Shown piece after piece: positions 1-64,000 of a DNA stretch of 64,000 bases. The position numbers were made by a program, and so were the translations under genes. The DNA is from Methylocystis sp. SC2 (GTDB taxonomy: Bacteria > Pseudomonadota > Alphaproteobacteria > Rhizobiales > Beijerinckiaceae): assembly GCF_000304315.1 (NCBI RefSeq), contig NC_018485.1, positions 1,954,501 through 2,018,500 on the forward strand, read 5' to 3'. The first letter of the stretch is position 1, and the number at the start of each line of letters is the position of its first letter. A model generated the notes under the pieces. That model saw only the letters and a list, made by a program, of their open reading frames with translations, had not been told where the DNA came from and made no database searches.

Positions 1-2061
1 CTGGTCCCATTGGGCAAGGATGGACGGGGCGAGGATCGCTTCACCACACGCCAGATGATCGAGACCGAGCAGCGCCTGCACCGCGCTGCCGACCTCATGG
101 CTGCGAAGGAACGCCACGAGGTCGGTGACAGGGACCGTGAAGCGGCGCTGGCGCGCGCGGAAGCACGCGGTCTCGTCCTTTCGGGAGAGCAGGCCGACGC
201 GCTGGCGCACGTCACGGACGGGCGCGATCTCGGCGTCGTCGTTGGTTATGCCGGAACGGGGAAGAGCGCGATGCTGGGCGTGGCGCGCGAAGCTTGGGAA
301 GCGGCGGGCTACGAGGTTCGAGGCGTGGCGCTGTCCGGCATCGCCGCCGAGAATCTCGAAAGCGGATCGGGCATCTCGTCGCGCACTATCGCCAGCCTGG
401 AACACGGTTGGGGACAGGGCCGCGACGTGCTCACCGCACGCGATGTTCTGGTGATCGACGAGGCGGGCATGGTCGGCACGCGCCAGTTGGAGCGCGTGCT
501 GTCTCATGCCGCCGAGGCCGGCGCCAAGGTGGTGCTGGTCGGCGATCCACAACAATTGCAATCCATCGAAGCCGGCGCGGCGTTCCGGTCGATCCACCAA
601 CGTCACGGTGGGGCGGAGATCGGCGAGGTGCGCCGGCAGCGGGAGGACTGGCAGCGCGACGCAACGCGCGATCTGGCGACCGGCCGAACCGCCGATGCGC
701 TCCATGCCTATGACAAACATGGCATGATCCATGCCGCTGAAACGCGGGAGCAGGCGCGCGACGATCTGATCGACCGCTGGGATCGCGACCGGCAGGCGGC
801 GCCGCGCTGTAGCCGCATCATCCTCACCCACACCAATGACGAAGTGCGCGCCTTGAACGAGGCCGCGCGCGCCAGGATGCGGGACGCCGGAAATCTCGGC
901 GACGACGTGCGCCTGGTGGTCGAACGCGGTGAGCGCAGCTTCGCAAGCGGAGATCGCGTCATGTTCCTTCAGAACGAACGCGGCCTCGGTGTCAAGAACG
1001 GCACGCTCGGCGTCATCGAACAGGTCAGCACGCAGAGCATGAGCGTGCGCACCGGTGATGGTCGTTCCGCACGCTTTGACCTGAAGGATTACGACCGCAT
1101 CGACCACGGCTATGCCGCAACCATCCACAAAGCGCAGGGCATGACCGTGGATCGCGCCCATGTTCTGGCGACGCCGGGCCTGGACGCCCACGGCGCCTAT
1201 GTCGCCCTGTCGCGCCACCGCGACGGCATGGAGCTGCATTATGGCCATGACGACTTCGCCAGCCAGGACCGGCTTCTCGGCGCCCTCTCGCGCGACCGGG
1301 CCAAGGATATGGCGTCGGATTACGAGCGGCTCGAGCCGGCGCGCGATTATGCCGAACGGCGCGGGATCACTTTCCGCGAGCGCATGGAGCGGGTCATCGA
1401 GATCGTCAAGCAGGCGCCCGAGAAGCTGCGCGGCATGTTCGACGGCCTGCGCCTGCCCGCCGCCGGCGGACAGGGGCCGGAAAGGAGGGTGGCGGAAGAC
1501 CCGGAAATGGCGCTGCGTCGCGCCCGCACCAAGGCGCTCATCCGCCATGCCCACGCCGTGGATGCGATCTTCGAGATGCAGGAGAGAGGCGGCAAGGCCA
1601 ACCCGGAGCAGGTGAAGGAATTGCAGGAGGCCCGCAAGGTCTTCGAGGAGGTGCGGCCCTACGGCTCGCACGATGCCGAAGCCGCCTACAAGAAGAACCC
1701 GGAACTCGCCTCGGAAGCGGCCACGGGGCGCACCGCCCGCGCCATCCGCGCCCTACAACTCGAAACCGAACTGCGCACCGATCCGCAGCGCCGCGCCGAT
1801 CGCTTCGTGGAACGCTGGCGGGAACTCGGCCAGACCAGCCAGCGCCAGTATCAGGCAGCGGACATGTCCGGCTACAAGGCCACGCGATCGGCGATGGGTG
1901 ACATGGCGCAGAGCCTCGAACGCGATCCGCAACTCGAGTCGATCCTTGCCGGCCGCAAGCGAGACCTCGGCATCGGGATCGAATCGGGCCGCCGACTCGG
2001 ATTGGAGCTCGCCTTCAGCCACGGCATCGACCTTGGTAGGGGCCGGAACATCGGACTTTGA
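1..2061 (+). CDS. traA: Ti-type conjugative relaxase/helicase TraA, 3' part (5' end outside window)
   Basis: The frame is open from base 1, so this is the C-terminal part of a larger protein; the MobA/MobL-type nicking domain would lie upstream of the window. What is visible is the RecD/TraI-like helicase: a Walker A motif GYAGTGKSAM at about nt 244-273, a Walker B VLVIDEAGM at about nt 445-471, the GDPQQLQSIEAG motif soon after, and the UvrD-C-like YAATIHKAQGMT and YVALSRHRDG motifs near nt 1110-1230. The last 220 residues are a charged helical tail usual for TraA. In conjugation this protein nicks oriT and unwinds the transferred strand. Its position next to an integrase and tRNA-Phe marks an integrative conjugative or mobilisable element. 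The in-frame start-like codon at 10 is probably not the true start. Confidence 0.9.
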   Translation: MVPLGKDGRGEDRFTTRQMIETEQRLHRAADLMAAKERHEVGDRDREAALARAEARGLVLSGEQADALAHVTDGRDLGVVVGYAGTGKSAMLGVAREAWEAAGYEVRGVALSGIAAENLESGSGISSRTIASLEHGWGQGRDVLTARDVLVIDEAGMVGTRQLERVLSHAAEAGAKVVLVGDPQQLQSIEAGAAFRSIHQRHGGAEIGEVRRQREDWQRDATRDLATGRTADALHAYDKHGMIHAAETREQARDDLIDRWDRDRQAAPRCSRIILTHTNDEVRALNEAARARMRDAGNLGDDVRLVVERGERSFASGDRVMFLQNERGLGVKNGTLGVIEQVSTQSMSVRTGDGRSARFDLKDYDRIDHGYAATIHKAQGMTVDRAHVLATPGLDAHGAYVALSRHRDGMELHYGHDDFASQDRLLGALSRDRAKDMASDYERLEPARDYAERRGITFRERMERVIEIVKQAPEKLRGMFDGLRLPAAGGQGPERRVAEDPEMALRRARTKALIRHAHAVDAIFEMQERGGKANPEQVKELQEARKVFEEVRPYGSHDAEAAYKKNPELASEAATGRTARAIRALQLETELRTDPQRRADRFVERWRELGQTSQRQYQAADMSGYKATRSAMGDMAQSLERDPQLESILAGRKRDLGIGIESGRRLGLELAFSHGIDLGRGRNIGL

Positions 2062-2189
2062 CCCCGCCTATTTTCCGCCGCCGGCGCGCCCCGCTGCGAC
2101 GGCGCGCAAAACCCTCTTGCACAGTGATAAATCCTTGTCCTGTCTGGCTCGGGAGCAGTCAGACAAAGCCAGCAGAAGGCAAGGCAGCC

Positions 2190-2405
2190 GTGCGCCAACC
2201 AGACCGTATCATCCGCCTGAGAACCGTCCTCGCCCGGACTGGTCTCTCGCGGTCCACCATTTACCGCAAGATCGCCGAGGGCACGTTCCCCGCACAGATC
2301 AAAATCAGCGCCAACGGCGCGGGCTGGCATGAATCCGAAATCGACCGCTGGGTTGCCGATCCCGCTGGCTGGCGGCCGGTGGCAGAGGTCGATGATGGTC
2401 GGTGA
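2190..2405 (+). CDS. AlpA-family helix-turn-helix regulator (excisionase-like)
   Basis: A 71-residue protein with a MerR/excisionase-type HTH: RTVLARTGLSRSTIYRKIAE, then GTFPAQIKI and a WHESEIDRWV ending. This is the standard AlpA prophage-regulator layout (about 65-75 residues). I chose the GTG at 2190 because AAGGCAAGG lies just before it and the family begins here; the frame is open further upstream but that stretch is unlike AlpA. It lies 128 nt after traA on the same strand and faces the convergent integrase. AlpA proteins typically control integrase expression or excision of prophages and ICEs, which fits this position. Confidence 0.85.
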   Translation: MRQPDRIIRLRTVLARTGLSRSTIYRKIAEGTFPAQIKISANGAGWHESEIDRWVADPAGWRPVAEVDDGR

Positions 2406-2448
2406 CGCGACCGCGCCCCTGGATTCAGCGCAAGAGCGAAGTCTTTCG

Positions 2449-3636
2449 TCAGGGGCTTCGTTTGAATTTATCAACGCAGTCTGACCACGCCTGCATCAGC
2501 TCGATCCGCTCTTGCCAATAGCTCGCCCGGTTGTAGGCGCGCCGGATTTCGTTTTGATCTTGATGCCCGAGCGCGGCCTCGATCACGTCGGGCCGGAAAC
2601 CTCGTTCGTTCAATATCGAGCTTGCAGCCGCCCGAAAGCCGTGCGCGGTCATCTCATCCTGCGTAAAGCCCATGCGCCGCAGCGCGGCGTTCATGGCGTT
2701 CTCCGACAGGGGACGGGCATTCGAGCGGATAGAAGGGAACACGAGCGTGCTCCGAGCGACCTCTTTCACCTCGCGCAGCACATCGAGCGCTTGTCGGGAG
2801 AGCGGCACGTCATGCGGCCGGCGAACCTTTGTGCGGTCTCCGTCGATGCGCCAGATTGCCTCCTCCACGTTGATTTCCGCCCATGTGGCGCCGCGGACCT
2901 CGCCGGGGCGGGCGAACGTCAACGCCGTGAACTGAAGAGCGCATCGGAGCGTCGGCCAGCCGTCATAGGCGTCTATGGCCACCAGAAGCGCGCCGAGTTG
3001 TTTCTCGTCGGTTATTGCGGCTCGATGCTGGACCTTCGGCGCCATCAGGGCACCGCGCAGCAGAATAGTCGGATCGTCCTTGGCCCGCAGCGTGGAGACA
3101 GCGAGCCGGAAGACGGTGCCGACCACGCTACGCAGCCGCCGTGCCGTCTCCCGACGCCCGCTGCGTTCGATACGCTGCAGCAATGCGAGGATTTCCGCCG
3201 GCGTGATATCGGCGATTGGTCGGGCGCCGAGGTCTGGGCCGGCGAGATCGACAAGCAGCCATCGGCTCTTCGTGACGGTCGACGCGGCGGCGCCCTCATC
3301 CTCGATGCGTTGCAGATATTCCTCGGCAACGCCCCCGAAGGTGTTCGTCGCCGAGATGACGGCGGTCAGTTTCGCGGCCTTCTTGTTGGCCCCAGGATCG
3401 ACTCCCGAGGCCAACAGTTTCTTGGCTTCGTCGCGCAGCCGCCGCGCCTCGACGAGGGGAACGGAGGGATAGGGGCCATGGGAGAGCTTCTTCTGCTTAC
3501 CGCTGAACCGGTATGCCTGGTTCCAGAGCCGCGCGCCGCTCGGCTTCACAAGGAGGTAGAGCCCGCCGCCGTCGGAGAGCTTGTATTCTGACGCCCGGCC
3601 CTTGGCGGCGCGGCACGCTGTATCTGTCAGGGGCAT
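2449..3636 (-). CDS. Tyrosine-type site-specific integrase (P4-like, DUF4102 arm domain)
   Basis: 395 residues, the usual P4-family integrase length. The N-terminal arm-binding domain (about 1-90) starts MPLTDTACRAAKG and carries KLSDGGGLYLLV; a SAM-like core-binding domain follows (about 100-190). The catalytic domain (about 205-385) shows ARPGEVRGATW (first Arg), HGFRAAASSIL (His-x-x-Arg) and LGHQDQNEIRRAYNRASY, which ends in the tyrosine nucleophile. The start codon lies 200 nt from the 3' end of tRNA-Phe and the gene reads away from it into the element. It most likely integrates and excises the element at that tRNA. Confidence 0.95.
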   Translation of the reverse strand: MPLTDTACRAAKGRASEYKLSDGGGLYLLVKPSGARLWNQAYRFSGKQKKLSHGPYPSVPLVEARRLRDEAKKLLASGVDPGANKKAAKLTAVISATNTFGGVAEEYLQRIEDEGAAASTVTKSRWLLVDLAGPDLGARPIADITPAEILALLQRIERSGRRETARRLRSVVGTVFRLAVSTLRAKDDPTILLRGALMAPKVQHRAAITDEKQLGALLVAIDAYDGWPTLRCALQFTALTFARPGEVRGATWAEINVEEAIWRIDGDRTKVRRPHDVPLSRQALDVLREVKEVARSTLVFPSIRSNARPLSENAMNAALRRMGFTQDEMTAHGFRAAASSILNERGFRPDVIEAALGHQDQNEIRRAYNRASYWQERIELMQAWSDCVDKFKRSP

Positions 3637-3729
3637 TGACGCCTCCCGGCTGTTGGCCTCGGGCCAGCAGATACCAGGGCGAGGCCAACATCAAGGCCAA
3701 CAAATTCATGAGATCGGGTGATATCCGAA

Positions 3730-3809
3730 GATGCCGATTGAGACGGCGGAAGGCTTCAAAATCTAAAAAACAACAATCATATCAATGCAATATGACGCCG
3801 GTTGAGACG
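3730..3809. repeat. Imperfect direct repeats, candidate integrase arm-type sites
   Basis: Two 16-bp copies matching at 14 positions: GATGCCGATTGAGACG at 3730-3745 and GACGCCGGTTGAGACG at 3794-3809. A shorter related GAGATGCCGGGAG lies at 3814-3826. They sit between the integrase start and the tRNA 3' end, where arm-type sites of tyrosine integrases normally lie. The integrase role is inferred from position. Confidence 0.45.
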
Positions 3810-3836
3810 TCCTGAGATGCCGGGAGATTAGGGGGA

Positions 3837-3862
3837 TGGTGCCCAGGGGCGGAATCGAACCA
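3837..3862 (-). other. Predicted attachment-site core at the tRNA-Phe 3' end
   Basis: The 3' end of tRNA-Phe (T-arm through CCA) abuts the integrase-bearing element. P4-like integrases commonly use tRNA 3' ends as att cores. The matching copy should lie beyond the left edge, so the core length cannot be read here. Confidence 0.45.
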
Positions 3863-3912
3863 CCGACACTGCGATTTTCAGTCGCATGCTCTACCAACTG
3901 AGCTACCTGGGC
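3837..3912 (-). tRNA. tRNA-Phe (GAA)
   Basis: 76 nt with an encoded CCA 3' end (TGGT at 3837-3840 on the plus strand). The acceptor stem GCCCAGG/CCTGGGC, the D-arm AGCTCAGTTGGTAGAGC, the anticodon loop ACTGAAAAT with anticodon GAA, and the T-loop GGTTCGATTCC are all readable on the minus strand. The gene appears intact, as expected when an element integrates at the 3' end and restores the tRNA. Confidence 0.97.
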
Positions 3913-4157
3913 TCGCGCGGACGCGATGTGTCGGGCTTATAGAAAGCGCGCAACGACTTGTCCAGACCCGCCAGGGCGCAAGATGTTGTAGCGCCACAAA
4001 TCAAATCGCCTCGCGCGACGGATCCGATCGCCGCCCTCTAGCGCGGGCTCAGCGCTCACCGGCTCCTCAAGATGATCCCGGCCGCGCTTCGCGCCCGAGT
4101 CTCCCGCGGCGGCCGAGGTCGGTTCCGCCCGCTCAGTCCGGCCGCCGGTCTCACGGT

Positions 4158-4310
4158 CGCTGACGCGAGTCTCCCCATTCTCGTATGCGTCCTCAGCCTC
4201 ATGATCGGCTCGGGAAAGGCCGCCCAATAATAGCCCCCGGTCCCGAAAAGGGGCGGATCGACGTAGAACAGGGGCGTCCGCCGGCCCCACAGTCCAAAAA
4301 TCTTGCACAA
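4158..4310 (-). pseudogene. Frameshifted fragment of a D12-class (Dam-like) DNA adenine methylase
   Basis: One minus-strand frame reads TPLFYVDPPLFGTGGYYW, resembling the catalytic DPPY region of Dam-like N6-adenine methylases (FYVDPPYYGTG...YY), with Leu for the key Tyr. After this the homology appears to continue in another frame as LSRADHEAEDAYENGET, which resembles the F-x-x-x-DHE segment that follows DPPY in the family. No start region or downstream domain is present. I read it as a decayed remnant left by mobile DNA beside the tRNA integration site. The call rests on short motifs only. Confidence 0.4.
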
Positions 4311-4443
4311 TTAAATGACTTCAAAGCGCTCGGCCGCGTGATATGTTCGGCTATTGAGAGGCGTTTCGAAGAGAGGTAATTGAAGATGCTCGCCCTTGTC
4401 GCCGAGCGCATTGCGTTATTTGGAATATTCGGAGGCTTGCGTT

Positions 4444-4734
4444 ATGCATTTCCAGCTCACGATCGAATGTAGCGCTCCGTCGCTGGGCGGGGATACTATC
4501 TCGCGTAACCAGGAGCTCGCCAATATTCTGTTCGCCGTCGCCGCGGAATTGTTGGACCAAGGCTTGGCGCCGGGCGCCAAACTTCCCTTGCGCGACCGCA
4601 ACGGCCATTCTGTCGGAATGGCCCAACTGACTGAACAACCACGCGTGCTCGCGTCAGGCGCTTTCGTAAAAGCAGGCGGCCAAGCGCGGCCCTTGCGTCA
4701 GCTTTCGATGGCCAGACGCTTGCAGCGTGATTAA
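4444..4734 (+). CDS. Small conserved protein of phage/mobile-element type, unknown function
   Basis: 96 residues from ATG 4444. The pattern MHFQLTIEC, then an amphipathic helix ELANILFAVAAELLDQG, then LRDRNGHSVG resembles short hypothetical proteins of phages and integrated elements that follow a K-F-x-L-T-I-E...helix...L-x-D-x-N-G-x-x-V-G plan. The tail after VGMAQL is longer than usual and may be out-of-frame read-through. No enzymatic motif is visible. It lies in the debris zone next to the methylase fragment. Confidence 0.5.
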   Translation: MHFQLTIECSAPSLGGDTISRNQELANILFAVAAELLDQGLAPGAKLPLRDRNGHSVGMAQLTEQPRVLASGAFVKAGGQARPLRQLSMARRLQRD

Positions 4735-4920
4735 TTCGCTGCGCTGGCTTCTGCTTCGCCACACTCGACCCGCTTCCCGCTTACATCACGCCGGACTGTT
4801 GCGCATCGATCCTTCGTCGGCCGGATCTGTCCGCCGCGCGGCGGCTTCGCCGCCTTCGGCTTTACGGCTTGCCCGCGACGCGCGCTTCGCCTAGACCGGC
4901 GCGGCACGCAGGGAGGCGAA

Positions 4921-5274
4921 ATGAGCAGCATCAAAAGGATCGGCGCGGGGCCGCGTATGAGCCAGGCGGTCGTTCGCGGCAACGCCGTCTATACGGCCGG
5001 ACAGGTGGCCGATAAGACCAAGGGCGGATCGGTCGCCGATCAGACCCGCGAAATCCTCGCGCAGATCGATGCGCTTCTCGCCGAAGCCGGCAGCGCCAAG
5101 GCCAATATCCTCTCGGCGACGATCTATCTTGCCGACATCGCGACCTTCGCCGAGATGAACGGCGTCTGGGATGAATGGGTCGACAAGGCCAATCCGCCGG
5201 CGCGCGCGACCGTCGAAGCAAAGCTCGTGGCGCCGGCCTATAAGGTCGAGATCGCCGTCATCGCGGCGCTGTAG
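4921..5274 (+). CDS. ridA: RidA/YjgF-family enamine/imine deaminase
   Basis: 117 residues, close to the family norm. A strong GGGAGG lies just before ATG 4921. The family pattern is clear: AVYTAGQVADKT near the N-terminus, QTREILAQIDALLAEAG, then ATIYLADI and a C-terminal PPARATVEAKLVAPAYKVEI carrying the conserved Arg and Glu. Family members hydrolyse reactive enamine/imine intermediates from PLP enzymes such as threonine dehydratase in the cytosol. It is a single gene converging on the moeB-like gene. Substrate range within the YjgF superfamily cannot be fixed from sequence. Confidence 0.9.
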   Translation: MSSIKRIGAGPRMSQAVVRGNAVYTAGQVADKTKGGSVADQTREILAQIDALLAEAGSAKANILSATIYLADIATFAEMNGVWDEWVDKANPPARATVEAKLVAPAYKVEIAVIAAL

Positions 5275-5299
5275 CGCGTTTTTCGCCGAAGCGGACGCC

Positions 5300-6085
5300 T
5301 TATGGCGCGCATCGCGCGCCGGCGCCGCTGAGCGGATTTTCGGGGTCAAAGGCGTAGCGCACGGTCTCGAAACGCATCCCGCGCGCGTCGATGAGCAGCA
5401 GACGGCCGACCAGTCCCTCGCCGAAGCCGACGATCTCGCGCACCACTTCGAGCGCCATCATCGCGCCGACGACGCCGGCAAGCGCGCCGAGAACGCCGGC
5501 CTCTTCGCACGTCGGGATTTCCCCCGCCAGTGGCGGCGTCGGAAACAGACAGCGATAGGTTGGGTTCGGCCCCTCGGGGCCGCGCTCGAAGGGCCGCAGC
5601 GTCGTCAGCGACGCGTCGAAACCGCCGAGCGCCGCGGTGACGAGCGGCTTCTTTTCGTAAAAGCAGGCGTCGGAAACGAGATAACGCGTCGCGAAATTAT
5701 CCGACCCGTCGGCGACAATATCGTAGCGCGCGATCAGCGCCCGGGCGTTCGCCTCATTGAGGCGCAGCGCATGCGGCTCGACGACGACAAGCGGATTGAG
5801 GCGCGCGATGGCGTCCCGCGCGCTTTCGACCTTCGGGCGGCCCAGATCCTGCGTGGCGTGAATCACCTGGCGCTGGAGATTGGACAGGGAAACCGCGTCG
5901 TCGTCGACGACGCCGAGCGCCCCGACGCCCGCCGCGGCGAGATATTGCAGGAGCGGCGCGCCGAGCCCGCCGGCGCCGACGACAAGAACCCGCGCATGTT
6001 TGAGCTTGCTCTGGCCCGGCCCGCCGATGTCGCGCAGCACGAGATGTCTCGCGTAGCGTTCGATTTCTTCAGGCGAAAGATTCAA
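5300..6085 (-). CDS. moeB: MoeB/ThiF/HesA-family adenylyltransferase
   Basis: About 261 residues from a TTG at 6085, preceded by GGAG and matching the family start NLSPEEIERYARHLVL. An in-frame ATG at 6166 would add 27 unrelated residues. Motifs are the nucleotide loop VLVVGAGGLGAPLLQYLAAA (about 30-50), D-x-D at VVDDDAVSLSNLQRQ, and DGSDNFATRYLVSDAC. MoeB adenylates the MoaD C-terminus for molybdopterin synthesis; ThiF does so for thiamine. The CxxC zinc pairs typical of MoeB are not obvious, so a related HesA-type role remains possible. It lies 99 nt downstream of a glycosyltransferase gene read in the same direction. Confidence 0.8.
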   Translation of the reverse strand: MNLSPEEIERYARHLVLRDIGGPGQSKLKHARVLVVGAGGLGAPLLQYLAAAGVGALGVVDDDAVSLSNLQRQVIHATQDLGRPKVESARDAIARLNPLVVVEPHALRLNEANARALIARYDIVADGSDNFATRYLVSDACFYEKKPLVTAALGGFDASLTTLRPFERGPEGPNPTYRCLFPTPPLAGEIPTCEEAGVLGALAGVVGAMMALEVVREIVGFGEGLVGRLLLIDARGMRFETVRYAFDPENPLSGAGARCAP

Positions 6086-6184
6086 ATGGCGCTCCGCGCC
6101 GCGAAAGATTGCGGCGGGGCGACCATAGCCGCTTCGCCCGCCGGTCTCCAGCCATGGCGACCGCACGGGGCGACGACACCAGGT

Positions 6185-7285
6185 TTATGGCTGAACAGGC
6201 TGGCGCTTTTTGGCGGAGCGGCGCTCGTCCGCCGATTCTTGGCTCGTCGCGCGCAGCGCCTCTATGCCGACGCCGCCGAGCGCGGCCGCGCCGCGGGCGT
6301 AATGGATATTGTCGAGGAACTGCCGGGCGCAATTCTCCCAGGTGAAGGTCAGCGCATGCGCCCGCGCCGCCTCTCGGCTGATGTCGAGCGCGGCGAGCGC
6401 CGCCGCCCGCAGATCCTCGTCCAGCGCGCCCGCGCCGCTCGCGCCGATGACGTCGAGCGGACCCATGACCGGATAGGCCGCGACCGGCAGGCCACAGGCC
6501 ATGGCTTCGAGCAGCACGATGCCAAATGTGTCGGTGCGGCTCGGAAAGACGAAAACGTCCGACGCGGCGTAAAGCGCCGCAAGTTCGGCGCTCGTTTTCA
6601 CGCCGAGGAACCGGGCCTGCGGAAATCGCGCTTCGAGCCCGGCGCGCGCCGGCCCGTCGCCGGCGACGAGCTTCGTGCCCGGCAGATCAAGCGCCAGAAA
6701 GGCCTCGATGTTTTTTTCGACGGCGAGTCGCCCCGCATAGAGGAAAATCGGCCGCTCAAAGGGGAGCGGCGTCGCCGCGTCGGGCGTGAACAGCGCATGA
6801 TCCACGCCGCGCGACCAGCGCAAAATCCGCCGAAATCCGCGCTCCGACAATTCGCGCGAGAGACTGGGCGTCGACACCATGACGCCGGCGCCGGCGTTGT
6901 GAAAACGGCGCAAGGCCGCATAGGAGAGTCCGACGGGCAGTCCGAAGCGCGCCTGGATATATTCTGGAAAGCGCGTGTGAAAGCTCGTCGTGAAGCAACG
7001 GCGCGCCCGCAGCATCACGGCGCGGGTCACAAGTCCGATGGGGCCTTCCGTCGCGATATGGACGTGATCATAGCCCTCCTCGAGCCGCCGGCGAACGGCG
7101 CGCGGCGAAGCGAGCGCCAGCCCGATCTCGGGATAGGTCGGCATCGGCAGCGAGTTGAAGTCGCGCGGCGTCAGAAAGTCGATTTCGGCGCCCAGCGCGC
7201 GGGCTGATTGCGCCATGGTTTCAAGCGATCGGACGACGCCATTCACCTGCGGACGCCAGGCGTCCGTCGCCACCAATATTCTCAT
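6185..7285 (-). CDS. GT4-family glycosyltransferase
   Basis: 366 residues starting MRILVATDAWRPQVNGVVRS, the N-terminal Rossmann strand and glycine loop of GT4 enzymes related to MgtA and SqdX-type transferases. The C-terminal donor site shows RPIFLYAGRLAVEKNIEAFL and the E-x7-E region FVFPSRTDTFGIVLLEAMAC. Such enzymes move a sugar from a nucleotide donor onto lipid or another sugar at the membrane. The start codon shares its A with the stop of the upstream phosphoesterase (TGATG at 7285), so the two are translationally coupled and probably act in one lipid or envelope pathway. Donor and acceptor cannot be read from sequence. Confidence 0.88.
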   Translation of the reverse strand: MRILVATDAWRPQVNGVVRSLETMAQSARALGAEIDFLTPRDFNSLPMPTYPEIGLALASPRAVRRRLEEGYDHVHIATEGPIGLVTRAVMLRARRCFTTSFHTRFPEYIQARFGLPVGLSYAALRRFHNAGAGVMVSTPSLSRELSERGFRRILRWSRGVDHALFTPDAATPLPFERPIFLYAGRLAVEKNIEAFLALDLPGTKLVAGDGPARAGLEARFPQARFLGVKTSAELAALYAASDVFVFPSRTDTFGIVLLEAMACGLPVAAYPVMGPLDVIGASGAGALDEDLRAAALAALDISREAARAHALTFTWENCARQFLDNIHYARGAAALGGVGIEALRATSQESADERRSAKKRQPVQP

Positions 7286-8178
7286 CAGGCCGCCACAGCT
7301 CTCTCGTTTTGCACGGCCTTGGCGCTTTCTGCGGCCTCCGCCGCCTCGCGTTCAGCCGCGGTGTTATGCCAGCGCAAAATCTCGAATGCGCCGTCCTGAT
7401 GTTCGGCGATCGCGGTGCAGCTTTCGACGAAGTCCCCAGTATTGACATAGAGCTTGCCGGCGATGGTCTTGATCGTCGCGTGATGGATATGGCCGCAGAT
7501 CACGCCGTCGACATTGCGCCGCGCGGCCTCGGAGGCCAAAGCGTTCTCGAAATCGCCGATGAAATTGACGGCGTTCTTGACCTTCAGCTTCGCCCAGGCC
7601 GAAAGCGACCAATAGCCGACGCCGAACATCCGGCGCGCACGGTTGAACCAAGTGTTGACGACGATCGCAAAATCATAGGCCCAGTCGCCAAAGAAGGCGA
7701 GCCAGCGGGCGTTGCGCACGACAATATCGAATTGGTCGCCATGAATGACGAGCATGGTCTTGCCGTCGGCGGTCTCATGCAGCGCATCGTCGACGACTTC
7801 GACGCCGCCGAAAGTGAGCCCGGTGTAATCGCGGGCGAATTCGTCGTGATTGCCAGGCACATAGATGACGCGCGCGCCTTTCCGCGCCTTGCGCAGCAGC
7901 TTCTGGACGACGTCATTATGCGCCTGCGGCCAGTACCAGCCGTTCTTCAGACGCCAGCCGTCGACGATGTCGCCGACGAGATAGAACGTGTCGGCGTCAT
8001 TATGCTTGAGAAAGTCGACCAGCAGCTCAGCCTGGGCGCCGCGCGCGCCCAGATGCAGATCGGATAAAAACAGCGTCCGATAGCGCATGACTGCATGTTC
8101 GCCTGTTGGATCCGACATCTGCGCTATGTTGGAGCGCACCGCTTGGGAGACCTTCGCCCTGGCGTTTCTGTCGAGCAT
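7285..8178 (-). CDS. LpxH-like calcineurin-family metallophosphoesterase
   Basis: 297 residues with all metal-site blocks: FLSDLHLGARG, FYLVGDIVDGW, YVPGNHDEFAR, MLVIHGDQFD and ICGHIHHATIK. This block order matches the UDP-2,3-diacylglucosamine pyrophosphatase (LpxH/LpxI-functional) branch. An internal Met at residue 21 (MSDPTGEH) or 31 could be the real start. Coupling with the downstream glycosyltransferase supports envelope lipid metabolism. Many alphaproteobacteria carry this paralogue beside a sugar transferase, so a role outside lipid A is equally possible. Confidence 0.85.
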   Translation of the reverse strand: MLDRNARAKVSQAVRSNIAQMSDPTGEHAVMRYRTLFLSDLHLGARGAQAELLVDFLKHNDADTFYLVGDIVDGWRLKNGWYWPQAHNDVVQKLLRKARKGARVIYVPGNHDEFARDYTGLTFGGVEVVDDALHETADGKTMLVIHGDQFDIVVRNARWLAFFGDWAYDFAIVVNTWFNRARRMFGVGYWSLSAWAKLKVKNAVNFIGDFENALASEAARRNVDGVICGHIHHATIKTIAGKLYVNTGDFVESCTAIAEHQDGAFEILRWHNTAAEREAAEAAESAKAVQNERAVAA

Positions 8179-8387
8179 GAGCTGTTCGCCTCTCGCCTTC
8201 GCCGCGTGGCCTGATTGACCAGATTCGCATCACAGCCAGATGACATGGGCCGTTCTCGGCCGTTTCGAGGCGCGAGCGAACGCAAGGACGGGGAAAGGCC
8301 GGAAGGCTTCGCTGTTCGATATTTCGAACGCAGTCGGCTATCTTGCCGATCGATTCTGCAACATATGGCGCAGCTGAAGCGCTGGGG

Positions 8388-9008
8388 ATGATGGGCGTCG
8401 AAGGTCAGGACAAGCAAAAAATGCTGGAGGCGGGCGCGCTGGCGCTTTCTGGGCAGCTCGGCGCGACCGTGCAGCGCCTGCGCAAGGCTTATAATTTGTC
8501 GCTTTCCGAACTTTCTCAGCAGTCTGGAGTCGCCAAATCCATCATCAGCCAGATCGAGCGCAATGAAACCAATCCGACGCTCGCCACGATCTGGCGTCTC
8601 GCGCAGGCGCTCGACGTCTCGATCGAGCGGGTTTTGCAGACGACGGAAGACGGACCCTTCCTCGAGAAAACCAGCAAGGCCGATACGCCCATCCTGGTGT
8701 CCGACGACGGCAAATGCCGGCTTGAGATCATCGGCTGGATCAAGACGGTCGAGTGGCTGCAGTGCTATGAATTCGCCGCCGCGCCCGGAGGCGTATTGGA
8801 ATCCGAGGCGCATCAGCGCGGCTCGGTCGAGAGCCTGTCCGTGCGCGACGGCGAGCTTGAGGTCGAGGTCGCCGGAGCGAAGTCGAGCGTGAAAGCGGGC
8901 GAAACCCTCCGCTATCGCTGCGACCGGCCGCACATTATCCGCAATCTCGGCAAAACGCCGGCGCGGGCGACGATGGTGTGCATTCTGAAGGCGGCGGTGA
9001 TGGAATGA
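8388..9008 (+). CDS. XRE-family regulator with C-terminal cupin domain
   Basis: 206 residues from ATG 8388; an upstream TTG at 8343 is in frame but weaker. An N-terminal HTH_3 domain (about 23-80) is clear: LRKAYNLSLSELSQQSGV, AKSIISQIERNETNPTLATI. A cupin-like sensing domain follows (about 110-195), including GSVESLSVRDGELEVEV and AGETLRYRCDRPHIIRN. This layout is that of the PuuR/SutR class of metabolite-responsive repressors. It diverges from the phosphoesterase gene across a spacer of about 210 bp with no obvious operator. The ligand is unknown. Confidence 0.88.
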   Translation: MMGVEGQDKQKMLEAGALALSGQLGATVQRLRKAYNLSLSELSQQSGVAKSIISQIERNETNPTLATIWRLAQALDVSIERVLQTTEDGPFLEKTSKADTPILVSDDGKCRLEIIGWIKTVEWLQCYEFAAAPGGVLESEAHQRGSVESLSVRDGELEVEVAGAKSSVKAGETLRYRCDRPHIIRNLGKTPARATMVCILKAAVME

Positions 9009-9062
9009 CTCGCCGCCGCGGACGCGCGAGCATCCTGCGGCGGTCGATGGCGCGGCCCTCGG

Positions 9063-9545
9063 TCAGGAGGAGTGCAATTCGCCAACGTGCTTTTGCGAGT
9101 AAAGCTGGACGCCGAGCTGCTTGATCAATTCAAGCTGGGTCTCGAGGAAGTCGATGTGCTTTTCCTCGCTCTTCACCACCCCTTCGAAAAGCTGCTCGGA
9201 AACGCGATCGTTGATCGAGAGGCAATAGGCCGCGGCTTCGAGATACAGGTCGCGGGCGCCGAGTTCGGTCTCGAGGTCCGCCTTGATGATCTCCTCGACC
9301 GATTGGCCGATGCGCAGCGGATCGAGCACCTGCATATTCGGGAAGCCTTCGAGGAAGAGGATGCGCTCGGCGAAATGATCCGCGTGATGCATTTCCTCAA
9401 TCGACTCTTCGCGCCATTTTTTGGCGAGCTCGAGGAAACCCCAATTGTGGAAAATGCGGAAATGCAGCCAGTACTGATTGACCGCGGTCAATTCTGCGCG
9501 CAACCCGCGATTGAGATAGTCGATGACTTTCGCGTCACCGCGCAT
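9063..9545 (-). CDS. bfr: Bacterioferritin
   Basis: 160 residues beginning MRGDAKVIDYLNRGLRAELT, the usual Bfr start. Ferroxidase ligands are present: Glu in RAELTAVNQYW, Glu and His in EESIEEMHHADHF, and E-x-x-H in KSEEKHIDF. The Met of IEEMHHAD corresponds to the haem-ligating Met52 of E. coli Bfr. The protein stores iron as a 24-mer cage in the cytosol. It lies 27 nt downstream of bfd, forming a bfd-bfr operon in which Bfd reduces and releases the stored iron. Confidence 0.96.
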   Translation of the reverse strand: MRGDAKVIDYLNRGLRAELTAVNQYWLHFRIFHNWGFLELAKKWREESIEEMHHADHFAERILFLEGFPNMQVLDPLRIGQSVEEIIKADLETELGARDLYLEAAAYCLSINDRVSEQLFEGVVKSEEKHIDFLETQLELIKQLGVQLYSQKHVGELHSS

Positions 9546-9572
9546 GTCCGCATCCTTTCCATGAAAATAGAC

Positions 9573-9809
9573 TTACGCCGCCAATTCGTCGGCGCGACAG
9601 CCTTCACAATCGCCGCTCCCCGAGCACTCATCCAATCCTCTCGCGGCGTGCTGGTCGACGATGGCGACAATGCTGCGCACGCAGCGCCCGCATTTCGCCT
9701 CGCAGCCCATATGCCGGAACACAGCTGAAACCGAAGGCCGGTCACCGCGTGGCCCAAGCGTATCGCGCACATCGCGGTCCGACAGGACGTTGCACGAACA
9801 GACGATCAT
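9573..9809 (-). CDS. bfd: Bacterioferritin-associated [2Fe-2S] ferredoxin
   Basis: 78 residues. The Fer2_BFD cluster ligands are visible as Cys4, Cys6, Cys40 and Cys43 (MIVCSCN...CEAKCGRC). Cys36 is an extra one. The C-terminal tail contains three more cysteines (DECSGSGDCEGC), beyond the usual 60-65-residue core. Bfd binds Bfr and donates electrons for iron mobilisation. It is the first gene of the bfd-bfr unit and has three tandem 18-bp repeats directly upstream. Confidence 0.95.
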   Translation of the reverse strand: MIVCSCNVLSDRDVRDTLGPRGDRPSVSAVFRHMGCEAKCGRCVRSIVAIVDQHAARGLDECSGSGDCEGCRADELAA

Positions 9810-9824
9810 TACTTAGCCTAGTTT

Positions 9825-9890
9825 GGAAAGGTTGCAAACTACTTTCTGGAAAGGTTGCAAATTTCCTTCTTTGGAAAGATTGCAAACTAC
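9825..9890. repeat. Three tandem 18-bp repeats upstream of bfd
   Basis: Copies at 9825-9842 (GGAAAGGTTGCAAACTAC), 9848-9865 (three differences near the end) and 9873-9890 (one difference), with start-to-start spacings of 23 and 25 bp. A weaker copy (GTTACAAC) lies near 9905. They end in the 5' flank of the leftward bfd gene, 15-80 bp from its start. Phased spacing near two helical turns suggests cooperative regulator binding, but the motif is not one I can assign to Irr, RirA or Fur. Confidence 0.6.
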
Positions 9891-10041
9891 CTTTCGTATC
9901 AGTAGGTTACAACATCTCCTCTCGTTTGCCAACTCTCGCGTGTCGCCTTTCCGACAGACCCGCGCCGATGAACTCTGATTGGCAAGGACCATGCCGGTTT
10001 AACAAATACATTTTGGACCAATCGGTCGCCCGGCAAGTGTC

Positions 10042-10074
10042 AAAAAAGAGCCGCGAACGCTGTCCGCGACTCTT
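10042..10074 (-). terminator. Rho-independent terminator after the Gly/Trp-rich gene
   Basis: On the minus strand a GC-rich stem AGAGTCGCG/CGCGGCTCT with an intervening loop of 9 nt is followed by TTTTTT. It lies 22 nt after the stop codon of the gene at 10096-10464. Confidence 0.8.
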
Positions 10075-10095
10075 GATGTTTGCGTTAATCCTTTC

Positions 10096-10464
10096 TTACC
10101 AGTGACGGTGTCCCCCGCCTCCGCCGCCCCAACCGTAGCCAGGCCCGCCCCAGCCAGGCCCATGTCCGCCCCACCCAGGTCCGCCCCAGCCTGGGCGCCG
10201 CCAACCATAGCCGCCGCCCCAACGGGGACCACCCCAGCCGTAGCCGCCGCCCCAGCCGTAGCCGGGCCGCCACCAGCACCGGTAGGGTCCGCACACCCAG
10301 CGCGCCTTCTCGCCGCCCGGACCCAGCTGAGCCGCCGGCGCGCGATCAATCCCCGGCAGCGCGGAAGCCTCCGACGCGAATGGGCTCGAAGCCAGAACCA
10401 AAAGAAGCGCGGCGAAGGCCGGCTTGATTGGCGCCGATTGGGTTTTGACGGCTGCCGATCTCAT
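10096..10464 (-). CDS. Secreted Gly/Trp/Tyr-rich low-complexity protein
   Basis: 122 residues with an ideal AGGAGG eight bases before the ATG. Residues about 13-36 form a signal peptide (AALLLVLASSPFASEASA). Residues about 55-58 and 61 hold the only cysteine pair (WVCGPYRCWW). The second half is a degenerate repeat of GYGWGG, GPGWGG and RPGWGG units ending HRHW. The protein is probably exported to the periplasm or surface, where such aromatic-glycine tails act in envelope or matrix roles; the function is unknown. It diverges from glpK and has its own terminator. Codon use is GC-rich like its neighbours. Confidence 0.8.
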   Translation of the reverse strand: MRSAAVKTQSAPIKPAFAALLLVLASSPFASEASALPGIDRAPAAQLGPGGEKARWVCGPYRCWWRPGYGWGGGYGWGGPRWGGGYGWRRPGWGGPGWGGHGPGWGGPGYGWGGGGGGHRHW

Positions 10465-10490
10465 GGAGCATCCTCCTTTTGAGAAGTGAT

Positions 10491-10503
10491 GGAAACGGTT
10501 TCC
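10491..10503. promoter_or_regulatory. Perfect palindrome between the Gly/Trp-rich gene and glpK
   Basis: GGAAACGGTTTCC is a 13-bp perfect inverted repeat located 27 bp upstream of the leftward gene and 54 bp upstream of glpK. It resembles a LacI/GalR-type operator core (GAAACGGTTTC). The placement could serve either gene; the regulator is unknown. Confidence 0.45.
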
Positions 10504-10556
10504 AATTACGGCGAACGCTCTGAACTGCGGCTGAAACTTCCGTTCATCAGAAGGTT

Positions 10557-12056
10557 ATGATGTCCAAACTCCTGGGCGCGCTCGATCAGGGCACGACGAG
10601 CACCCGCTTTATCGTCATGCACAGTCACGGTGGGATCGTCGCCCAGGCGCAGCGCGAGCACCGGCAAATCTATCCCCGCCCCGGCTGGGTCGAGCATGAC
10701 GCCGCCGAAATTTGGCGCAATGCGCAGGCGGTGATCGCGGCGGCGCTGGCCGAGGCCAAGCTCTCCGCCCGCGACCTCTCGGCCGTCGGCGTCACCAATC
10801 AGCGCGAGACGACCCTCTTGTGGGACGCCGCGACCGGCGCGCCGCTTCATCACGCGATCGTCTGGATGGATACGCGCACGCAAGCCGCCGTCGACGGGAT
10901 CGCGGCGCAAGGTTTGGGCGATCTGGTCCGCGCAAAGACGGGACTGCCGCTCGCGACCTATTTTTCCGCGCTCAAGCTCGGCTGGCTTCTTGAAGAAATC
11001 CCCGGCGCGCGCGAAAGGGCGGCGCAGGGCGCGGCGCTGTTCGGCACGATCGATTCCTGGATCATTTGGAATCTGACCGGCGGCCCCCGCGGCGGCCGTC
11101 ATCTCATTGACGCGACCAACGCCTCGCGCACGCAGTTGATGAATCTCGAAACTCTGCAATGGGATCAAGAGCTACTGCGGATCTTCGACGTTCCCGCGGC
11201 CTGCCTGCCAAAAATATGCTCGTCGAGCGAGGTCTATGGGGAATGCGTCGGCGCGCTCGCCGGCGTTCCGCTCGCCGGCGCGCTCGGCGACCAGCACGCC
11301 GCGCTGCTCGGCCAAGCCTGCGTCAATGTTGGCGACGCCAAGAACACCTATGGCACCGGCTGCTTTTTGCTGATGAACGTCGGCGAGACGCCGCGCATAT
11401 CGACCAAGGGCCTGCTGACGACGCTCGCCTATCAGCTTGGAGACGCCAAACCCTGTTACGCGCTGGAAGGCTCGATCGCGATCGCCGGCGCTCTGGTGCA
11501 GTGGCTACGCGACAATCTCGGGATCATCAAAGAGAGCCGCGAGATCGAGGCGCTGGCGAGTAGCGTGCCTGACAATGGCGACGTCTATTTCGTGCCGGCC
11601 TTCTCCGGTCTTTTTGCGCCACGATGGCGTGGCGACGCCCGCGGGATCATCGCCGGGCTGACGCGGTTCTCCAACAAGGGCCATATCGCGCGCGCGGCGC
11701 TCGAAGCCGCGGCGTTTCAGACCCGGGAAGTCCTGGCGGCGATGATCGCCGACGCGGGCGTCGAGATCAGCGCGCTCAAGGTCGACGGCGGCATGGCTGG
11801 GAGCGATTTGTTGATGCAGTTTCAGGCCGACCTCATCGAGGCGCCGGTCATCCGCCCCCGCCAGCTCGAGTTGACGGCGGTCGGCGCCGCCTATGCAGCG
11901 GGACTTGCCGTCGGCGTCTACAAAAGCCTGGATGACATCGCCGCGCATACGCGAGAATCGCGTCGCTTTACGCCCAATATGACGCCGCAGGAGCGGGCGC
12001 GCCTGATCGCATCCTGGGAAAAAGCCGTCGAGCGTTCGCTCGGCTGGGCGCTCTGA
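10557..12056 (+). CDS. glpK: Glycerol kinase
   Basis: 499 residues, the family length. The N-terminal phosphate loop [15 protein letters not shown], the substrate region [11 protein letters not shown], the [11 protein letters not shown] segment and the FGGY signature zone ([20 protein letters not shown], then [20 protein letters not shown]) are all present. It phosphorylates glycerol to sn-glycerol 3-phosphate in the cytosol. No glpF or glpD lies beside it. The start is the first of two ATGs, preceded by AAGG. Confidence 0.97.
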
Positions 12057-12077
12057 CGCATCCAAACCTTGCGCGCG

Positions 12078-12344
12078 CTATTCGAAATCGACGCTCAAAC
12101 CGTGCTTGTCGAACTGCTTTTCGACCGCGTCGAGGATTTTCTGCAGCTCCTCGATGCCGATCGGCGTTTCGTCGTCGGGCGCGTCCCAATGTTCGAGGTC
12201 GTCGAGACGTACGATGAAATCGGCGTCTTCTTCTGATTCGCCGTCCGGCGGCGCGGCGGGGATGGTGAGCGTCTTCCCGGCGCGGCGCACGCGAATCGCG
12301 CCCTCCGTCACTTCGACCTGATAGCCGCCTGCGCGTCGCGCCAT
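12078..12344 (-). CDS. Small acidic conserved protein, possibly Imm74-like
   Basis: 88 residues with an excellent GGAGG-type ribosome site. The sequence alternates strand-like segments (YQVEVTEGAIRVRRAGKTLT) with an acidic C-terminal half, DFIVRLDDLEHWDAPDD, then IEELQKILDAVEKQFDKHG. The order strand, FVIxxxDLxHWDxP, helix recalls the Imm74-like fold that is widespread in alphaproteobacteria, but no toxin gene is adjacent. It converges on glpK and follows mutY on the same strand by 22 nt. Function unknown. Confidence 0.65.
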   Translation of the reverse strand: MARRAGGYQVEVTEGAIRVRRAGKTLTIPAAPPDGESEEDADFIVRLDDLEHWDAPDDETPIGIEELQKILDAVEKQFDKHGLSVDFE

Positions 12345-12366
12345 CGCTCCCTCCGCCTCGCAGCTC

Positions 12367-13431
12367 TCATGCGTCGATAAGTCCGGCGTGAGCGGCGGCC
12401 TTGCGCATGAGGGTGGGCAATCCTTCTTTACCCAGATTGGCGCGCGCCGCCCAGCGGCAATCCGAGGGCGCCGCTTTGCCGCGTGTATGCGCGACGAACA
12501 CCGTCGCCTCCAGCGCGAAATGCGTGAAGATATGCGTCACCGGCTCGTCGAGCGCGCGCCAGGGCGCGGCGCAGGGCGCAAAACGCGAGAATTCGACGGC
12601 GGCGATATCCTGCGTCAAAGGCGTCGATGGAAAGGCGTTCATGCCGCCGAAGAGCCCGTGCGGCGGCCGGCGCAGGAGCAACGCCTCGTCGCCGCGCCGC
12701 AGAATAAAAATCGCGCCGCGGCGCTTGGGCTTCGGCTTCTTGGCCTCCCGCGCCGGAAAGTCGCTCTGCGCGCCCGAACGCCGCGCCGCGCAATCGGGCG
12801 ACAGCGGACAGGCGGGGCAGTCCGGCGTTCGCGGCGCGCAAATCAGCGCGCCGAGCTCCATCAGCGCCTGCACGGAATCGCCGGGGCGCGCGGGGCTCAT
12901 GAGCATGGCGGCCTTTTCGCGAACGAGCGGCGCAATCTTGCGCGGCGGCGTCTCGATCGCGTGAAGACGCGCGATCACGCGCTCGACATTGCCGTCGACG
13001 GCGACGCAGCGCTGATCGAAAGCGATGGCGGCGATCGCCGCCGCCGTATAGGGACCGACGCCGGGAAGCCGGCGCAGAGCCGCTTCCTCGCGCGGAAAGC
13101 GCCCCTGATGCCCTTCAACCACCGCATGGGCGCAGGCGTGCAGATTGCGCGCCCGGGCGTAATAGCCGAGCCCCGCCCATTGCGCGAGAACGTCATCGAG
13201 CGGGGCGCGCGCCAGATCCTCGATCGCCGGCCAGCGCGACAGGAAGGCCGCATAGCGCTCCTTCACCGTCGCGACGGTCGTCTGCTGCAGCATGATTTCG
13301 GAGAGCCAGACCAGATAGGGGTCCGGCGCTTCGCCGGCCCGCGCGCGCCAGGGCAGTTCGCGCCGATGGGCGTCGTACCAGGCGAGCAGCGCCGCGCCCG
13401 GTTTGGTCGATTTCGCGCGAGGCTTTATCAT
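12367..13431 (-). CDS. mutY: A/G-specific adenine glycosylase
   Basis: 354 residues. The catalytic Glu lies in SEIMLQQTTVATVK, the helix-hairpin-helix reads LPGVGPYTAAAIAAIAF, the catalytic Asp follows in VAVDGNVERVIARL, and the [4Fe-4S] cluster ligands are CAPRTPDCPACPLSPDC. The C-terminal third is the NUDIX-like 8-oxoG recognition domain. MutY removes A mispaired with 8-oxoguanine. It is transcribed away from the DUF721 gene, sharing a short promoter region. Confidence 0.96.
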   Translation of the reverse strand: MIKPRAKSTKPGAALLAWYDAHRRELPWRARAGEAPDPYLVWLSEIMLQQTTVATVKERYAAFLSRWPAIEDLARAPLDDVLAQWAGLGYYARARNLHACAHAVVEGHQGRFPREEAALRRLPGVGPYTAAAIAAIAFDQRCVAVDGNVERVIARLHAIETPPRKIAPLVREKAAMLMSPARPGDSVQALMELGALICAPRTPDCPACPLSPDCAARRSGAQSDFPAREAKKPKPKRRGAIFILRRGDEALLLRRPPHGLFGGMNAFPSTPLTQDIAAVEFSRFAPCAAPWRALDEPVTHIFTHFALEATVFVAHTRGKAAPSDCRWAARANLGKEGLPTLMRKAAAHAGLIDA

Positions 13432-13494
13432 GAGAGCGATTGATAGAGGGCGAAGCCTCGCCCCGGCAAGGAGGGCGGCGTCGCCGCAAGTCCA

Positions 13495-14058
13495 ATGAGC
13501 GTCCCCATGCGCGCCAAAGGCTTTAAAGCGCGCGCGCTCGCGGATTACGTTGCGCGCGAACTCGACCCGCTCATCGCCGCGCGCGGCTTTGGCGAAGCCT
13601 CGCTGCTCTTATGCTGGCGCGAGATCGTCGGGGCGCGAATCGCGCGAATCTGCGCGCCCGCCTCGCTGCAGTGGCCGCCGCAGCGGCGGACGAAGCCGGC
13701 CGAGCCCTCGCCGGGCAAGCGCCGCGAAAAGACGCCGCGCGAGCCGGCGACTCTCGTGCTGCGCGTGGACCCGGGCTTCGGGCTTGAGGCGCAGCATCTC
13801 GCCCCGACCATTATCGATCGGGTCAATGCGCATCTTGGCTGGCGCTGCGTCGCGCGGATCGCGCTGCGACAGGAAGCCATAGCCCCCGCCGCTGCGTCTC
13901 GGCCGTGCCTTATCCGGGCGCCAAAGCCCGACGCGGCGGCGCGCGCCCGCGCCGTCGAGGCGGCCGAGGGCGTCGCCGAGGAAGGCCTGCGCGAGGCGCT
14001 CATCAGGCTCGGCGAACGCGCGCTCGCCGGCCCAGCCGGCGCGCCGGGCGACGCTTGA
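13495..14058 (+). CDS. DUF721/DciA-like protein
   Basis: 187 residues with the DUF721 core split by a basic Pro/Arg-rich insert: N-terminal helix FKARALADYVARELDPLIAARGF and LLLCWREIVGARIARICAP, then LVLRVDPGFGLEAQHLAPTIIDRVNAHLGWRCV. DUF721 includes DciA, a DnaB helicase loader; the alphaproteobacterial branch is divergent. The C-terminal Ala-rich helix is not conserved in the family. It lies opposite mutY, a common pairing in this order as far as I recall. Function by family only. Confidence 0.8.
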   Translation: MSVPMRAKGFKARALADYVARELDPLIAARGFGEASLLLCWREIVGARIARICAPASLQWPPQRRTKPAEPSPGKRREKTPREPATLVLRVDPGFGLEAQHLAPTIIDRVNAHLGWRCVARIALRQEAIAPAAASRPCLIRAPKPDAAARARAVEAAEGVAEEGLREALIRLGERALAGPAGAPGDA

Positions 14059-14128
14059 GGGCGCCCCAAGTCGCCTTTGCCAAGGCTTGCAATCGCGAAC
14101 GCTTGCTTTTAGGTTCGCGCCGCTAAAC

Positions 14129-14205
14129 GCCGCCATAGCTCAGTTGGTTAGAGCACCAGATTGTGGATCTGGGGGTCCCCCGTTCGAGCCGGGGTGGCGG
14201 TACCA
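14129..14205 (+). tRNA. tRNA-His (GTG)
   Basis: 77 nt with encoded CCA. The stem GCCGCCA/TGGCGGT, the D-arm AGCTCAGTTGGTTAGAGC, the anticodon loop ATTGTGGAT with GTG, and the T-loop GTTCGAGCC are readable. Two tandem copies of GCATATCTGT follow directly downstream. Confidence 0.96.
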
Positions 14206-14390
14206 TGCATATCTGTGCATATCTGTCGCGAGCTACGCTATGCCCGAGGATGGCATGGCGGAGGCCCTTTCGGCGTCGGCCTGATTACGGCGGCCTTTTG
14301 CGTGCTCTATTGGCTCGCCAACCCGATCGGCGGCCTCGATGAGCCGGTCCTTCGAAGGCCTCTGAATCCGGCTGTCGAGGTTCGCTGCGC

Positions 14391-14500
14391 CTGTCATTCC
14401 CGGCAGGCCACAGGCCTGACCGGGAATCCAGAGCGACTCTCATGATGTTTGTCGTGAACCCGGATTCCCGATCGCGCTTCGCGAGTCGGGAATGACATCC
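14391..14500. repeat. Palindromic dispersed-type repeat element with two hairpins
   Basis: ATTCCCGG...CCGGGAAT (14396-14403 with 14420-14427) and ATTCCCGA...TCGGGAAT (14464-14471 with 14486-14493) make two stem-loops. The outer ends GTCATTCCCG and CGGGAATGAC pair as a larger inverted repeat. It fills the gap between tRNA-His and the HdeD gene. The structure is typical of rhizobial REP-like elements, though no second copy of this one lies in the window. Confidence 0.7.
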
Positions 14501-14514
14501 AAGCCGTTGCGAAC

Positions 14515-15093
14515 CTACAGCAGACTGCCTTCCGAGATCGCCCGAAGGCCAAAGCCCAGCGCGATGATTCCCCATCCTTTGAACAGCAGATCGATGCCCA
14601 GGAAGGTGCCGATCGCCCATAGCCCGGTGAACGGCCAGCCAGTCACCAACAGCGCGCCCAGCAGCAGCGCGACGCCGCCCTGCAGGAGATACATCCACAG
14701 ACCCTCGATCTGAGAGGTCAGCGCAAAGCCGATGACGAGTATGCCTTCCGCAATGAAGTAGAAGGCGATGAGAAGCGTGATCGCTTCGGCGCTGATCGCC
14801 GGGCGCGTCAGCAGCATGATTCCGACGATCGCCAGAAGAACCGCCCAGAGGACATGGACGAAGAAGTCTGTCCACAGGCCCGCGGCCGAAAAGGCGAAGA
14901 TGAGAACTGACACCGCGCTGACGATGAGCAGCGCGCCAAGAAAGCCGACCGCGATGAACGTCGCCATCCTGGCTCGGATGATCGCGAGGATTCCCAGCGC
15001 CCCGACGAATATGCCCAGGGCGATGACCCAGCCCCAGTGAACGGCGAGGACGTCGGGGGCGCCTGAAACGAAAGAGTCAAACTGTCGCTGCAT
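14515..15093 (-). CDS. HdeD-family (DUF308) membrane protein
   Basis: 192 residues with six evident membrane helices in three pairs, starting at WVIALGIFVGALGILAII and ending with FLGIDLLFKGWGIIALGFGL. The G-x-D-x-L-x-x-G-W motif in the last pair is typical. HdeD proteins are linked to acid resistance in enterobacteria; in alphaproteobacteria they are common and poorly characterised. GGAAG lies before the ATG. The gene is single. Confidence 0.88.
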   Translation of the reverse strand: MQRQFDSFVSGAPDVLAVHWGWVIALGIFVGALGILAIIRARMATFIAVGFLGALLIVSAVSVLIFAFSAAGLWTDFFVHVLWAVLLAIVGIMLLTRPAISAEAITLLIAFYFIAEGILVIGFALTSQIEGLWMYLLQGGVALLLGALLVTGWPFTGLWAIGTFLGIDLLFKGWGIIALGFGLRAISEGSLL

Positions 15094-15341
15094 CTAAGGC
15101 TTCCATGGTGAGATGAGGAAAGCCGGATCTTTGCCGATTAGGCGCAAATAGCAAGCCGATAATTGTAACCGAACGATTTGACGGTTCCCGGCGTTCTGGT
15201 CCGCGCCGAAATCTCGAAGGGAGGGGACTTTGGCCGCCCCTCGTCGCAACCCGCCCGCCGCCGCTATATTCTCCCGCATGGCGCTGCACGCGCGAACGCG
15301 CATGAGCTTTTGCTTGGCGCGCTGAATGAGAGCAAAGAGCC

Positions 15342-16382
15342 GTGCCGCGCCACTTCGACCCTGCGCTGATCAACGACCCTTTCGACGATCCGGGTCTTTA
15401 CGTCGATCTCGTGTTCGAAAAGCGGGCGCTGCTGTTCGATCTTGGCGATCTTGCACGGCTTTCGCCCCGCAAGATGCTGCGAATCAGCGACGTCTTCGTC
15501 ACGCATTTGCATATGGACCATTTCGCGGGCTTCGATCAGCTGTTGCGGCGGCTGCTCGGGCGGGAAATGACGCTTGGCGTTTACGGACCGCCGGGGATCA
15601 TCGACGCGGTCGAGCATAAGCTCAAAGCCTATTCCTGGAACCTCATCGGCGGCTATGAGGGCAATCTGACGTTCCGGGTGACCGAAATGGACGAATCCGG
15701 GCGCGCGGCTTCCGCGGCATTTTCGGGTCGAACGCAGTTTGCGCGTCGCGACGAAGAGAAGCGCCAATCGAGCGAGGGACTGCTGCTGAAAGAATCCGGC
15801 ATACTGGTTCGCGCCACGATTCTTGATCATGGCCTTCCGGCGCTGGCGTTCGCGCTGGAGGAGCGCGCGCATATCAACGTTTGGCGCAACAAGCTGGATG
15901 CGTTGGGGCTCGCCGTGGGCCCGTGGCTGCGGGCGTTCAAAGCGGCGACGCTCGCCGGCGCCGATGATTTGGCCCTCATCAAGGTCGCCTGGGCCGACGC
16001 GGAAGACAAGAAACCCGACGCCCTGCCCTTCGGGTTGCTCAAGAAGGAGATCATGAAGATCTCCTCGGGCCGCAAGATCGCCTATGTCGTCGATTGCGCC
16101 TATACCGAATGCAACATCGAACGAATCATAAAGCTCGCGAAAGGCGCGGACACGCTCTTCATCGAAGGCGGATTTTTGGAGCGCGACTCGGCCGCCGCGT
16201 CCAAGCGACGACATCTGACGGCGCGTCAGGCGGGAACGATCGCGCGCCGCGCCGGCGTGAAGCGGCTCGTGACCTTCCATTACTCGCCGCGCTACAAAGG
16301 CGAGGGCGCGGCGCTTGCGCGGGAAGCTCAGGACGCGTTTCTTAGAGCAGGTTCCGAAAAAGTTGACAGACTTTTTCGATGA
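15342..16382 (+). CDS. RNase Z-like MBL-fold metallohydrolase (3' end altered by a repeat)
   Basis: 346 residues from GTG 15342. The metallo-beta-lactamase metal motif VTHLHMDHFAGFD lies near residues 52-64, with later ligands in TILDHGLPALAF, VVDCAYTE and LVTFHYSPRYKG. This order matches the ribonuclease Z/ElaC-like group, so it may process tRNA 3' ends or act as a phosphodiesterase. A true RNase Z is usually shorter, about 310 residues. The last dozen codons and the stop come from a palindromic repeat starting at 16344, so the native C-terminus has been replaced. Confidence 0.85.
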   Translation: MPRHFDPALINDPFDDPGLYVDLVFEKRALLFDLGDLARLSPRKMLRISDVFVTHLHMDHFAGFDQLLRRLLGREMTLGVYGPPGIIDAVEHKLKAYSWNLIGGYEGNLTFRVTEMDESGRAASAAFSGRTQFARRDEEKRQSSEGLLLKESGILVRATILDHGLPALAFALEERAHINVWRNKLDALGLAVGPWLRAFKAATLAGADDLALIKVAWADAEDKKPDALPFGLLKKEIMKISSGRKIAYVVDCAYTECNIERIIKLAKGADTLFIEGGFLERDSAAASKRRHLTARQAGTIARRAGVKRLVTFHYSPRYKGEGAALAREAQDAFLRAGSEKVDRLFR

Positions 16383-16459
16383 GAACCTGCTCCAACATTT
16401 TGATTCTGAGCGATTCCTTATCGATCACATGATTCCATGTGATCGGGAAGCGCTTAGCG
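16344..16459. repeat. Palindromic repeat element overlapping the end of the MBL gene
   Basis: Arms GAGCAGGTT (16345-16353) and AACCTGCTC (16384-16392) enclose CCGAAAAAGTTGACAG-type sequence. A second hairpin GATCACATG/CATGTGATC (16423-16431 with 16436-16444) follows, flanked by GCGATTCC and GGGAAGCGC. This plan (GAGCA...CCGAAAAAGT...TGCTC plus a second hairpin) is widespread as an intergenic repeat in Hyphomicrobiales. It supplies the last codons and stop of the preceding gene. Confidence 0.75.
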
Positions 16460-16487
16460 CTGAATATTCGGGAGCGGAACGCAGCCC

Positions 16488-17390
16488 ATGACGCTTATTC
16501 GATCGCCGGCTCTTTTCCTTTTTGCGGCGCTATTGTTCTCAGTCGCCGCCGTCGGCGCCGAGAGGAGCCGCTCCGTCATTCCGCTGACCTTGACGCAGGA
16601 TGAATATCTTGGCGGGCGCATTTACCTGCCGGTCCGCATCGGCAATGTCATGGGAAACATGCGCCTCGACACCGGCGCCTCGAGCACGCGCATCAGGCTG
16701 GCGCCCTGGAACAAGGACCTGCCGGTTCTGGGCGCAAGCCTCTCCACCGGGGCGTCCGGCGCGACGATGCGCTGTGACGATGTCGAAGCGCAGAATGTCG
16801 AACTCGTCGCCGATCAAGGAAACAACGTCGCGCGAGCGAAATATCAACTCACGCGATGTCCGCCCGGCGACGCTGACGATCTTCTGGGGCTGGATTTTTT
16901 CAAAGGCGCGCGATTCAGCCTCGACATCGACCGCCGCGAACTCATTTTTTTCGGCGATGCGACGGCGAACGGCCGCCCCAAGCCGTTTCGACGGCTGGGA
17001 CCCGACGGGCGTCTTGTCGGCGTCGACCTGCGCTTGGGCGATACGGCGGCGGTCGGCCTGTTCGATTCGGGCGCGGAAGTCTCGGCCGTCGATCAGCAGT
17101 TCATCCGCAAGCACAAGCGGCTGTTTACGGCGGTGAAGGCCAAAGCCCGGGCGAGCGGCGTCGGGGGTAAGCGCATTTCCTTGAAGGTCTACAAGATAAA
17201 ATCGCTTGACCTGGGCGAAGGCGGCGTCCTGCATGACCTCTATGCGATCTCTTATGACTTCGGGGCCTTGCGCGCCGCGCTCGGCCGCGATGTTTCTTTC
17301 CTGATCGGCTATAATCTCATCCGGAGATTTGCCTGGGACTTTGATTTTCGCGCGCCGGAGTCGCCGACCTGGGACGCGAAGCTGAAATAG
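16488..17390 (+). CDS. Secreted retropepsin-like aspartyl protease with two active-site motifs
   Basis: 300 residues with a signal peptide at 1-24 (LFLFAALLFSVAAVGA). Two aspartic-protease motifs occur in one chain: LDTGAS near residue 59 and FDSGAE near residue 189, each followed by a strand-rich lobe, and a closing LIGYNLIRRFAWDFDF. Clan AA bacterial proteins usually have one motif per chain and dimerise; this one looks like an internal duplication. Substrate unknown; probable site is the periplasm. It diverges in sequence but not strand from the upstream MBL gene and converges on the TonB receptor. Confidence 0.82.
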   Translation: MTLIRSPALFLFAALLFSVAAVGAERSRSVIPLTLTQDEYLGGRIYLPVRIGNVMGNMRLDTGASSTRIRLAPWNKDLPVLGASLSTGASGATMRCDDVEAQNVELVADQGNNVARAKYQLTRCPPGDADDLLGLDFFKGARFSLDIDRRELIFFGDATANGRPKPFRRLGPDGRLVGVDLRLGDTAAVGLFDSGAEVSAVDQQFIRKHKRLFTAVKAKARASGVGGKRISLKVYKIKSLDLGEGGVLHDLYAISYDFGALRAALGRDVSFLIGYNLIRRFAWDFDFRAPESPTWDAKLK

Positions 17391-17435
17391 ACGATCGCGC
17401 CGGCGCCGCGCGAACGCGGCGCAGCGGCGAGCGCG

Positions 17436-19661
17436 TCAAAAATTCACCTTCGACGCGAGATAGAAGGTGCGGCCCGGAGAGGGATATCCGTCAGCGAGCA
17501 CATAATAGTCGTCGAATGCGTTTCGCACGCCGGCGGAGAATTTGATGTTGTCGCCCGGCGTATAGTCCGCGTTGAAGTTCGTCAGACAATAAGCGCCGGT
17601 CCGATAATACCAATTGCCGTTTGTCATGGACGTCCAGCGATCGCCGGCGACTTCAATGCTTGGCGTCAAAGTCAGCTGGGGAATGGGACGGTAGCCGGCA
17701 TAGAAAAACATCTTGAGGTCGGGCACCCCCGTCGGCTGGAAATTGACGATCGACGGCGAATTGACTCGGCGCCGGATCAGCGTGACGTTGCCGCCAAGCG
17801 AGAAGTCCTCGCGCACGAAATAGTCGGCCGTGATTTCCGCGCCCCAGAATCTTCCATTGCCGACGTTCTGCGATTGTGTGACGTTCACGCCGAACTGCGG
17901 CGCCGGCACGCTTTGAATGAGATTGTCGACGAGACTGTAGAAGACGTCGATCGACACGCGGCTTCCAGGCGCGAAGAGGCTTGACCAGCCAAGATCGAAA
18001 TTGGTGGCGCGCTCGGGCATCAGCGTGGGATTGGACGTCGCGCCGCCAAAGCGCGTGCTGAAACGCTCGAAGAGCGTCGGATAGCGGGTTCGGCTCGAAC
18101 CGTTGAAGTAGATTCGGTCCGTGTCGTTGTAGCGCCAGATGGCCGCGCCCTGATAGTTCGGCGCCTGCACGTCCGCGGGCTGATAATTGATGACGCCCTG
18201 CGGCACGGCGAAGCCTTGCGCCTGACGCAGATGCCGCCAATCGTAGCTGAAGCCTCCAACAATATCGATGTCCGGTCGCGGGTGGAACGTGTTTTCGACG
18301 GCCGCCGAATAGGTGTCCTCTATGTCGCCAATGATCGGCTGGGTGAAGCAGGGCGCGCCGGCGATGCAGCCCGCGCGAGTCCCACGGATGTTCTGCCCGA
18401 AGTTCTCCTGCCATTCGGAATGATTATCCATGCGATAGAAGAACAGCGCTTTCAGCGTGTCGATGTCGCCGATCTGCGCGCCGGCCTCGACCTCGGCGCC
18501 GAGCGCATAATCCGCATAGGCGCTGTTGAAGGATTTCGGCAGCGACTGATTGATCAAGGAAGGATCATCATAGCTGACGAGCGAATTGTCGAATTTGCTC
18601 CAATAGCCGCGCGTCTTCACATAGGCGGCGTCATTGAGCTGAGTTCTCGACAGGAAATAGAGGTTCTGGACGCGCCAGTAGGGCCACCGCCAGAAGCGCT
18701 GCGTGGAGATAGGATCAGTTATATGCAGCGGCGCGCCCTTCTGGCCTTCCTGACGGCTGAAGCTTAGGGAATATTCGTCGGTCGCGTTGGGCGTCAGGCC
18801 CACCCGCGCATTGATATTGTAGTCTTGCGTATAGGATTGACCGCGAAATCCCCATCCTTGAGCGAGAGTCGAGCGATAGCTCGCGGGCAGCATCCAGCCG
18901 TCGTAGTTCTGAAAAGTGCCGCTGAGCTGCGCATAATACATGTCCTTTTTTGTGCCGACGAAGCCGTAGGTCATCGGCCCAAGGAATGTGCCGTCGCGAC
19001 CAAAATCGAATCGCGTGCGCCATTCGGCTTCGATCTCTCGAGTCGGTCTGCGGGTCACCAGATTGATCTGGCCGCCCATGCCGCCGGGGCCGTCGAGCAC
19101 CGAGACATAGCCCTTGGCGATCTGCACTTCAGCGATGTCGGCGGTCAGAAAGCGCGCGAAATCGAGTCTGTTGTCGACCGGCAGATAAACGCGAACGCCG
19201 TCGACGGTGAGCGGCACCTGCCAGCGATCGAAACCGCGCACATAGATATTCTGCTCGTTGCGGGAATTGCCGGAAATCTGACTATTGACGCCCGGCGCGA
19301 TATTGACGGCGCTGTCGAGCGTCGGCCGCGCGAAAGTCTCCATCTGTCTATTGGTGATGGTGAAGCCGCCGAAGGCGTCGGTATGCTGCTGGGGCGTCGG
19401 GCCGTTGTCGATTTTTTCCGACGGAGACCATGTGGGCGGCGGCGCGCCCGCTCCGACGCCGACGACGCCGGCGCCCGCGGGCGCGGCGACCTTGGTCGGA
19501 AGCCCCAGGCGGCGTTCGCCGACCTTAATTTGTCCGAGTTCGAAAGCCTTCGGCGCGCGCACTTCGATCGGCGGCAGCGGCGTCTGCGCGTTCATAGGAG
19601 TTGATAGCGCGAGAAGAACGCCGCCTGAAATCGCCGTCGTCGTCAGCAGCCTGGTCATCAT
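17436..19661 (-). CDS. TonB-dependent outer-membrane receptor
   Basis: 741 residues from the first of two ATGs (19661), preceded by GGGGGC. A signal peptide (about 1-24) is followed by a Pro/Gly-rich linker, the plug domain (about 90-215, with DSAVNIAPGVNSQ, IYVRGFDRWQVPLTVDGVRV and GPGGMGGQINLVTRRP) and a 22-strand barrel ending in Phe (TFYLASKVNF). Such receptors import metal complexes or cofactors using TonB energy. It is the last gene of an operon with the di-haem DUF1111 protein (15 nt upstream) and a solute-binding protein. The substrate is unknown; context suggests a metal, possibly molybdate or its carrier. Confidence 0.93.
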   Translation of the reverse strand: MMTRLLTTTAISGGVLLALSTPMNAQTPLPPIEVRAPKAFELGQIKVGERRLGLPTKVAAPAGAGVVGVGAGAPPPTWSPSEKIDNGPTPQQHTDAFGGFTITNRQMETFARPTLDSAVNIAPGVNSQISGNSRNEQNIYVRGFDRWQVPLTVDGVRVYLPVDNRLDFARFLTADIAEVQIAKGYVSVLDGPGGMGGQINLVTRRPTREIEAEWRTRFDFGRDGTFLGPMTYGFVGTKKDMYYAQLSGTFQNYDGWMLPASYRSTLAQGWGFRGQSYTQDYNINARVGLTPNATDEYSLSFSRQEGQKGAPLHITDPISTQRFWRWPYWRVQNLYFLSRTQLNDAAYVKTRGYWSKFDNSLVSYDDPSLINQSLPKSFNSAYADYALGAEVEAGAQIGDIDTLKALFFYRMDNHSEWQENFGQNIRGTRAGCIAGAPCFTQPIIGDIEDTYSAAVENTFHPRPDIDIVGGFSYDWRHLRQAQGFAVPQGVINYQPADVQAPNYQGAAIWRYNDTDRIYFNGSSRTRYPTLFERFSTRFGGATSNPTLMPERATNFDLGWSSLFAPGSRVSIDVFYSLVDNLIQSVPAPQFGVNVTQSQNVGNGRFWGAEITADYFVREDFSLGGNVTLIRRRVNSPSIVNFQPTGVPDLKMFFYAGYRPIPQLTLTPSIEVAGDRWTSMTNGNWYYRTGAYCLTNFNADYTPGDNIKFSAGVRNAFDDYYVLADGYPSPGRTFYLASKVNF

Positions 19662-19675
19662 TGCCCCCGTGAACT

Positions 19676-20974
19676 TCAGAGAGAGTTGAGGAAAGCGAGC
19701 AGCGCGTCGCGCTGGGGTTCGGGTAGATTGCGGAAAGCGTCGGCGGAGGATCGCGCTTCGCCGCCGTGCCAGAGGATCGCCTCGACGAGCGTTCGCGCCC
19801 TGCCGTCGTGCAGAAAATCGGCGCCGTCTCCGCCTTTGCCGGCAAGGCCCAATCCCCAGAGCGGCGGCGTGCGCCAGTCCCTTGGACCAGCCTCGAAGTC
19901 GTCGCGGCCGTCGGCGAGCCCCTCGCCCATGTCGTGCAGCAGAAGATCGGCGTAGGGATGGATCTCGACGCCGTTGAGCGCCGGCTGCAGTGGAAAGTCC
20001 GCAACGCGCAGCGTGTCGCGATGACAGTTCGAACAGCCGATCGCATGGAACAGAACGTCGCCGTCCTTGACGCGCGGGTCGTCGAGATTGCGTCGGGCCG
20101 GCGGCGCAAGCGCGCGGATGTAATCGACGACCGCGTCGAGCTGGGCGTCGGTCAATTCCGGCGTCGAATCGCCCTGACGGCATTCACTTCGTGACGGAGG
20201 GCGGTTCTCGGCGGGAAACAGCGACGAGGTGACGCCGATGTCTTCCGCAAAGGCGTTGGCGATCTGCTGCTTGAGATTTGGCTGATTGGCTTTGAGCCCG
20301 AAGCGGCCGAGCGTTCTCTGGCCGGTCTCAACGTTGAAGACGAAATTCGGTCTGCCCGCGCCGGCGAGAATTTCGGCGTCGGCGACAGCCTCGAGCAGAC
20401 CCAGGCCGAAAACCGGCGGCGCATTGCGCAGCGACGTCTTGGTCTCGGGCCCGAGCGGACCGTAAGCAAGATTGCGGAAGGAGAGCGTCGGCCGACGAAG
20501 CCTTGCTGTCGCGCCATCGGCGAGCGCCACATCGAATTCGGCGTAGTCGACGACGGCCTGGCCTTCGCCCGCGACGCCGGGCGCGCCTTCGGGATTGAGC
20601 TGAGCGCCGTAGTCGGGATGAACGCGCGGTCCGCCATGCGCGTCCTTTCCCTCGACGCTCAGCCTCGCCGCCATGGTGCGCGCGACGCCGTTTTCGCTGT
20701 CTGGCGCGGCGCCGCGACCATTCTTGACGTGGCAGGCGATGCAGGAAAGCCGATTATAGAGCGGACCGAGACCGACAAAGTCGGGATGGTCCTGCGACGG
20801 TCCGATGACCCAGGCTTGGCGAAAGATGCCGCTGCCCTTGCGAAAGCTTGCGGCATGTTCGCCGTCCAATCCTTCAATCGGCCTGACAAAGGCTTCGGTG
20901 TCAGGGCCGTTCGTCTCGTAACGCGCGGCGCCCGCAAGCATCGCGGCGCATAGAAGGACGCCGAAGCGTTTCAT
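19676..20974 (-). CDS. Di-haem DUF1111 oxidoreductase-like c-type cytochrome
   Basis: 432 residues with an N-terminal signal peptide and two haem c motifs, CIACH at 78-82 and CSNCH at 314-318. The conserved blocks LRRPTLSFRNLAYGPLG, FGLGLLEAVADAEIL, GRFGLKANQPNLKQQIANAF and RDWRTPPLWGLGL identify the DUF1111 (putative thiol oxidoreductase) family, a distant relative of the MauG/CcpA peroxidases. It acts in the periplasm. Its ATG overlaps the stop of the upstream binding protein by four bases, so the two are coupled. A role in redox processing of an imported ligand is inference from context. Confidence 0.9.
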   Translation of the reverse strand: MKRFGVLLCAAMLAGAARYETNGPDTEAFVRPIEGLDGEHAASFRKGSGIFRQAWVIGPSQDHPDFVGLGPLYNRLSCIACHVKNGRGAAPDSENGVARTMAARLSVEGKDAHGGPRVHPDYGAQLNPEGAPGVAGEGQAVVDYAEFDVALADGATARLRRPTLSFRNLAYGPLGPETKTSLRNAPPVFGLGLLEAVADAEILAGAGRPNFVFNVETGQRTLGRFGLKANQPNLKQQIANAFAEDIGVTSSLFPAENRPPSRSECRQGDSTPELTDAQLDAVVDYIRALAPPARRNLDDPRVKDGDVLFHAIGCSNCHRDTLRVADFPLQPALNGVEIHPYADLLLHDMGEGLADGRDDFEAGPRDWRTPPLWGLGLAGKGGDGADFLHDGRARTLVEAILWHGGEARSSADAFRNLPEPQRDALLAFLNSL

Positions 20975-22287
20975 GGCGCCGGCTCCAGGCTTTTGACGAG
21001 GTCACGCGCCTGCCGCCGCGCCGCGCCGATCTCCTCGCGCCATTGCGTGATCTGCCGCGCATCGATGGCGTCGCGACGTTGGAAGCGCTCGAGGAAGGCG
21101 GTTGCGCGCGCGTCGGTTTCGGACACCGGAACGAAGCCGGCGAGTCGCTTCGCCTCGCCCAGCGCCGCCAAGGCTTTCGCATCGCCGGCGAATTTTTTCT
21201 CGGCGTCGTGAATCTTGCGCCACAGTTCGGCGCTCTCGTCATGGCCGTCGACGATCGCGAGGTCGAACAGCAGCGCGATCAGCGGCGGGCGCCGGCGGCC
21301 GATCTCAGAATCATAATCGAGGAGCGCTGACGCCGGCAGCGCAAAAGGATTCGCAAAGCCCTGCGACGCGCTCTGATAGGCGTCGGGTCGCGCCGGATGC
21401 CGGCGGCTGTCGCGCTCCATCATCAGGCGCTGGCCGTCCGTCGACAGCAGGAAGTCGATGAAGGCCTGCGCGCCGGCGACATGTTTGGAGGCGGCGGTCA
21501 TCGCGACATGGGCGGGCAGGAACGCCGTGCGCTGGGGATAGATCATCTCGACCGCCGCGCCATTGGCTTTGGCGATCTCGGCGAAGAAATCGATCGTCAG
21601 CGCGAGGGCCGCCGTGCCTTCCCGCACTGAGGCCGTCGGCGCCAATCCGGAATCGAGCAGCGTCGCCTCGCCGGCCATCTCGCCGAGGAGACGCCAACCT
21701 GCGTCCCAACCTTCGCTCTGCAGAACGATGTCATAGAGTGCAGGCGAAAAGCCGACCTTTGAGGCGATCGGCATGGCGAGCCGGCGCGCATATTCGGGCG
21801 ACGCGAGGTCGTCCCAGCGTCGCGGCGCGGACAGGCCGGCCGCCGCCAGCGCGCTTGGATTTGCGACGATCCCATAGCCGGCGACGTCATAGGCTTCATA
21901 GAGGCCGGCGGGATCGGACAATTGCTGCCGGCCGAGCCGGCCGGGAAGCGCGGCGCGGTCGACCATTAGCTTGCGAAAGGCCCCCCAATCGCGAAGACGC
22001 GCGAAATTCGCCGGCGCCGGCGCCCAATAGACGTCGGCGCCGCCCTGTTCGGGCTTGGCGAGTTCGGCGAGCGCGTCGCGCGACTGCTTCCAGACGAATT
22101 GAACGTGGAATTGCGGGTGGCTGCGCTCGAACTCCCGCTCGTAGCGGGTCGTCAGTTCTTCAGGAAAGCTTGTGACCACGGTGAACGTTTCACTGGTCGA
22201 CCCGCCGGAGGGCGCCGCGCCGAGAATGCTGAAAAGGCTTGCGAATGCAGCGACGACGACAGCGCGGATCATGTGATCGAGAACCAT
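20971..22287 (-). CDS. Periplasmic solute-binding protein with an extra C-terminal segment
   Basis: 438 residues with a signal peptide (AVVVAAFASLFSILGAAPSG). Residues about 33-320 follow the iron/putrescine-type binding-protein fold: FTVVTSFPEELTTRYEREFE, ADVYWAPAPANFARL, PRRWDDLASPEYARRLAMPI, and AGAQAFIDFLLSTDGQRLM-like text. The last 110 residues are helical and charged and not standard for the family. No permease or ATPase is nearby, so it may deliver to a remote transporter or act with the TonB receptor and DUF1111 partner. It heads the three-gene operon. The start could also be Met6 at 22272. Confidence 0.82.
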   Translation of the reverse strand: MVLDHMIRAVVVAAFASLFSILGAAPSGGSTSETFTVVTSFPEELTTRYEREFERSHPQFHVQFVWKQSRDALAELAKPEQGGADVYWAPAPANFARLRDWGAFRKLMVDRAALPGRLGRQQLSDPAGLYEAYDVAGYGIVANPSALAAAGLSAPRRWDDLASPEYARRLAMPIASKVGFSPALYDIVLQSEGWDAGWRLLGEMAGEATLLDSGLAPTASVREGTAALALTIDFFAEIAKANGAAVEMIYPQRTAFLPAHVAMTAASKHVAGAQAFIDFLLSTDGQRLMMERDSRRHPARPDAYQSASQGFANPFALPASALLDYDSEIGRRRPPLIALLFDLAIVDGHDESAELWRKIHDAEKKFAGDAKALAALGEAKRLAGFVPVSETDARATAFLERFQRRDAIDARQITQWREEIGAARRQARDLVKSLEPAP

Positions 22288-22393
22288 TATGTAGATTGCT
22301 TACATATTGCTTGACTACAAACGAGTGGTATAAAAGTCAATGTCCGAACTTTAAGCAGCGCATGAATAGTATATATGCAAACGCCATAGGCCA

Positions 22394-22429
22394 ATCGGTA
22401 ATTGATATATAATCCTATAACATATCGAT
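22394..22429. promoter_or_regulatory. Candidate ModE-type operator in the divergent AT-rich spacer
   Basis: A 36-bp imperfect palindrome opening ATCGGTAATTGATA and closing TATAACATATCGAT, matching at 10 of 14 outer symmetric positions. ATCG ends with TATA-rich inner arms resemble Mo-boxes bound by ModE, though the spacing is longer than the E. coli consensus. It lies about 107 bp from the binding-protein start and 214 bp from the yqeB-like start, and modE is two genes away. The 22288-22642 spacer is otherwise AT-rich with no gene. Confidence 0.45.
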
Positions 22430-22551
22430 TCGTGAGAAAATAAAGCTATTTATCAATAAGATAGACTGAGTCGGCCCAGCGCTGTGCGGGTCAGTGGCGG
22501 CTTTTGTCGGTTTTTTGTCGACTTCATTACAAGAAGCGCGAAACAAGCCTT

Positions 22552-22636
22552 CTCCCGTCGCCTGGCGGGCGCCGGATTGCCTGCAATGCAAAGGCGTGCG
22601 ACTTGGCGCGTGATTTGCTGAAAAAAGCGCGGGAGG
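22552..22636 (+). promoter_or_regulatory. Structured 5' leader of the yqeB-like gene
   Basis: CTCCCG at 22552-22557 can pair with CGGGAG at 22630-22635, enclosing about 72 nt with GC-rich inner stems. The 3' arm overlaps the Shine-Dalgarno GGGAGG (22631-22636) before ATG 22643. The fold could therefore gate translation. A molybdenum-cofactor riboswitch is one possibility given the gene; this is not established. Confidence 0.35.
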
Positions 22637-22642
22637 CGCCCC

Positions 22643-23512
22643 ATGCCAGGCTTTTCAGCACAAGAATTCCTCTCCGACTGCAGCGAGCATTTCGTCATCA
22701 TCCTCGGCACGAACGAGATCGCCTCCGCGGTCGCGGCGCGATTGACATGGGAGCGCCGCCGCGTGGTTCTCAGCCATGACGCACACCCGCCGGTCATCCG
22801 GCGGGGAATGGCCTTTCACGACGCGCTTTATGGAGACCGCGCGGAAGTCGACGGCGTCATCGCCGATCTGACGCAAACGACGCTGGATGTGGTCGACGTC
22901 TTGTCCCGGCCGGGACGCGTCGCCGTTTCGCCTCTGCCCTTGACGGATCTCATCACTCTGCGCGCGCCCGACGTTCTGATCGACGCCCGCATGCAAAAGC
23001 ACCGCGTCACGCCGGATCTGCGCGGGATCGCGGGTCTCGTGATCGGGATGGGTCCAAACTTCAGGGCGGGCTGGAACTGCGACGTGGCGATCGAGACTCA
23101 TCCGGCGCATACGGGCGAATTGCTCGAAAACGGCGCCACGCTGCCTTCGGACGGCGTCGCGCGCGTTCTCGGCGGCGTCGGCAAGGAGCGCTTCATCTAT
23201 GCGGCGCGCGACGGCGTCTGGCGGACGCCGCTCGACATCGGCGCCCGGGTTTTCAAGGACTATCTGCTCGGCCGACTCGACGGCCTTCCCATTCAGGCGC
23301 CGATGGACGGCTTCCTGCGCGGGATCGCGCGCGACGGAGTCCATGCGGCGCTGGGCGTCAAGCTCGTTGAAATCGATCCGCGCGGACGCGCCTCGAACTG
23401 GACCGGAACGGACGAACGCGGCCGCGCCATCGCCGAGGCGGTGGTCAGGGCGATCGCCGAGTCGCCGCCGGGGGGACGCAGACCACGCCGCGCCAAAGTA
23501 ACGCTTCACTGA
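22643..23512 (+). CDS. YqeB/EF2563-type molybdenum hydroxylase maturation protein
   Basis: 289 residues with GGGAGG six bases before the ATG. An N-terminal Rossmann-like segment FVIILGTNEIASAVAARLTW is followed by PDVLIDARMQKHRVTPDLRG, LVIGMGPNFRAGWNCDVAIE (the GxGPxFxAGxNxDVVIET signature) and a C-terminal GIARDGVHAALGVKLVEIDPRG. This is the family placed in selenium-dependent molybdenum hydroxylase systems and related to XdhC. It probably matures or inserts a Mo cofactor into a hydroxylase. It is followed 72 nt later by modE, supporting a molybdenum role; no target hydroxylase lies in the window. Confidence 0.85.
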   Translation: MPGFSAQEFLSDCSEHFVIILGTNEIASAVAARLTWERRRVVLSHDAHPPVIRRGMAFHDALYGDRAEVDGVIADLTQTTLDVVDVLSRPGRVAVSPLPLTDLITLRAPDVLIDARMQKHRVTPDLRGIAGLVIGMGPNFRAGWNCDVAIETHPAHTGELLENGATLPSDGVARVLGGVGKERFIYAARDGVWRTPLDIGARVFKDYLLGRLDGLPIQAPMDGFLRGIARDGVHAALGVKLVEIDPRGRASNWTGTDERGRAIAEAVVRAIAESPPGGRRPRRAKVTLH

Positions 23513-23584
23513 CCCAGACATTCTGAGCTGCAGTTGCTTCCGGCCGTCTTGCCCTGTATCGGGGCGATGAGGCGGGGCGCTGAC

Positions 23585-24376
23585 ATGGCCGAAGGCAAGA
23601 TTGATGCTTCACTGGCGCTGCGGAGCGAGGGCCGACTCCTTGTCGGCCGCGACCGCGTGAAGCTTCTCGAAGCCGTCGCCCTTCACGGCAGCATCACCAA
23701 GGCCGCCAAGGCCGTCGGCTTCAGCTACAAGGCCGCGTGGGACGCGGTGAACGCGATCAACAATCTTTTGCCGACGCCCGCCTTCATCACCAAGGCTGGA
23801 GGCCGCAGCGGCGGCGGCGCCGAGGTGACGGAGGAAGGGCGTCGGCTGATCGCCACCTTCCACCGCCTCGAAGAGAAGCTTGCGCGCATCTCCGAGACGA
23901 TCGCCGAAGAGGGTCTTGCGGGCGCCGAGGATTTTCTGCTGTGGACCACGGGCATGACGATTTCCGCGCGCAATGTTTTTCGCGCCGAAGTGACCCAGGT
24001 CAAGAAGTGGCCGGTCGACGTCGAAGTGACGCTGCGCGTGTCGGAAAAGGACACGATCCTGGCGATCGTCACCAATGAATCAACCGAGCGACTGGGCCTT
24101 TCTCGCGGGCGCAAGGCGCTGGCGCTGATCAAGGCGTCCTTCGTAAATCTGGCGCTCGCCGGCGATGCGACGCCGCCGCAGCGCAATTGCTTCCGCGGCG
24201 TGGTCACGCAGCGGATTGACGCCGAACGCAACAGCGAGATCCTGCTCGACGTCGGTTTCGGAAAGACGATGACCGCCGTGACGCCGCGCCGCCTCGTTGA
24301 AGACATGGGGCTGAAAGAAGGCGACGCCGCGCTGGCGACCTTCGACGCTGCGGACGTCATTTTGGCGGTGGAATAG
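23585..24376 (+). CDS. modE: ModE-family molybdate-responsive regulator
   Basis: 263 residues from ATG 23585, the same length as E. coli ModE (262), preceded by GGCGGGG; in-frame upstream starts (23534, 23567) would add unrelated residues. The winged HTH (about 12-85) reads KLLEAVALHGSITKAAKAVG, FSYKAAWDAVNAINNLLPTP, then the GGRSGGGAEVTEEG wing. Two TOBE/Mop domains follow (about 120-190 and 195-262), beginning ISARNVFRAEVTQVKKW and NCFRGVVTQRIDAERNSE. It represses or activates Mo-uptake and Mo-enzyme genes when bound to molybdate. It probably controls the divergent spacer upstream. Confidence 0.93.
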   Translation: MAEGKIDASLALRSEGRLLVGRDRVKLLEAVALHGSITKAAKAVGFSYKAAWDAVNAINNLLPTPAFITKAGGRSGGGAEVTEEGRRLIATFHRLEEKLARISETIAEEGLAGAEDFLLWTTGMTISARNVFRAEVTQVKKWPVDVEVTLRVSEKDTILAIVTNESTERLGLSRGRKALALIKASFVNLALAGDATPPQRNCFRGVVTQRIDAERNSEILLDVGFGKTMTAVTPRRLVEDMGLKEGDAALATFDAADVILAVE

Positions 24377-24478
24377 CGTGTCTGCGACGGCGCCGGCTCC
24401 AACTGGATGCCGGCTCAATTCCGCAATAGTCTCTCGGCGACGCTTTGCGCAGAACGCGTCGACTCGAAGGAGCATCCT

Positions 24479-24811
24479 ATGAAGCCAGTGTATGTCATTG
24501 CCGCGGCCGCATTGTCTTTTTACGCGACGAACGGGCTCGCCGATACGAAGAAGCCGACGTCCAAATGGACATGCGAGGATTTCCTGGCGGTCGACGACCA
24601 GTTTCAGCCCAAGGTGATCTACTGGTCCTCTGCGCAGAGCAAGAAAGGCAAGCCGCTCGCAACGGACGTCGATATCGAAGGCACGGAGAAGGTCATTCCT
24701 ATAATCATCGACGATTGCAAGAAGGCGCCGCAAGAGTCCTTCTGGAGCAAGCTCAAGGACGCTTGGAAAAAGGTCGAGGCCGACGCAAAGTCGCTTGGCA
24801 AAAAGCTGTAA
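24479..24811 (+). CDS. HdeA/HdeB-family periplasmic acid-stress chaperone
   Basis: 110 residues from ATG 24479 with AAGGAG seven bases upstream. After a signal peptide (PVYVIAAAALSFYATNGLA) the HdeA pattern KWTCEDFLAVDDQFQPKVIYW and IIDDCKKAPQESFWSKLKDAW appears, with the two conserved cysteines that form the family disulfide. HdeA-type proteins hold unfolded periplasmic proteins at low pH. A long lysine-rich tail follows. A small membrane protein gene follows 32 nt downstream. Confidence 0.85.
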   Translation: MKPVYVIAAAALSFYATNGLADTKKPTSKWTCEDFLAVDDQFQPKVIYWSSAQSKKGKPLATDVDIEGTEKVIPIIIDDCKKAPQESFWSKLKDAWKKVEADAKSLGKKL

Positions 24812-24843
24812 CACCCCTTGCTGGCCAAATGGAAGGCTGAACA

Positions 24844-24993
24844 ATGCTTGAAACGATCGCTGTCATCCTCGTCATCATGTGGCTGCTCGGGCTGGTCTCC
24901 TCATATACGCTCGGCGGCTTCATTCACATTCTGCTCGTCATCGCGATCATCGTGATCATTCTGCGCGTCATTCAGGGCCGCAGCATTCTTTAG
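24844..24993 (+). CDS. lmo0937-family small membrane protein
   Basis: 49 residues: MLETIAVILVIMWLLGLVSS, then YTLGGFIHILLVIAIIVIIL and RVIQGRSIL. Two membrane helices around a YTLGG turn and the short basic tail are the hallmark of this widespread family of unknown function. It is preceded by AAGGCTG and likely co-transcribed with the HdeA-like gene. Its stop codon overlaps the stop of the convergent adenosine deaminase gene. Confidence 0.88.
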   Translation: MLETIAVILVIMWLLGLVSSYTLGGFIHILLVIAIIVIILRVIQGRSIL

Positions 24994-26651
24994 CGAACGC
25001 CGCGCGCGGAACGCTCACGCCTAGCCGACGACGAAGGCGGGGAAGCGAGCGCAGCGCTATGCGCTGGCTTTCCCTCGCGCACGCTCCATTTCGACTCGAA
25101 GCGCGCGAAGCGCGTCTCGAGCTCCCATTGCAGTCTGGCTTTTTCGGAACCGGCCAAGAAACGACGACACTCGGCGGAAGGCGGAGTTCCGGAAAACTGT
25201 GCGTCGCGGCAAGCCGAAACGGGGCGCGCGGCCGCAGGATCGCGCCACAGGCTGTCGCCGGGAAGAAAAGCATACGTCAGGCTGTTTCGCGAGAGCTGTT
25301 TCACGTCGCGGTAGGAAAGCTGGTAGACGCGCGCGGCGCGCTGATATTCGTGCGTGAGATCGATTCGCGATACGCCCTCGTCGTCGGTCGATAAGGCCGT
25401 CGGCACGCCCGCGTCGCGATAGAGCGGGAACGGATGGTCCGCGCCTTCGACGCCGAGAATTTGCGCATTGGACGTGAGATTGATCTCGACCATGATTCTA
25501 TCGCGCGCCATTCTCGCCATCAGACCTTTGGCGTCGCGCTCGAAGCCGATGTCGACGCCATGGCCGATGCGCGCCGCGCCGGCGACCTCGACCGCCTCGC
25601 GGATATGGAAGGTCAGGTCCTTGGGAGGAACAAGCCCCATCGTCAGCTCCCCGGCATGGAGGCTGATCCGCGCCTTCGGGTGGCGGCGCCCGATGTCGCC
25701 GACGATCCGCATCTGTTCGCTATAATTTCCCAGCGTGACTTCATCGTCCTCAGCCGCGACGAGGTTCAAGCCGACAACCGGCCCGCCGCGTGAGGCGAGA
25801 CGCGCCGCAAGCGCCGTCTGCGCGAACACTTTCGCGCGGTCGACATTGCGATAGACCTGGGCGAGAAACCGTACCGCGACGTCGCATCCGGGCCGACGCT
25901 GAACCGCGTCGCCGCAGGCGAGTCGCCGGTCCTTGTCGGCGACGACGGCGACGACCCTCTCCGCCGCGCGCTGGACGAGGTCGCCGAGACCTTTGCCGTC
26001 GAGCGCCGCCAGCATCGCGTCGGGATCGTCCTTCCAGCCGATCTGCTCGCCAAGATCGCGCGCCTCGCCCATCAGCGGACTGATCATCAATTCGAGATAC
26101 AAGACGTTCTGCGCGGCGGCGCGCTCGACGACCTCGGCGAGGGCGGCGCCGATATTGTTCCCCGTCACGTCCGAGAATCGGAAGAAGCTGTTGAAGAACT
26201 GATCATGGCCGCTTACGCGCGCGGTGATGACGTCGCGCATCGACCAGGCGTTGATCGCGTCTCGATAGGCCTGCGTCGAGCGCAGCGCTTCGGCCAGAGG
26301 TGGCTTCGACGCGTCGCACGGCGGCGGCAGCGCCGCCTTGCTCTTGTCGTCGAAACACCACCCCGCGGCCCGCGCCCAAGCCAAGGCGCTCTCCGCATAG
26401 ACGGCGCCCGCAAGGTGATTGTGCAAATCGGCGCCTTTGGGCATTTCGACAAGGAAGTTGCGTAGCGCGGCGCCATTGCCGCGCAGGCCTTCCAGCGCCG
26501 CAGAGACGTCTCTCTCGGCGGCGGCGCGCGACATATCGCGCGCATGGACGGCGCAACCGCCCCACGCGACGGCGAGGGCCGCGCAGAACATCCGCAACGA
26601 CGCGGAGCCTGGCAGGATTTCAGCAAGCGAACGACTGAGACGCGGGGTCAT
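24990..26651 (-). CDS. Secreted adenosine deaminase-like amidohydrolase
   Basis: 553 residues from ATG 26651, which has GGAG seven bases upstream; a GTG at 26675 is in frame. A signal peptide (about 15-38) suggests export. Metal and catalytic motifs of the adenosine/AMP deaminase family are present: KGADLHNHLAGAVY, ARISLHAGELT, ARIGHGVDIGFE, EINLTSNAQILG and ALSTDDEGVSRIDL. It is longer than cytosolic adenosine deaminases (about 340 residues) and resembles the ADGF-like secreted branch; the N-terminal insert and the C-terminal tail, with cysteines, are extra. It probably deaminates extracytoplasmic nucleosides. Confidence 0.85.
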   Translation of the reverse strand: MTPRLSRSLAEILPGSASLRMFCAALAVAWGGCAVHARDMSRAAAERDVSAALEGLRGNGAALRNFLVEMPKGADLHNHLAGAVYAESALAWARAAGWCFDDKSKAALPPPCDASKPPLAEALRSTQAYRDAINAWSMRDVITARVSGHDQFFNSFFRFSDVTGNNIGAALAEVVERAAAQNVLYLELMISPLMGEARDLGEQIGWKDDPDAMLAALDGKGLGDLVQRAAERVVAVVADKDRRLACGDAVQRRPGCDVAVRFLAQVYRNVDRAKVFAQTALAARLASRGGPVVGLNLVAAEDDEVTLGNYSEQMRIVGDIGRRHPKARISLHAGELTMGLVPPKDLTFHIREAVEVAGAARIGHGVDIGFERDAKGLMARMARDRIMVEINLTSNAQILGVEGADHPFPLYRDAGVPTALSTDDEGVSRIDLTHEYQRAARVYQLSYRDVKQLSRNSLTYAFLPGDSLWRDPAAARPVSACRDAQFSGTPPSAECRRFLAGSEKARLQWELETRFARFESKWSVREGKPAHSAALASPPSSSARRERSARGVR

Positions 26652-26811
26652 GACCAGCTCCGAGACGCGAATCACTGCGGCGTCTTAGCGCGCCGCAAAG
26701 GCTTCCGGCGTTCGACGCCGCAATATACTTTTTTGCAAAGGAAGCTTGCTCATTTCAGGCGATCCATGACAAGAGTGATGCTCACAATCCCGGGGAAGCC
26801 AGATTTGGCCC

Positions 26812-27975
26812 ATGTCGATGTCGTGGTCGCGCAAAAACTCAGCTTACAAGCTATTTCGCATTCTTTTCATCAACTTTGGCCTGCTCGTCAGTCTCGTCGT
26901 CGTTGCGGAGATCGTTCTTCATCTCGTCTACACGGGCGGCAATCCGTTTCTGGCGCCTGTGAAAAACGAGTTGCGGGTTCGCGATGCGCAGTACACCCAT
27001 GGCCTGAAGCCCAATTTTAACGGCTTCGACGCGTGGGGCTCCAATATCGTTCCCATTTTCACCAATTCACTGGGCTTTAGAGACGCCGCCGTACGCAGCG
27101 TGCCGATGACGGCGGACCGCAAGCGCGTCATCTTTATCGGCGATTCCTTCACTGAGAGTCCTGGCGTTCCCTATCAACAGTCTTTCGTCGGCCTTTTCGC
27201 GCAGGCTTTTCCCGCGCTCGATGTGTTGAATGCGGGAGTATCGAGCTACGCGCCGTCGGTCTATTACGAGAAACTCAAATATTTCATCGACGCCGGCCTT
27301 AAGTTCGACGAGGCCGTGGTTTACATTGATATCTCCGACATACAGGACGAAGGCGTTTTTTATTCGTATGATCAAAATGGCGTATTGCAGATGGGCGTGT
27401 TTCAGCCCACTGCAAACGTTTGTTCCCCTGTCCCGCGGCCGCCGCTGCCGCAACCACCAAAGAGGTGGTGGGAGAAAGTCTCTTATGTGGCCGAGTTCTT
27501 TGGCCAGATGCGCTACTCGGCGGAGGTGGCTAGAGCGCTCGAGCGAGCCACTTTCGAGGACCTTTCAAAATCGGGCGTCGTCTACAGCCCCGATTACACG
27601 CGCGCGAGCTGGACATATAGCGACAATTCAAGCTGCTATGGCCCCTTGGGGATCGACGCGTCCATCGACAAGGCCAAGAAGCAATTGGATCGCCTCTACG
27701 AACTCCTGTCGTCGCGCGGGATCGCGCTTTCGGTTGGGGTCTATCCATGGCCGCAGCAGCTGCTTTACGACGTTGAAAATTCGCGGCAGGCGCGCATCTG
27801 GCGCGACTGGTGCGCCGGCAAATGCAGAAAATTTTTCGATCACTTTCCCGATTTTTTCGCCTATAAAGCGCAAGACCCTGATTTCATTAGATCATTGTAT
27901 TTCTGGGGAGACTTTCACTTCAACGCGAAGGGCAACGCGCTCCTGGCGCAAGGTCTCATTAAGAATTACGAATGA
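26812..27975 (+). CDS. Membrane-anchored SGNH/GDSL-type hydrolase
   Basis: 387 residues. One N-terminal membrane helix (about 14-42, ILFINFGLLVSLVVVAEIVL) is followed by an extracytoplasmic domain. SGNH blocks are visible: block I VIFIGDSFTES, block II-like LNAGVSSYAPSVYYE, and block V DFHFNAKGNALLAQG. It lacks an acyltransferase-3 domain. It leads a same-strand set with SxtJ-like, DUF5989 and carbamoyltransferase genes, suggesting modification of a surface glycan or lipid-linked metabolite. Catalytic type (esterase or acetyltransferase) is not decidable from sequence. Confidence 0.82.
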   Translation: MSMSWSRKNSAYKLFRILFINFGLLVSLVVVAEIVLHLVYTGGNPFLAPVKNELRVRDAQYTHGLKPNFNGFDAWGSNIVPIFTNSLGFRDAAVRSVPMTADRKRVIFIGDSFTESPGVPYQQSFVGLFAQAFPALDVLNAGVSSYAPSVYYEKLKYFIDAGLKFDEAVVYIDISDIQDEGVFYSYDQNGVLQMGVFQPTANVCSPVPRPPLPQPPKRWWEKVSYVAEFFGQMRYSAEVARALERATFEDLSKSGVVYSPDYTRASWTYSDNSSCYGPLGIDASIDKAKKQLDRLYELLSSRGIALSVGVYPWPQQLLYDVENSRQARIWRDWCAGKCRKFFDHFPDFFAYKAQDPDFIRSLYFWGDFHFNAKGNALLAQGLIKNYE

Positions 27976-28073
27976 GGGCGCGGGCGGCGAGTCGTGGGGA
28001 AGTCGCCAAAATTTGCGGTTCGCCAGCCTTGCGGATAATTTGTTGTCGAGGCGGCGTGGGGGGTCTCGTCTGA

Positions 28074-28490
28074 ATGTCGCATGAGGACTATTCGAGAGCC
28101 CGTTCCGCCGCCATGGGATCCGATCGCTCGTTCGGTCTGGTGATCGCCGCGGCGATCGCCATCATCAGCATGCTGCCGCTTCGGCACGGCGAGGCGCCTC
28201 ATTTCTGGGGACTCGCCGCAGCGCTTGGTTTCGCCGCGGCGGCGTTCCTCGCGCCCGCCAAACTGCGGCCGCTGAACCGACTGTGGCACCAGCTGGGCTT
28301 GGCGCTGCACAAAATCACCAACCCGATCATCATGGGCGTCCTGTTCTTTGGCGTGATCCTCCCGATCGCAGTGGTTTTCCGACTGCGCCGCGCCGATCCG
28401 CTCAAACTTGCGTTCGACAAGAACGCGACGTCCTACTGGACCATGCGCCATACGCCCGAAGGGACGAGCGACATGAGCAAGCAGTTCTGA
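28074..28490 (+). CDS. SxtJ-family membrane protein
   Basis: 138 residues with three hydrophobic helices (FGLVIAAAIAIISMLPL, WGLAAALGFAAAAFLAP, ITNPIIMGVLFFGVILPIAV) and the conserved end DPLKLAFDKNATSYW. The SxtJ family was named from saxitoxin clusters and normally accompanies DUF5989 and a carbamoyltransferase, as here. Function unknown. It is 98 nt after the SGNH gene. Confidence 0.85.
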   Translation: MSHEDYSRARSAAMGSDRSFGLVIAAAIAIISMLPLRHGEAPHFWGLAAALGFAAAAFLAPAKLRPLNRLWHQLGLALHKITNPIIMGVLFFGVILPIAVVFRLRRADPLKLAFDKNATSYWTMRHTPEGTSDMSKQF

Positions 28491-28503
28491 GGAGAGAGAT
28501 AAA

Positions 28504-28650
28504 ATGAGTTTCCTGCTCGAACTTTGGGATTATCTCAAGACCAGCAAGAAATACTGGATGGCGCCGGTTCTGGTCATCATGCTGCTGATCGGCGCGCTGA
28601 TCGTTCTGCAGGGCACCGCGGTCGCTCCGTTCATCTATACGCTCTTTTAA
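28504..28650 (+). CDS. DUF5989 small membrane protein
   Basis: 48 residues: MSFLLELWDYLKTSKKYWMA followed by one helix VLVIMLLIGALIVL and AVAPFIYTLF. The motif L-x-E-L-W-x-Y-L-x-x-x-K-K-x-W is diagnostic. It begins 14 nt after the SxtJ-like gene with GAGGAGAGAG upstream and ends 7 nt before the carbamoyltransferase, so the four genes form an operon. Confidence 0.9.
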   Translation: MSFLLELWDYLKTSKKYWMAPVLVIMLLIGALIVLQGTAVAPFIYTLF

Positions 28651-28656
28651 AGCGCG

Positions 28657-30492
28657 ATGCGGATACTTGGGATCTCCGCCTTCTACCACGACAGCGCAGC
28701 CGCCGTGGTGGAGGATGGCGAAATTATCGCCGCCGCTCAGGAAGAGCGATTCTCGCGTAAAAAGCACGACTCGCGCTTTCCGCGTCACGCGATCGACTAT
28801 TGTCTTGAGGCCGCCGGCGCGACGCCTCAGGACATAGATTTCGTCGCCTTCTACGACAAGCCGTTCATCAAATTCGAGCGGCTGCTGGAAACCTATATCG
28901 CCTTTGCGCCGCGCGGATTTCAGTCGTTCAAAATGTCGCTGCCGCTCTGGCTGCGCGAAAAGCTCTTTCAAAAATCGCTGCTGTTGAAAGAGATGAAGGC
29001 CTATTCGGCGGATGTCGACTGGGCGAAAAGGCTGTTGTTCGCCGAGCATCACTTCAGCCACGCCGCCAGCGCCTTCTACCCCTCGCCTTTCAAGGACGCG
29101 ATCGTTCTGACGATGGATGGGGTCGGCGAGTGGGCGACGACGTCGGTCGCTTTCGGCAGTGACAATCAGCTGACCATGCAGCGCGAATTGCGCTTCCCGC
29201 ATTCGCTCGGCCTGCTCTATTCGGCCTTCACCTATTATGCCGGGTTCAAGGTAAACTCTGGCGAATACAAGCTGATGGGCCTTGCCCCTTATGGCGAGCC
29301 GAAATACGCCGAGTTGATCCTGGACAATTTGATCGACCTGAAGCCGGACGGCACCTTTCGGCTCGATCAGTCATATTTCGACTATTGCACCGGCTTGCGG
29401 ATGACCAACGGCAAGTTCGACGAACTGTTCGGCGGCCCGGCGCGCAAGCCGGAGGAACTCCTGACGCAGCGGCACATGGACATCGCCGCCTCGATACAGG
29501 CGGTCACCGAGGAGATCGTCCTTCGGCTCACCCGCGCGCTCGCCAAGGAGACCGGCGCGCGCAATCTTTGTCTCGCCGGCGGCGTCGCGCTGAATTGCGT
29601 CGCCAATGGAAAGCTGCTGCGCGACGGCAGCTTTGACCAGATTTGGATTCAGCCGGCGGCGGGCGACGCTGGCGGCGCGCTCGGCGCAGCGCTCGCCGGC
29701 TACTATCACCACAAGAAAAATTCCCGAAGCCTCAACGGCGGCGGCGACGCCATGCGCGGCTCCTATCTCGGTCCTTCCTTCCCGCAAGCCGAGATCGAGC
29801 GTCGGCTGCAAGCCGTCGGCGCCAGATTCCAGCCGATCCCGGAAGGCGATCTTATCGAAGCGGCGGCGCGGGACCTCGCCGACGAGAAAGCGGTCGGTTG
29901 GTTTCAGGGCCGAATGGAATTCGGGCCGCGCGCGCTTGGCGGACGGTCGATCCTGGGCGATCCGCGTTCCGCCACGATGCAGAAAACGCTCAATCTCAAA
30001 ATCAAATATCGCGAGTCGTTTCGGCCCTTCGCGCCGTCGGTGTTGCGCGAGGATGTCGCCGACTGGTTCGAACTCGAAGGCGACTCCCCTTACATGCTGC
30101 TCGTCGCCGATGTCGCCGAAAAGCATCGTCACCCAATGACGGCGGAGCAGCAGGCGCTGTTTGGCATCGACAAGCTCAATGTTCCGCGCAGCTCCATTCC
30201 GGCCGTGACCCACGTCGACTATTCCGCGCGGATTCAGACCGTGCACCAGGAGACGAATCCGCGCTATCACGCGCTGCTTTCGGCATTCAAGCGCATGACC
30301 GCCTGTCCCGTTCTCGTCAATACGAGTTTCAATGTGCGCGGCGAACCCATCGTCTGCACCCCGGAGGACGCCTTCGGCTGCTTCATGGGCACGGAGATGG
30401 ACACGCTGGTCATTGGCGATTGCTATTTGCGCAAAGACGATCAGGACGCATCGCTCAAGCACGATTATAAAGAGAAGTTCGAACTGGACTGA
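28657..30492 (+). CDS. NodU/CmcH-family carbamoyltransferase
   Basis: 611 residues, typical for the family. The N-terminal actin-like domain starts MRILGISAFYHDSAAAVVED and includes QEERFSRKKHDSRFP, EHHFSHAASAFYPSPF (metal-binding HHxxHA) and LTMDGVGEWATT. The C-terminal domain shows FQGRMEFGPRALGGRSIL and RPFAPSVL. These enzymes use carbamoyl phosphate to make carbamoyl-AMP and transfer the carbamoyl group to a hydroxyl. The small-protein neighbours define the widespread SxtJ/DUF5989-associated form; the acceptor is unknown. Confidence 0.93.
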   Translation: MRILGISAFYHDSAAAVVEDGEIIAAAQEERFSRKKHDSRFPRHAIDYCLEAAGATPQDIDFVAFYDKPFIKFERLLETYIAFAPRGFQSFKMSLPLWLREKLFQKSLLLKEMKAYSADVDWAKRLLFAEHHFSHAASAFYPSPFKDAIVLTMDGVGEWATTSVAFGSDNQLTMQRELRFPHSLGLLYSAFTYYAGFKVNSGEYKLMGLAPYGEPKYAELILDNLIDLKPDGTFRLDQSYFDYCTGLRMTNGKFDELFGGPARKPEELLTQRHMDIAASIQAVTEEIVLRLTRALAKETGARNLCLAGGVALNCVANGKLLRDGSFDQIWIQPAAGDAGGALGAALAGYYHHKKNSRSLNGGGDAMRGSYLGPSFPQAEIERRLQAVGARFQPIPEGDLIEAAARDLADEKAVGWFQGRMEFGPRALGGRSILGDPRSATMQKTLNLKIKYRESFRPFAPSVLREDVADWFELEGDSPYMLLVADVAEKHRHPMTAEQQALFGIDKLNVPRSSIPAVTHVDYSARIQTVHQETNPRYHALLSAFKRMTACPVLVNTSFNVRGEPIVCTPEDAFGCFMGTEMDTLVIGDCYLRKDDQDASLKHDYKEKFELD

Positions 30493-30777
30493 CCGAATCC
30501 GGCGTTTTTTCACGGACGGATCGGGTAGGGTTCCATGGCTGACGTCTGAACGCGCGCAGAATTTCGCTCTCCGTCAGGATCTCATCTCCAAATATCGCTA
30601 AGCGATCGCTGTTGACTTGATAGATGTCATTCGGCGCCGACGGCTTGGCGACGCCGTTCTATGCACAGGAAACGACCGCCGCTCAGCTTGACGGATGGTT
30701 TAAAGCCGCGTCTCTTTTTTGAAGACTGCTAAACGCCTGTGATTGCATCGACTTTTTTTAATTTGATGGAGCGGCAA

Positions 30778-31101
30778 ATGGATTTCGATCGCGTCAATCG
30801 GGAAAGTCTTATCCACAGTCTGCGCGACGCCCTGCCGCTCTCCGCTCGTCCCCGGCCGGCGCTCCTCGCATTTCTGCGCGCGCACGGCGCGGTCGGGAGA
30901 AGCGCGCCGCGGCTCGTCGTCGTCGACATCTTCGATGCGGGCGGACCGCAGGGTTTGATGTGCCGCTTCGAGATCGCCGGTGAAACCGACGCCTCAAGTT
31001 TCGTCGCGCAATTGACGCAACTTGCGCTCGATCGGAGACACCCGCTGGCACAAAGGGTCGCCGAGCGTCGACGGCGTGCGCCACGCATGGGGGAGACCTG
31101 A
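30778..31101 (+). CDS. Hypothetical protein, unknown function
   Basis: 107 residues from ATG 30778 with GGAG upstream. It starts MDFDRVNRESLIHSLRDALP, contains a strand RLVVVDIFDAGG and CRFEIAGETDASSFVAQL, and ends in an Arg-rich tail. No family recognised. It lies alone between the carbamoyltransferase and the convergent isoaspartyl peptidase. An open frame of similar length runs on the other strand, so the coding status is only moderately supported. The preceding 285 bp (30493-30777) hold nothing I can identify. Confidence 0.5.
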   Translation: MDFDRVNRESLIHSLRDALPLSARPRPALLAFLRAHGAVGRSAPRLVVVDIFDAGGPQGLMCRFEIAGETDASSFVAQLTQLALDRRHPLAQRVAERRRRAPRMGET

Positions 31102-31112
31102 GACGACTGCGC

Positions 31113-32015
31113 CTATGTTGTTTCGACCCGTATGACGCCGTCGGCGAACGCCGCCGTCAGCATCCCCGCAGTCGCGTGCGCCCGTCCGCATCTCCCCTCG
31201 CGGTCGACAAGAATGAGGCCGCCGCGGCCGTCCACTCTGTCGACGAGATAGCGTATCGCCGCGCGAGCGGCTTCTTCAGCCTGCATCGAGCGAAATTCGA
31301 CGAAGCAGGCGGCCGTGCGCGCCAGCGCCGTGCGGATGAAATCCTCGCCGACGCCGGTGCAGGACACCGCGCAACTGAGGTTATCGGCGAATGTTCCCGC
31401 GCCGATGAGCGGCGAATCGCCGACGCGGCCGAAGCGCTGGTTCACGACGCCCCCAGTTGACGTCGCCGCCGCAAGATCGCCGTTGCGATCGCGCGCGACG
31501 GCGCCCACCGTGCCAAGTTTCGTATCGCCCGGGTCGGAATGATCGAGCGCGGTCTCATGCTTTCGCTTCGCCCTGGCGAGCTGCGCGACGCGTTCCTCCG
31601 TTCGAAAATAATCTTCGCTTTCGAACGTTAACTGCTGCTCTCGCGCAAAGCGCTCGGCGCCGTCGCCGACGAGCAGCACATGGCCGCTCTTTTCCATGAT
31701 CTCATATGCAAGGCGCACCGGATTTCTGACGCCGCGAACCGCCGCGGCCGCGCCAGCCTTGAGCGTGCGGCCCTCCATGATCGACGCATCGCATAATGCG
31801 GCGCCTTCGGCGTTGAGCACGGAACCCCGGCCGGCGTTGTAAAGCGGATCGTCTTCGAGCAGCGCGACGCAGTGAACGACCGCTTCGAGCGCCGACGATC
31901 CCCTTGCAAGAAGACTGGCGCCCGATTCGACGATCGCGCGCAGGGAAGCCTCATAGCGATGCGGATCGCGAATCGCGCCGGCGCCGCCATGGATCATCAA
32001 AGAAACGTTCGTCAT
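31113..32015 (-). CDS. iaaA: Isoaspartyl peptidase / plant-type L-asparaginase
   Basis: 300 residues starting MTNVSLMIHGGAGAIRDPHR, the family N-terminus. The Ntn-hydrolase autocleavage site is GTVGAVARDRNGDLAAATST, where the Thr after Gly becomes the nucleophile; GRVGDSPLIGAGTFAD carries the substrate-binding Arg and Asp. The proenzyme splits into alpha and beta chains and removes isoaspartyl residues from peptides. It is a single gene, divergent from the cupin gene. Confidence 0.94.
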   Translation of the reverse strand: MTNVSLMIHGGAGAIRDPHRYEASLRAIVESGASLLARGSSALEAVVHCVALLEDDPLYNAGRGSVLNAEGAALCDASIMEGRTLKAGAAAAVRGVRNPVRLAYEIMEKSGHVLLVGDGAERFAREQQLTFESEDYFRTEERVAQLARAKRKHETALDHSDPGDTKLGTVGAVARDRNGDLAAATSTGGVVNQRFGRVGDSPLIGAGTFADNLSCAVSCTGVGEDFIRTALARTAACFVEFRSMQAEEAARAAIRYLVDRVDGRGGLILVDREGRCGRAHATAGMLTAAFADGVIRVETT

Positions 32016-32091
32016 CGCCCAGTCAGCCGCTTGTCGATGCGTCTCGCGCCTGCGCTATAGTCTCGCGCCTGAAACCTCTGGAGTGAACGCC

Positions 32092-32565
32092 ATGCGCGCC
32101 ACATTGCTTCTTTCCTTGATCTTCGCAGCCCTTGTTGCGCCGGCGGAGTCCGAGACGTCGATCATAGGCAAAAAGGACGGGAAGGACATCGTGACGGTGC
32201 GCGTCGGCGAAGCCTCGCGGTCCAAACAGGCGCTTCCGATCTTCCCTGGAATTTCGACGAAAACCGCCGGCGCAAAGGGGTTGTCGTTGCTCAAGGTTGT
32301 GATCCCTCCGGGCGGCAAGGCGGAGGCTCACACTCACAGGGGCCATGAATCCGCGATTTATCTCATGCAAGGCCGTGTCGAGACGCGCTATGGCGAAAAT
32401 CTTGAAAAGAGCGTCGTGAACGTCGCCGGCGATTTTATCTTCATTCCGCCGGACGTGCCGCATCAGCCCATAAACTTGAGCGACAGCGAAGCAGCGATCG
32501 CAATCGTCGCCCGCAACGACGGCGACGAACAGGAGCATGTCATTCTCCATCGCAAGAAGAAATGA
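32092..32565 (+). CDS. Secreted cupin-domain protein
   Basis: 157 residues from ATG 32092 with CTGGAG upstream; a GTG nine bases earlier is possible. A signal peptide (LLLSLIFAALVAPAES) precedes a cupin_2 domain with metal-binding motifs PPGGKAEAHTHRGHESAIYL and GDFIFIPPDVPHQPINL. Such proteins bind a metal and may act as isomerases or sensors in the periplasm. No adjacent enzyme gives a pathway. Confidence 0.82.
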   Translation: MRATLLLSLIFAALVAPAESETSIIGKKDGKDIVTVRVGEASRSKQALPIFPGISTKTAGAKGLSLLKVVIPPGGKAEAHTHRGHESAIYLMQGRVETRYGENLEKSVVNVAGDFIFIPPDVPHQPINLSDSEAAIAIVARNDGDEQEHVILHRKKK

Positions 32566-32902
32566 TCGCAAGAAAGTAGCGACGCCCGATCGGTATCGTT
32601 CGTCGCGAACTGCGCCTTGGCTTCTTGAGAGCAAGCAAATGAAACAGCTGTCGCGGCTTTCCCTTCAAGCCATTCATTTGCAGGAGGACAAAGCTCCCGA
32701 AAGCGGGCTTATGAAACCTCATGTTGACGATCGCAGCATACGCCTTCTGGAGGCGTCGTGATGGCTGAACGCCGATGCGATTTAGCAACGGCCATGACGC
32801 TGAGACCGAAGAATTGCAGGCGATGACGCAAGAGCGTTGCGCCTTTCAGAACGCGCCAACGTATAAGGCGCCCCTTCAGACATAGCGTTCAGGAGTAGTT
32901 CC
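32566..32902. other. Intergenic gap without a convincing gene
   Basis: 337 bp between the cupin gene and the LuxR-type regulator. A 40-codon frame from ATG 32639 has only weak support. No repeat, tRNA or terminator was seen. Confidence 0.5.
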
Positions 32903-33670
32903 ATGCCTCGGTTTGCGGCTTTCCGAGACGATTCCGCCACTGGCCTGTCGGCGCGGAGCGCATTTATGCCTGCGTCGGCGAATCCACCGCGCAACGCGCG
33001 CATCTTGATCGTCAGCGACATGCGGCTGTTCAGCGAGGCGCTTGGCTTGCGTCTCGGGCAGCATCAGGGAATGTCCGTTGTCGCGGTCGTCGAGTGCGAC
33101 GCCGCGTTGTCGGTAGCGGCGGATCTGGAGCCGGATATTGCTCTGCTCGACGTCGGCGAGTTGGAAGGCCTCGCGATCGCGCAAGGTCTCGCCGCGCAGC
33201 ATCCAGATTTGCAAATCGTCGCCATCGGCGCGCCGGCGTCCGCCGGCGCGGCGTTGGCGGCTGCTTGCCCAACAATCGTCGGCGTCATTCCGCGCGAAGG
33301 TTCGATTGACGACGTCGTCGACCTGCTCGAGCGCTTGACCGCAGCGTCTGCGGTTCATGCTGCGGAGGAGCGGCGGCCGATCGGCAAGGAGGCGCGCGCG
33401 TCCGCCGCAGACGCAAAGGACGCGCTTACGGCGCGTGAGCAGGAAATACTGCAACTGATTGAGCGCGGGCTTTCGAACAAGGAGATCGCCCGTCGGCTCC
33501 GCATCGAACTCGGCACGGTGAAGAATCACGTGCACAATGTTCTGCAGAAGCTGCAAGTGCGCGGCCGCGGCGAAGCGGCGCACTCGATGCGAAAGCGCTC
33601 CGCCGCAGATCACGGAGAAGCGCTTGATTCGCCGATCGATCGAGGACCGCTCGCGCTTGCGGCTAAATAA
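32903..33670 (+). CDS. NarL/FixJ-type response regulator with a degenerate receiver
   Basis: 255 residues. A receiver-like domain (about 32-150) starts RILIVSDMRLFSEALGLRLG and has the acceptor-like Asp in DIALLDVGELEG. The usual first acidic residue is Ser, and the conserved Lys is Arg (GVIPREGS), so phosphotransfer may be altered or absent. The LuxR HTH (about 175-235) is canonical: LTAREQEILQLIERGLSNKE, GTVKNHVHNVLQKLQV. No sensor kinase is adjacent; it converges on the subtilase gene, whose stop overlaps its last codons. Target genes may include that neighbouring locus, but nothing proves it. Confidence 0.88.
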   Translation: MPRFAAFRDDSATGLSARSAFMPASANPPRNARILIVSDMRLFSEALGLRLGQHQGMSVVAVVECDAALSVAADLEPDIALLDVGELEGLAIAQGLAAQHPDLQIVAIGAPASAGAALAAACPTIVGVIPREGSIDDVVDLLERLTAASAVHAAEERRPIGKEARASAADAKDALTAREQEILQLIERGLSNKEIARRLRIELGTVKNHVHNVLQKLQVRGRGEAAHSMRKRSAADHGEALDSPIDRGPLALAAK

Positions 33671-35471
33671 CGCCCGCGGCCCGCAGCTGCATCATGCGCT
33701 GGATGATCGCCGGATTGATCCTTTGCATCATCACAGGATCGATCGCCCAAGGCGCCGGCGCGCTCATCGGAGCAAATCCGCCGATCATCGCTCCCGCGGG
33801 AGCCAGTCCCGCGCCGGCCGGCGCCGCTGCGCCCATCGGCTGAGTTGCGGCCAGACTGGGCACGCGCTCAAAATCCGGCGCGCCGACGCCTTCACGCGTA
33901 GAGTCGCCGAGATAGCGGACGCCGGACGAGGCCAACAGCGAGAAGAGCTGCGCAACGCGCTGCTCGTTGCGCGCCGACCGCGCGCCAGCCAAAAGCGGAT
34001 GATGCGCGAGAAGCAGCGCCGCCATGCCGGTGACGTGCGGCGTCGCCATCGAGGTGCCGTCCCAGGCCGCATAACCGCCGCCGGGCACGGTGGAGACGAT
34101 CGCCACGCCAGGCGCCGCGACAGTGATCTGCGGCCCAAAGCACGTAAACTTCGGCGAGAACATCGTCCCCGCGACAAGTTGCGGAACGACCGTCTGCGCG
34201 TGATAGCTGTCGGAAGGAAACTCGTCGAGTTTGCCCATCGCGGCGACCGTCAGCACCGTTGGCAGCATGCCGGGAAACTGCACCGGTCCGCTGGAGTTTC
34301 CGGCGGCGACGATGCAGGCGACGCCGCTCTGGCGCGCTTCGGCGATTTTCTGCGCAACGAGTTCGGAAGGATCGCCGCTGCCCAGGCTCATATTGACGAC
34401 GTCGAGCTGCCGTTCGATGCATTCGTCGAGCGCGTCGATGAGATCGCTGAAACGTCCGCCGGGAAACACTTTCAACGCGTGAACTTCCGCCTTCGGCGCA
34501 AAGCCGCGAATGCCGGCGACGCCCTCGGAGGCGGCCGTAATGATGCCGGCGCAATGCGTGCCATGGCCGATCTGATCGTTCGACCAGCTCGCCTTGTCGC
34601 CGCCATTGGTGAGATCGGCGCCGCGCGTCACATGGCGCAATTGCGGGTGCGCGCTGTCGCAGCCGGAATCGATGATGCCGATCTTGACGCCGGCGCCGGT
34701 GAATGAAGGATCAAGCCGGTCGAGCTTCATCAGGCGCTGACCCCAGCCGACCATCCCGCTTTGGGGGAAACCGTTGAAGCGTTCCGTCAGCGGGCGCAAC
34801 TGCACAGTGTTCACCGCGCCGGCCTGAAGCGCTGGCGCGCGGAGCATACGATCCCAGTGATCGGCGGCGGGTTTGACGTAAATCGCCTGGATGGTCTCGA
34901 TCGGGCCGCCGAAAACCGTCACGACGACTTCGCCGCGCTCATTGGTGACGCCTTGGCCGGGAAAGCCCTGACCATAGACATAGACGGTGGCCTTGGGCAG
35001 CGGCTTGCCGCCGGCGCCAACGACGCGCAGCAGCACGTCCACTCCGACGCCCGCCGCAATCGGCATGACTCCGTTGAAGTCGAAGGGTCGAAAATCGTCC
35101 GAGGCGCGAAGAAAGGCGTCGCGCTCCACGACGACGTTGGGCGGCGCTGACGCCTGCAGCGCTGCGCCGCGCGCAGGGTCCATCTCAGCGACGAGAATTT
35201 CCGGCGTCTGAGACGACGGTCCGCCGGCCGAAAAGGCGGTGAGCCCGCGCGGCTGAATCCGCCGCACGATCTTTACGTCGGGCAGCGCATTGGCGAGATC
35301 CATCGCAGAAGCGGGCGCGAATCCGGGGACGCGCCGCGAGGCGATCATAAAGCGCTCCGTCGGCGCAATCGCCATCGGCTCCACGCGCGTATCGGCGCCA
35401 TTGGGCGTCGGCGCCGCGGGACCGGAACTCTGACCATTCGGCGCAGGATTAGCAGTATCGGGACCAGCCAT
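33663..35471 (-). CDS. S8 (subtilisin-like) serine protease with propeptide-like and Ig-like domains
   Basis: 602 residues from ATG 35471 with AGGAG before it; the frame stays open upstream but overlaps the next gene. No signal peptide is evident. Residues about 38-125 form a propeptide/I9-like domain (RFMIASRR...EILVAEMDPARG...NVVVERDAFL). About 140-225 is a carboxypeptidase-regulatory-like beta domain (LPKATVYVYGQGFPG). The catalytic domain has Asp268 (IGIIDSGCD), His303 (GHGTHCAGI), oxyanion Asn392 (AAGNSSG) and Ser474 (DGTSMATPHV). The Ala/Pro/Met-rich tail ends INPAIIQRMMQLRAAGVI. It probably acts with the two upstream genes. Confidence 0.92.
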   Translation of the reverse strand: MAGPDTANPAPNGQSSGPAAPTPNGADTRVEPMAIAPTERFMIASRRVPGFAPASAMDLANALPDVKIVRRIQPRGLTAFSAGGPSSQTPEILVAEMDPARGAALQASAPPNVVVERDAFLRASDDFRPFDFNGVMPIAAGVGVDVLLRVVGAGGKPLPKATVYVYGQGFPGQGVTNERGEVVVTVFGGPIETIQAIYVKPAADHWDRMLRAPALQAGAVNTVQLRPLTERFNGFPQSGMVGWGQRLMKLDRLDPSFTGAGVKIGIIDSGCDSAHPQLRHVTRGADLTNGGDKASWSNDQIGHGTHCAGIITAASEGVAGIRGFAPKAEVHALKVFPGGRFSDLIDALDECIERQLDVVNMSLGSGDPSELVAQKIAEARQSGVACIVAAGNSSGPVQFPGMLPTVLTVAAMGKLDEFPSDSYHAQTVVPQLVAGTMFSPKFTCFGPQITVAAPGVAIVSTVPGGGYAAWDGTSMATPHVTGMAALLLAHHPLLAGARSARNEQRVAQLFSLLASSGVRYLGDSTREGVGAPDFERVPSLAATQPMGAAAPAGAGLAPAGAMIGGFAPMSAPAPWAIDPVMMQRINPAIIQRMMQLRAAGVI

Positions 35472-35533
35472 TTCGACTCTCCTAATAAATCGGGCCAGCC
35501 TGCGCATCGCGATGAAGCTTGCGGCGCCGGCGC

Positions 35534-35779
35534 TTAAAATGCTTTCAGCGGAGCGTTTGGTTCGATGATCAGGGTCGCGCCAAATTGTTCGCGCAATTGA
35601 CGTGCGCTCGCCGTCGGCAGAGCGACGACCAGCCTCGGTTGGCCGGCCTTGCCGGCGCGCTGAAGAATTGCGGCGCCGGGGACAGACCGCATCGCCTGTT
35701 CGAAAGCAGCTAAATCTCCTGCGCCCGCCGCATTCCGCGGCGCCACCAGAAATTGATCGATGCCGTTCGTTGCGCTCAT
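35534..35779 (-). CDS. Free-standing protease-propeptide-like protein
   Basis: 81 residues from ATG 35779. The sequence GIDQFLVAPRNAAGAGD, then FEQAMRSVPGAAILQRAG, then PRLVVALPTASARQLREQFG and LIIEPNAPLKAF follows the same order of strands and helices as residues 35-125 of the adjacent subtilase (RFMIASRR, ALPDVKIVRR, PEILVAEMDPARGAALQA, NVVVERDAFL). I infer a homologue of that propeptide, acting as an intermolecular chaperone or inhibitor of the protease. It lies 62 nt upstream of the protease on the same strand. The relation is read by eye. Confidence 0.65.
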   Translation of the reverse strand: MSATNGIDQFLVAPRNAAGAGDLAAFEQAMRSVPGAAILQRAGKAGQPRLVVALPTASARQLREQFGATLIIEPNAPLKAF

Positions 35780-35883
35780 GGTGTCGCGATCCTGATCTCT
35801 TGAGGGCTCCCGGGCCGATGAGTCGGCCCGGAAGCGGCAGCAGATCATCCTTCATGCGTCGCGTCGATTGCGCCGCTCAGACC

Positions 35884-36987
35884 TCAGCCGTACATCGGCG
35901 CCTGCATCTGCGGCGCGTAGTAGACGGGCTGCGGCGCGGCGTCGAACGGCAGGAAGCGCTGAGCGAGACCGCCCACCGTGTTGCCGATCGTCTGGCCGAG
36001 GCCGGCGTTGCCGAAGCGGCCGCCGATCCAGCCGCCGACGGGTCCGCCGATGGCGCCGAGCGCGTCGCCGACGATCCCCTGCGGGGCGAAGCCAGGGGCG
36101 GCCGTCTGCGGGACGTAATAGATCCCGGCGTAGCCCTGCGGGCCGGCGTCGAACGGCAGGAACCGCTGGGCGAGACCGCCCACCGTGTTGCCGATCGTCT
36201 GGCCGAGGCCGGCGTTGCCGAAGCGGCCGCCGATCCAGCCGCCGACGGGCCCGCCGATCGCGCCGAGCGCGTCGCCGACGATCCCCTGCGGGGCGAATCC
36301 AGGCGCGGCCGACTGCGGGACGTAATAGGTCCCGGCGTAGCCCTGCGGGCCGGCGTCGAACGGCAGGAACCGCTGAGCGAGACCGCCCACCGTATTGCCG
36401 ATCGTCTGGCCGAGGCCGGCGTTGCCGAAGCGACCGCCAATCCAGCCGCCGACGGGTCCGCCGATGGCGCCGAGCGCGTCGCCGACGATTCCCTGCGGGG
36501 CGAATCCAGGCGCCGCCGTCTGCGGGACGTAATAGGTTCCGGCGTAGCCCTGCGGGCCGGCGTCGAACGGCAGGAAGCGCTGAGCGAGACCGCCCACCGC
36601 GCCGCCGATCGTCTGGCCGAGACCGGCGTTGCCGAAGCGGCCGCCGATGAAGCCGCCGAGCGGCGCCCCGAGCGCGCCGAGCGCGTCGCCGACGATCCCC
36701 TGCGGGGCGAATCCAGGCGCCGCCGTCTGCGGGACGTAATAGGTCCCGGCGTACGCCTGCGGACCGGCGTCGAACGGCAGCAAGCCGCCGAGCACGCCTC
36801 CCGCGACGCTGCCGATCTGCCGACCGAGATTCTGATTGCCCAGGGCGCGGCCGAGCGCGCCGCCGCCCAATCCGCCCAGCGCGCTGCCGAGCGCGCCGCC
36901 GATGAAGCCTTGCGGCGCAAACATCTGATCGGCGACCATGCCCATCGGCGCGACCGACGGCGTTGCTCCGTTGTAAGCCATTTGCAT
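35884..36987 (-). CDS. Glycine-zipper tandem-repeat protein
   Basis: 367 residues from ATG 36987, with GGGAGG upstream. After an N-terminal variant unit (GALGSALGGLGGGALGRALG) come near-identical 69-residue units: FLPFDAGPQGYAGTYYVPQ, TAAPGFAPQGIVGDALGAIG, GPVGGWIGGRFGNAGLGQTI, GNTVGGLAQR. The chain ends with a truncated unit QAPMYG. Glycine-zipper stretches favour membrane insertion or packed helices, while FAPQG and YYVPQ segments look like linkers or processing sites. No signal peptide is apparent. It is the first gene of a set with a propeptide-like protein and a subtilase, suggesting a protease-processed or self-assembling product. Function unknown. Confidence 0.8.
   Translation of the reverse strand: MQMAYNGATPSVAPMGMVADQMFAPQGFIGGALGSALGGLGGGALGRALGNQNLGRQIGSVAGGVLGGLLPFDAGPQAYAGTYYVPQTAAPGFAPQGIVGDALGALGAPLGGFIGGRFGNAGLGQTIGGAVGGLAQRFLPFDAGPQGYAGTYYVPQTAAPGFAPQGIVGDALGAIGGPVGGWIGGRFGNAGLGQTIGNTVGGLAQRFLPFDAGPQGYAGTYYVPQSAAPGFAPQGIVGDALGAIGGPVGGWIGGRFGNAGLGQTIGNTVGGLAQRFLPFDAGPQGYAGIYYVPQTAAPGFAPQGIVGDALGAIGGPVGGWIGGRFGNAGLGQTIGNTVGGLAQRFLPFDAAPQPVYYAPQMQAPMYG
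35941..36975. repeat. Five-unit tandem repeat with exact 207-bp period
   Basis: The landmark GTCGAACGGCAGGAA or its GTCGAACGGCAG variant recurs at 35941, 36148, 36355, 36562 and 36769, each exactly 207 bp apart. The central copies are nearly identical at the DNA level; the copy nearest the start codon has diverged most. Identity at DNA level implies recent duplication or gene conversion. Confidence 0.9.
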
Positions 36988-37392
36988 ATCTGATCCTCCC
37001 AAAGGGTCAAAGGAATCTGCGCCGCTCAAACGCGTGTCGCATCTGCTCATCGACGCAGAACAAACGATAAGTCCTTTGGGAAGCCCGATATATGTATCGT
37101 TGGGCACAGTTGAGGATACATGCGCAGCGAACGCCTAGCGCCCAACGACGACGCGCGGCGTCATCGAACAAGCGCCCCGATTTTGCAGATTGCGGCTCGC
37201 GACATGCGGGCCGGCGGCGTGCGCTCGAGACGCGCTGCTTGGCGTGAATTCTTCCGATCCCAACGCATCGCCCTGCGCTGCTGGGCGTCACCGCTTTTAT
37301 GGCGTCCTCGCATCAACGCGCGGGCCGTCATCCGCGGCGCCGCTGGATGGATGAACGCGGAGGTTCGCCGGAACGATAGCTGCGGGGGTCGG
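36988..37392. other. Leader and spacer between the repeat-protein gene and phyR
   Basis: 405 bp. It contains the inverted repeat described at 36995-37081. Beyond that I see no gene, tRNA or clear terminator; open frames here are short and lack ribosome sites. Confidence 0.5.
36995..37081 (-). promoter_or_regulatory. Inverted repeat masking the ribosome site of the repeat-protein gene
   Basis: In the transcript, TCCCAAAGG (from 37081 to 37073) can pair perfectly with CCTTTGGGA (from 37005 to 36997). The 3' arm overlaps the Shine-Dalgarno GGGAGG that precedes ATG 36987. The loop is about 67 nt. This arrangement suggests translational gating of the repeat protein. Confidence 0.45.
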
Positions 37393-38181
37393 CTAAGCCG
37401 CGCGAGACGCCTTGCGCTCGAAGAACAGCGCCTGGCTGATCGTCGCCTTGACCGTATCGACCTTGTAGGGCTTGCTGATGAGAAACGCCGGCTCGGGCCG
37501 CTCGCCGGTCAGCAGTCGTTCGGGAAATGCAGTAATGAAAATCACCGGGGCGTCGAAACTTTCGAGCATTTCATTGACGGCGTTCAGACCGGAACTGCCG
37601 TCGGCCAGCTGAATGTCGGCGAGAATCAGCCCCGGCCGCTTGCGCGCCGCGAGATCCACCGCCTCCTGATGGGTGCGGGCGACGCCAATGATACGGTGGC
37701 CCAGATCGCGCGCGATGAACTCGATGTCCTGCGCGATGAGCGATTCATCCTCGATGATGAGCACGTCCGTCGCGACGCGTTCGGCGATTTCCCGGCCGGC
37801 CTCCGTCACGAGCGCTTCGACCTCTTCTTCGGTCGCGCCCAATATGGCGGCGGCGTCAGCTACCGAAAACCCTTCGACCGTGCGCAGCAAAAAAGCCTGT
37901 CGCGATCGCGGCGTCAGTAAGCTGATATTCCGCTGTGCCGCGGAGATCTCGTCATCGGGCGCAGCTTCGGTGTTCAGCCGAATCGACGACCACGACGTCA
38001 TGAAGAGGTGGTAAAGCCCGACCTTGGGCGACATGTTCGGTGGAAACGCATCCGGATCGACCACCAGCGCCTCGAGCGTGGCGACGACGTAAGCGTCGCC
38101 GCTCTTTTGCGAGCCGCAGAGCGCCCTCGCAAAGCGGCGGAGGTAAGGCAGATGCACCGCTATTTCCCGGGAGAGGTTCAT
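37393..38181 (-). CDS. phyR: General stress response anti-anti-sigma regulator PhyR
   Basis: 262 residues. The N-terminal half (1-135) is sigma-like: YLRRFARALCGSQKSGDAYV for region 2 and LLTPRSRQAFLLRTVEGFSV for region 4. The C-terminal receiver (about 138-258) has Glu144-Asp145, phospho-acceptor Asp189 in LILADIQLAD, and a Lys in FLISKPYK. When phosphorylated, PhyR binds NepR through its sigma-like half and frees EcfG. It diverges from nepR-ecfG across a spacer with a palindromic EcfG-type promoter. Confidence 0.97.
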   Translation of the reverse strand: MNLSREIAVHLPYLRRFARALCGSQKSGDAYVVATLEALVVDPDAFPPNMSPKVGLYHLFMTSWSSIRLNTEAAPDDEISAAQRNISLLTPRSRQAFLLRTVEGFSVADAAAILGATEEEVEALVTEAGREIAERVATDVLIIEDESLIAQDIEFIARDLGHRIIGVARTHQEAVDLAARKRPGLILADIQLADGSSGLNAVNEMLESFDAPVIFITAFPERLLTGERPEPAFLISKPYKVDTVKATISQALFFERKASRAA

Positions 38182-38261
38182 GTCTTCATCCTATGGCGCC
38201 GAATGCCCAAGTCAATTCACGCGCCGGTTGTTATGTCGCAATGTTCCTCGCTTGCAATTGC

Positions 38262-38288
38262 GGAACAATTAGTGTTCTTACGCGTTCC
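38262..38288 (+). promoter_or_regulatory. EcfG-type promoter, palindromic and possibly bidirectional
   Basis: On the plus strand GGAAC (38262-38266), a 16-bp spacer and CGTT (38283-38286) match the GSR sigma-factor promoter and point at nepR, 71 bp downstream. On the minus strand the same block reads GGAAC (38288-38284), 16 bp and TGTT (38267-38264), pointing at phyR. One element could thus drive both with positive feedback. Only the plus orientation matches perfectly. Confidence 0.75.
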
Positions 38289-38358
38289 AACAAGGGAGGT
38301 CGTCGCTCGGCCGCCCCGGGTAGAGGCGGCCAGTCTCGGGGCGAACTCGGGGTCGAGA

Positions 38359-38637
38359 ATGAGCCAACGCGAAAATCCTCACGACAACGATGGCCCCTCC
38401 CGCGACGCCGAACCAAACTTGAACAATAAGGCTGGAGGTCGGGAGGAGCCGGATGCTGACGGCTGCCAGGATGCGGACGGCTGCCAAGCGGACGGCGCCG
38501 CGCTAGACCCAAAGGTTCAAGCTCAGCTCGGGCGCGTTTTTCGCGCCTATTGCGACGATCTGATCCACCAACCCATCCCGGATAAGTTCACTGTGCTGCT
38601 GGCCAAGCTGGAAGCCAAACAGCGCGAAAAGAAATGA
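38359..38637 (+). CDS. nepR: Anti-sigma factor NepR
   Basis: 92 residues from ATG 38359. The acidic N-terminal half (with a duplicated DADGCQ) is followed by the conserved two-helix core LDPKVQAQLGRVFRAYCDDL and IHQPIPDKFTVLLAKLEAK. NepR binds EcfG and is sequestered by phosphorylated PhyR. The end overlaps the ecfG start by four bases (ATGA), giving fixed stoichiometry. Confidence 0.93.
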   Translation: MSQRENPHDNDGPSRDAEPNLNNKAGGREEPDADGCQDADGCQADGAALDPKVQAQLGRVFRAYCDDLIHQPIPDKFTVLLAKLEAKQREKK

Positions 38638-39188
38638 GCGACGAGGCCTTCGGAGATCAGATGGTGGCGCAGATGCCCTATCTGCGGGCCTTCGCAATTT
38701 CGCTGTGCGGATCTCATAGCCTCGCCGACGACCTGGTTCAGGACACTCTGGTCAAGGCCTGGTCGCACGCCGACTCCTTTCAGCCAAACACCAATCTGCG
38801 CGCCTGGCTCGTGACCATTCTGCGCAACACCTATTTTTCCAGCTATCGGAAACGCTCGCGCGAAGTGCAGGACAGCGACAATCTTCTGGCCCAGCAGATC
38901 CCTGTGAAAGGCGGTCAGGAGTCGGCCCTCACGCTTACGGACGTTCAGGCGGCTCTGGATAAACTCGCCCCCGAACACAAGGAGATTCTGTTGCTGATCG
39001 GGATCACCGAACTCTCCTACGATGAAGCGGCGGAGATTTGCGGCGTCGCCATCGGCACGGTCAAAAGCCGGTTGAACCGTGCGCGCGCCAAGCTTGCCGA
39101 GCATCTGGGCCTGCTCACGCCAAGCGACATTGACACCGATCCCACTGTATCGGATCTCGCAGCGCGCCGACCCTCCCGCGCGGTTTGA
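38634..39188 (+). CDS. ecfG: ECF sigma factor EcfG (general stress response)
   Basis: 184 residues with region 2 (QMPYLRAFAISLCGSHSLAD, DLVQDTLVKAWSHAD, LRAWLVTILRNTYF) and region 4 (LAPEHKEILLLIGITELSYD, EAAEICGVAIGTVKSRLNRA). This is the ECF15/EcfG group by context and sequence. It directs RNA polymerase to GGAAC-N16-17-CGTT promoters, one of which precedes its own operon. Confidence 0.96.
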   Translation: MSDEAFGDQMVAQMPYLRAFAISLCGSHSLADDLVQDTLVKAWSHADSFQPNTNLRAWLVTILRNTYFSSYRKRSREVQDSDNLLAQQIPVKGGQESALTLTDVQAALDKLAPEHKEILLLIGITELSYDEAAEICGVAIGTVKSRLNRARAKLAEHLGLLTPSDIDTDPTVSDLAARRPSRAV

Positions 39189-39277
39189 CAGGCCAAGACT
39201 TCACGTGGGATGCGCGAGCCAAAATTCGCGCTATCTGACGATACGCCCCTGCAGGGTCGGGAGAATTTGGCAGCGTG

Positions 39278-40714
39278 ATGACGCACGGCCGTGACGGTCA
39301 CTCAACCCGGCGGTCGCCGCCCGTGTCGGCGACGGCCAATGCGGACGCGCGGGCGCGGGGCGCCGCCGCCCTGCGGGCTGCGCTGGCGCTCGTGCTGGCG
39401 ACGACCTCCGCCGCCCGCGCTGCGGAGGGCGCGGCGACCACGGCAGAGGTCTGGCGTCTGGTCGTCGGCGCGCTCGCCGTCGCGCTGGCGATGACGCTTG
39501 CGGTGATTTTCTGGCTGGTGAGACAGCGCCGGGCGGCGCAACGGGCGCAACATGAACTGGCCGAATTGACTCTGGCCGTGGAAGCGCGCGGCGCCTCGCA
39601 TTGGAGCGACACCGGAGTTCCTGAGGTCGATGCGATCGCGCATAGCATTCAGGACATGGACGAGCGCCTGCGCGAAAAGCGCAAGAGACTGTCCGAGCTC
39701 AACGATTTGCTGATGAAAAGCTCGACGATCGTCAGCCGCGCCGGGGCGAATCTGCAACTGCGCGCGCTGCTTGACGCCGTACCGGTCGGAATCATCATCG
39801 CCGAAGCGCCAAGCGGACGAATCGTCGAGGGCAATCACATCATCGAAACGATTCTGCGTCGCCCTGTTCGCTACTCGGAAAGCACCCAAGCCTATTCCGA
39901 ATGGAACGCCATTCATCAGGACGGCCAACCGGTCGCGAATGAGCAATATCCGCTCGCGCGCGCCCTTGCCGGGGAGAACCATCCGCAGCTCGAGTGCAAG
40001 ATCGAGCGCGGCGACGGCGCCTACATCTGGGTTAACATCGTCGGCGCGCCGATCCGCGACGACAAGGGCGCCGTGATCGGCGCGATCGTCGCCATCACCG
40101 ACGTCGACGACATCAAGAATACGGAGATGCACAATCAGATGATGAATCGCGAGCTGCATCACCGGGTGAACAATTCACTGGCGATGATCCAGGGAATCGC
40201 CAATATTACGGCGCGCACGGCGCAGGACTTTTCGAGCTTTCAGCAAGGCTTTTCTCACCGCGTGCAATGTCTGAGCCGCATCTCCACGCTGCTCGTGCAG
40301 ACCTCCTGGGAACGAACGCCGCTCACCGACCTGCTCACGATCGCGCTGTCTTGCGGCAGCCACGACTACGCCGACCGCATCTCGCTGTCGGGCGAAGATG
40401 TGGAATTGCGCTCAGCGGTCGCCTCCGCCTTGGGTCTGACGATCAACGAACTGCTCGCCAACGCCGAGCAGCACGGCGCGCTGTCCGATGACGACGGCCG
40501 AATCGCGATCAGCTGGCGGATCGATCGTGACGAGGATCGTCCACGTCTCATCTTGAATTGGACAGAAATGGGGGGGCCGAAGGTCGAAAGCCCGGAGCAA
40601 ACGGGAGTCGGGCATTTTCTGATCACCAATGTGCTCGCGCGCCAGATGGGCGGCGACGTCAGGCTCTCGTATCGCGCCGAAGGCCTGCAGGCCGAATTAT
40701 CCGCCGAAATTTAA
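39278..40714 (+). CDS. HWE/HisKA_2-family sensor histidine kinase (PhyK-like)
   Basis: 478 residues from ATG 39278 (GTG three bases earlier also possible). One or two N-terminal membrane segments, including VVGALAVALAMTLAVIFWLV, a coiled segment LREKRKRLSELNDLLMKSS, a PAS domain (about 160-285, LLDAVPVGIIIAEAPSGRIV), then HisKA_2 with the phospho-His in NRELHHRVNNSLAMIQGIAN and an HATPase with GLTINELLANAEQHGA. Cognate kinases of PhyR are of this class, and the gene lies 89 nt after ecfG, so PhyR is the likely partner. The signal is unknown. Confidence 0.9.
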   Translation: MTHGRDGHSTRRSPPVSATANADARARGAAALRAALALVLATTSAARAAEGAATTAEVWRLVVGALAVALAMTLAVIFWLVRQRRAAQRAQHELAELTLAVEARGASHWSDTGVPEVDAIAHSIQDMDERLREKRKRLSELNDLLMKSSTIVSRAGANLQLRALLDAVPVGIIIAEAPSGRIVEGNHIIETILRRPVRYSESTQAYSEWNAIHQDGQPVANEQYPLARALAGENHPQLECKIERGDGAYIWVNIVGAPIRDDKGAVIGAIVAITDVDDIKNTEMHNQMMNRELHHRVNNSLAMIQGIANITARTAQDFSSFQQGFSHRVQCLSRISTLLVQTSWERTPLTDLLTIALSCGSHDYADRISLSGEDVELRSAVASALGLTINELLANAEQHGALSDDDGRIAISWRIDRDEDRPRLILNWTEMGGPKVESPEQTGVGHFLITNVLARQMGGDVRLSYRAEGLQAELSAEI

Positions 40715-40735
40715 GGATAGTCCGCGGCGCGTTCG

Positions 40736-42031
40736 TCATGCGGCTTGCTGCGGCGTCACCCGCAGGGCGGTGACGCGATTCCTGATCTTGCGCATCACTT
40801 CGAAACGGAAGCCGTGATAGGTGAACACCTGTCCCGCTTCCGGAATCGCCCCCGCCTCGTGGATCACGAGTCCCGCGATCGTCGTCGCTTCCTCATCAGG
40901 CAGATCCCACGCCATGACGCGATTGAGATCGCGCACCGGCACGGCGCCGTCGACCAGCACCGACCCGTCAGGCTGCGGGCGCACGCCCTGCACCGCGAGA
41001 TCATGTTCATCGCGTATATCGCCGACGATCTCTTCGAGAATGTCTTCAAGCGTGACGAGTCCCATCACCTCGCCATACTCGTCGACGACCAAGGCGAAAT
41101 GCGTCTTGCGCTTGAGGAAGGCTTCGAGCTGATCCTCGAGCGTCGTCGCCTCCGGCACGAACCACGGGGCGAACATCACCACGTCGACATCGATTTTGGA
41201 GGCGTCGCCGCCTGCGGCGTTCAGCGCCCGCAGCATATCCTTCGAGTGAAGGACCCCGACGAAATTATCCGGTCGCTCGCGCCAGAGCGGCATGCGGGTG
41301 AAGGGCGACGACAGCACCTCGCGCACAATCTGGTCCGGCGGCAGATCCGCGTCAATCGTGTGCATTTTGGTGCGGTGGATCATGACGTCCGAAACATGCA
41401 GCACCTGCAAATCGAGGACGCCGCCGAACATGTCGCGCGCGGCGCGCTCGACATTGCCCTCGTCATGCAGAATATCGACGGCGCTCTTGAGTTCGTCATA
41501 GGGCGAGCGAACCGTTCGGCCATGGCCGACCTCGACGCCCGCCAGCGCGAGCACGGTGCGCACGATATATTCGACGCCCGCGAGGAGCGGCCCGACGACG
41601 CGCACGAAGGGCGCAATAAACTTCGCGACGCGCAGCGACGTTTCGTCGGGGTGGTTGATCGCCAGCGTTTTCGGCAGAACCTCGGCGAAGACGAGCAGCA
41701 GCACGGTCATGATGACGGTCGCATACACCGCCCCATTGTCGCCCGCGACGACGACCAGCACGCTCGTGGTGAAAGCGGAGCCGCCAATATTGACGAGGGT
41801 GCCGCCAAGCAACAGCGCGGCGATCATGCGGTTGCGCTGGCGCAGCAGCCGATTGACGGCGGCGGCGCGCTTGTCGCCCTCTTTTTCCAGCGAGTGCATC
41901 CTTGCGTGCGACGCGGCGGTCAGCGCCGTCTCCGATCCGGCAAAGACCGCGGACAGGAACACGCAAACGATGACGATGCCGACCGCAGTCCATATATCGA
42001 CCTGCGGCGCGCCGGATTCGAGCCCATGCAT
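40736..42031 (-). CDS. CNNM/CorC-type (hemolysin-family) membrane protein
   Basis: 431 residues. The N-terminal CNNM domain has membrane helices (VGIVIVCVFLSAVFAGSETA, MIAALLLGGTLVNIGGSAFT, VIMTVLLLVFAEVLPKTLAI). Two CBS domains (about 210-340) include MIHRTKMHTIDADLPPDQIV and FALVVDEYGEVMGLVTLEDI, then a CorC_HlyC domain to the C-terminus. Such proteins are implicated in Mg2+/Co2+ efflux or ion homeostasis at the inner membrane. It overlaps no neighbour but follows the fused aroKB gene by 4 nt, so the two are probably co-transcribed. Confidence 0.92.
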   Translation of the reverse strand: MHGLESGAPQVDIWTAVGIVIVCVFLSAVFAGSETALTAASHARMHSLEKEGDKRAAAVNRLLRQRNRMIAALLLGGTLVNIGGSAFTTSVLVVVAGDNGAVYATVIMTVLLLVFAEVLPKTLAINHPDETSLRVAKFIAPFVRVVGPLLAGVEYIVRTVLALAGVEVGHGRTVRSPYDELKSAVDILHDEGNVERAARDMFGGVLDLQVLHVSDVMIHRTKMHTIDADLPPDQIVREVLSSPFTRMPLWRERPDNFVGVLHSKDMLRALNAAGGDASKIDVDVVMFAPWFVPEATTLEDQLEAFLKRKTHFALVVDEYGEVMGLVTLEDILEEIVGDIRDEHDLAVQGVRPQPDGSVLVDGAVPVRDLNRVMAWDLPDEEATTIAGLVIHEAGAIPEAGQVFTYHGFRFEVMRKIRNRVTALRVTPQQAA

Positions 42032-42035
42032 GGCG

Positions 42036-43844
42036 CTATATCCGCTTTAGCTCGTCTTTGAGAAAGCCAAGCACTTCATTGGCGTCGACGGATTTCGCAA
42101 TGAACGCCTGGCCGATGCCGCGCAAGAGAATGAACGTCAGCGCGCCGCGCTCGACCTTCTTGTCCTGATACATGGCGTCGAGAATGGCCTCGGCGTCGTC
42201 GCGCCAACACGGAATGTCGTGGATCTTCGTCGGCAGACCGACGCCCTTCAGATGGCGTTCGACGCGCTCCGCCGCCGCCTCGGCGCACAGACCCCGGCGC
42301 ACGGAAAAGCGCGCCGCGCAAGCCATGCCGATCGCAACGCCCTCGCCGTGAACCAGGCGGGCGCTGTCGTAACCGGTCAGGCGCTCGAAGGCGTGGCCGA
42401 ATGTGTGGCCGAAGTTGAGCAGCGCCCGTTCGCCCTGCTCCGTTTCGTCGCGCGCGACGATCGTCGCCTTGGTCTCGCAGCTCACCGCGACAGCGCAGAT
42501 CTGTTCCGCCTGACTATGGAACACCGCGTCCGAGTCGGCGTCGAGCCAATCGAAGAACCGGGCGTCGCCGATCAGGCCGTATTTCACGACTTCGGCGTAG
42601 CCGGCGCGGAACTCGCGCAGCGGCAATGTCCGCAGCGAGTCGACGTCAGCGAGAACCAGCGCGGGCTGGTGAAAGGCGCCGATCAGATTCTTGCCGTGAC
42701 GCGAATTGATCCCGGTCTTGCCGCCGACCGAAGAATCGACCTGCGACAGCAAGGTCGTCGGAATTTGGACGAAGCGCGAGCCGCGCCGCACGCTCGCGGC
42801 GACGAATCCGGCGAGGTCGCCGACGACGCCGCCGCCAAGCGCGACGATCAGATCGCGCCGCTCGATCTTCGCGGCCAGCACGTCGTCGCAGACGCGGCCA
42901 TAGACCGAAAGCGATTTTGACGCCTCGCCAGGCGGAACGATGATGATCGTCGCCCGCAGGCCAGCGTCCTTCAGACTCTGCTCAACCGTCGGCAGATGCA
43001 GTCTCGCGACATTCTCGTCCGTGATGACGGCGCACGCCGCTCCGGGCGCGATTTCGGCGATATAATCGCCGGCGCGCTGCAGCAGCCCGTCGCCGATGAT
43101 GATGTCGTACGAGCGTCCGCCCAGCGCGACCCGGACAATTTCCTGGCGACGGGCGTCGCCTTCGGCGCGCGCGGGATACAGATGCGTCATGGCCTTGGCG
43201 AAACCTCTGCTTTGCGCCCGCTGCCGCAAGTCTTCCAACATCGGCAAGCCTGCGGCGAGAACGGCGAGCGTGTCATCCACCATCGCATCCTGCGGAACTT
43301 CGCGCGACTCGACGCGAAGATCGGCGAGTTCGTACAGGGGGCGTCGCGCCTCCAGTAACTGGCGCAGCGTCTCCTCCGGATCGTCCGTTTGCAGCAGGGG
43401 ACGATCGTTTTTGCGGCGCACGCGCTTCAGCAGAGTCTTCAGATCGGCGTCGAGCCACACCGATACGCCCCGTTCGGCGATGCGGTCGCGCGTGCGAGGG
43501 TCGAGAAACGCGCCGCCGCCGGTGGCGAGCACGACCGGGCCGCCGTTCAGCAGGCGCATAATGACGCGCCGCTCGCCGTCGCGAAAATAACGCTCGCCAT
43601 ATTTGGCGAAAATCTCGGGAATGGACATGCCGGCCGCCGCGGCGACGATCTCGGCGTCCGCATCGACGAAGGGAAGGCCGAGCCGCACGGCGAGCCTCTG
43701 GCCGATGGCGCTCTTGCCGGAGCCCATCATGCCGACAAGCACGATCGCCTTGCCGTTCAGAGCGGCGCGCACGGCCAAGGCGCGCTCGTCGCTGGACGCT
43801 TGCGGAGCTGGAAGGACGACGCCGAAGTGTTGCGGTCGAGTCAT
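42036..43844 (-). CDS. aroKB: Bifunctional shikimate kinase / 3-dehydroquinate synthase fusion
   Basis: 602 residues from ATG 43844; an upstream ATG at 43880 would overlap the NUDIX gene. Residues about 28-200 are shikimate kinase: P-loop GMMGSGKS (38-45), FVDADAEI, RDGERRV and ATGGGAFLD. Residues about 235-602 are dehydroquinate synthase: ALGGGVVGDLAGFVAAS, IPTTLLSQVDSSVGGKTGIN, EVVKYGLIGD and LNFGHTFGHAFE with the zinc histidines. The two enzymes catalyse the second and fifth steps of the shikimate pathway and are normally adjacent separate genes (aroK-aroB). Here they form one uninterrupted frame with a short charged linker. Confidence 0.95.
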   Translation of the reverse strand: MTRPQHFGVVLPAPQASSDERALAVRAALNGKAIVLVGMMGSGKSAIGQRLAVRLGLPFVDADAEIVAAAAGMSIPEIFAKYGERYFRDGERRVIMRLLNGGPVVLATGGGAFLDPRTRDRIAERGVSVWLDADLKTLLKRVRRKNDRPLLQTDDPEETLRQLLEARRPLYELADLRVESREVPQDAMVDDTLAVLAAGLPMLEDLRQRAQSRGFAKAMTHLYPARAEGDARRQEIVRVALGGRSYDIIIGDGLLQRAGDYIAEIAPGAACAVITDENVARLHLPTVEQSLKDAGLRATIIIVPPGEASKSLSVYGRVCDDVLAAKIERRDLIVALGGGVVGDLAGFVAASVRRGSRFVQIPTTLLSQVDSSVGGKTGINSRHGKNLIGAFHQPALVLADVDSLRTLPLREFRAGYAEVVKYGLIGDARFFDWLDADSDAVFHSQAEQICAVAVSCETKATIVARDETEQGERALLNFGHTFGHAFERLTGYDSARLVHGEGVAIGMACAARFSVRRGLCAEAAAERVERHLKGVGLPTKIHDIPCWRDDAEAILDAMYQDKKVERGALTFILLRGIGQAFIAKSVDANEVLGFLKDELKRI

Positions 43845-43854
43845 TGGCGCAAAT

Positions 43855-44601
43855 CTACCCCGCGCCGCGCGGAATTTCATCCACGCCGCCGAGGGCGTGC
43901 GAAAGATACGCGACCATGAAGGCGGGCAGGCGCGGGTCGGAAAGCGCCGTCAAGCTCGAAACCATATGCGCGTCCGCGAGTTCAGGCGCGCTTTCGGCTG
44001 CGATAAAGGCTTTCACCCGGGCGAGCAGGGCGTGCGACGGCGCGTCGAAATCCAACCGCTTGACGCAGGCGACATACTGGCGATCGAATATCGCCGTCCA
44101 GCCGGCCGAAGCATGCGCGTCCGCGGCGGCGAGGCCCGTCTCTTCGGCGAGCTCGCGCATAAGACTGCCGGCGAGGTCGACGCGGCCGCCCGATACGACG
44201 TCTGAAGGGTCGGGGGTGCCGCAGGGAAAATAGAGCTGGCCGGCGAATGAGTGGCTTGGCCCCATTTCCCCGAGGAGATAGGCGCCGTCGCGGGCCCGCG
44301 CCGCCGGCATCGAGAAGCAATTATATACGGCTTCGTCGGGCCAGCCGAATTCTCGCCAGGCAAGAAAGCTCGAGAAAGGCGTCTCGAAGAACGCCATACG
44401 CAAGATGCGCGCCCCATCTTCGCCCGTCGTCCGCTCGACGCGACAGGCGAGCAGCACCGAGCCGTCGTAGAGCGCCGGATTGGCGCATCGACGCTCCTCC
44501 CAATGGCGCTCGATGTCGGCGGCGCGCTCCTCAACGAAGCCCCAGCGATGATCGACGCAGCGACACTCAAGGCGATCAATCTCGGCGATTTCGATGGTCA
44601 C
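43855..44601 (-). CDS. NUDIX-like hydrolase
   Basis: 248 residues from GTG 44601, which has GGGAG upstream; TTG 44625 is an alternative. The C-terminal half has a partial NUDIX box, GGRVDLAGSLMRELAEETGL, in which the second part R-E-L-x-E-E-T-G-L is intact but the first Glu position is not conserved. Such enzymes cleave nucleoside diphosphate-linked compounds; the first 110 residues resemble no domain I can name. The gene ends 10 nt before aroKB. Confidence 0.78.
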   Translation of the reverse strand: MTIEIAEIDRLECRCVDHRWGFVEERAADIERHWEERRCANPALYDGSVLLACRVERTTGEDGARILRMAFFETPFSSFLAWREFGWPDEAVYNCFSMPAARARDGAYLLGEMGPSHSFAGQLYFPCGTPDPSDVVSGGRVDLAGSLMRELAEETGLAAADAHASAGWTAIFDRQYVACVKRLDFDAPSHALLARVKAFIAAESAPELADAHMVSSLTALSDPRLPAFMVAYLSHALGGVDEIPRGAG

Positions 44602-44728
44602 AGGCGGGCCGCTCCCTGGCCGCAACGGCGCGCCTCGCCGTCACATCTGTACTGAACGCGATTGCCCGCGCCGCACCCCGGATTTCGCCTGGATTGACTA
44701 AGCCGCATCGCACATGTCACGCGCGTCG

Positions 44729-45607
44729 TTACGCCTGCATCTGCAGAAGCGCCATGCTGTCGCGAAACTCGACGATCTCGACGATGCGGCCGTCTTCGAA
44801 GCGCACGAAATCCGCAAGCTGCACCTGACCGCGACGACCGGTGCCGCGATGACGCCATTCGACGATTCGACGCGCAGCGGCGTCGGCGCCGTCGACGATG
44901 ACCTCGGGCATCGCGAATCCGAGTTGCTCGAAATCGACCTCGATGCTGCGCACGATATTGATCAGCGCCTCTACGCCGCGATGGCGCCCCGCGTGCGAAA
45001 TCGCCGTGCGGTCGCCAACGAATTCGCACACGACGTCGGGCGAGCACAGCTCACGGATCAGGGCGATGTCGGGGCTGCGGGAGAAACTGCCCATGGCGAT
45101 CAGTCGGCGCGCCATTTCATCGCGCGCCAGTCCCGGGCTGCGGGGGGTGAGAATGTCGTCGAGGCTTTGCGGCAAGAAATCGGCGCCGCGCGCGACGCAG
45201 CGCTGATCCCGGAACTCGTACATTTCCGAAACGAGTCCGTTACGCCAGCGCAGAAAATGCGCCATGTCCATGCTGTGGATATGGCCGGTGGCGCGGTGAC
45301 GCCACCGGCTGATCCATCTCACCACCGTATTGTCGCCTTCGACGAGAACCGTGAGGATTTCCGCGTCGAGCGGTTCATAATCGATATCGACGCGACGCAA
45401 ATGCGCGCGCAGCGCGTCTCGCCCGCGCCATTGTCCCGGGGGAAGCACGCCGAGTCGTGAGCAGCTGTAGTTCAGCTCGACGTCTTCGACGAAATGTTCC
45501 ACCAATGTCGAGACGTCGTACGTCATCCGGCTCCGTACAATCTCATGTACGCGCCGCCGCGTTTCGCTCTCGATCACATGACTCGACCGCCCGCCCGGCC
45601 CGTGCAT
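44729..45607 (-). CDS. Tandem SnoaL/NTF2-like protein
   Basis: 292 residues with two NTF2-like folds. The first (about 12-135) has LVEHFVEDVELNYSCS, GRDALRAHLRRVD and VVRWISRWRHRATGHIHSMD; the second (about 165-288) has IRELCSPDVVCEFVGD, RGVEALINIVRSIEVDFEQL and RIVEWRHRGTGRRGQVQLAD. The shared W-R-H-R-x-T-G motif shows that one is a duplicate of the other. SnoaL-like domains act as small-molecule isomerases, hydrolases or ligand binders. No pathway context. Confidence 0.8.
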   Translation of the reverse strand: MHGPGGRSSHVIESETRRRVHEIVRSRMTYDVSTLVEHFVEDVELNYSCSRLGVLPPGQWRGRDALRAHLRRVDIDYEPLDAEILTVLVEGDNTVVRWISRWRHRATGHIHSMDMAHFLRWRNGLVSEMYEFRDQRCVARGADFLPQSLDDILTPRSPGLARDEMARRLIAMGSFSRSPDIALIRELCSPDVVCEFVGDRTAISHAGRHRGVEALINIVRSIEVDFEQLGFAMPEVIVDGADAAARRIVEWRHRGTGRRGQVQLADFVRFEDGRIVEIVEFRDSMALLQMQA

Positions 45608-45706
45608 TCATCCCCCGCTATGGCGATGCGTCTGTCGATGCGCCGACCGCCCCTCGGCAACGCCCCAAACCCGAATGCGCGCTCGCCTTTTTGGGATCAT
45701 TATGCG

Positions 45707-46756
<1,050 letters not shown>

Positions 46757-46843
46757 TTAGGGGAACGGCGCGCCCGGCGCCGTCGAATTCGCTGGCGGGC
46801 TCCTTCTACGCGGGCGGCCCGACAAGGTCAAAATTCTCGCGCC

Positions 46844-47395
46844 TTAGATCGGATCCGGCCCGCGCGAGATGGCGGCGACGCCTGTGCGGGAGACCTCGAC
46901 GAGTCCGATCGGACGCATGAGGTCGATGAATTCGTCGATCTTGTGCGGTTTGCCGGTCAATTCGAAAATGAAGCTCTCGGTGGTGGCGTCGACGATGCGG
47001 GCGCGAAAGGCCTCGGCGAGCTGCAGCGCGAAGGTGCGATGCTCGCCGCGGCCCTTCACTTTGACCATGGCGAGTTCGCGTTCGAGCGAGCGCATCGAGA
47101 TGGTGAGGTCGGTCACCTGATGCACGGGGACGAGTCGCTCGAGCTGATGATGAATCTGGTCGATCGTCTCCGGCGCGCCGGAGGTCAATATGGTGATGCG
47201 CGAGAGATGTTCGGCGTGGGCGACTTCGGCGACCGTGAGGCTCTCGATATTGTAGCCGCGGCCGGAAAACAGCCCGACGACGCGCGCCAATACGCCCGGC
47301 TCATTGTCGACGAGCACGGAGAGCGTATGCGCTTCCGCCTTCGCGCTCGGCACGGCGGCGGAATAGGGAGATGGCGGGGAAGCGGGAGCGTTCAT
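46844..47395 (-). CDS. ilvN: Acetolactate synthase small (regulatory) subunit
   Basis: 183 residues with an N-terminal ACT domain: HTLSVLVDNEPGVLARVVGL, FSGRGYNIESLTVAEV, then ITILTSGAPETIDQIHHQLE. The C-terminal ALS_ss_C region covers ELAMVKVKG and ESFIFELTGKPHKIDEFIDL. It binds valine and controls the large subunit. It lies 81 nt after ilvB, with a cluster of inverted 11-mers in the gap. Confidence 0.96.
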   Translation of the reverse strand: MNAPASPPSPYSAAVPSAKAEAHTLSVLVDNEPGVLARVVGLFSGRGYNIESLTVAEVAHAEHLSRITILTSGAPETIDQIHHQLERLVPVHQVTDLTISMRSLERELAMVKVKGRGEHRTFALQLAEAFRARIVDATTESFIFELTGKPHKIDEFIDLMRPIGLVEVSRTGVAAISRGPDPI

Positions 47396-47406
47396 TTCGG
47401 TCCTTC

Positions 47407-47477
47407 GGCAGTCGGCAGATAGGCAGTCGGCAATCAGCGCGGTTCTTACGACTGCCGACTGCCAAAGCCCGACTGCC
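47407..47477. repeat. Four 11-mers in mixed orientation between ilvB and ilvN
   Basis: GGCAGTCGGCA occurs at 47407-47417 and 47422-47432; its inverse TGCCGACTGCC at 47453-47463 and a near copy GCCCGACTGCC at 47467-47477 overlap the end of ilvB. Paired arms would give a strong intergenic hairpin in the ilvBN transcript. Confidence 0.7.
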
Positions 47478-49255
47478 TAAACGAGCATTTTTCCCTTTTC
47501 ATCGATCACCGCGCCGATCTCGATCCCAGCGTCGTCGGAGAGATCGGCGAGCAGCATGTCGTTATGCGCCTTGCCGGAGGGGATCATCGGGAAGCAATTT
47601 TCGACCTTGTCGACGACGCAATCGAAGATCACCGGTCCGTCATAGTCGATCATCTCCATTATCGCCGCGTCGAGCGACGCGGGATCAGAGCAGCGGACGC
47701 CCTTGGCGCCGAAGGCTTCGGCGAGCTTGACGAAATCAGGCAGCGCCTCGGAATAGCTGTGGGAATAGCGCCCGCCATGCAGCAGCTCCTGCCACTGGCG
47801 CACCATGCCCATATATTCATTGTTGAGGATGAAGATCTTCACCGGCAGGCGATATTGGATCGCCGTCGACATTTCCTGAATGCACATCAGAATCGAGGCT
47901 TCGCCGGCGATGTCGATCACGAGCGAACCGGGGTGCGCGAGCTGCGCGCCGATCGCCGCCGGCAGGCCGTAGCCCATCGTGCCGAGTCCGCCCGACGTCA
48001 TCCAGCGGTTCGGCTCTTCGAAATGATAATGCTGGGCGGCCCACATCTGATGCTGCCCGACCTCGGTGGTGACATAGACGTCACGGTCCTTGGTCAGCGC
48101 ATAGAGCCGCTGCACCGCATGCTGCGGTTTGATCGCCGTTTCCGAATTGCGGAAGGCCAGCGATTTGCGCGCCCGCCATTCGTTGATCTTCGCCCACCAT
48201 TCATCGAGCGGCTGCTTGTCGGCGCTCATCGCCTCGGCGCGCCACAGGCGCACCATGGCTTCGAGCACGTGGGCGCAATCGCCGACGATGGCGAGATCGA
48301 CCTTGACGTTCTTGTTGATGGACGAACGATCGATGTCGATGTGGATCTTTTTCGAGCCCGGCGAAAAAGCGTCGAGACGTCCGGTGATGCGGTCGTCGAA
48401 ACGCGCGCCGACCGCGATCATCAGATCGCAGTCATGCATCGCGTGATTGGCTTCCCAGGTGCCGTGCATGCCCAGCATGCCGAGCCAGTTTTCGCCCGAC
48501 CCCGGGTAGGCGCCGAGCCCCATCAGCGTCGAGGTGATGGGAAAGCCCGTCAGGCCGACGAGTTCGCGCAGCAGGGTCGACGCCGCAGGTCCGGAATTGA
48601 TGACGCCGCCGCCGGTGTAGAAGATCGGACGCTTGGCCGCCGCCATCATGCGCACGGCCTGCTGCATCGCCTCCACGTCGGCGTCGAGCTTGGGATGATA
48701 GGTCTTGTGCGCGGCGCTGCGCGGCGGGGCGTAGACGCCGCGCGCGAACTGCACATCCTTGGGGATGTCGATGACCACGGGTCCGGGCCGGCCGGACGAG
48801 GCCACATAGAAGGCCTCGTGCAGCACGCGCGGCAGATCGGCGATGTTCTTGACGAGATAATTATGCTTCGTGCAGTGGCGGGTGATGCCGACCGTGTCGC
48901 ATTCCTGAAAGGCGTCGGAGCCGATGAGATGCGTCGGCACCTGGCCGGTGATGCAAACGATCGGAATCGAATCCATCAGCGCGTCGGTGAGGCCCGTCAC
49001 CGTATTGGTGGCGCCCGGACCCGAGGTGACGAGCAGCACGCCGACCTTGCCCGAGGAGCGCGCATAGCCCTCCGCGGCATGGGCGGCCCCCTGCTCATGG
49101 CGCACGAGAATGTGCTGCACCTTCTCCTGTTGGAAGAGCACGTCGTAGATCGGAAGGACGGCGCCGCCCGGATAGCCGAAAAGAATCTCCACGCCCTGGT
49201 CCTTCAGGGCTTCGACCACCATTTCGGCGCCGGACATTTCTTTCGACATCATCAT
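47477..49255 (-). CDS. ilvB: Acetolactate synthase large subunit
   Basis: 592 residues from the first ATG of an ATGATGATG run (49255), preceded by GACGGAAA; an in-frame ATG at 49312 would run into the attenuator. Motifs: [33 protein letters not shown] with the catalytic Glu, [16 protein letters not shown], and the ThDP/Mg region [15 protein letters not shown]...ILNNEYMGM. The usual Asp of the GDxS motif is Glu here (codon GAA). It makes acetolactate and acetohydroxybutyrate. The upstream leader peptide and terminator indicate attenuation. Confidence 0.97.
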
Positions 49256-49308
49256 TTTCCGTCTTGCTTCTCGCGGCGGGCGACTAGGATGCTTTTCGTC
49301 TTCGGGCA

Positions 49309-49333
49309 ACAAAAAAGGCCCTCTTGGGGCCTT
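49309..49333 (-). terminator. Attenuator terminator of ilvBN
   Basis: On the minus strand AAGGCCC (49333-49327), a 5-nt loop and GGGCCTT (49321-49315) are followed by TTTT(GTTG). It lies between the leader peptide and ilvB. A competing stem using GGCCGGGCC at about 49357-49365 could act as antiterminator. Confidence 0.8.
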
Positions 49334-49363
49334 GGGTCAAGCGCCATTGGCGGAAGGCCGGGC

Positions 49364-49411
49364 CTAGCCCTGCTCCGTCCCCGGCGCTTCAAATACGAGA
49401 ATTGCGTTCAT
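49364..49411 (-). CDS. ilv leader peptide
   Basis: 15 codons, MNAILVFEAPGTEQG, with consecutive Ile-Leu-Val codons (att ctc gta) at positions 4-6. The stop is 31 nt before the attenuator hairpin. Ribosome stalling at these codons when branched-chain aminoacyl-tRNAs are scarce would favour read-through into ilvBN. Too short for domain evidence; the call rests on composition and position. Confidence 0.82.
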   Translation of the reverse strand: MNAILVFEAPGTEQG

Positions 49412-49487
49412 TTACGCGTTCCGCCCCTTTGTTCACGGGCGACGTTACGGGAGGCGCGGCGGAGAATCAAGGGCGGAGCGCGAAACT

Positions 49488-50252
49488 TCAGCGGGCGATC
49501 CATCCGCCGTCGACGACGAGGAGGTGGCCGACGATGAAGCGCGCCTGCTCGGAGCACAGGAACAGCACGGCCTCCGTCAGCTCCTCGGCCTTGCCCATGC
49601 GTCCGATGGGAAACAGCTTCCCGGCCTGCTCAGGGCTGATGTGCTCCTTCTCCATCCATTGATGGAAGACGTCGCCGGGGGCGTCGATGCCGCAGGCGCA
49701 AATGGCGTTGACGCTGATATTGTCCTTGGCGACCTCGAGCGCGACCGTCTTGGTCAAGCCGTCGACGCCGCCCTTGGAGGCGGCATAGGCGCCTTCGGCC
49801 GGATTGCCGGTGAGGCTGCCGGTGATCGACGACTGGTTGACGATGGCGCCGCCGCCGTTCTGGCGCATCTGCCGGATTTCGTGCTTCATGCAGAAGAACA
49901 CGCCGCGCAGATTGACGTCGATGTGGAAGTTGAAGCCCTCCTCCGTCTCCTCGGCGATGGGCTTGAAGCGCACGACGCCGGCGTTGTTCACCGCGCAGTC
50001 CAGGCGACCGTAGGCTTCGACCGTCTTCGCGACCATGGCTTCGACGTCCCGCTCGATCCGCATATCGGCGCGCGTAAAGAGCCCCTCGCCGCCTTCGGCG
50101 CGGATCATATCGAGAGTCTCGCGCCCGCCAGCCTCGTCGAGGTCGGCGATCGCGACCCTCGCCCCCTCGCGCGCGAAGGCCAGCGCCGTCACCCGCCCGA
50201 GGCCTCTCGCCGCGCCGGTCACGAGCGCGACCTTACCGTCAAATCGAGCCAT
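49488..50252 (-). CDS. SDR-family NAD(P)-dependent oxidoreductase
   Basis: 254 residues from ATG 50252, with GGGAGAGG upstream. Classical SDR motifs: TGAARGLGRVTALAFAREG (cofactor), VNNAGVV, Ser in IVNQSSITG, and Y-x-x-x-K in GAYAASKGG, with an ID-APGD region after it. The acidic residue after the second strand (IADLDE) favours NAD. Substrate unknown. A GST-like gene lies 85 nt upstream on the same strand. Confidence 0.9.
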   Translation of the reverse strand: MARFDGKVALVTGAARGLGRVTALAFAREGARVAIADLDEAGGRETLDMIRAEGGEGLFTRADMRIERDVEAMVAKTVEAYGRLDCAVNNAGVVRFKPIAEETEEGFNFHIDVNLRGVFFCMKHEIRQMRQNGGGAIVNQSSITGSLTGNPAEGAYAASKGGVDGLTKTVALEVAKDNISVNAICACGIDAPGDVFHQWMEKEHISPEQAGKLFPIGRMGKAEELTEAVLFLCSEQARFIVGHLLVVDGGWIAR

Positions 50253-50337
50253 GAGCCTCTCCCAAGCTTGGCGGCAGTTCACGCTTATCGCGACGATCGT
50301 CGCGGTCAAGCTCGCGAGAGGTCGTCGGAAAAGTTTG

Positions 50338-50955
50338 TCAGGCCCCTTCCGCCGCCAGCGCGCGCTTAACCCCCTCGTCCGCCGCCATCATGTCGTGGTG
50401 CTTCTGAACATTGGGGTATTTGGACAGACCGTCCTCAAGCATCGCCGCGGCCCAGCGCTCCATCGGAAAGACGTAGGCGTCGACATAGCTGCGCCTGTCG
50501 CCGACCATGTAGCGGCGACCCGACAGATGCGCGTCGAGAATGCCGAACTTCTTGCGGATCAGCGCCTTGGCGGCCTCGCGCACATTGTCGAACTCTTCTT
50601 TCTCCCGGGCGCGCGTATAGCGGTCGGGCAGGAACAGCGGGAAAAAGGCCGGGTGGAGATCGCCGGTGATAAAGGATGCCCAGCGGTCGGCCTCGGCCTC
50701 GTCGCGCGGCGAACCGTCGGGGGCGATCCCCGAGCGCGGGAAGCGGCCGGCGAGATAGCGCAGCACGGCCGCGGCCTGGGTCAGAATCCAGCCTTCGCCG
50801 GTGTCGAGCGCCGGCACTGCGCCCGCGGGATTGATCTTCAAATAGTCCTTGTCGCCGAACTCGACCGCCTTGGTCTCGTAGGGCGCGCCAATCCATTCGA
50901 GCGCGATATGCGGCGCGAGCGAACACGCGCCTGTGTGATAGTAGAGCGTGAGCAT
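50338..50955 (-). CDS. Glutathione S-transferase family protein
   Basis: 205 residues. The thioredoxin-like N-terminal domain reads MLTLYYHTGACSLAPHIALE, with the Ser/Cys region GACSLAPH typical of the beta class, and PAGAVPALDTGEGWILTQAA for the glutathione site. The helical C-terminal domain follows, including RYMVGDRRSYVDAYVFPM. It probably conjugates or binds glutathione adducts in the cytosol. It shares direction with the SDR gene. Confidence 0.9.
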   Translation of the reverse strand: MLTLYYHTGACSLAPHIALEWIGAPYETKAVEFGDKDYLKINPAGAVPALDTGEGWILTQAAAVLRYLAGRFPRSGIAPDGSPRDEAEADRWASFITGDLHPAFFPLFLPDRYTRAREKEEFDNVREAAKALIRKKFGILDAHLSGRRYMVGDRRSYVDAYVFPMERWAAAMLEDGLSKYPNVQKHHDMMAADEGVKRALAAEGA

Positions 50956-51017
50956 GAGGGCCTCCCCTTGAGAGCGTCGCTCTTAGAATAGGGCGGCGGC
51001 CCGCGGGAGGGTCGCGT

Positions 51018-51449
51018 CTATTCCTCGCCGCAATCGAGAATCCAGGTCTTGTCGCAGAAGGCGACATAGAGGCGCTCCTGCCCGAGCGCCGCCCCGAGTT
51101 CGCCGGCGAGTTCGTTCAGCATCGCCTCGATCTGCGCGTCGGGAAGGCCGCCGAGATAGGCGTGCACGGCTTCGCCGGTGAAGATCGCGACCGGCTCGCG
51201 GTCGGAGCCGACCGTGCCGTCGTCCCTGGGCCAGGCGTAGGTGACCTCGCCGCGGGTGAACATGCCGGAGAGCGCGGGCTGGCCCGTTTCGACGCGGCGG
51301 CGCATCCAGGCGCGCGCGCAGCGCACCGCCTCGGAGACGTCATAGACGCGGCCCTCGGCCTCCCAGCCCTCGCGGAGCCCGACGGTGATGCGAAAATCCC
51401 GCCGCGGCCCGCGCGAGCCGTCAACGAGGCGATAGACGCGCTTGCTCAT
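51018..51449 (-). CDS. Conserved hypothetical protein
   Basis: 143 residues. It starts MSKRVYRLVDGSRGPRRDFR and has a strand-helix pattern, GRVYDVSEAVRCARAWMRRR, EVTYAWPRDDGTVG, EPVAIFTGEAVHAYLGGLPD, and ends ERLYVAFCDKTWILDCGEE. I recognise no domain. GC-rich codon use and good reading support coding. No operon partner is clear. Confidence 0.65.
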   Translation of the reverse strand: MSKRVYRLVDGSRGPRRDFRITVGLREGWEAEGRVYDVSEAVRCARAWMRRRVETGQPALSGMFTRGEVTYAWPRDDGTVGSDREPVAIFTGEAVHAYLGGLPDAQIEAMLNELAGELGAALGQERLYVAFCDKTWILDCGEE

Positions 51450-51593
51450 GAGCGGAAGGTAAGGCGCCGGGCGCCTGCGAGAAAGGCGGTGAAACCAGAT
51501 GCGCCGCGCCGCCTAAGGACTTCGATTTCGCCCGAGGCGATGCCGAACAGGCGCTTTGCCCATTCGTCGAGCGCGCGGCGGCGCGATGGCTTG

Positions 51594-51788
51594 TCAGCGC
51601 TTGCCCGTCCATGTGGACGCGAGTTTTTGCAGCGCCTTGTCCGCTTCCTGCTCGGCCTCGCGCCTGGTCGCGTAGGAATGCGGGGACCGCAGATGAATCT
51701 GTGACCCCTCGCAGACGGTCCAGCGGAACCGCCCCGCGTAGAGGGGGTCGGGCTCGATTCTGGATGTGAAGAGATCTGTCTCGCGCAT
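51594..51788 (-). CDS. Small hypothetical protein
   Basis: 64 residues: MRETDLFTSRIEPDPLYAGR, then FRWTVCEGSQIHLRSPHSYA and TRREAEQEADKALQKLASTW. The strand-W-x-V-x-E-G pattern followed by R-R-E-A-E-x-x-A-x-x-A-L resembles small single-domain proteins with a three-stranded sheet and a helix found in many alphaproteobacteria. Function unknown. Confidence 0.6.
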   Translation of the reverse strand: MRETDLFTSRIEPDPLYAGRFRWTVCEGSQIHLRSPHSYATRREAEQEADKALQKLASTWTGKR

Positions 51789-51877
51789 GGCGGCATTATG
51801 CGCGCCGCCGCCGGTTTATTCCAGAGCGCTCACGCAGCGCGATGCAAAGCTTCAGTCTGAGACGGCGGCGAATGAGC

Positions 51878-52000
51878 GCGCGTGGATGCCCGCGACAAGC
51901 GCGGGCATGACGCGGAGGAGTTGCGCTTCTTGATTCAGTCGTCCCGCGTTCATGGCGGCCTTTACGGTCACGGCCGGGCTTTTCCCGGCCACCCACGCGC
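51878..52000. repeat. Palindromic intergenic element with two hairpins
   Basis: Outer arms GCGCGTGG (51878-51885) and CCACGCGC (51993-52000) bound two hairpins: ATGCCCGCG/CGCGGGCAT (51886-51894 with 51900-51908) and GGCCGGG/CCCGGCC (51972-51978 with 51984-51990). It fills the gap before mcd's 3' end. The pattern resembles rhizobial intergenic repeats. Confidence 0.65.
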
Positions 52001-52018
52001 TATGCGGCGCTAGCCCGC

Positions 52019-53692
52019 TCACCCCTCCAGCAGCCGTCGCGCGATGACCTGCGCCTGAATCTCCGCCGCGCCCTCGAAAATATTGAGGATGCGGGCGTCG
52101 CAGAGCACGCGCGAGACCGGATATTCGAGCGCGAAGCCGTTGCCGCCGTGTATCTGCAGGGCGTTGTCGGCCGCGGCCCAGGCGACGCGCGCGCCCAGGA
52201 GCTTAGCCATGCCGGCCTCGAGATCGCAGCGCTTGCCCGCGTCCTTCTCGCGCGCGGCGAAATAGGTGATCTGGCGGGCGACGTGAATCTCGACCGCCAT
52301 CGAGACGATCTTGTTGAAGACGCGCGGGAAGGAGAACAGCGGCTTGCCGAACTGAATGCGCTCCTTGGCGTATTTCAGGCCGAGGTCGAGGGCGCATTGG
52401 GCGACGCCGAGCGCCCGCGCCGCCGTCTGGATGCGCGCCGACTCGAAGGTCTCCATGAGCTGCTTGAAGCCCTTGCCTTCCTCGCCGCCGAGAAGGTTTT
52501 CCGCCGGCACTTCGAAATTGTCGAAGCCGATCTCGAACTCCTTCATGCCGCGATAGCCGAGCACTTCGATCTCGCCGCCGGTCATCCCCTTGGCGGGGAA
52601 AGGATCGCTGTCGGTTCCGCGCGGCTTTTCCGCGAGCAGCATGGAGAGGCCCTTGTAGCCCTTCTCATTCGGATTGGTGCGCACGAGCAGCGTCATCAGA
52701 TCGGCGCGCACCGGATGGGTGATCCAGGTCTTGTTGCCAAAGACCTTATAGGCGCCGCCTTCCAGCGTCGCGCGGGTGCGCAGCCCGGCGAGATCGGAGC
52801 CATTGTTGGGCTCGGTGAAGACGGCGGTCGGCAGGATCTCGCCGCTTGCGATCTTGGGGAGATATTTCTCCTTCTGCGCCGGCGTGCCGCCGACGAGAAT
52901 GAGTTCGCCGGCGATCTCAGAGCGCGTGCCGAGCGAGCCGACCCCGATATAGGCGCGCGACAATTCCTCGGAGACGACGCACATGGCGATCTTGCCCATG
53001 CCGGAGCCGCCGAATTCTTCCGGAATCGTCAGGCCGAAGACGCCGAGTTCGGCGAGGCCGGAAATCACCTCGAGCGGAATGTAATCGTTCTTCAAATGCC
53101 ATTCATGCGCATGGGGGACGACAGTGTCGGCCGCGAATTTGCGCATCTCGCTGCGGATCGCCTCCAGCGTCTCGTCGAGGCCGGAGGCGCCGATGGTCTC
53201 GGCCGCGGCGTGATGGTCGATGAGTTCGGCGAGGCGGGCGCGGTTCGCCGGCGTGTTGCCGGTAAGGATCAACCGGTCGACGCAAGCGGGACGCCGGGCC
53301 GCGATCTGCTGGCCCGTGAGCCCGAAATCGCTGAGCCGGACGATCTCGCCCTGGCTCATCGGAATGCCGCCGTAAACTTGCGCGAGGAATTCGGCGAAGC
53401 CGATCCGGTTCAAAAGCTCTTCGGTCTCGCCATAGGCGCCCTCACCGGAGAGGCGCTCGGCGTAGTCGACGAGTTCGCGCAGGCCCTGGATATAGGTCGC
53501 GAGCCAGGCGAGCCCGTGCGCGGCGTGCTGGTCGGCCTCGATCAGCTCGCTGGAAAGCTTGCCGTCCTTGGTGACGCGGGCGCGCACGCTCGCGAGCGCG
53601 TCCTTGTAGAGCGCCTCGACGGCGGCGAGCGCCTCTTTCGCGTCACTCGTCCAATCGGCGGCTTCAAGTTTCGTCGCGACGGCTGCGGTCAT
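52019..53692 (-). CDS. mcd: Methylsuccinyl-CoA dehydrogenase (ethylmalonyl-CoA pathway)
   Basis: 557 residues from ATG 53692. It is longer than ordinary acyl-CoA dehydrogenases because of an N-terminal helical domain of about 150 residues (AAHGLAWLATYIQGLRELVD, GFAEFLAQVYGGIPMSQGEI), a hallmark of Mcd. The dehydrogenase core follows: TIPEEFGGSGMGKIAMCVVS, TEPNNGSDLAGLRTRATLEG, FESARIQTAARALGVAQCAL, and QIHGGNGFALEYPVSR with the active-site region. It oxidises (2S)-methylsuccinyl-CoA to mesaconyl-CoA with FAD. ccr, nine kilobases away, encodes an earlier step of the same pathway. Confidence 0.9.
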   Translation of the reverse strand: MTAAVATKLEAADWTSDAKEALAAVEALYKDALASVRARVTKDGKLSSELIEADQHAAHGLAWLATYIQGLRELVDYAERLSGEGAYGETEELLNRIGFAEFLAQVYGGIPMSQGEIVRLSDFGLTGQQIAARRPACVDRLILTGNTPANRARLAELIDHHAAAETIGASGLDETLEAIRSEMRKFAADTVVPHAHEWHLKNDYIPLEVISGLAELGVFGLTIPEEFGGSGMGKIAMCVVSEELSRAYIGVGSLGTRSEIAGELILVGGTPAQKEKYLPKIASGEILPTAVFTEPNNGSDLAGLRTRATLEGGAYKVFGNKTWITHPVRADLMTLLVRTNPNEKGYKGLSMLLAEKPRGTDSDPFPAKGMTGGEIEVLGYRGMKEFEIGFDNFEVPAENLLGGEEGKGFKQLMETFESARIQTAARALGVAQCALDLGLKYAKERIQFGKPLFSFPRVFNKIVSMAVEIHVARQITYFAAREKDAGKRCDLEAGMAKLLGARVAWAAADNALQIHGGNGFALEYPVSRVLCDARILNIFEGAAEIQAQVIARRLLEG

Positions 53693-53745
53693 TTTGCTTT
53701 CCGAAATTAAGAGCCCCAAAGGGGCGGGACCTTCACACTCCCCTC

Positions 53746-53927
53746 GCAAACCGGGTGTTCCCGGTTTGCGCATTTTAAATTGGCCAAAGTCGGCAACAGC
53801 CGACTTTGGCTGGGGGAGGGTCGAACCGCGTCAGCGGTTCGGGGTGGGGTGATACAGCCGAGCAATCCGGGCCGCCACCCCCACCCGATCGCCTCCGGCG
53901 ATCGACCTCCCCCATCAAGGGGGAGGT
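53746..53927. repeat. Cluster of intergenic hairpins upstream of mcd
   Basis: Within the 497-bp spacer 53693-54189 are GCAAACCGG/CCGGTTTGC (53746-53769), GCCAAAGTCGGC/GCCGACTTTGGC (53783-53810), CGAACCGC/GCGGTTCG (53822-53841), GATCGCC/GGCGATC (about 53887-53903) and CTCCCCC/GGGGGAG (about 53907-53926). These perfect stems look like a mosaic repeat; no gene is seen in the spacer. Confidence 0.75.
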
Positions 53928-54189
53928 GTTTGCGGCCTACATGCCGACATTTGGCCTGAGACGCAACCGCGCCGGCGGGGAATAGCGCTTTCAATTTGAA
54001 TTTCGGCGTTGGGGTGAAAAACTGAAACTCTTGATTGGCGGGCGGGACGGCCACTTAGCGCCGCCAAAAGCGAACCATCGCGCTGGCGACCGCTTTGCAC
54101 CAGGAAGGGATCATCGCCGCTTGCGCTTCTTGTAAACTCAAGACAGGAGCATATTCTGCCTGAAAACCGGCCATGTTTAGGGATGTTAC

Positions 54190-54555
54190 ATGAAGGATTT
54201 TATCGTTATTTTTGTGTTGTGCATAATTGCCCTCCCCATACTTAAGCGATGGGTATATTTTCGACGGTCCGTAATGGTAAAGGGAACCGTTGTCGATTTT
54301 CGACCTGTATACACCGATGATGGCAGAATGTGGTGCCCAAACATCGAATATGTGGGTCTTGATGGAGAGAAGAAAATATTTGAGTCAGGGACAGGCGCAA
54401 CATATAGAATGTGGAAAATAGGAGAGACTGTTGATGTGGCTCTCGATCCCGTTCGCGATTCGGCTCCAGAAGTTTACTCAATAGGTTTTGAACTAATTAT
54501 AGGAAGTATATTTCTATTTATCCTATTGGCGGCAGTTTATGATGCGCTAAAATAG
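54190..54555 (+). CDS. DUF3592-like membrane protein
   Basis: 121 residues. Helices at both ends (FIVIFVLCIIALPILKRWVY and FELIIGSIFLFILLAAVYDA) flank a beta-rich domain VMVKGTVVDFRP, MWCPNIEYVGLDGEKKIFES, and VDVALDPVRDSAPEV, the pattern of DUF3592. The gene is markedly AT-rich against its GC-rich surroundings (codons such as ata, aat and tta), suggesting acquisition by transfer. Function unknown. Confidence 0.75.
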   Translation: MKDFIVIFVLCIIALPILKRWVYFRRSVMVKGTVVDFRPVYTDDGRMWCPNIEYVGLDGEKKIFESGTGATYRMWKIGETVDVALDPVRDSAPEVYSIGFELIIGSIFLFILLAAVYDALK

Positions 54556-54755
54556 CAATCAACCTTGTCCGAAGTTCTCGATGGAGACGCGCCATCCCCA
54601 CTAAGGCGTCGGCCACAATACGTCCACTTCGGTCATATATAGCCATTCATTATCCACTCGGCAGCCGACTGCGATGGGTCCCAAGCCGAAATTCAAACTG
54701 AGGACACTGCTGGCCGCGCTTTATCAAGCCGCTGCCCGATGGTGCAGCAGCGCCC

Positions 54756-56114
54756 TTACAGCGGCCGGACATGTAGCGGCAGGCCGCCCTTCGCGCGCGT
54801 CGTGAAATCGGGCGCCAGTTCGAGGCGGTGGCCGTCGACCGGCGTGAAGCGAAATTCCCGAACGAGCGTCGCAAGGATCGCGACCATCTCCAGCATCGCG
54901 AACCCCATGCCGATGCAGATGCGCGGGCCGGCGCCAAACGGCATGTAAGCGCAGCGATGGCGCGTCTTGGCTTTGTCCGGCGCGAAGCGGTCGGGGTCGA
55001 AAGCGTTGGGCGCGTCCCAGAGTTTCTCGTGACGATGCAGCGCCCAGAGCGCCGCATAGACCGGCTCGTTCTTCGAGATTTTATGCGGGCCAAGCATCAT
55101 GTCTTCGCGCGGCTGTCGCCCAATCGCGGCGGCCGGCGGAAAGAGGCGCATCGATTCCTGTATCACCTGCTTTGTAAATTGCAGTTTTTCGATCGTATCG
55201 TCGCTGATGTCGGCGTCGCCGGCGATCGCGCGCGCTTCTTCCCGCACGCGTTCCTGCGACGCCTGATCCTTGGCCAGCAGCCACAGGCTCCAGCCGAGCG
55301 CGACGGCCGATGTTTCATGCCCAGCGACCAGAAAGCCATAGAGATTGGCGATGAGTTCGGCGTCGGTCATCGACCGGCCGCTTTCGGGGTCCTTGGCGGC
55401 AAGCAGCCGATCGATGATCGCCTGCGTTCGCCCGCCTGACGCGCGCCGCGCCGCGAGGAGGCGCGCGGTCTCGTCGTAGAGGTAGCGCATGTCGCGATTG
55501 ATTTTCGACGAACCGGGAAACGGCAGCCGTGTCGGCAGTCGAAGCAGGATGAAGATTCGCTGCCAGGAGATGGCGGCGAAACTCTCCTGCAAGGCGGCGA
55601 CAAATTTGCCGCGATCGAAGGCGCCCGTGACGCCAAGCACGGCTTTCTCGATGACCGCGAGAGTGACGTTCGACGTGGCGTTCATCACGTCGACTGGCGT
55701 AGCGTGAGGCGAGGCGCGCAAAACCTCCGCCTGGGCTTTGGCGCAATCGACGAATGTCGGCGTGAGCGCCAGAAGATTGTCGTGTCGGAAGGCGGGCGCG
55801 AGCGCGCGCCGCTGCCATTTCCAGTCCGCGCCTTCGACAAAGAACAGCGCGTCGCGGTTGATGACCGACGACAGCGCGCCGATTGTGATGAAGTCGCGCG
55901 TAAAACTCTCCGCGCGCGTGATCAGCATGTCTTCGATGAGTTCGGGATCAGCGAGATAATGCGTGCGCCCGACGAACGGCCAGAAGCCGTCAAGCGTGAA
56001 ATAGGTTTCGCGATAGGCGGCGGGCGGCCAGTTTTCGAGAAAATTGCGCTTGGCGGAGCGCCAGGACGGGCGCTCATTGGGCGCAAAGGGCATGAAATCC
56101 GGATCGTGAAACAT
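54756..56114 (-). CDS. Cytochrome P450
   Basis: 452 residues. The I-helix LVAGHETSAVALGWSLW, the K-helix E-x-x-R in IQESMRLFPP, the PERF-like FDPDRFAPD and the haem loop FGAGPRICIGMGFAMLE with the Cys ligand are all intact. The sequence resembles bacterial CYP102-like or CYP1-class soluble P450s with W-x-x-x-R in the C-helix (DWKWQRRALAPAF). No ferredoxin or reductase is adjacent, so the redox partner is elsewhere. Substrate unknown. Confidence 0.95.
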   Translation of the reverse strand: MFHDPDFMPFAPNERPSWRSAKRNFLENWPPAAYRETYFTLDGFWPFVGRTHYLADPELIEDMLITRAESFTRDFITIGALSSVINRDALFFVEGADWKWQRRALAPAFRHDNLLALTPTFVDCAKAQAEVLRASPHATPVDVMNATSNVTLAVIEKAVLGVTGAFDRGKFVAALQESFAAISWQRIFILLRLPTRLPFPGSSKINRDMRYLYDETARLLAARRASGGRTQAIIDRLLAAKDPESGRSMTDAELIANLYGFLVAGHETSAVALGWSLWLLAKDQASQERVREEARAIAGDADISDDTIEKLQFTKQVIQESMRLFPPAAAIGRQPREDMMLGPHKISKNEPVYAALWALHRHEKLWDAPNAFDPDRFAPDKAKTRHRCAYMPFGAGPRICIGMGFAMLEMVAILATLVREFRFTPVDGHRLELAPDFTTRAKGGLPLHVRPL

Positions 56115-56191
56115 CGCAGGGCCTCCTGCGTCCCGAAGATATTCGCTTCAATGACGCAGACGAACCTGCGCAGGCGGATCTGGCGAATATT

Positions 56192-56320
56192 GTTCCTCAC
56201 CCTCATCCTGAGGTGGCCTCGAAGAGGCCGTCTCGAAGGACGAGGGTGAGGAAAACTATGCGAAATCGGGCTTCCTCGTCCTTCGAGACGCGTGCTGCGC
56301 ACGCTCCTCAGGATGAGGAA
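56192..56320. repeat. Nested inverted-repeat element
   Basis: Outer arms CCTCATCCTGAGG (56200-56212) and CCTCAGGATGAGG (56305-56317), inner arms GTCTCGAAGGACGAGG (56229-56244) and CCTCGTCCTTCGAGAC (56273-56288), both perfect. This type of palindrome, with CTTCGAGAC and CCTCAGGATGAGG, is a very common dispersed repeat of Hyphomicrobiales. It lies between the P450 and exporter genes. Confidence 0.8.
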
Positions 56321-56388
56321 GCCCTTCACCCGATCGGCCTGCGAACCTGCGCGAAAAACCGACGCAAAAAAAAAGCGCGCCGCGCCCG

Positions 56389-57852
56389 TCAAATCCGGCA
56401 GCGGCGGAAGCCCCGCCAAGCGAAAACAGCGAGAATCAGCATCGGCAGCGCGACGCCGATGAGCGGGCCGGCAAGTCCGGTCGGGGCGCGCGCCATCAGT
56501 TCCTCGTCCGCCTGCGTAAATTTCGGCATGGCCCCGTAGTCCTGCGCCGTCAGCGACGCGCCGGCCTTGGCGCGGGACAGGAAGAACGCGCGCCAGTCTA
56601 CATGGAAGTCGCGAATGCGGTCGAGAAAGGCGCGATAGCGCGCCTCCCCGGAGCCGGCGATGTCGGCCATCGCAGCATAGATCAGATAGGCAGGCGAGAG
56701 ATAGCCGAGCCTGTCCGCCATGTCGCGCTGGCGGGCGAGCTGCGCGTCATGTTCGGCGACGATCGCTTCGACCCGCTGAAACGCCGCCTCCTGCGTCGCC
56801 AGACGCCGCAGCGTCATCTCCTGTGGGCCGCCCGCAGGCTTGGCGCCGCCGCCATGTTCGTCGGCGTAGCGCGCGAGCGAGGCGTCGCGGGCGCGATCGG
56901 CGTCGGTCGAGGCGGCGCGCGCCGCAAGGACCATATCGATGCGCGACGGCGCCGGATGCGCGAAGGCGGCGATACTGTTGATCGCGGCCGGCAGAATCAT
57001 GGTGATCGCCACCCAGGCTCCGATCAGGGTCAGCGCGTTGAAGGCCGAGCCGCGGCCGAGCCCGTCGACCGCGGCCGCGAGCGCCGCCCAGAAGAGTCCA
57101 TAGAGCAGCACCCCAATGAGCAATGCGGCGAAGCCCGGCGAAGCGAGCCGCTCCCAGCCGGCGAATATCCAGACGCCCGCCGCGACTGCCAGCAGCATCG
57201 CGGCGATCGGCGCGGCGATTCGCGCGGCGAGCTTGCCGGCGAGCGCGGCGCTGGGCCGGCGGGCCGAGGCGAGCGTCATCGCCAAGGTCCCCTGCTCGCG
57301 TTCGCCGGCGAGCAGATTGAAGGCCATCGCCAGAATGACGAGCGGATAGACGAAGACCACGACGAAGGCGAGATCGGTCGCGCCCGACATCAGATTGGCG
57401 GGATTGTCGATCTCGTCGGCGAAGAGAAAACTGTCCTTCGAGCCCGTCGTCACCCGGATCGCGGGCGGCAGAAGGTCGCTTTGCCCCGTCGCGACGAGCG
57501 CCAGGGGCGCGGGGGCGAGTGCGGCCACCGTGGCGGCGGGCCCGCCGCCCATGAAGGCGGCGTTGCGCGGATCGCGATAGGGCGGCGGCTCCGGCGCGGG
57601 CTTTCCGGACGCGTCGGCCTGCTGCATTTGCGCAAGAGTCTTCTCAAGGTTTGCGATGCGCTGCGTCTCGTCGGCGCGGGCGGCGGCGATCGCCGCCTGC
57701 TGCGCGGCGACGCGCGAGGCGCCCATGGCGAGGGCGAAGAGCGCGACGCCCGCCAAAGCGATGAGCGCGAACCAGATGGCGCGGTCGCGGCGCATCATGC
57801 GCGCCTCGAAGCGCAAGCCTGCGAGGAAAGCCGAAGACATGGGCGCGCTCAT
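56389..57852 (-). CDS. ABC-2 type permease, DUF3526-like
   Basis: 487 residues from ATG 57852, which overlaps the preceding stop by four bases. An N-terminal membrane helix (AIWFALIALAGVALFALAMG) is followed by a large extracytoplasmic region with a coiled segment, then five helices beginning DLAFVVVFVYPLVILAMAFN and ending LIGVALPMLILAVFAWRGF. GEREQGTLAMTLASARRPSA is the cytosolic coupling motif of this family. It forms an exporter with the genes at 57849 and 59324. Substrate unknown. Confidence 0.88.
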   Translation of the reverse strand: MSAPMSSAFLAGLRFEARMMRRDRAIWFALIALAGVALFALAMGASRVAAQQAAIAAARADETQRIANLEKTLAQMQQADASGKPAPEPPPYRDPRNAAFMGGGPAATVAALAPAPLALVATGQSDLLPPAIRVTTGSKDSFLFADEIDNPANLMSGATDLAFVVVFVYPLVILAMAFNLLAGEREQGTLAMTLASARRPSAALAGKLAARIAAPIAAMLLAVAAGVWIFAGWERLASPGFAALLIGVLLYGLFWAALAAAVDGLGRGSAFNALTLIGAWVAITMILPAAINSIAAFAHPAPSRIDMVLAARAASTDADRARDASLARYADEHGGGAKPAGGPQEMTLRRLATQEAAFQRVEAIVAEHDAQLARQRDMADRLGYLSPAYLIYAAMADIAGSGEARYRAFLDRIRDFHVDWRAFFLSRAKAGASLTAQDYGAMPKFTQADEELMARAPTGLAGPLIGVALPMLILAVFAWRGFRRCRI

Positions 57853-59327
57853 ACCGGGCGCAGACGCCGCGCCGCGAAGAGCGCGAAAGCGCCAGCCAGT
57901 GCGAGCCAGCCTAGAAGACCAACGATCGGAAGGATGCTGTGGTCGAGCGCGAAGGCCGCGCCGGGCGCCCGATAGGCGAAGGAGGAGATCTTTCGCCACA
58001 GCTCCGGCCCGGCGACGTAATGATTGTCGTGGGCGAAATGGATCATGTTGTCGCTGACCTGATTTTGGATATCGCGCCGATGCGCCTCGGCGGCCGTGGC
58101 GAAATCGAATTGGCTGCGGCTGTCGACGCCGGCGAAAGCCATCGAGATCGGCCGCAGCGCGAGAAGCGGAAACAGAAAGCCGGGCGCAGCGCGCAGCGCG
58201 TCCTGCCGGTCGAAGGCCGATTGCAGCGCGCCGAAATGGCGGTCGAAGATCGCATAGCCGTTTTCGTCGTCCTTGCGCAGCGTCAGGCCGCGGAAGCTCA
58301 CCGGCAGATCCTCGATACGCGAAACGCCGTATTTCTTCAGCGTCTCGTCACGAAAGGCGAGGAAGGCGGGATGGCTTTCGTCATGACCGAAGGTCTGCGC
58401 TTTGTCCTTCGCGATGGCCGCGCGAAACGCCTGCGAGGTCGGCGTCGGCGCGAAGGCGCGGGCGGCGTCCGTCGCAAGCCGCGGCGCGAGGAAGGAATTG
58501 GCGAGCCAGAAGGCGAGCAGCGTCACGAGCGCGGCGCGAGAATTTCTGGCGAGCGCCGAAACGCCGAGCGCGAGGAAAGCGAAGCCGGCGAGATAGGCGG
58601 CGTAGGCGCCGCCGAGCGCGGCGAGCCGTATGAATTGATCGGCAAGCGACAGGCGCTCGCGATCGACGAAAAACAAGAGGGCCAGCGCCGCGCCGACGAA
58701 GGCCGGCGCGAGCAGCGCGAAGATGGCGCCGATCAAAGCCATCGCCTTGCCGGCGAGAATGTCGCGCGGCCGCGCGCCGACGCTGAGCAGCTGTTTCAGC
58801 GTGCCGCTTTCGCGCTCGCCCGAGAAACTTGCGAAGCCCATCAGAATGACGATGAGCGGCGCGATCGTCTGCAGGATGAAGGCGAGCGAGAGCGAACCGA
58901 GCCGCGCGCCGACGCCGCCGTCGCGCGCCTGTTTGAACTGGGTCTCGTTCTGCTTATGCGCCTCGAGCCACACCGCCGAGCCGACATAGGCGTCGACGCC
59001 GGGATCGGCGAGCGCCAGCGGGCTCAACGGCTTGAAGGCGTATTGGCCGAAATGCGCGGCGGCGTGCGGATTCTTGGCGCTCTGTCCTACCCAGAGTTCG
59101 CGATCGGCTTGCGCCGCGGCGTCGCGCTCGCGCAGGATGCGGGCGTTCTCGACATAGCCGAAGGCGAGCGCGGCGAGCATCAGCGCCACGACGAAGGCGC
59201 AGAGCCAGACGAGGCGCCGGTCGCGGAACAGCTCCAGCCATTCCTTGCCGGCGACGGCGCGCACGACGCGCCAGCGGCTCTTCGCCGGCGCGGTCGTGGC
59301 GAGCGGGGCGAGAGCGAGATCGCTCAC
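57849..59327 (-). CDS. ABC-2 type permease, DUF3526-like (paralogue)
   Basis: 492 residues with the same layout: an N-terminal helix WLCAFVVALMLAALAFGYVE, a large loop with APLIVILMGFASFSGERESG, TLKQLLSVGARPRD, and further helices to the C-terminus. Its start overlaps the ATPase stop by four bases, and its own stop overlaps the next permease. The paired permeases probably form a heterodimer. Confidence 0.88.
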   Translation of the reverse strand: MSDLALAPLATTAPAKSRWRVVRAVAGKEWLELFRDRRLVWLCAFVVALMLAALAFGYVENARILRERDAAAQADRELWVGQSAKNPHAAAHFGQYAFKPLSPLALADPGVDAYVGSAVWLEAHKQNETQFKQARDGGVGARLGSLSLAFILQTIAPLIVILMGFASFSGERESGTLKQLLSVGARPRDILAGKAMALIGAIFALLAPAFVGAALALLFFVDRERLSLADQFIRLAALGGAYAAYLAGFAFLALGVSALARNSRAALVTLLAFWLANSFLAPRLATDAARAFAPTPTSQAFRAAIAKDKAQTFGHDESHPAFLAFRDETLKKYGVSRIEDLPVSFRGLTLRKDDENGYAIFDRHFGALQSAFDRQDALRAAPGFLFPLLALRPISMAFAGVDSRSQFDFATAAEAHRRDIQNQVSDNMIHFAHDNHYVAGPELWRKISSFAYRAPGAAFALDHSILPIVGLLGWLALAGAFALFAARRLRPV

Positions 59328-60040
59328 GCCGCCGCGCTCGCGAAGAGATCGAGATAGGCGCGCTCCAGCCCGAGATGATCGACGTCGTCAGCGCCGAAGA
59401 CCGATGCGAGACGCCCCTGCGCCATGATGCCGATCTTGGTGCCGCATTGCTTGGCGAGGAAGAGGTCGTGCGTGACCATGAGGACCGCCATGCCCTCCTT
59501 GCGCAGCCGCTCGATGAGCGCGGCGAATTCATTGGCCGCGAGCGGATCGAGGCCGGAGGTCGGCTCGTCGAGCACCAGCGCCTGCGCGCGCCTTGCGAGC
59601 GCGATGGCGACGCCGACCTTCTGGCGCATGCCCTTGGAATAGAAGCGCACGGGACGCTGAAAGGCGTCGCTCGGCAGACCGGCGGCGGCGAGCAGCGAGA
59701 GCAGCGTCTCGCGCGGCGCCTCGGCGCCGGAGATTTCGGTGAAATATTGCAGATTCTCGATGCCGGTGAGCGCCCCATAGAGCATCACCTGTTCGGGAAT
59801 ATAGGCGAGACGCGCGCGCGCCGCCGAGGGATCGAGGGCGGAGTCGATTCCGCAGACGAGCGCCTGACCTGCAGTGGGTTCGATAAAATTCAGGAAGAGA
59901 TTGACGGTCGTCGTCTTGCCGGCGCCGTTCGGACCCAGCAGGCAAAACACTTCGCCCGCCGGCACGGTCAAATTCAAACGATCGAGCGCCGGCGCGTCGG
60001 CGCCGTCGTAACGCTTGGTGAGATTGCGCGCTTCGAGCAT
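59324..60040 (-). CDS. ABC transporter ATP-binding protein
   Basis: 238 residues: Walker A LLGPNGAGKTTTVNLFLNFI, Q-loop region AYIPEQVMLYGALTGIENLQ, signature YSKGMRQKVGVAIALAR, Walker B ALVLDEPTSGLDPLAANEFA and the H-loop VTHD. This is the ABC-2 exporter/NosF-like group. It is the first of three overlapping genes (ATPase, permease, permease) and diverges from the multicopper oxidase fusion. Confidence 0.95.
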   Translation of the reverse strand: MLEARNLTKRYDGADAPALDRLNLTVPAGEVFCLLGPNGAGKTTTVNLFLNFIEPTAGQALVCGIDSALDPSAARARLAYIPEQVMLYGALTGIENLQYFTEISGAEAPRETLLSLLAAAGLPSDAFQRPVRFYSKGMRQKVGVAIALARRAQALVLDEPTSGLDPLAANEFAALIERLRKEGMAVLMVTHDLFLAKQCGTKIGIMAQGRLASVFGADDVDHLGLERAYLDLFASAAA

Positions 60041-60250
60041 CGCCGCTCCGCCTTACAGCCCCCCGACTCGGCGCGCGTGGCCCCGCGCCTGTCGAGTATG
60101 ATCTCTGCGTCGAGACTGCATCTTTGCGCGGGGGCGGTCAAGCGCGCCACGCCGCCGTCTCCCGCCTCGTCTTGCATCGAGATCAATTCTACCAAGAATG
60201 GATCGAATAGGCGGCGCATGTCCGTCAGCCGATGATCGAGAGAAGACGAT

Positions 60251-62206
60251 ATGCATTCGCTCCTCCTCTTGCCGATCGACTATTTTCTTGCCGCATGGTT
60301 TGCGGTGACCGCCGCCTGCACGCTCTACGTCGCCATCGACGGCTACAAGAATCCCGAACCGGTCGTGATGAAATGGGGGTTCATTCTCGTCACGCTCTAT
60401 ACGGGACCTTTCGGCCTTCTGCTTTATGTCATCGCCGACAAGGAGCCGCGGCCCGAGGCGCATGAGCAATTCGTGCGGCCGCTGTGGAAGCAGGGCGTCG
60501 GCTCGACGATCCATTGCGTCGCCGGCGACGCGACAGGCATCATTCTGGCCGCCGTCATCGTCGCCTGGATGGGTCTGCCGATGTGGCTCGATCTCATCGT
60601 CGAATATCTCGCGGGTTTCGCCTTCGGCCTCTTCATTTTTCAGTCGCTGTTCATGAAGGAAATGATGGGCGGCTCCTATTGGGAGAATGTGCGGCGCAGC
60701 TTTTTTCCTGAATTCATCAGCATGAATTTCATGATGGCCGGCATGGCCCCGGTCATGAGCTTCCTGATGATGGGCCATGACATGCGCGCCATGGTTCCGA
60801 CCGAACTCATCTTCTGGGGCGTGATGTCGCTTGGCGTGATGGCGGGCTTCGCCACAGCCTATCCGTCAAATGTCTGGATGGTCGCGCAGGGTTTGAAGCA
60901 CGGGCTCATGACCGAGCGAAAGCGAGGCGTTCCCTTTGAGAAACCCGGCGAACGTCAGGCGACTGAGCACGTGCGATCGGATGCGGCGAGTCACCAGCAT
61001 CACCATCACGGCGAACATTCCGGCATCAGCGAGGGCGCCGCGACGCATCCCGAGAATGGATCGCGCGCCGACTCCGGCGCGGCCCCGAAGCATATGCATG
61101 CGACGCCAGAGGCGACGAGCGCCCAGATCGCCGCTTTCAGCCTGACGTCGCTCGTCCTTCTCGCCACCGGCATGCTCGCGCCCGCCAATTGGGTGAACAT
61201 GCGGCTTTCCGCGCATGAGGTGGGCGGGCTCATCATGCCGCCGGGAATGCTCATGTATCGGGACACGACCGCCGACGCGATGCGCGAGATGAGCTTCGCG
61301 GATTCTCGGCGCGTGCGCGCGAGTTTTCCTATCGACGCGCGCGGCGATCGGGAGCTGCCCTTTACCATGGACGCCGGCGTCAAGGTCTTTGAACTCGCCG
61401 CGTCCGTCATCCGCTGGCGCATCCTGCCCGATGTGGCCGTCGACGCCTATGCCTACAACGGTCAGATACCGGGACCCCGCATCCATATTCGCGAAGGCGA
61501 CCGCATACGCATCAGGGTGCGTAATGATTTACCCGAGGGCACGACCGTCCACTGGCACGGGCTCATTCTTCCCAACGCCATGGACGGCGCGAGCGACATC
61601 ACCCAGGCGCCGATTCCGCCGGGCGGAGTCTTCGATTACGAATTCACCGCGAAGCAGCACGGAACCTATTTCTACCATCCCCACGCCGAGCCGGACCGCA
61701 CGCAGGCTCTGGGCCTCTACGGCGCGCTGATCATCGATCCCGCGGCGCCCGCCGAGGACGCCGCCGATCACGACTATGTCATTCAGCTTCAGGAATGGCT
61801 CTGGCGCGACGGCCTGACGTTTCCGGCGATGCCGATGGACGGCATGCAGCCGAATTATTTCACCATCAACGGCAAATCCTATCCGTCAACCGAGACGATC
61901 CGCATGAAGCGCGGCGAAACGCTCAAAGTGCGCTTCATCGGCACCAACAACGGCTTCATTCATCCGATGCATATTCACGGCGGCCCGTTTGAAGTCGTGG
62001 CGCGCGACGGCGAGACGCTCGCCAGGAGCGCGCGCTATCTCGCCGACACGGTCAATGTCGGCCCAGGGCAGCGCTACGACGTGATCTGGCGGGCGCAGGA
62101 GCGGGGAAAGTGGCTGATCCATTGCCACATCCCCCATCACACCAGCAATGACAACGCCGAGACGAAAGGCGGCGGCGGGCTGATGGCGATCATCGAGGTC
62201 GAGTAG
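60251..62206 (+). CDS. DUF4396 membrane domain fused to a multicopper oxidase
   Basis: 651 residues. The first 225 residues contain several membrane helices (WAVTA-like, AGFAFGLFIFQSLFMKEMMG, FISMNFMMAGMAPVMSFLMM) of DUF4396. A His-rich linker (SHQHHHHGEHSG) follows, then another helix (SLTSLVLLATGMLAPANWV). The C-terminal part is a cupredoxin oxidase with copper motifs TVHWHGLILPN, YFYHPHAEPD, HPMHIHGGPFEV and WLIHCHIPHHTSND (T1/T3 HCH). It is likely a membrane-anchored periplasmic copper or metal oxidase. DUF4396 and multicopper oxidases normally occur as separate genes. Start ATG has GAGAAG upstream. Confidence 0.88.
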   Translation: MHSLLLLPIDYFLAAWFAVTAACTLYVAIDGYKNPEPVVMKWGFILVTLYTGPFGLLLYVIADKEPRPEAHEQFVRPLWKQGVGSTIHCVAGDATGIILAAVIVAWMGLPMWLDLIVEYLAGFAFGLFIFQSLFMKEMMGGSYWENVRRSFFPEFISMNFMMAGMAPVMSFLMMGHDMRAMVPTELIFWGVMSLGVMAGFATAYPSNVWMVAQGLKHGLMTERKRGVPFEKPGERQATEHVRSDAASHQHHHHGEHSGISEGAATHPENGSRADSGAAPKHMHATPEATSAQIAAFSLTSLVLLATGMLAPANWVNMRLSAHEVGGLIMPPGMLMYRDTTADAMREMSFADSRRVRASFPIDARGDRELPFTMDAGVKVFELAASVIRWRILPDVAVDAYAYNGQIPGPRIHIREGDRIRIRVRNDLPEGTTVHWHGLILPNAMDGASDITQAPIPPGGVFDYEFTAKQHGTYFYHPHAEPDRTQALGLYGALIIDPAAPAEDAADHDYVIQLQEWLWRDGLTFPAMPMDGMQPNYFTINGKSYPSTETIRMKRGETLKVRFIGTNNGFIHPMHIHGGPFEVVARDGETLARSARYLADTVNVGPGQRYDVIWRAQERGKWLIHCHIPHHTSNDNAETKGGGGLMAIIEVE

Positions 62207-62226
62207 CTCATCGACCGCCGAAGCGC

Positions 62227-63480
62227 CTACTTCTTCTCATAGGCTTCCGTCACATCCTCGACCGTGCGCAGACCGGGCTTGGGCGCCATCACCAGCACCG
62301 CCATATTGCCGGGCGCATGTTCGTTCTTCCACATCTTGGTGTGGGCGAGCGGAATCTTCTCCCACGGGAAGACTTCCGACATGCAGGGGTCGACGCGCCG
62401 ATCCAGGACGAACCGATTGGCGGCCGACGCCTGCTTCAAATGCGCGAAATGCGACCCCTGGATGCGCTTCTGGCGCATCCACACATAGCGGGCGTCGAAG
62501 GTGAGGTTGAAGCCCGTCGTGCCGGCGCAGAACACCACCATGCCGCCGCGCTTCACCACGAGGCAGGAGACCGGGAAGGTCGCTTCGCCCGGATGTTCGA
62601 AGACGATGTCGACGTCCTTCTTGCCGGTGATGTCCCAGATCGCCTTGCCGAAGGCGCGGGCGTTCTTGGTCCATTCATTGAACTCGGGCGTGTTGACCTT
62701 CGGCAACTGCCCCCAGCATTTGAAGTCCTTGCGGTTGATGACGCCCTTGGCGCCGAGCGAGAGCACATAGTCGCGCTTGCTCTCGTCCGAGATGACGCCG
62801 ATGGCGTTGGCGCCCGAGGCGGCGCAGAGCTGCACGGCGAAGACGCCGAGCCCGCCCGAGGCGCCCCACACCAGCACATTGTCGCCGGGCTTCAGCTGAT
62901 GCGGCGCATGGCCGAAGAGCATGCGATAGGCGGTGGCGAGCGTTAAGGTGTAGCAGGCCGCCTCTTCCCAGGTGAGGTGCTTGGGGCGCTCCATCAGCTG
63001 GCGGTCCTGCACGCGGCAAAACTGGGCGAAGGAGCCGTCCGGCGTCTCATAGCCCCAGATGCGCTGCGAGGGCGAGAACATCGGATCGCCGCCGTTGCAC
63101 TCCTCGTCGTCCCCGTCGTCCTGGTTGCAGTGAATGATGACCTCGTCGCCGACCTTCCAGCGCTTCACCTTGGAGCCGACCGCCCAGACGACGCCCGAAG
63201 CGTCGGAGCCGGCCACGTGATAGGGATTCTTGTGAACGTCGAGGGTCGACACCGGCTCGCCCAGCGAGGCCCAGACGCCGTTGTAATTGACCCCGGCCGC
63301 CATCACCAGAACGAGCACGTCGTGACTGTCGAGCTCCCAGGTCGGCAAGACCTCGAGCTGCATGGCGGTTTCCGGCGGACCGTGCCGCTCCTTACGGATC
63401 GCCCAGGCGTACATGTTCTTCGGCACATGCCCCAGCGGCGGAATTTCGCCCATCTCGTAAAGGTCTTTTTTATCGGTCAA
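62227..63480 (-). CDS. ccr: Crotonyl-CoA carboxylase/reductase
   Basis: 417 residues, the Ccr length within the MDR superfamily. It begins MTDKKDLYEMGEIPPLGHVP and includes GVNYNGVWASLGEPVSTLDV, HVAGSDASGVVWAVGSKVKR, a nucleotide loop LVWGASGGLGVFAVQLCAAS, and FEHPGEATFPVS with the conserved CO2-site region (including the HPG motif). It reduces and carboxylates crotonyl-CoA to ethylmalonyl-CoA with NADPH, the committed step of the ethylmalonyl-CoA pathway used for glyoxylate regeneration. Confidence 0.97.
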   Translation of the reverse strand: MTDKKDLYEMGEIPPLGHVPKNMYAWAIRKERHGPPETAMQLEVLPTWELDSHDVLVLVMAAGVNYNGVWASLGEPVSTLDVHKNPYHVAGSDASGVVWAVGSKVKRWKVGDEVIIHCNQDDGDDEECNGGDPMFSPSQRIWGYETPDGSFAQFCRVQDRQLMERPKHLTWEEAACYTLTLATAYRMLFGHAPHQLKPGDNVLVWGASGGLGVFAVQLCAASGANAIGVISDESKRDYVLSLGAKGVINRKDFKCWGQLPKVNTPEFNEWTKNARAFGKAIWDITGKKDVDIVFEHPGEATFPVSCLVVKRGGMVVFCAGTTGFNLTFDARYVWMRQKRIQGSHFAHLKQASAANRFVLDRRVDPCMSEVFPWEKIPLAHTKMWKNEHAPGNMAVLVMAPKPGLRTVEDVTEAYEKK

Positions 63481-63618
63481 GGTTTCGCTCCTCCGCCCCT
63501 GCTCTTGCGGCGATTAAAGTTCAGGCGGAGCTTATAATAGGCCGGCGCCGCGCTTCATAGCGCGAAAATTCTATTGGATCGGCAGGGTGTATCTATGAAG
63601 CAGGCAGACCGTTGCTGA

Positions 63619-64000
<382 letters not shown>

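Follow-up and report, generated by a model that had tools for sequence, protein, structure and literature searches.

In Methylocystis sp. SC2, a repeat protein of glycine-zipper units, an 81-residue protein and a subtilisin-type (S8) protease are encoded by three neighbouring genes whose order is kept in distant bacteria. Our leading explanation, held at a little under an even chance, is a dedicated precursor-processing cassette, in which the protease, governed by an inhibitor acting in trans, would free zipper peptides by cutting after a phenylalanine. The cassette looks unnamed in the databases searched, from which its novelty is judged; two of its three parts matched no Pfam, NCBIfam or PADLOC family and were found via conserved gene order.

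The gene set and its distribution

The window, i.e. the whole stretch of 64,000 nucleotides that was analysed, holds the three open reading frames in tandem, all leftward and all as originally predicted:

36987..35884, minus strand: repeat protein gene, 367 aa; five glycine-zipper units between a short N-terminal stretch and a Y/P/Q-rich tail
35779..35534, minus strand: small protein gene, 81 aa; separate homologue of the I9-like domain at the protease N-terminus
35471..33663, minus strand: S8 (subtilisin-type) protease gene, 602 aa; catalytic residues D268, H303, N392 and S474

Over 28 genome pairs, drawn from 8 of the 12 Methylocystis-genus genomes, median dN/dS was 0.083 for the protease, 0.117 for the small protein and 0.159 for the first zipper unit; judged by these medians, all three evolve as genes. 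A hydropathy scan, which is not a signal-peptide predictor, found no strongly hydrophobic stretch among the N-terminal 35 residues of the repeat protein, the small protein or the protease, in agreement with the prediction that none carries a clear signal peptide. The promoter scan returned 0 promoters and the terminator scan 3 terminators, against 2.9 in shuffles. In the 5 of 12 loci with an extracted upstream stretch, no EcfG-type box lay ahead of the repeat gene.

The trio occurs in 12/12 Methylocystis-genus genomes holding the protease. The genes are also co-located in two further lineages, a Bradyrhizobium-like genus of the same order and, in another class, a betaproteobacterium-like order, where they are far diverged and stand in the same order. 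Among 195 genomes of the Bradyrhizobium-like genus, the repeat protein was present in 19/19 with this protease type and in 0/176 others. A search of genome contigs, for which the query was the full-length protease, returned 9 loci, all at 92-96% identity and mostly Methylocystis. Profiles built from Methylocystis only reached 3 of 199 genomes of the family, all of the genus, and only the own genome among 385 of the class; the phylum-wide search found relatives once two Streptomyces sequences had joined the profile. Three loci were incomplete or weak: L118 (genome G1174; weak match, N-terminus not covered) and L113 (upstream part missing at a contig edge) were left out of the counts, and L100 lacks the Ser region, also at a contig edge.

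Against plasmids, the small and repeat proteins had no match, and the protease N-terminus, in four different queries, hit only 2 Streptomyces records. On these two plasmids the small-protein profile had no hits, and among viral contigs the Streptomyces protein had none.

The protease and its small relative

The description of the third gene product as a 602-residue subtilase with an Ig-like domain held up. Peptidase_S8 (PF00082) matches residues 259-494 at E 3.6e-42, and this match, the D268/H303/S474 triad and the oxyanion residue N392 place the protein in peptidase family S8; triad and oxyanion Asn are intact in 41/44 aligned proteases. A CarboxypepD_reg match at residues 149-185 (E 0.17, below the cut-off) agrees with the Ig-like domain. 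Because the structure model of the protease is poor (pLDDT 49), its PDB matches show the S8 fold only. A type VII secretion mycosin was rejected as its identity (TIGR03921, 120.1 bits against a cut-off of 278.75). The following domains were delimited:

35103..35360, minus strand: I9-like N-terminal domain, protease residues 38-123; strand-helix-strand-strand-helix-strand, from a low-confidence model and HMM
34767..35084, minus strand: Ig-like beta domain, protease residues 130-235; weak CarboxypepD_reg match, low-confidence model, weak Big_1 in relatives
33990..34697, minus strand: Peptidase_S8 catalytic domain, residues 259-494; PF00082 match

The small protein had been said to look like the protease's own propeptide domain. 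Set directly against its own protease, it gave no significant similarity, either by pairwise local alignment (score 49, where 500 shuffles reached up to 53) or by hhalign (P 0.014, probability 3%). Through relatives the picture is different: an HMM of 6 small proteins matched the N-terminus of 15/15 clade-2 proteases (E 4.8e-6 to 0.02), and the reverse HMM, made from protease N-termini, recovered the window's small protein (E 9.6e-4) and protease (1.5e-3) among 6269 frames. Profile comparison thus makes the small protein a homologue of the N-terminal domain of the protease, with significance reached only by way of relatives. The two also have the same predicted order of strands and helices, in the protease from the low-confidence model. 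The predicted likeness thus stands as membership of one domain family with a probably shared fold, and not as pairwise similarity.

Foldseek matched the small-protein model (pLDDT 79.6) to the subtilisin inhibitor POIA1 with TM 0.65/0.69 and E 0.011, at rank 14th, the ferredoxin-like fold being a common one. By VIA, the 50 matches listed were led by an MCR-activation component, with many EF-G-type domains; no I9 chain and no POIA1 stood among these 50, which does not exclude that family. The Pfam I9 model PF05922 had 0 matches in the own genome and none among the three window proteins, and matched none of the proteins of loci L067 and L069. We consider the small protein a probable trans inhibitor or chaperone of the protease.

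Repeat units, hairpin and a model of processing

The five predicted glycine-zipper repeats of 69 residues were found, with two corrections: the first spacing is 70 and unit 1 is diverged. FAPQG starts at residues 23, 93, 162, 231 and 300 (spacings 70, 69, 69 and 69), and at the DNA level a 207-nt unit is repeated 4.2 times in tandem within the gene, with 93% matches. The units and the RNA element that follows the gene are:

36766..36921, minus strand: zipper unit 1, a diverged variant, ends LPF-DA
36559..36711, minus strand: zipper unit 2, ends LPF-DA; predicted cut after F
36352..36504, minus strand: zipper unit 3, ends LPF-DA
36145..36297, minus strand: zipper unit 4, ends LPF-DA
35938..36090, minus strand: zipper unit 5, ends LPF-DA
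35806..35835, minus strand: GC-rich RNA hairpin of 13 bp, between the repeat gene and the small gene

The Bradyrhizobium-like proteins have a single zipper, to which unit 1, judged by eye, looks nearest. Unit number varies from 5 to 8 between strains. One repeat gene (locus L098, genome G1006) contains an internal stop. The window repeat protein did not match the Pfam glycine-zipper families PF05433 and PF13488, and its relative at L067 scored 15.4 and 14.7 bits on the Pfam glycine-zipper models, against cut-offs of 24.2 and 25.

Two segments had been offered as cleavage sites. YYVPQ does not fit a cut once per repeat, as only 4 copies, not 5, occur in the window protein, and in sister genomes it is missing between many units, where the linker has only 3 residues. 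FxPQG does occur once per unit, but the L-P-F motif closing the units has its Phe in a better position, and cutting after this residue is the better candidate. P-F closes 108/110 units, a count that leaves out one unit with an N; a false unit in locus L059 was likewise left out of the unit counts. The residues after the unit-end Phe vary by lineage (D/E, S, mostly G), and in every motif recovered from the FWSVLKK units of Bradyrhizobium-like loci, the closing residues are F-(S/D/E/N)-(A/T). The conservation of P-F may instead have a structural cause.

At the C-terminus of the small protein, 24/25 loci have L-(K/S)-x-F. In 12/17 Bradyrhizobium-like clade-1 loci the next residues are (D/G)-A-(D/G), resembling the F-S-A-G that those loci have in their own units. 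The pairing of unit-end P-F with the small protein's C-terminal motif suggests that the small protein mimics the protease's substrate.

A further constant feature is the hairpin. All 13 pairs are kept in 12/12 sequences of the genus, 3 of them with changes on both sides, and other lineages carry hairpins of different sequence at the same position. Overall, 23/25 loci have a hairpin behind the first gene (absent at L069 and L114), against 0/25 for the control stretch after the small gene. Rfam gave 0 matches in 33000-39000, and the Bradyrhizobium-like hairpins might be dispersed repeat elements. As the hairpin is conserved directly after the first gene, it fits a need for that product in excess, and we propose that it lets the first gene yield more product than the two downstream genes.

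In the model that we favour, the first gene would make an excess string of hydrophobic glycine-zipper units, while two copies of the I9-like domain would restrain the protease, its own N-terminal one and the stand-alone one in trans, whose C-terminal L-(K/S)-x-F would sit in the active site and mimic the cut site. The protease would cut the string after the unit-closing Phe (L-P-F|D/E/S/G), freeing similar zipper peptides of about 54-69 residues that would insert into or assemble on membranes. As originally conceived, a unit of precursor, inhibitor and processing protease agrees with the co-location and the shared domain family; its cyanobactin parallel and the YYVPQ site did not hold.

Two distant branches limit this model. 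In clade 2, a protease with intact triad stands beside a Q/G-rich protein without L-P-F ends, and the relatives on Streptomyces plasmids have lost the catalytic Ser and Asn and kept a Q/G-rich partner. These branches speak for a different role of the repeat protein, as a multivalent membrane or condensate scaffold whose zipper and low-complexity parts cluster the protease; the I9-like small protein would keep the protease off until a signal, and the true substrates would be other proteins. What the distant partners have in common is low complexity and helical repeats, not a single cut site, and the Streptomyces copies retain theirs without a catalytic Ser. No component has a hydrophobic N-terminus, and upstream of the Bradyrhizobium-like clade-1 loci, where that stretch was read, lies a putative SARP/BTAD-like regulator. 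Even so, we hold the scaffold to be unlikely, since unit ends are near-invariant and resemble the inhibitor's C-terminus, and the conserved hairpin directly behind the first gene would suit a product required in surplus.

Less probable again is that the repeat protein is structural and inclusion-forming, and that protease and inhibitor merely limit or clear it. Its Gly- and PQ-rich low-complexity sequence, the variable unit number and the absence of a hydrophobic N-terminus would suit such quality control, which leaves unexplained both the fixed unit-end motif and a trans protein sharing the protease's N-terminal domain. A toxin version of the favoured model, with freed units acting as pore-forming or bacteriocin-like peptides against neighbours or the own cell, appears quite improbable to us. 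The Methylocystis-genus units are Gly-rich and fairly hydrophobic (median Gly 0.28, median best 19-residue hydropathy 1.28, n=72), and the FWSVLKK units look amphipathic by eye. However, membrane helices usually score above about 1.6, a value that neither this median nor the 0.43 of the FWSVLKK unit attains; no immunity protein, transporter or leader came to notice, and PADLOC matches were to generic subtilase and IetS only. Finally, three unrelated chance neighbours, compatible with the lack of matching families in Pfam, NCBIfam or PADLOC, can hardly be credited, as the order is conserved across two classes and the complete co-occurrence in 195 genomes contradicts it.

Comparison with known systems

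An extension of the precursor-processing model, somewhat less probable than the model itself, would be a new class of ribosomal products: multi-copy glycine-zipper or FWSVLKK-type peptides freed from one precursor by a dedicated subtilase, with a mimic inhibitor copied from the prodomain and a conserved hairpin that sets the ratio of precursor to enzyme, found in at least two proteobacterial classes and with pseudoproteases on Streptomyces plasmids.

Nearest to the small protein are I9-type propeptides and two stand-alone propeptide-like subtilisin inhibitors, POIA1 and yeast proteinase B inhibitor 2. Its model fold, a common one, resembles that of POIA1, and it is a separate relative of the prodomain-like region in its own protease. 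By analogy with known inhibitor structures, the small protein's C-terminal residues would be placed to enter the active site. Unlike I9-type propeptides and POIA1, the proteins here leave the Pfam I9 model unmatched, and the small gene adjoins those for the protease and a repeat protein.

Cyanobactin pathways, to which the locus had been compared, share a subtilase beside the gene for a repeat-bearing precursor candidate, and the parallel goes no further: the PatA/PatG protease model TIGR03895 gave 41.8 bits against a cut-off of 421.05, and units here have about 51 residues and more, whereas cyanobactin precursors carry short core peptides. QhpE, of quinohemoprotein amine dehydrogenase maturation, is an S8 protease dedicated to one partner protein, as is proposed here, but was rejected as an identity of the window protease (NF049966, 75.4 bits against a cut-off of 165). 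The anti-phage system IetAS shows weak S8-domain similarity (PADLOC IetS model, E 9.2e-10) and was rejected on the NCBIfam IteS/IetS model NF042956 (19.3 bits against 900). Cdz of Caulobacter, also made of glycine-zipper proteins of an alphaproteobacterium, is reportedly a bacteriocin built from a pair of small proteins, with export through a type I system; the present locus has a single multi-unit protein together with a subtilase and an inhibitor-like protein.

If the model is true, a self-contained cassette of protease, inhibitor and precursor would join the known peptide-maturation systems. Its predictions are one cut per unit, directly behind the L-P-F phenylalanine, and a similar motif at the C-terminus of the inhibitor. 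Active protease, changed partner and dead protease on Streptomyces plasmids also form a natural series for asking how such systems arise and change.

Gene order and conservation of the cassette in Methylocystis

The cassette lies in a 3.77-Mb genome assembled as a single contig, and its three genes are listed here in transcription order.

36987..35884, minus strand: repeat protein gene (367 aa), first
35779..35534, minus strand: small protein gene (81 aa), second
35471..33663, minus strand: S8 protease gene (602 aa), third

The repeat protein is built of five units, each running from FAPQG to LPFDA with a period of 69-70 residues. In the protease, a disordered-looking start is followed by a domain at about residues 38-123, the Ig-like domain named in the original prediction (about 130-235), the S8 domain (259-494) and a low-complexity tail. 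On the plus strand, a long frame overlaps the repeats of the repeat protein gene. Because the minus-strand frames of the cassette evolve at dN/dS of 0.08-0.16 (medians, 28 pairs per gene, 8 of the 12 genus genomes that hold it), this plus-strand frame was taken as a by-product of composition.

The survey of the genus covered 61 genomes, namely the own one, 36 of the genus and 24 of the order. A protease orthologue of 92-100% identity was present in 12 of the 37 genus genomes, and the small and repeat proteins adjoined it in all 12 by tblastn, one repeat gene being cut by a contig edge and one containing N. Downstream of the cassette, a gene that we take to be of LuxR type was found in 12/12 loci. 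A presumably PhyR-type gene stood upstream in eight, at a distance differing by several kb among loci, while the remaining four stop at a contig edge. In loci without gaps or edges, the repeat protein carries 5 to 8 units, and those of one genome are often almost identical. Linker length ranges from 3 residues to about 20, apart from a 42-residue linker in two genomes. Given this variation, the linker segment YYVPQ, once proposed as a candidate cleavage site, is optional, unlike FxPQG and LPF.

Several further observations were made around the cassette. Ahead of the repeat gene, a stretch of about 60 nt (37065-37125) is nearly identical in five aligned genus loci, its flanking DNA being less similar; it may be a promoter or operator. 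A search for an EcfG-type box in the upstream DNA of these five loci gave none. The cassette is near genes of the general stress response that we take to encode a PhyR-like protein (37393-38181) and an EcfG-like sigma factor (38634-39188), in an order shared by the sister loci extending that far. A 611-aa frame at 28657-30492 resembles a NodU/CmcH-type carbamoyltransferase. Another locus of the genus (L015, genome G010) encodes at 1129-2736 a different S8 protease of 449 aa and, after it, an independent 77-aa frame which by eye resembles a domain of the I9 (subtilisin propeptide) type in trans.

Distribution of the three genes beyond the genus

A profile of the Methylocystis protease N-terminus gave no match outside the genus in 199 family genomes and 385 class genomes. 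A tblastn search of 72,556 plasmids returned two Streptomyces records sharing the N-terminal architecture, and the profile with Streptomyces rows added then matched three genomes of the phylum besides the own one (398 searched). Two of them, G925 and G949, belong to one genus, probably Bradyrhizobium-like, in the order of the window's genome. The third, G888, lies outside the class and appears betaproteobacterium-like, because its neighbouring genes resemble efp and earP. The full trio was present in all three, so the three genes occur together in other genomes, as the original prediction had asked to be checked.

In the genus of G925, the protease N-terminus was matched in 34 of 195 genomes, which fall into clade 1 (16 genomes, 67-100% identity), clade 1b (3 genomes, 36%) and clade 2 (15 genomes, 29-35%). 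In the order of G888, 6 of 349 genomes matched at E 1e-60 or better, G888 counted; in one of these six, G1174, the match starts only at residue 136. Gene context was compared around 26 proteases: the window's, 17 of clade 1 including G949, 3 of clade 1b and 5 from the order of G888, with clade 2, Streptomyces and G1174 set aside. A separate small-protein frame was found in 25 of these loci, the exception (L113) stopping at a contig edge. It starts at most 220 nt past the end of the repeat gene, and the distance from its stop codon to the first ATG in the protease frame ranges from -11 to +86 nt. A whole or partial repeat/zipper protein adjoins the protease in the same 25, three of these loci having N stretches and one (L109) a repeat gene cut by a contig edge. 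The repeat gene of locus L098 (genome G1006) carries a stop within its reading frame.

A profile of the Bradyrhizobium-like repeat protein matched 19 of 195 genus genomes, exactly the 16 of clade 1 and the 3 of clade 1b, where the matches were weak (E 2.9e-5 to 5.0e-4). None of the other 176 matched, including the 15 of clade 2; these are raw counts that ignore kinship, and both searches apparently covered the same genomes, as their handles agree. In 13 clade-1 loci (L096-L103, L105-L108, L110), a gene that we take to encode a SARP/BTAD-type-like regulator is directly upstream of the repeat gene. Intact repeat proteins outside the window's genus (L067-L069, L096-L117) have T-(M/L/I/V)-H or VTYH at the C-terminus and those of the genus APMYG, while a helical protein of clade 2 ends in SS(I/V)H; a common C-terminal signal is possible.

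The small protein, the unit ends and the intercistronic hairpin

The small protein had been predicted to be a relative of the protease's propeptide domain. The window sequences alone were insufficient to demonstrate this, and the relationship emerged through relatives. When an HMM of six small proteins was run against 6269 frames, the next matches after the small proteins were the clade-2 proteases (15/15, E 4.8e-6 to 0.02). The matched stretch was N-terminal in every case, and in three it was confined to the domain's C-terminal half. A reverse HMM of clade-2 N-termini matched the window's small protein (9.6e-4) and protease (1.5e-3), along with many other small proteins and proteases, most at E between 0.001 and 1. 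Judged from these profiles, the small protein is related to the N-terminal domain of its own protease. Its structural model (pLDDT 79.6) has the order strand-helix-strand-strand-helix-strand, and the protease model, of poor quality, shows the same order at residues 39-117. Among the 50 Foldseek matches listed for the small protein, none reached E 0.001, and the best TM belonged to POIA1 (0.65/0.69, E 0.011, rank 14), a propeptide-like inhibitor solved with subtilisin. A comparison with VIA shows this to be a widespread fold.

With the PQG start as the sole criterion for locating units, P-F occurred 30-62 residues further on in 108 of 110 units (one unit with N dropped), the other two having P-L. 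This F is followed by D/E in Methylocystis and clade 1b, by S in clade 1 and, in most cases, by G in the order of G888; the next residue is usually A. For the FWSVLKK... repeat type, each closing motif that the script caught reads F-(S/D/E/N)-(A/T). Small proteins end in L-(K/S)-x-F in 24 of 25 loci (exception L115), and in F in all 12 of the window's genus. In 12 of 17 clade-1 loci they continue as F-(D/G)-A-(D/G), closely resembling the F-S-A-G found in the units. I9-type C-termini sit in the cleft that binds substrate, and the classic substrate of subtilisin is Ala-Ala-Pro-Phe; on these grounds we infer that the C-terminus of the small protein may mimic the substrate, with the unit-end Phe as the predicted cut site.

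The repeat and small genes are separated by a GC-rich hairpin without a T-run. In the 12 genus sequences all 13 pairs are kept (156/156 cells) and three changed on both sides, a count reached in 5 of 500 shuffles (slid controls: 0); the pair-type count is less telling (62/500). A hairpin with z < -2 follows the repeat gene in 23 of 25 loci (exceptions L069 and L114), with different sequences between lineages. The 60 nt after the small gene gave 0/25, a control whose stretch lengths differ from the repeat-gene set. For clade 2, where 75-nt stretches were scored, z < -2 was reached in 14/15 after the first gene and in 1/14 after the second, and the hairpin that follows the partner gene on one Streptomyces plasmid had z -5.4. 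In peptide operons, hairpins after the precursor gene suit a product required in excess, and the arrangement here would fit such a need for the first gene's product. The hairpins might also derive from dispersed repeats.

Wider partnerships and comparison with known families

The clade-2 loci (L119-L133, 15 loci) carry a related cassette in the order M48-like gene, Q/G-rich protein, strong hairpin (14/15), helical protein and S8 protease. The upstream gene, presumably M48 by its HE-x-A-H motif, is present in 15/15. The Q/G-rich protein has three RQL(S/T)(P/Q)QDV helical repeats (15/15), and the helical protein of about 152 aa ends in SSIH/SSVH; this second gene was found by one motif in 14/15, and its end was also seen in the fifteenth (L121). 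The protease is intact with a fused I9-like domain. The three Streptomyces copies (L059, L060, L062; plasmids NZ_CP020041.1 and NZ_CP108854.1, two on one plasmid) have catalytic Ser changed to Ala/Thr and the oxyanion Asn to Asp, and each adjoins a Q/G-rich low-complexity protein. D-H-N-S is kept in 41 of 44 aligned proteases, the exceptions being two Streptomyces rows and one contig cut.

Pairing of the protease with a low-complexity repeat protein therefore extends beyond the loci that have the L-P-F motif. Mainly for this reason some weight is left to an alternative, a scaffold model in which the repeat protein would cluster the protease and other proteins would be the true substrates, and the reading that we prefer, in which the protease would cut the repeat protein after the Phe of L-P-F and the small protein would inhibit it in trans, is plausible at a level just short of probable.

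The window protease belongs to peptidase family S8. The PatA/PatG, QhpE, mycosin and IetS models all scored below their cut-offs, and the suggested comparison with cyanobactin pathways found no support beyond a subtilase beside repeats. With PADLOC, the window proteins matched nothing beyond a generic subtilase model (E 9.6e-27) and, weakly, IetS. Two of the three gave no match in Pfam, NCBIfam or PADLOC at the thresholds applied. We regard the cassette as a dedicated subtilase paired with a candidate precursor, a known general kind, which is distinguished by its prodomain relative in trans, its multi-unit zipper partners and its conserved intercistronic hairpin.
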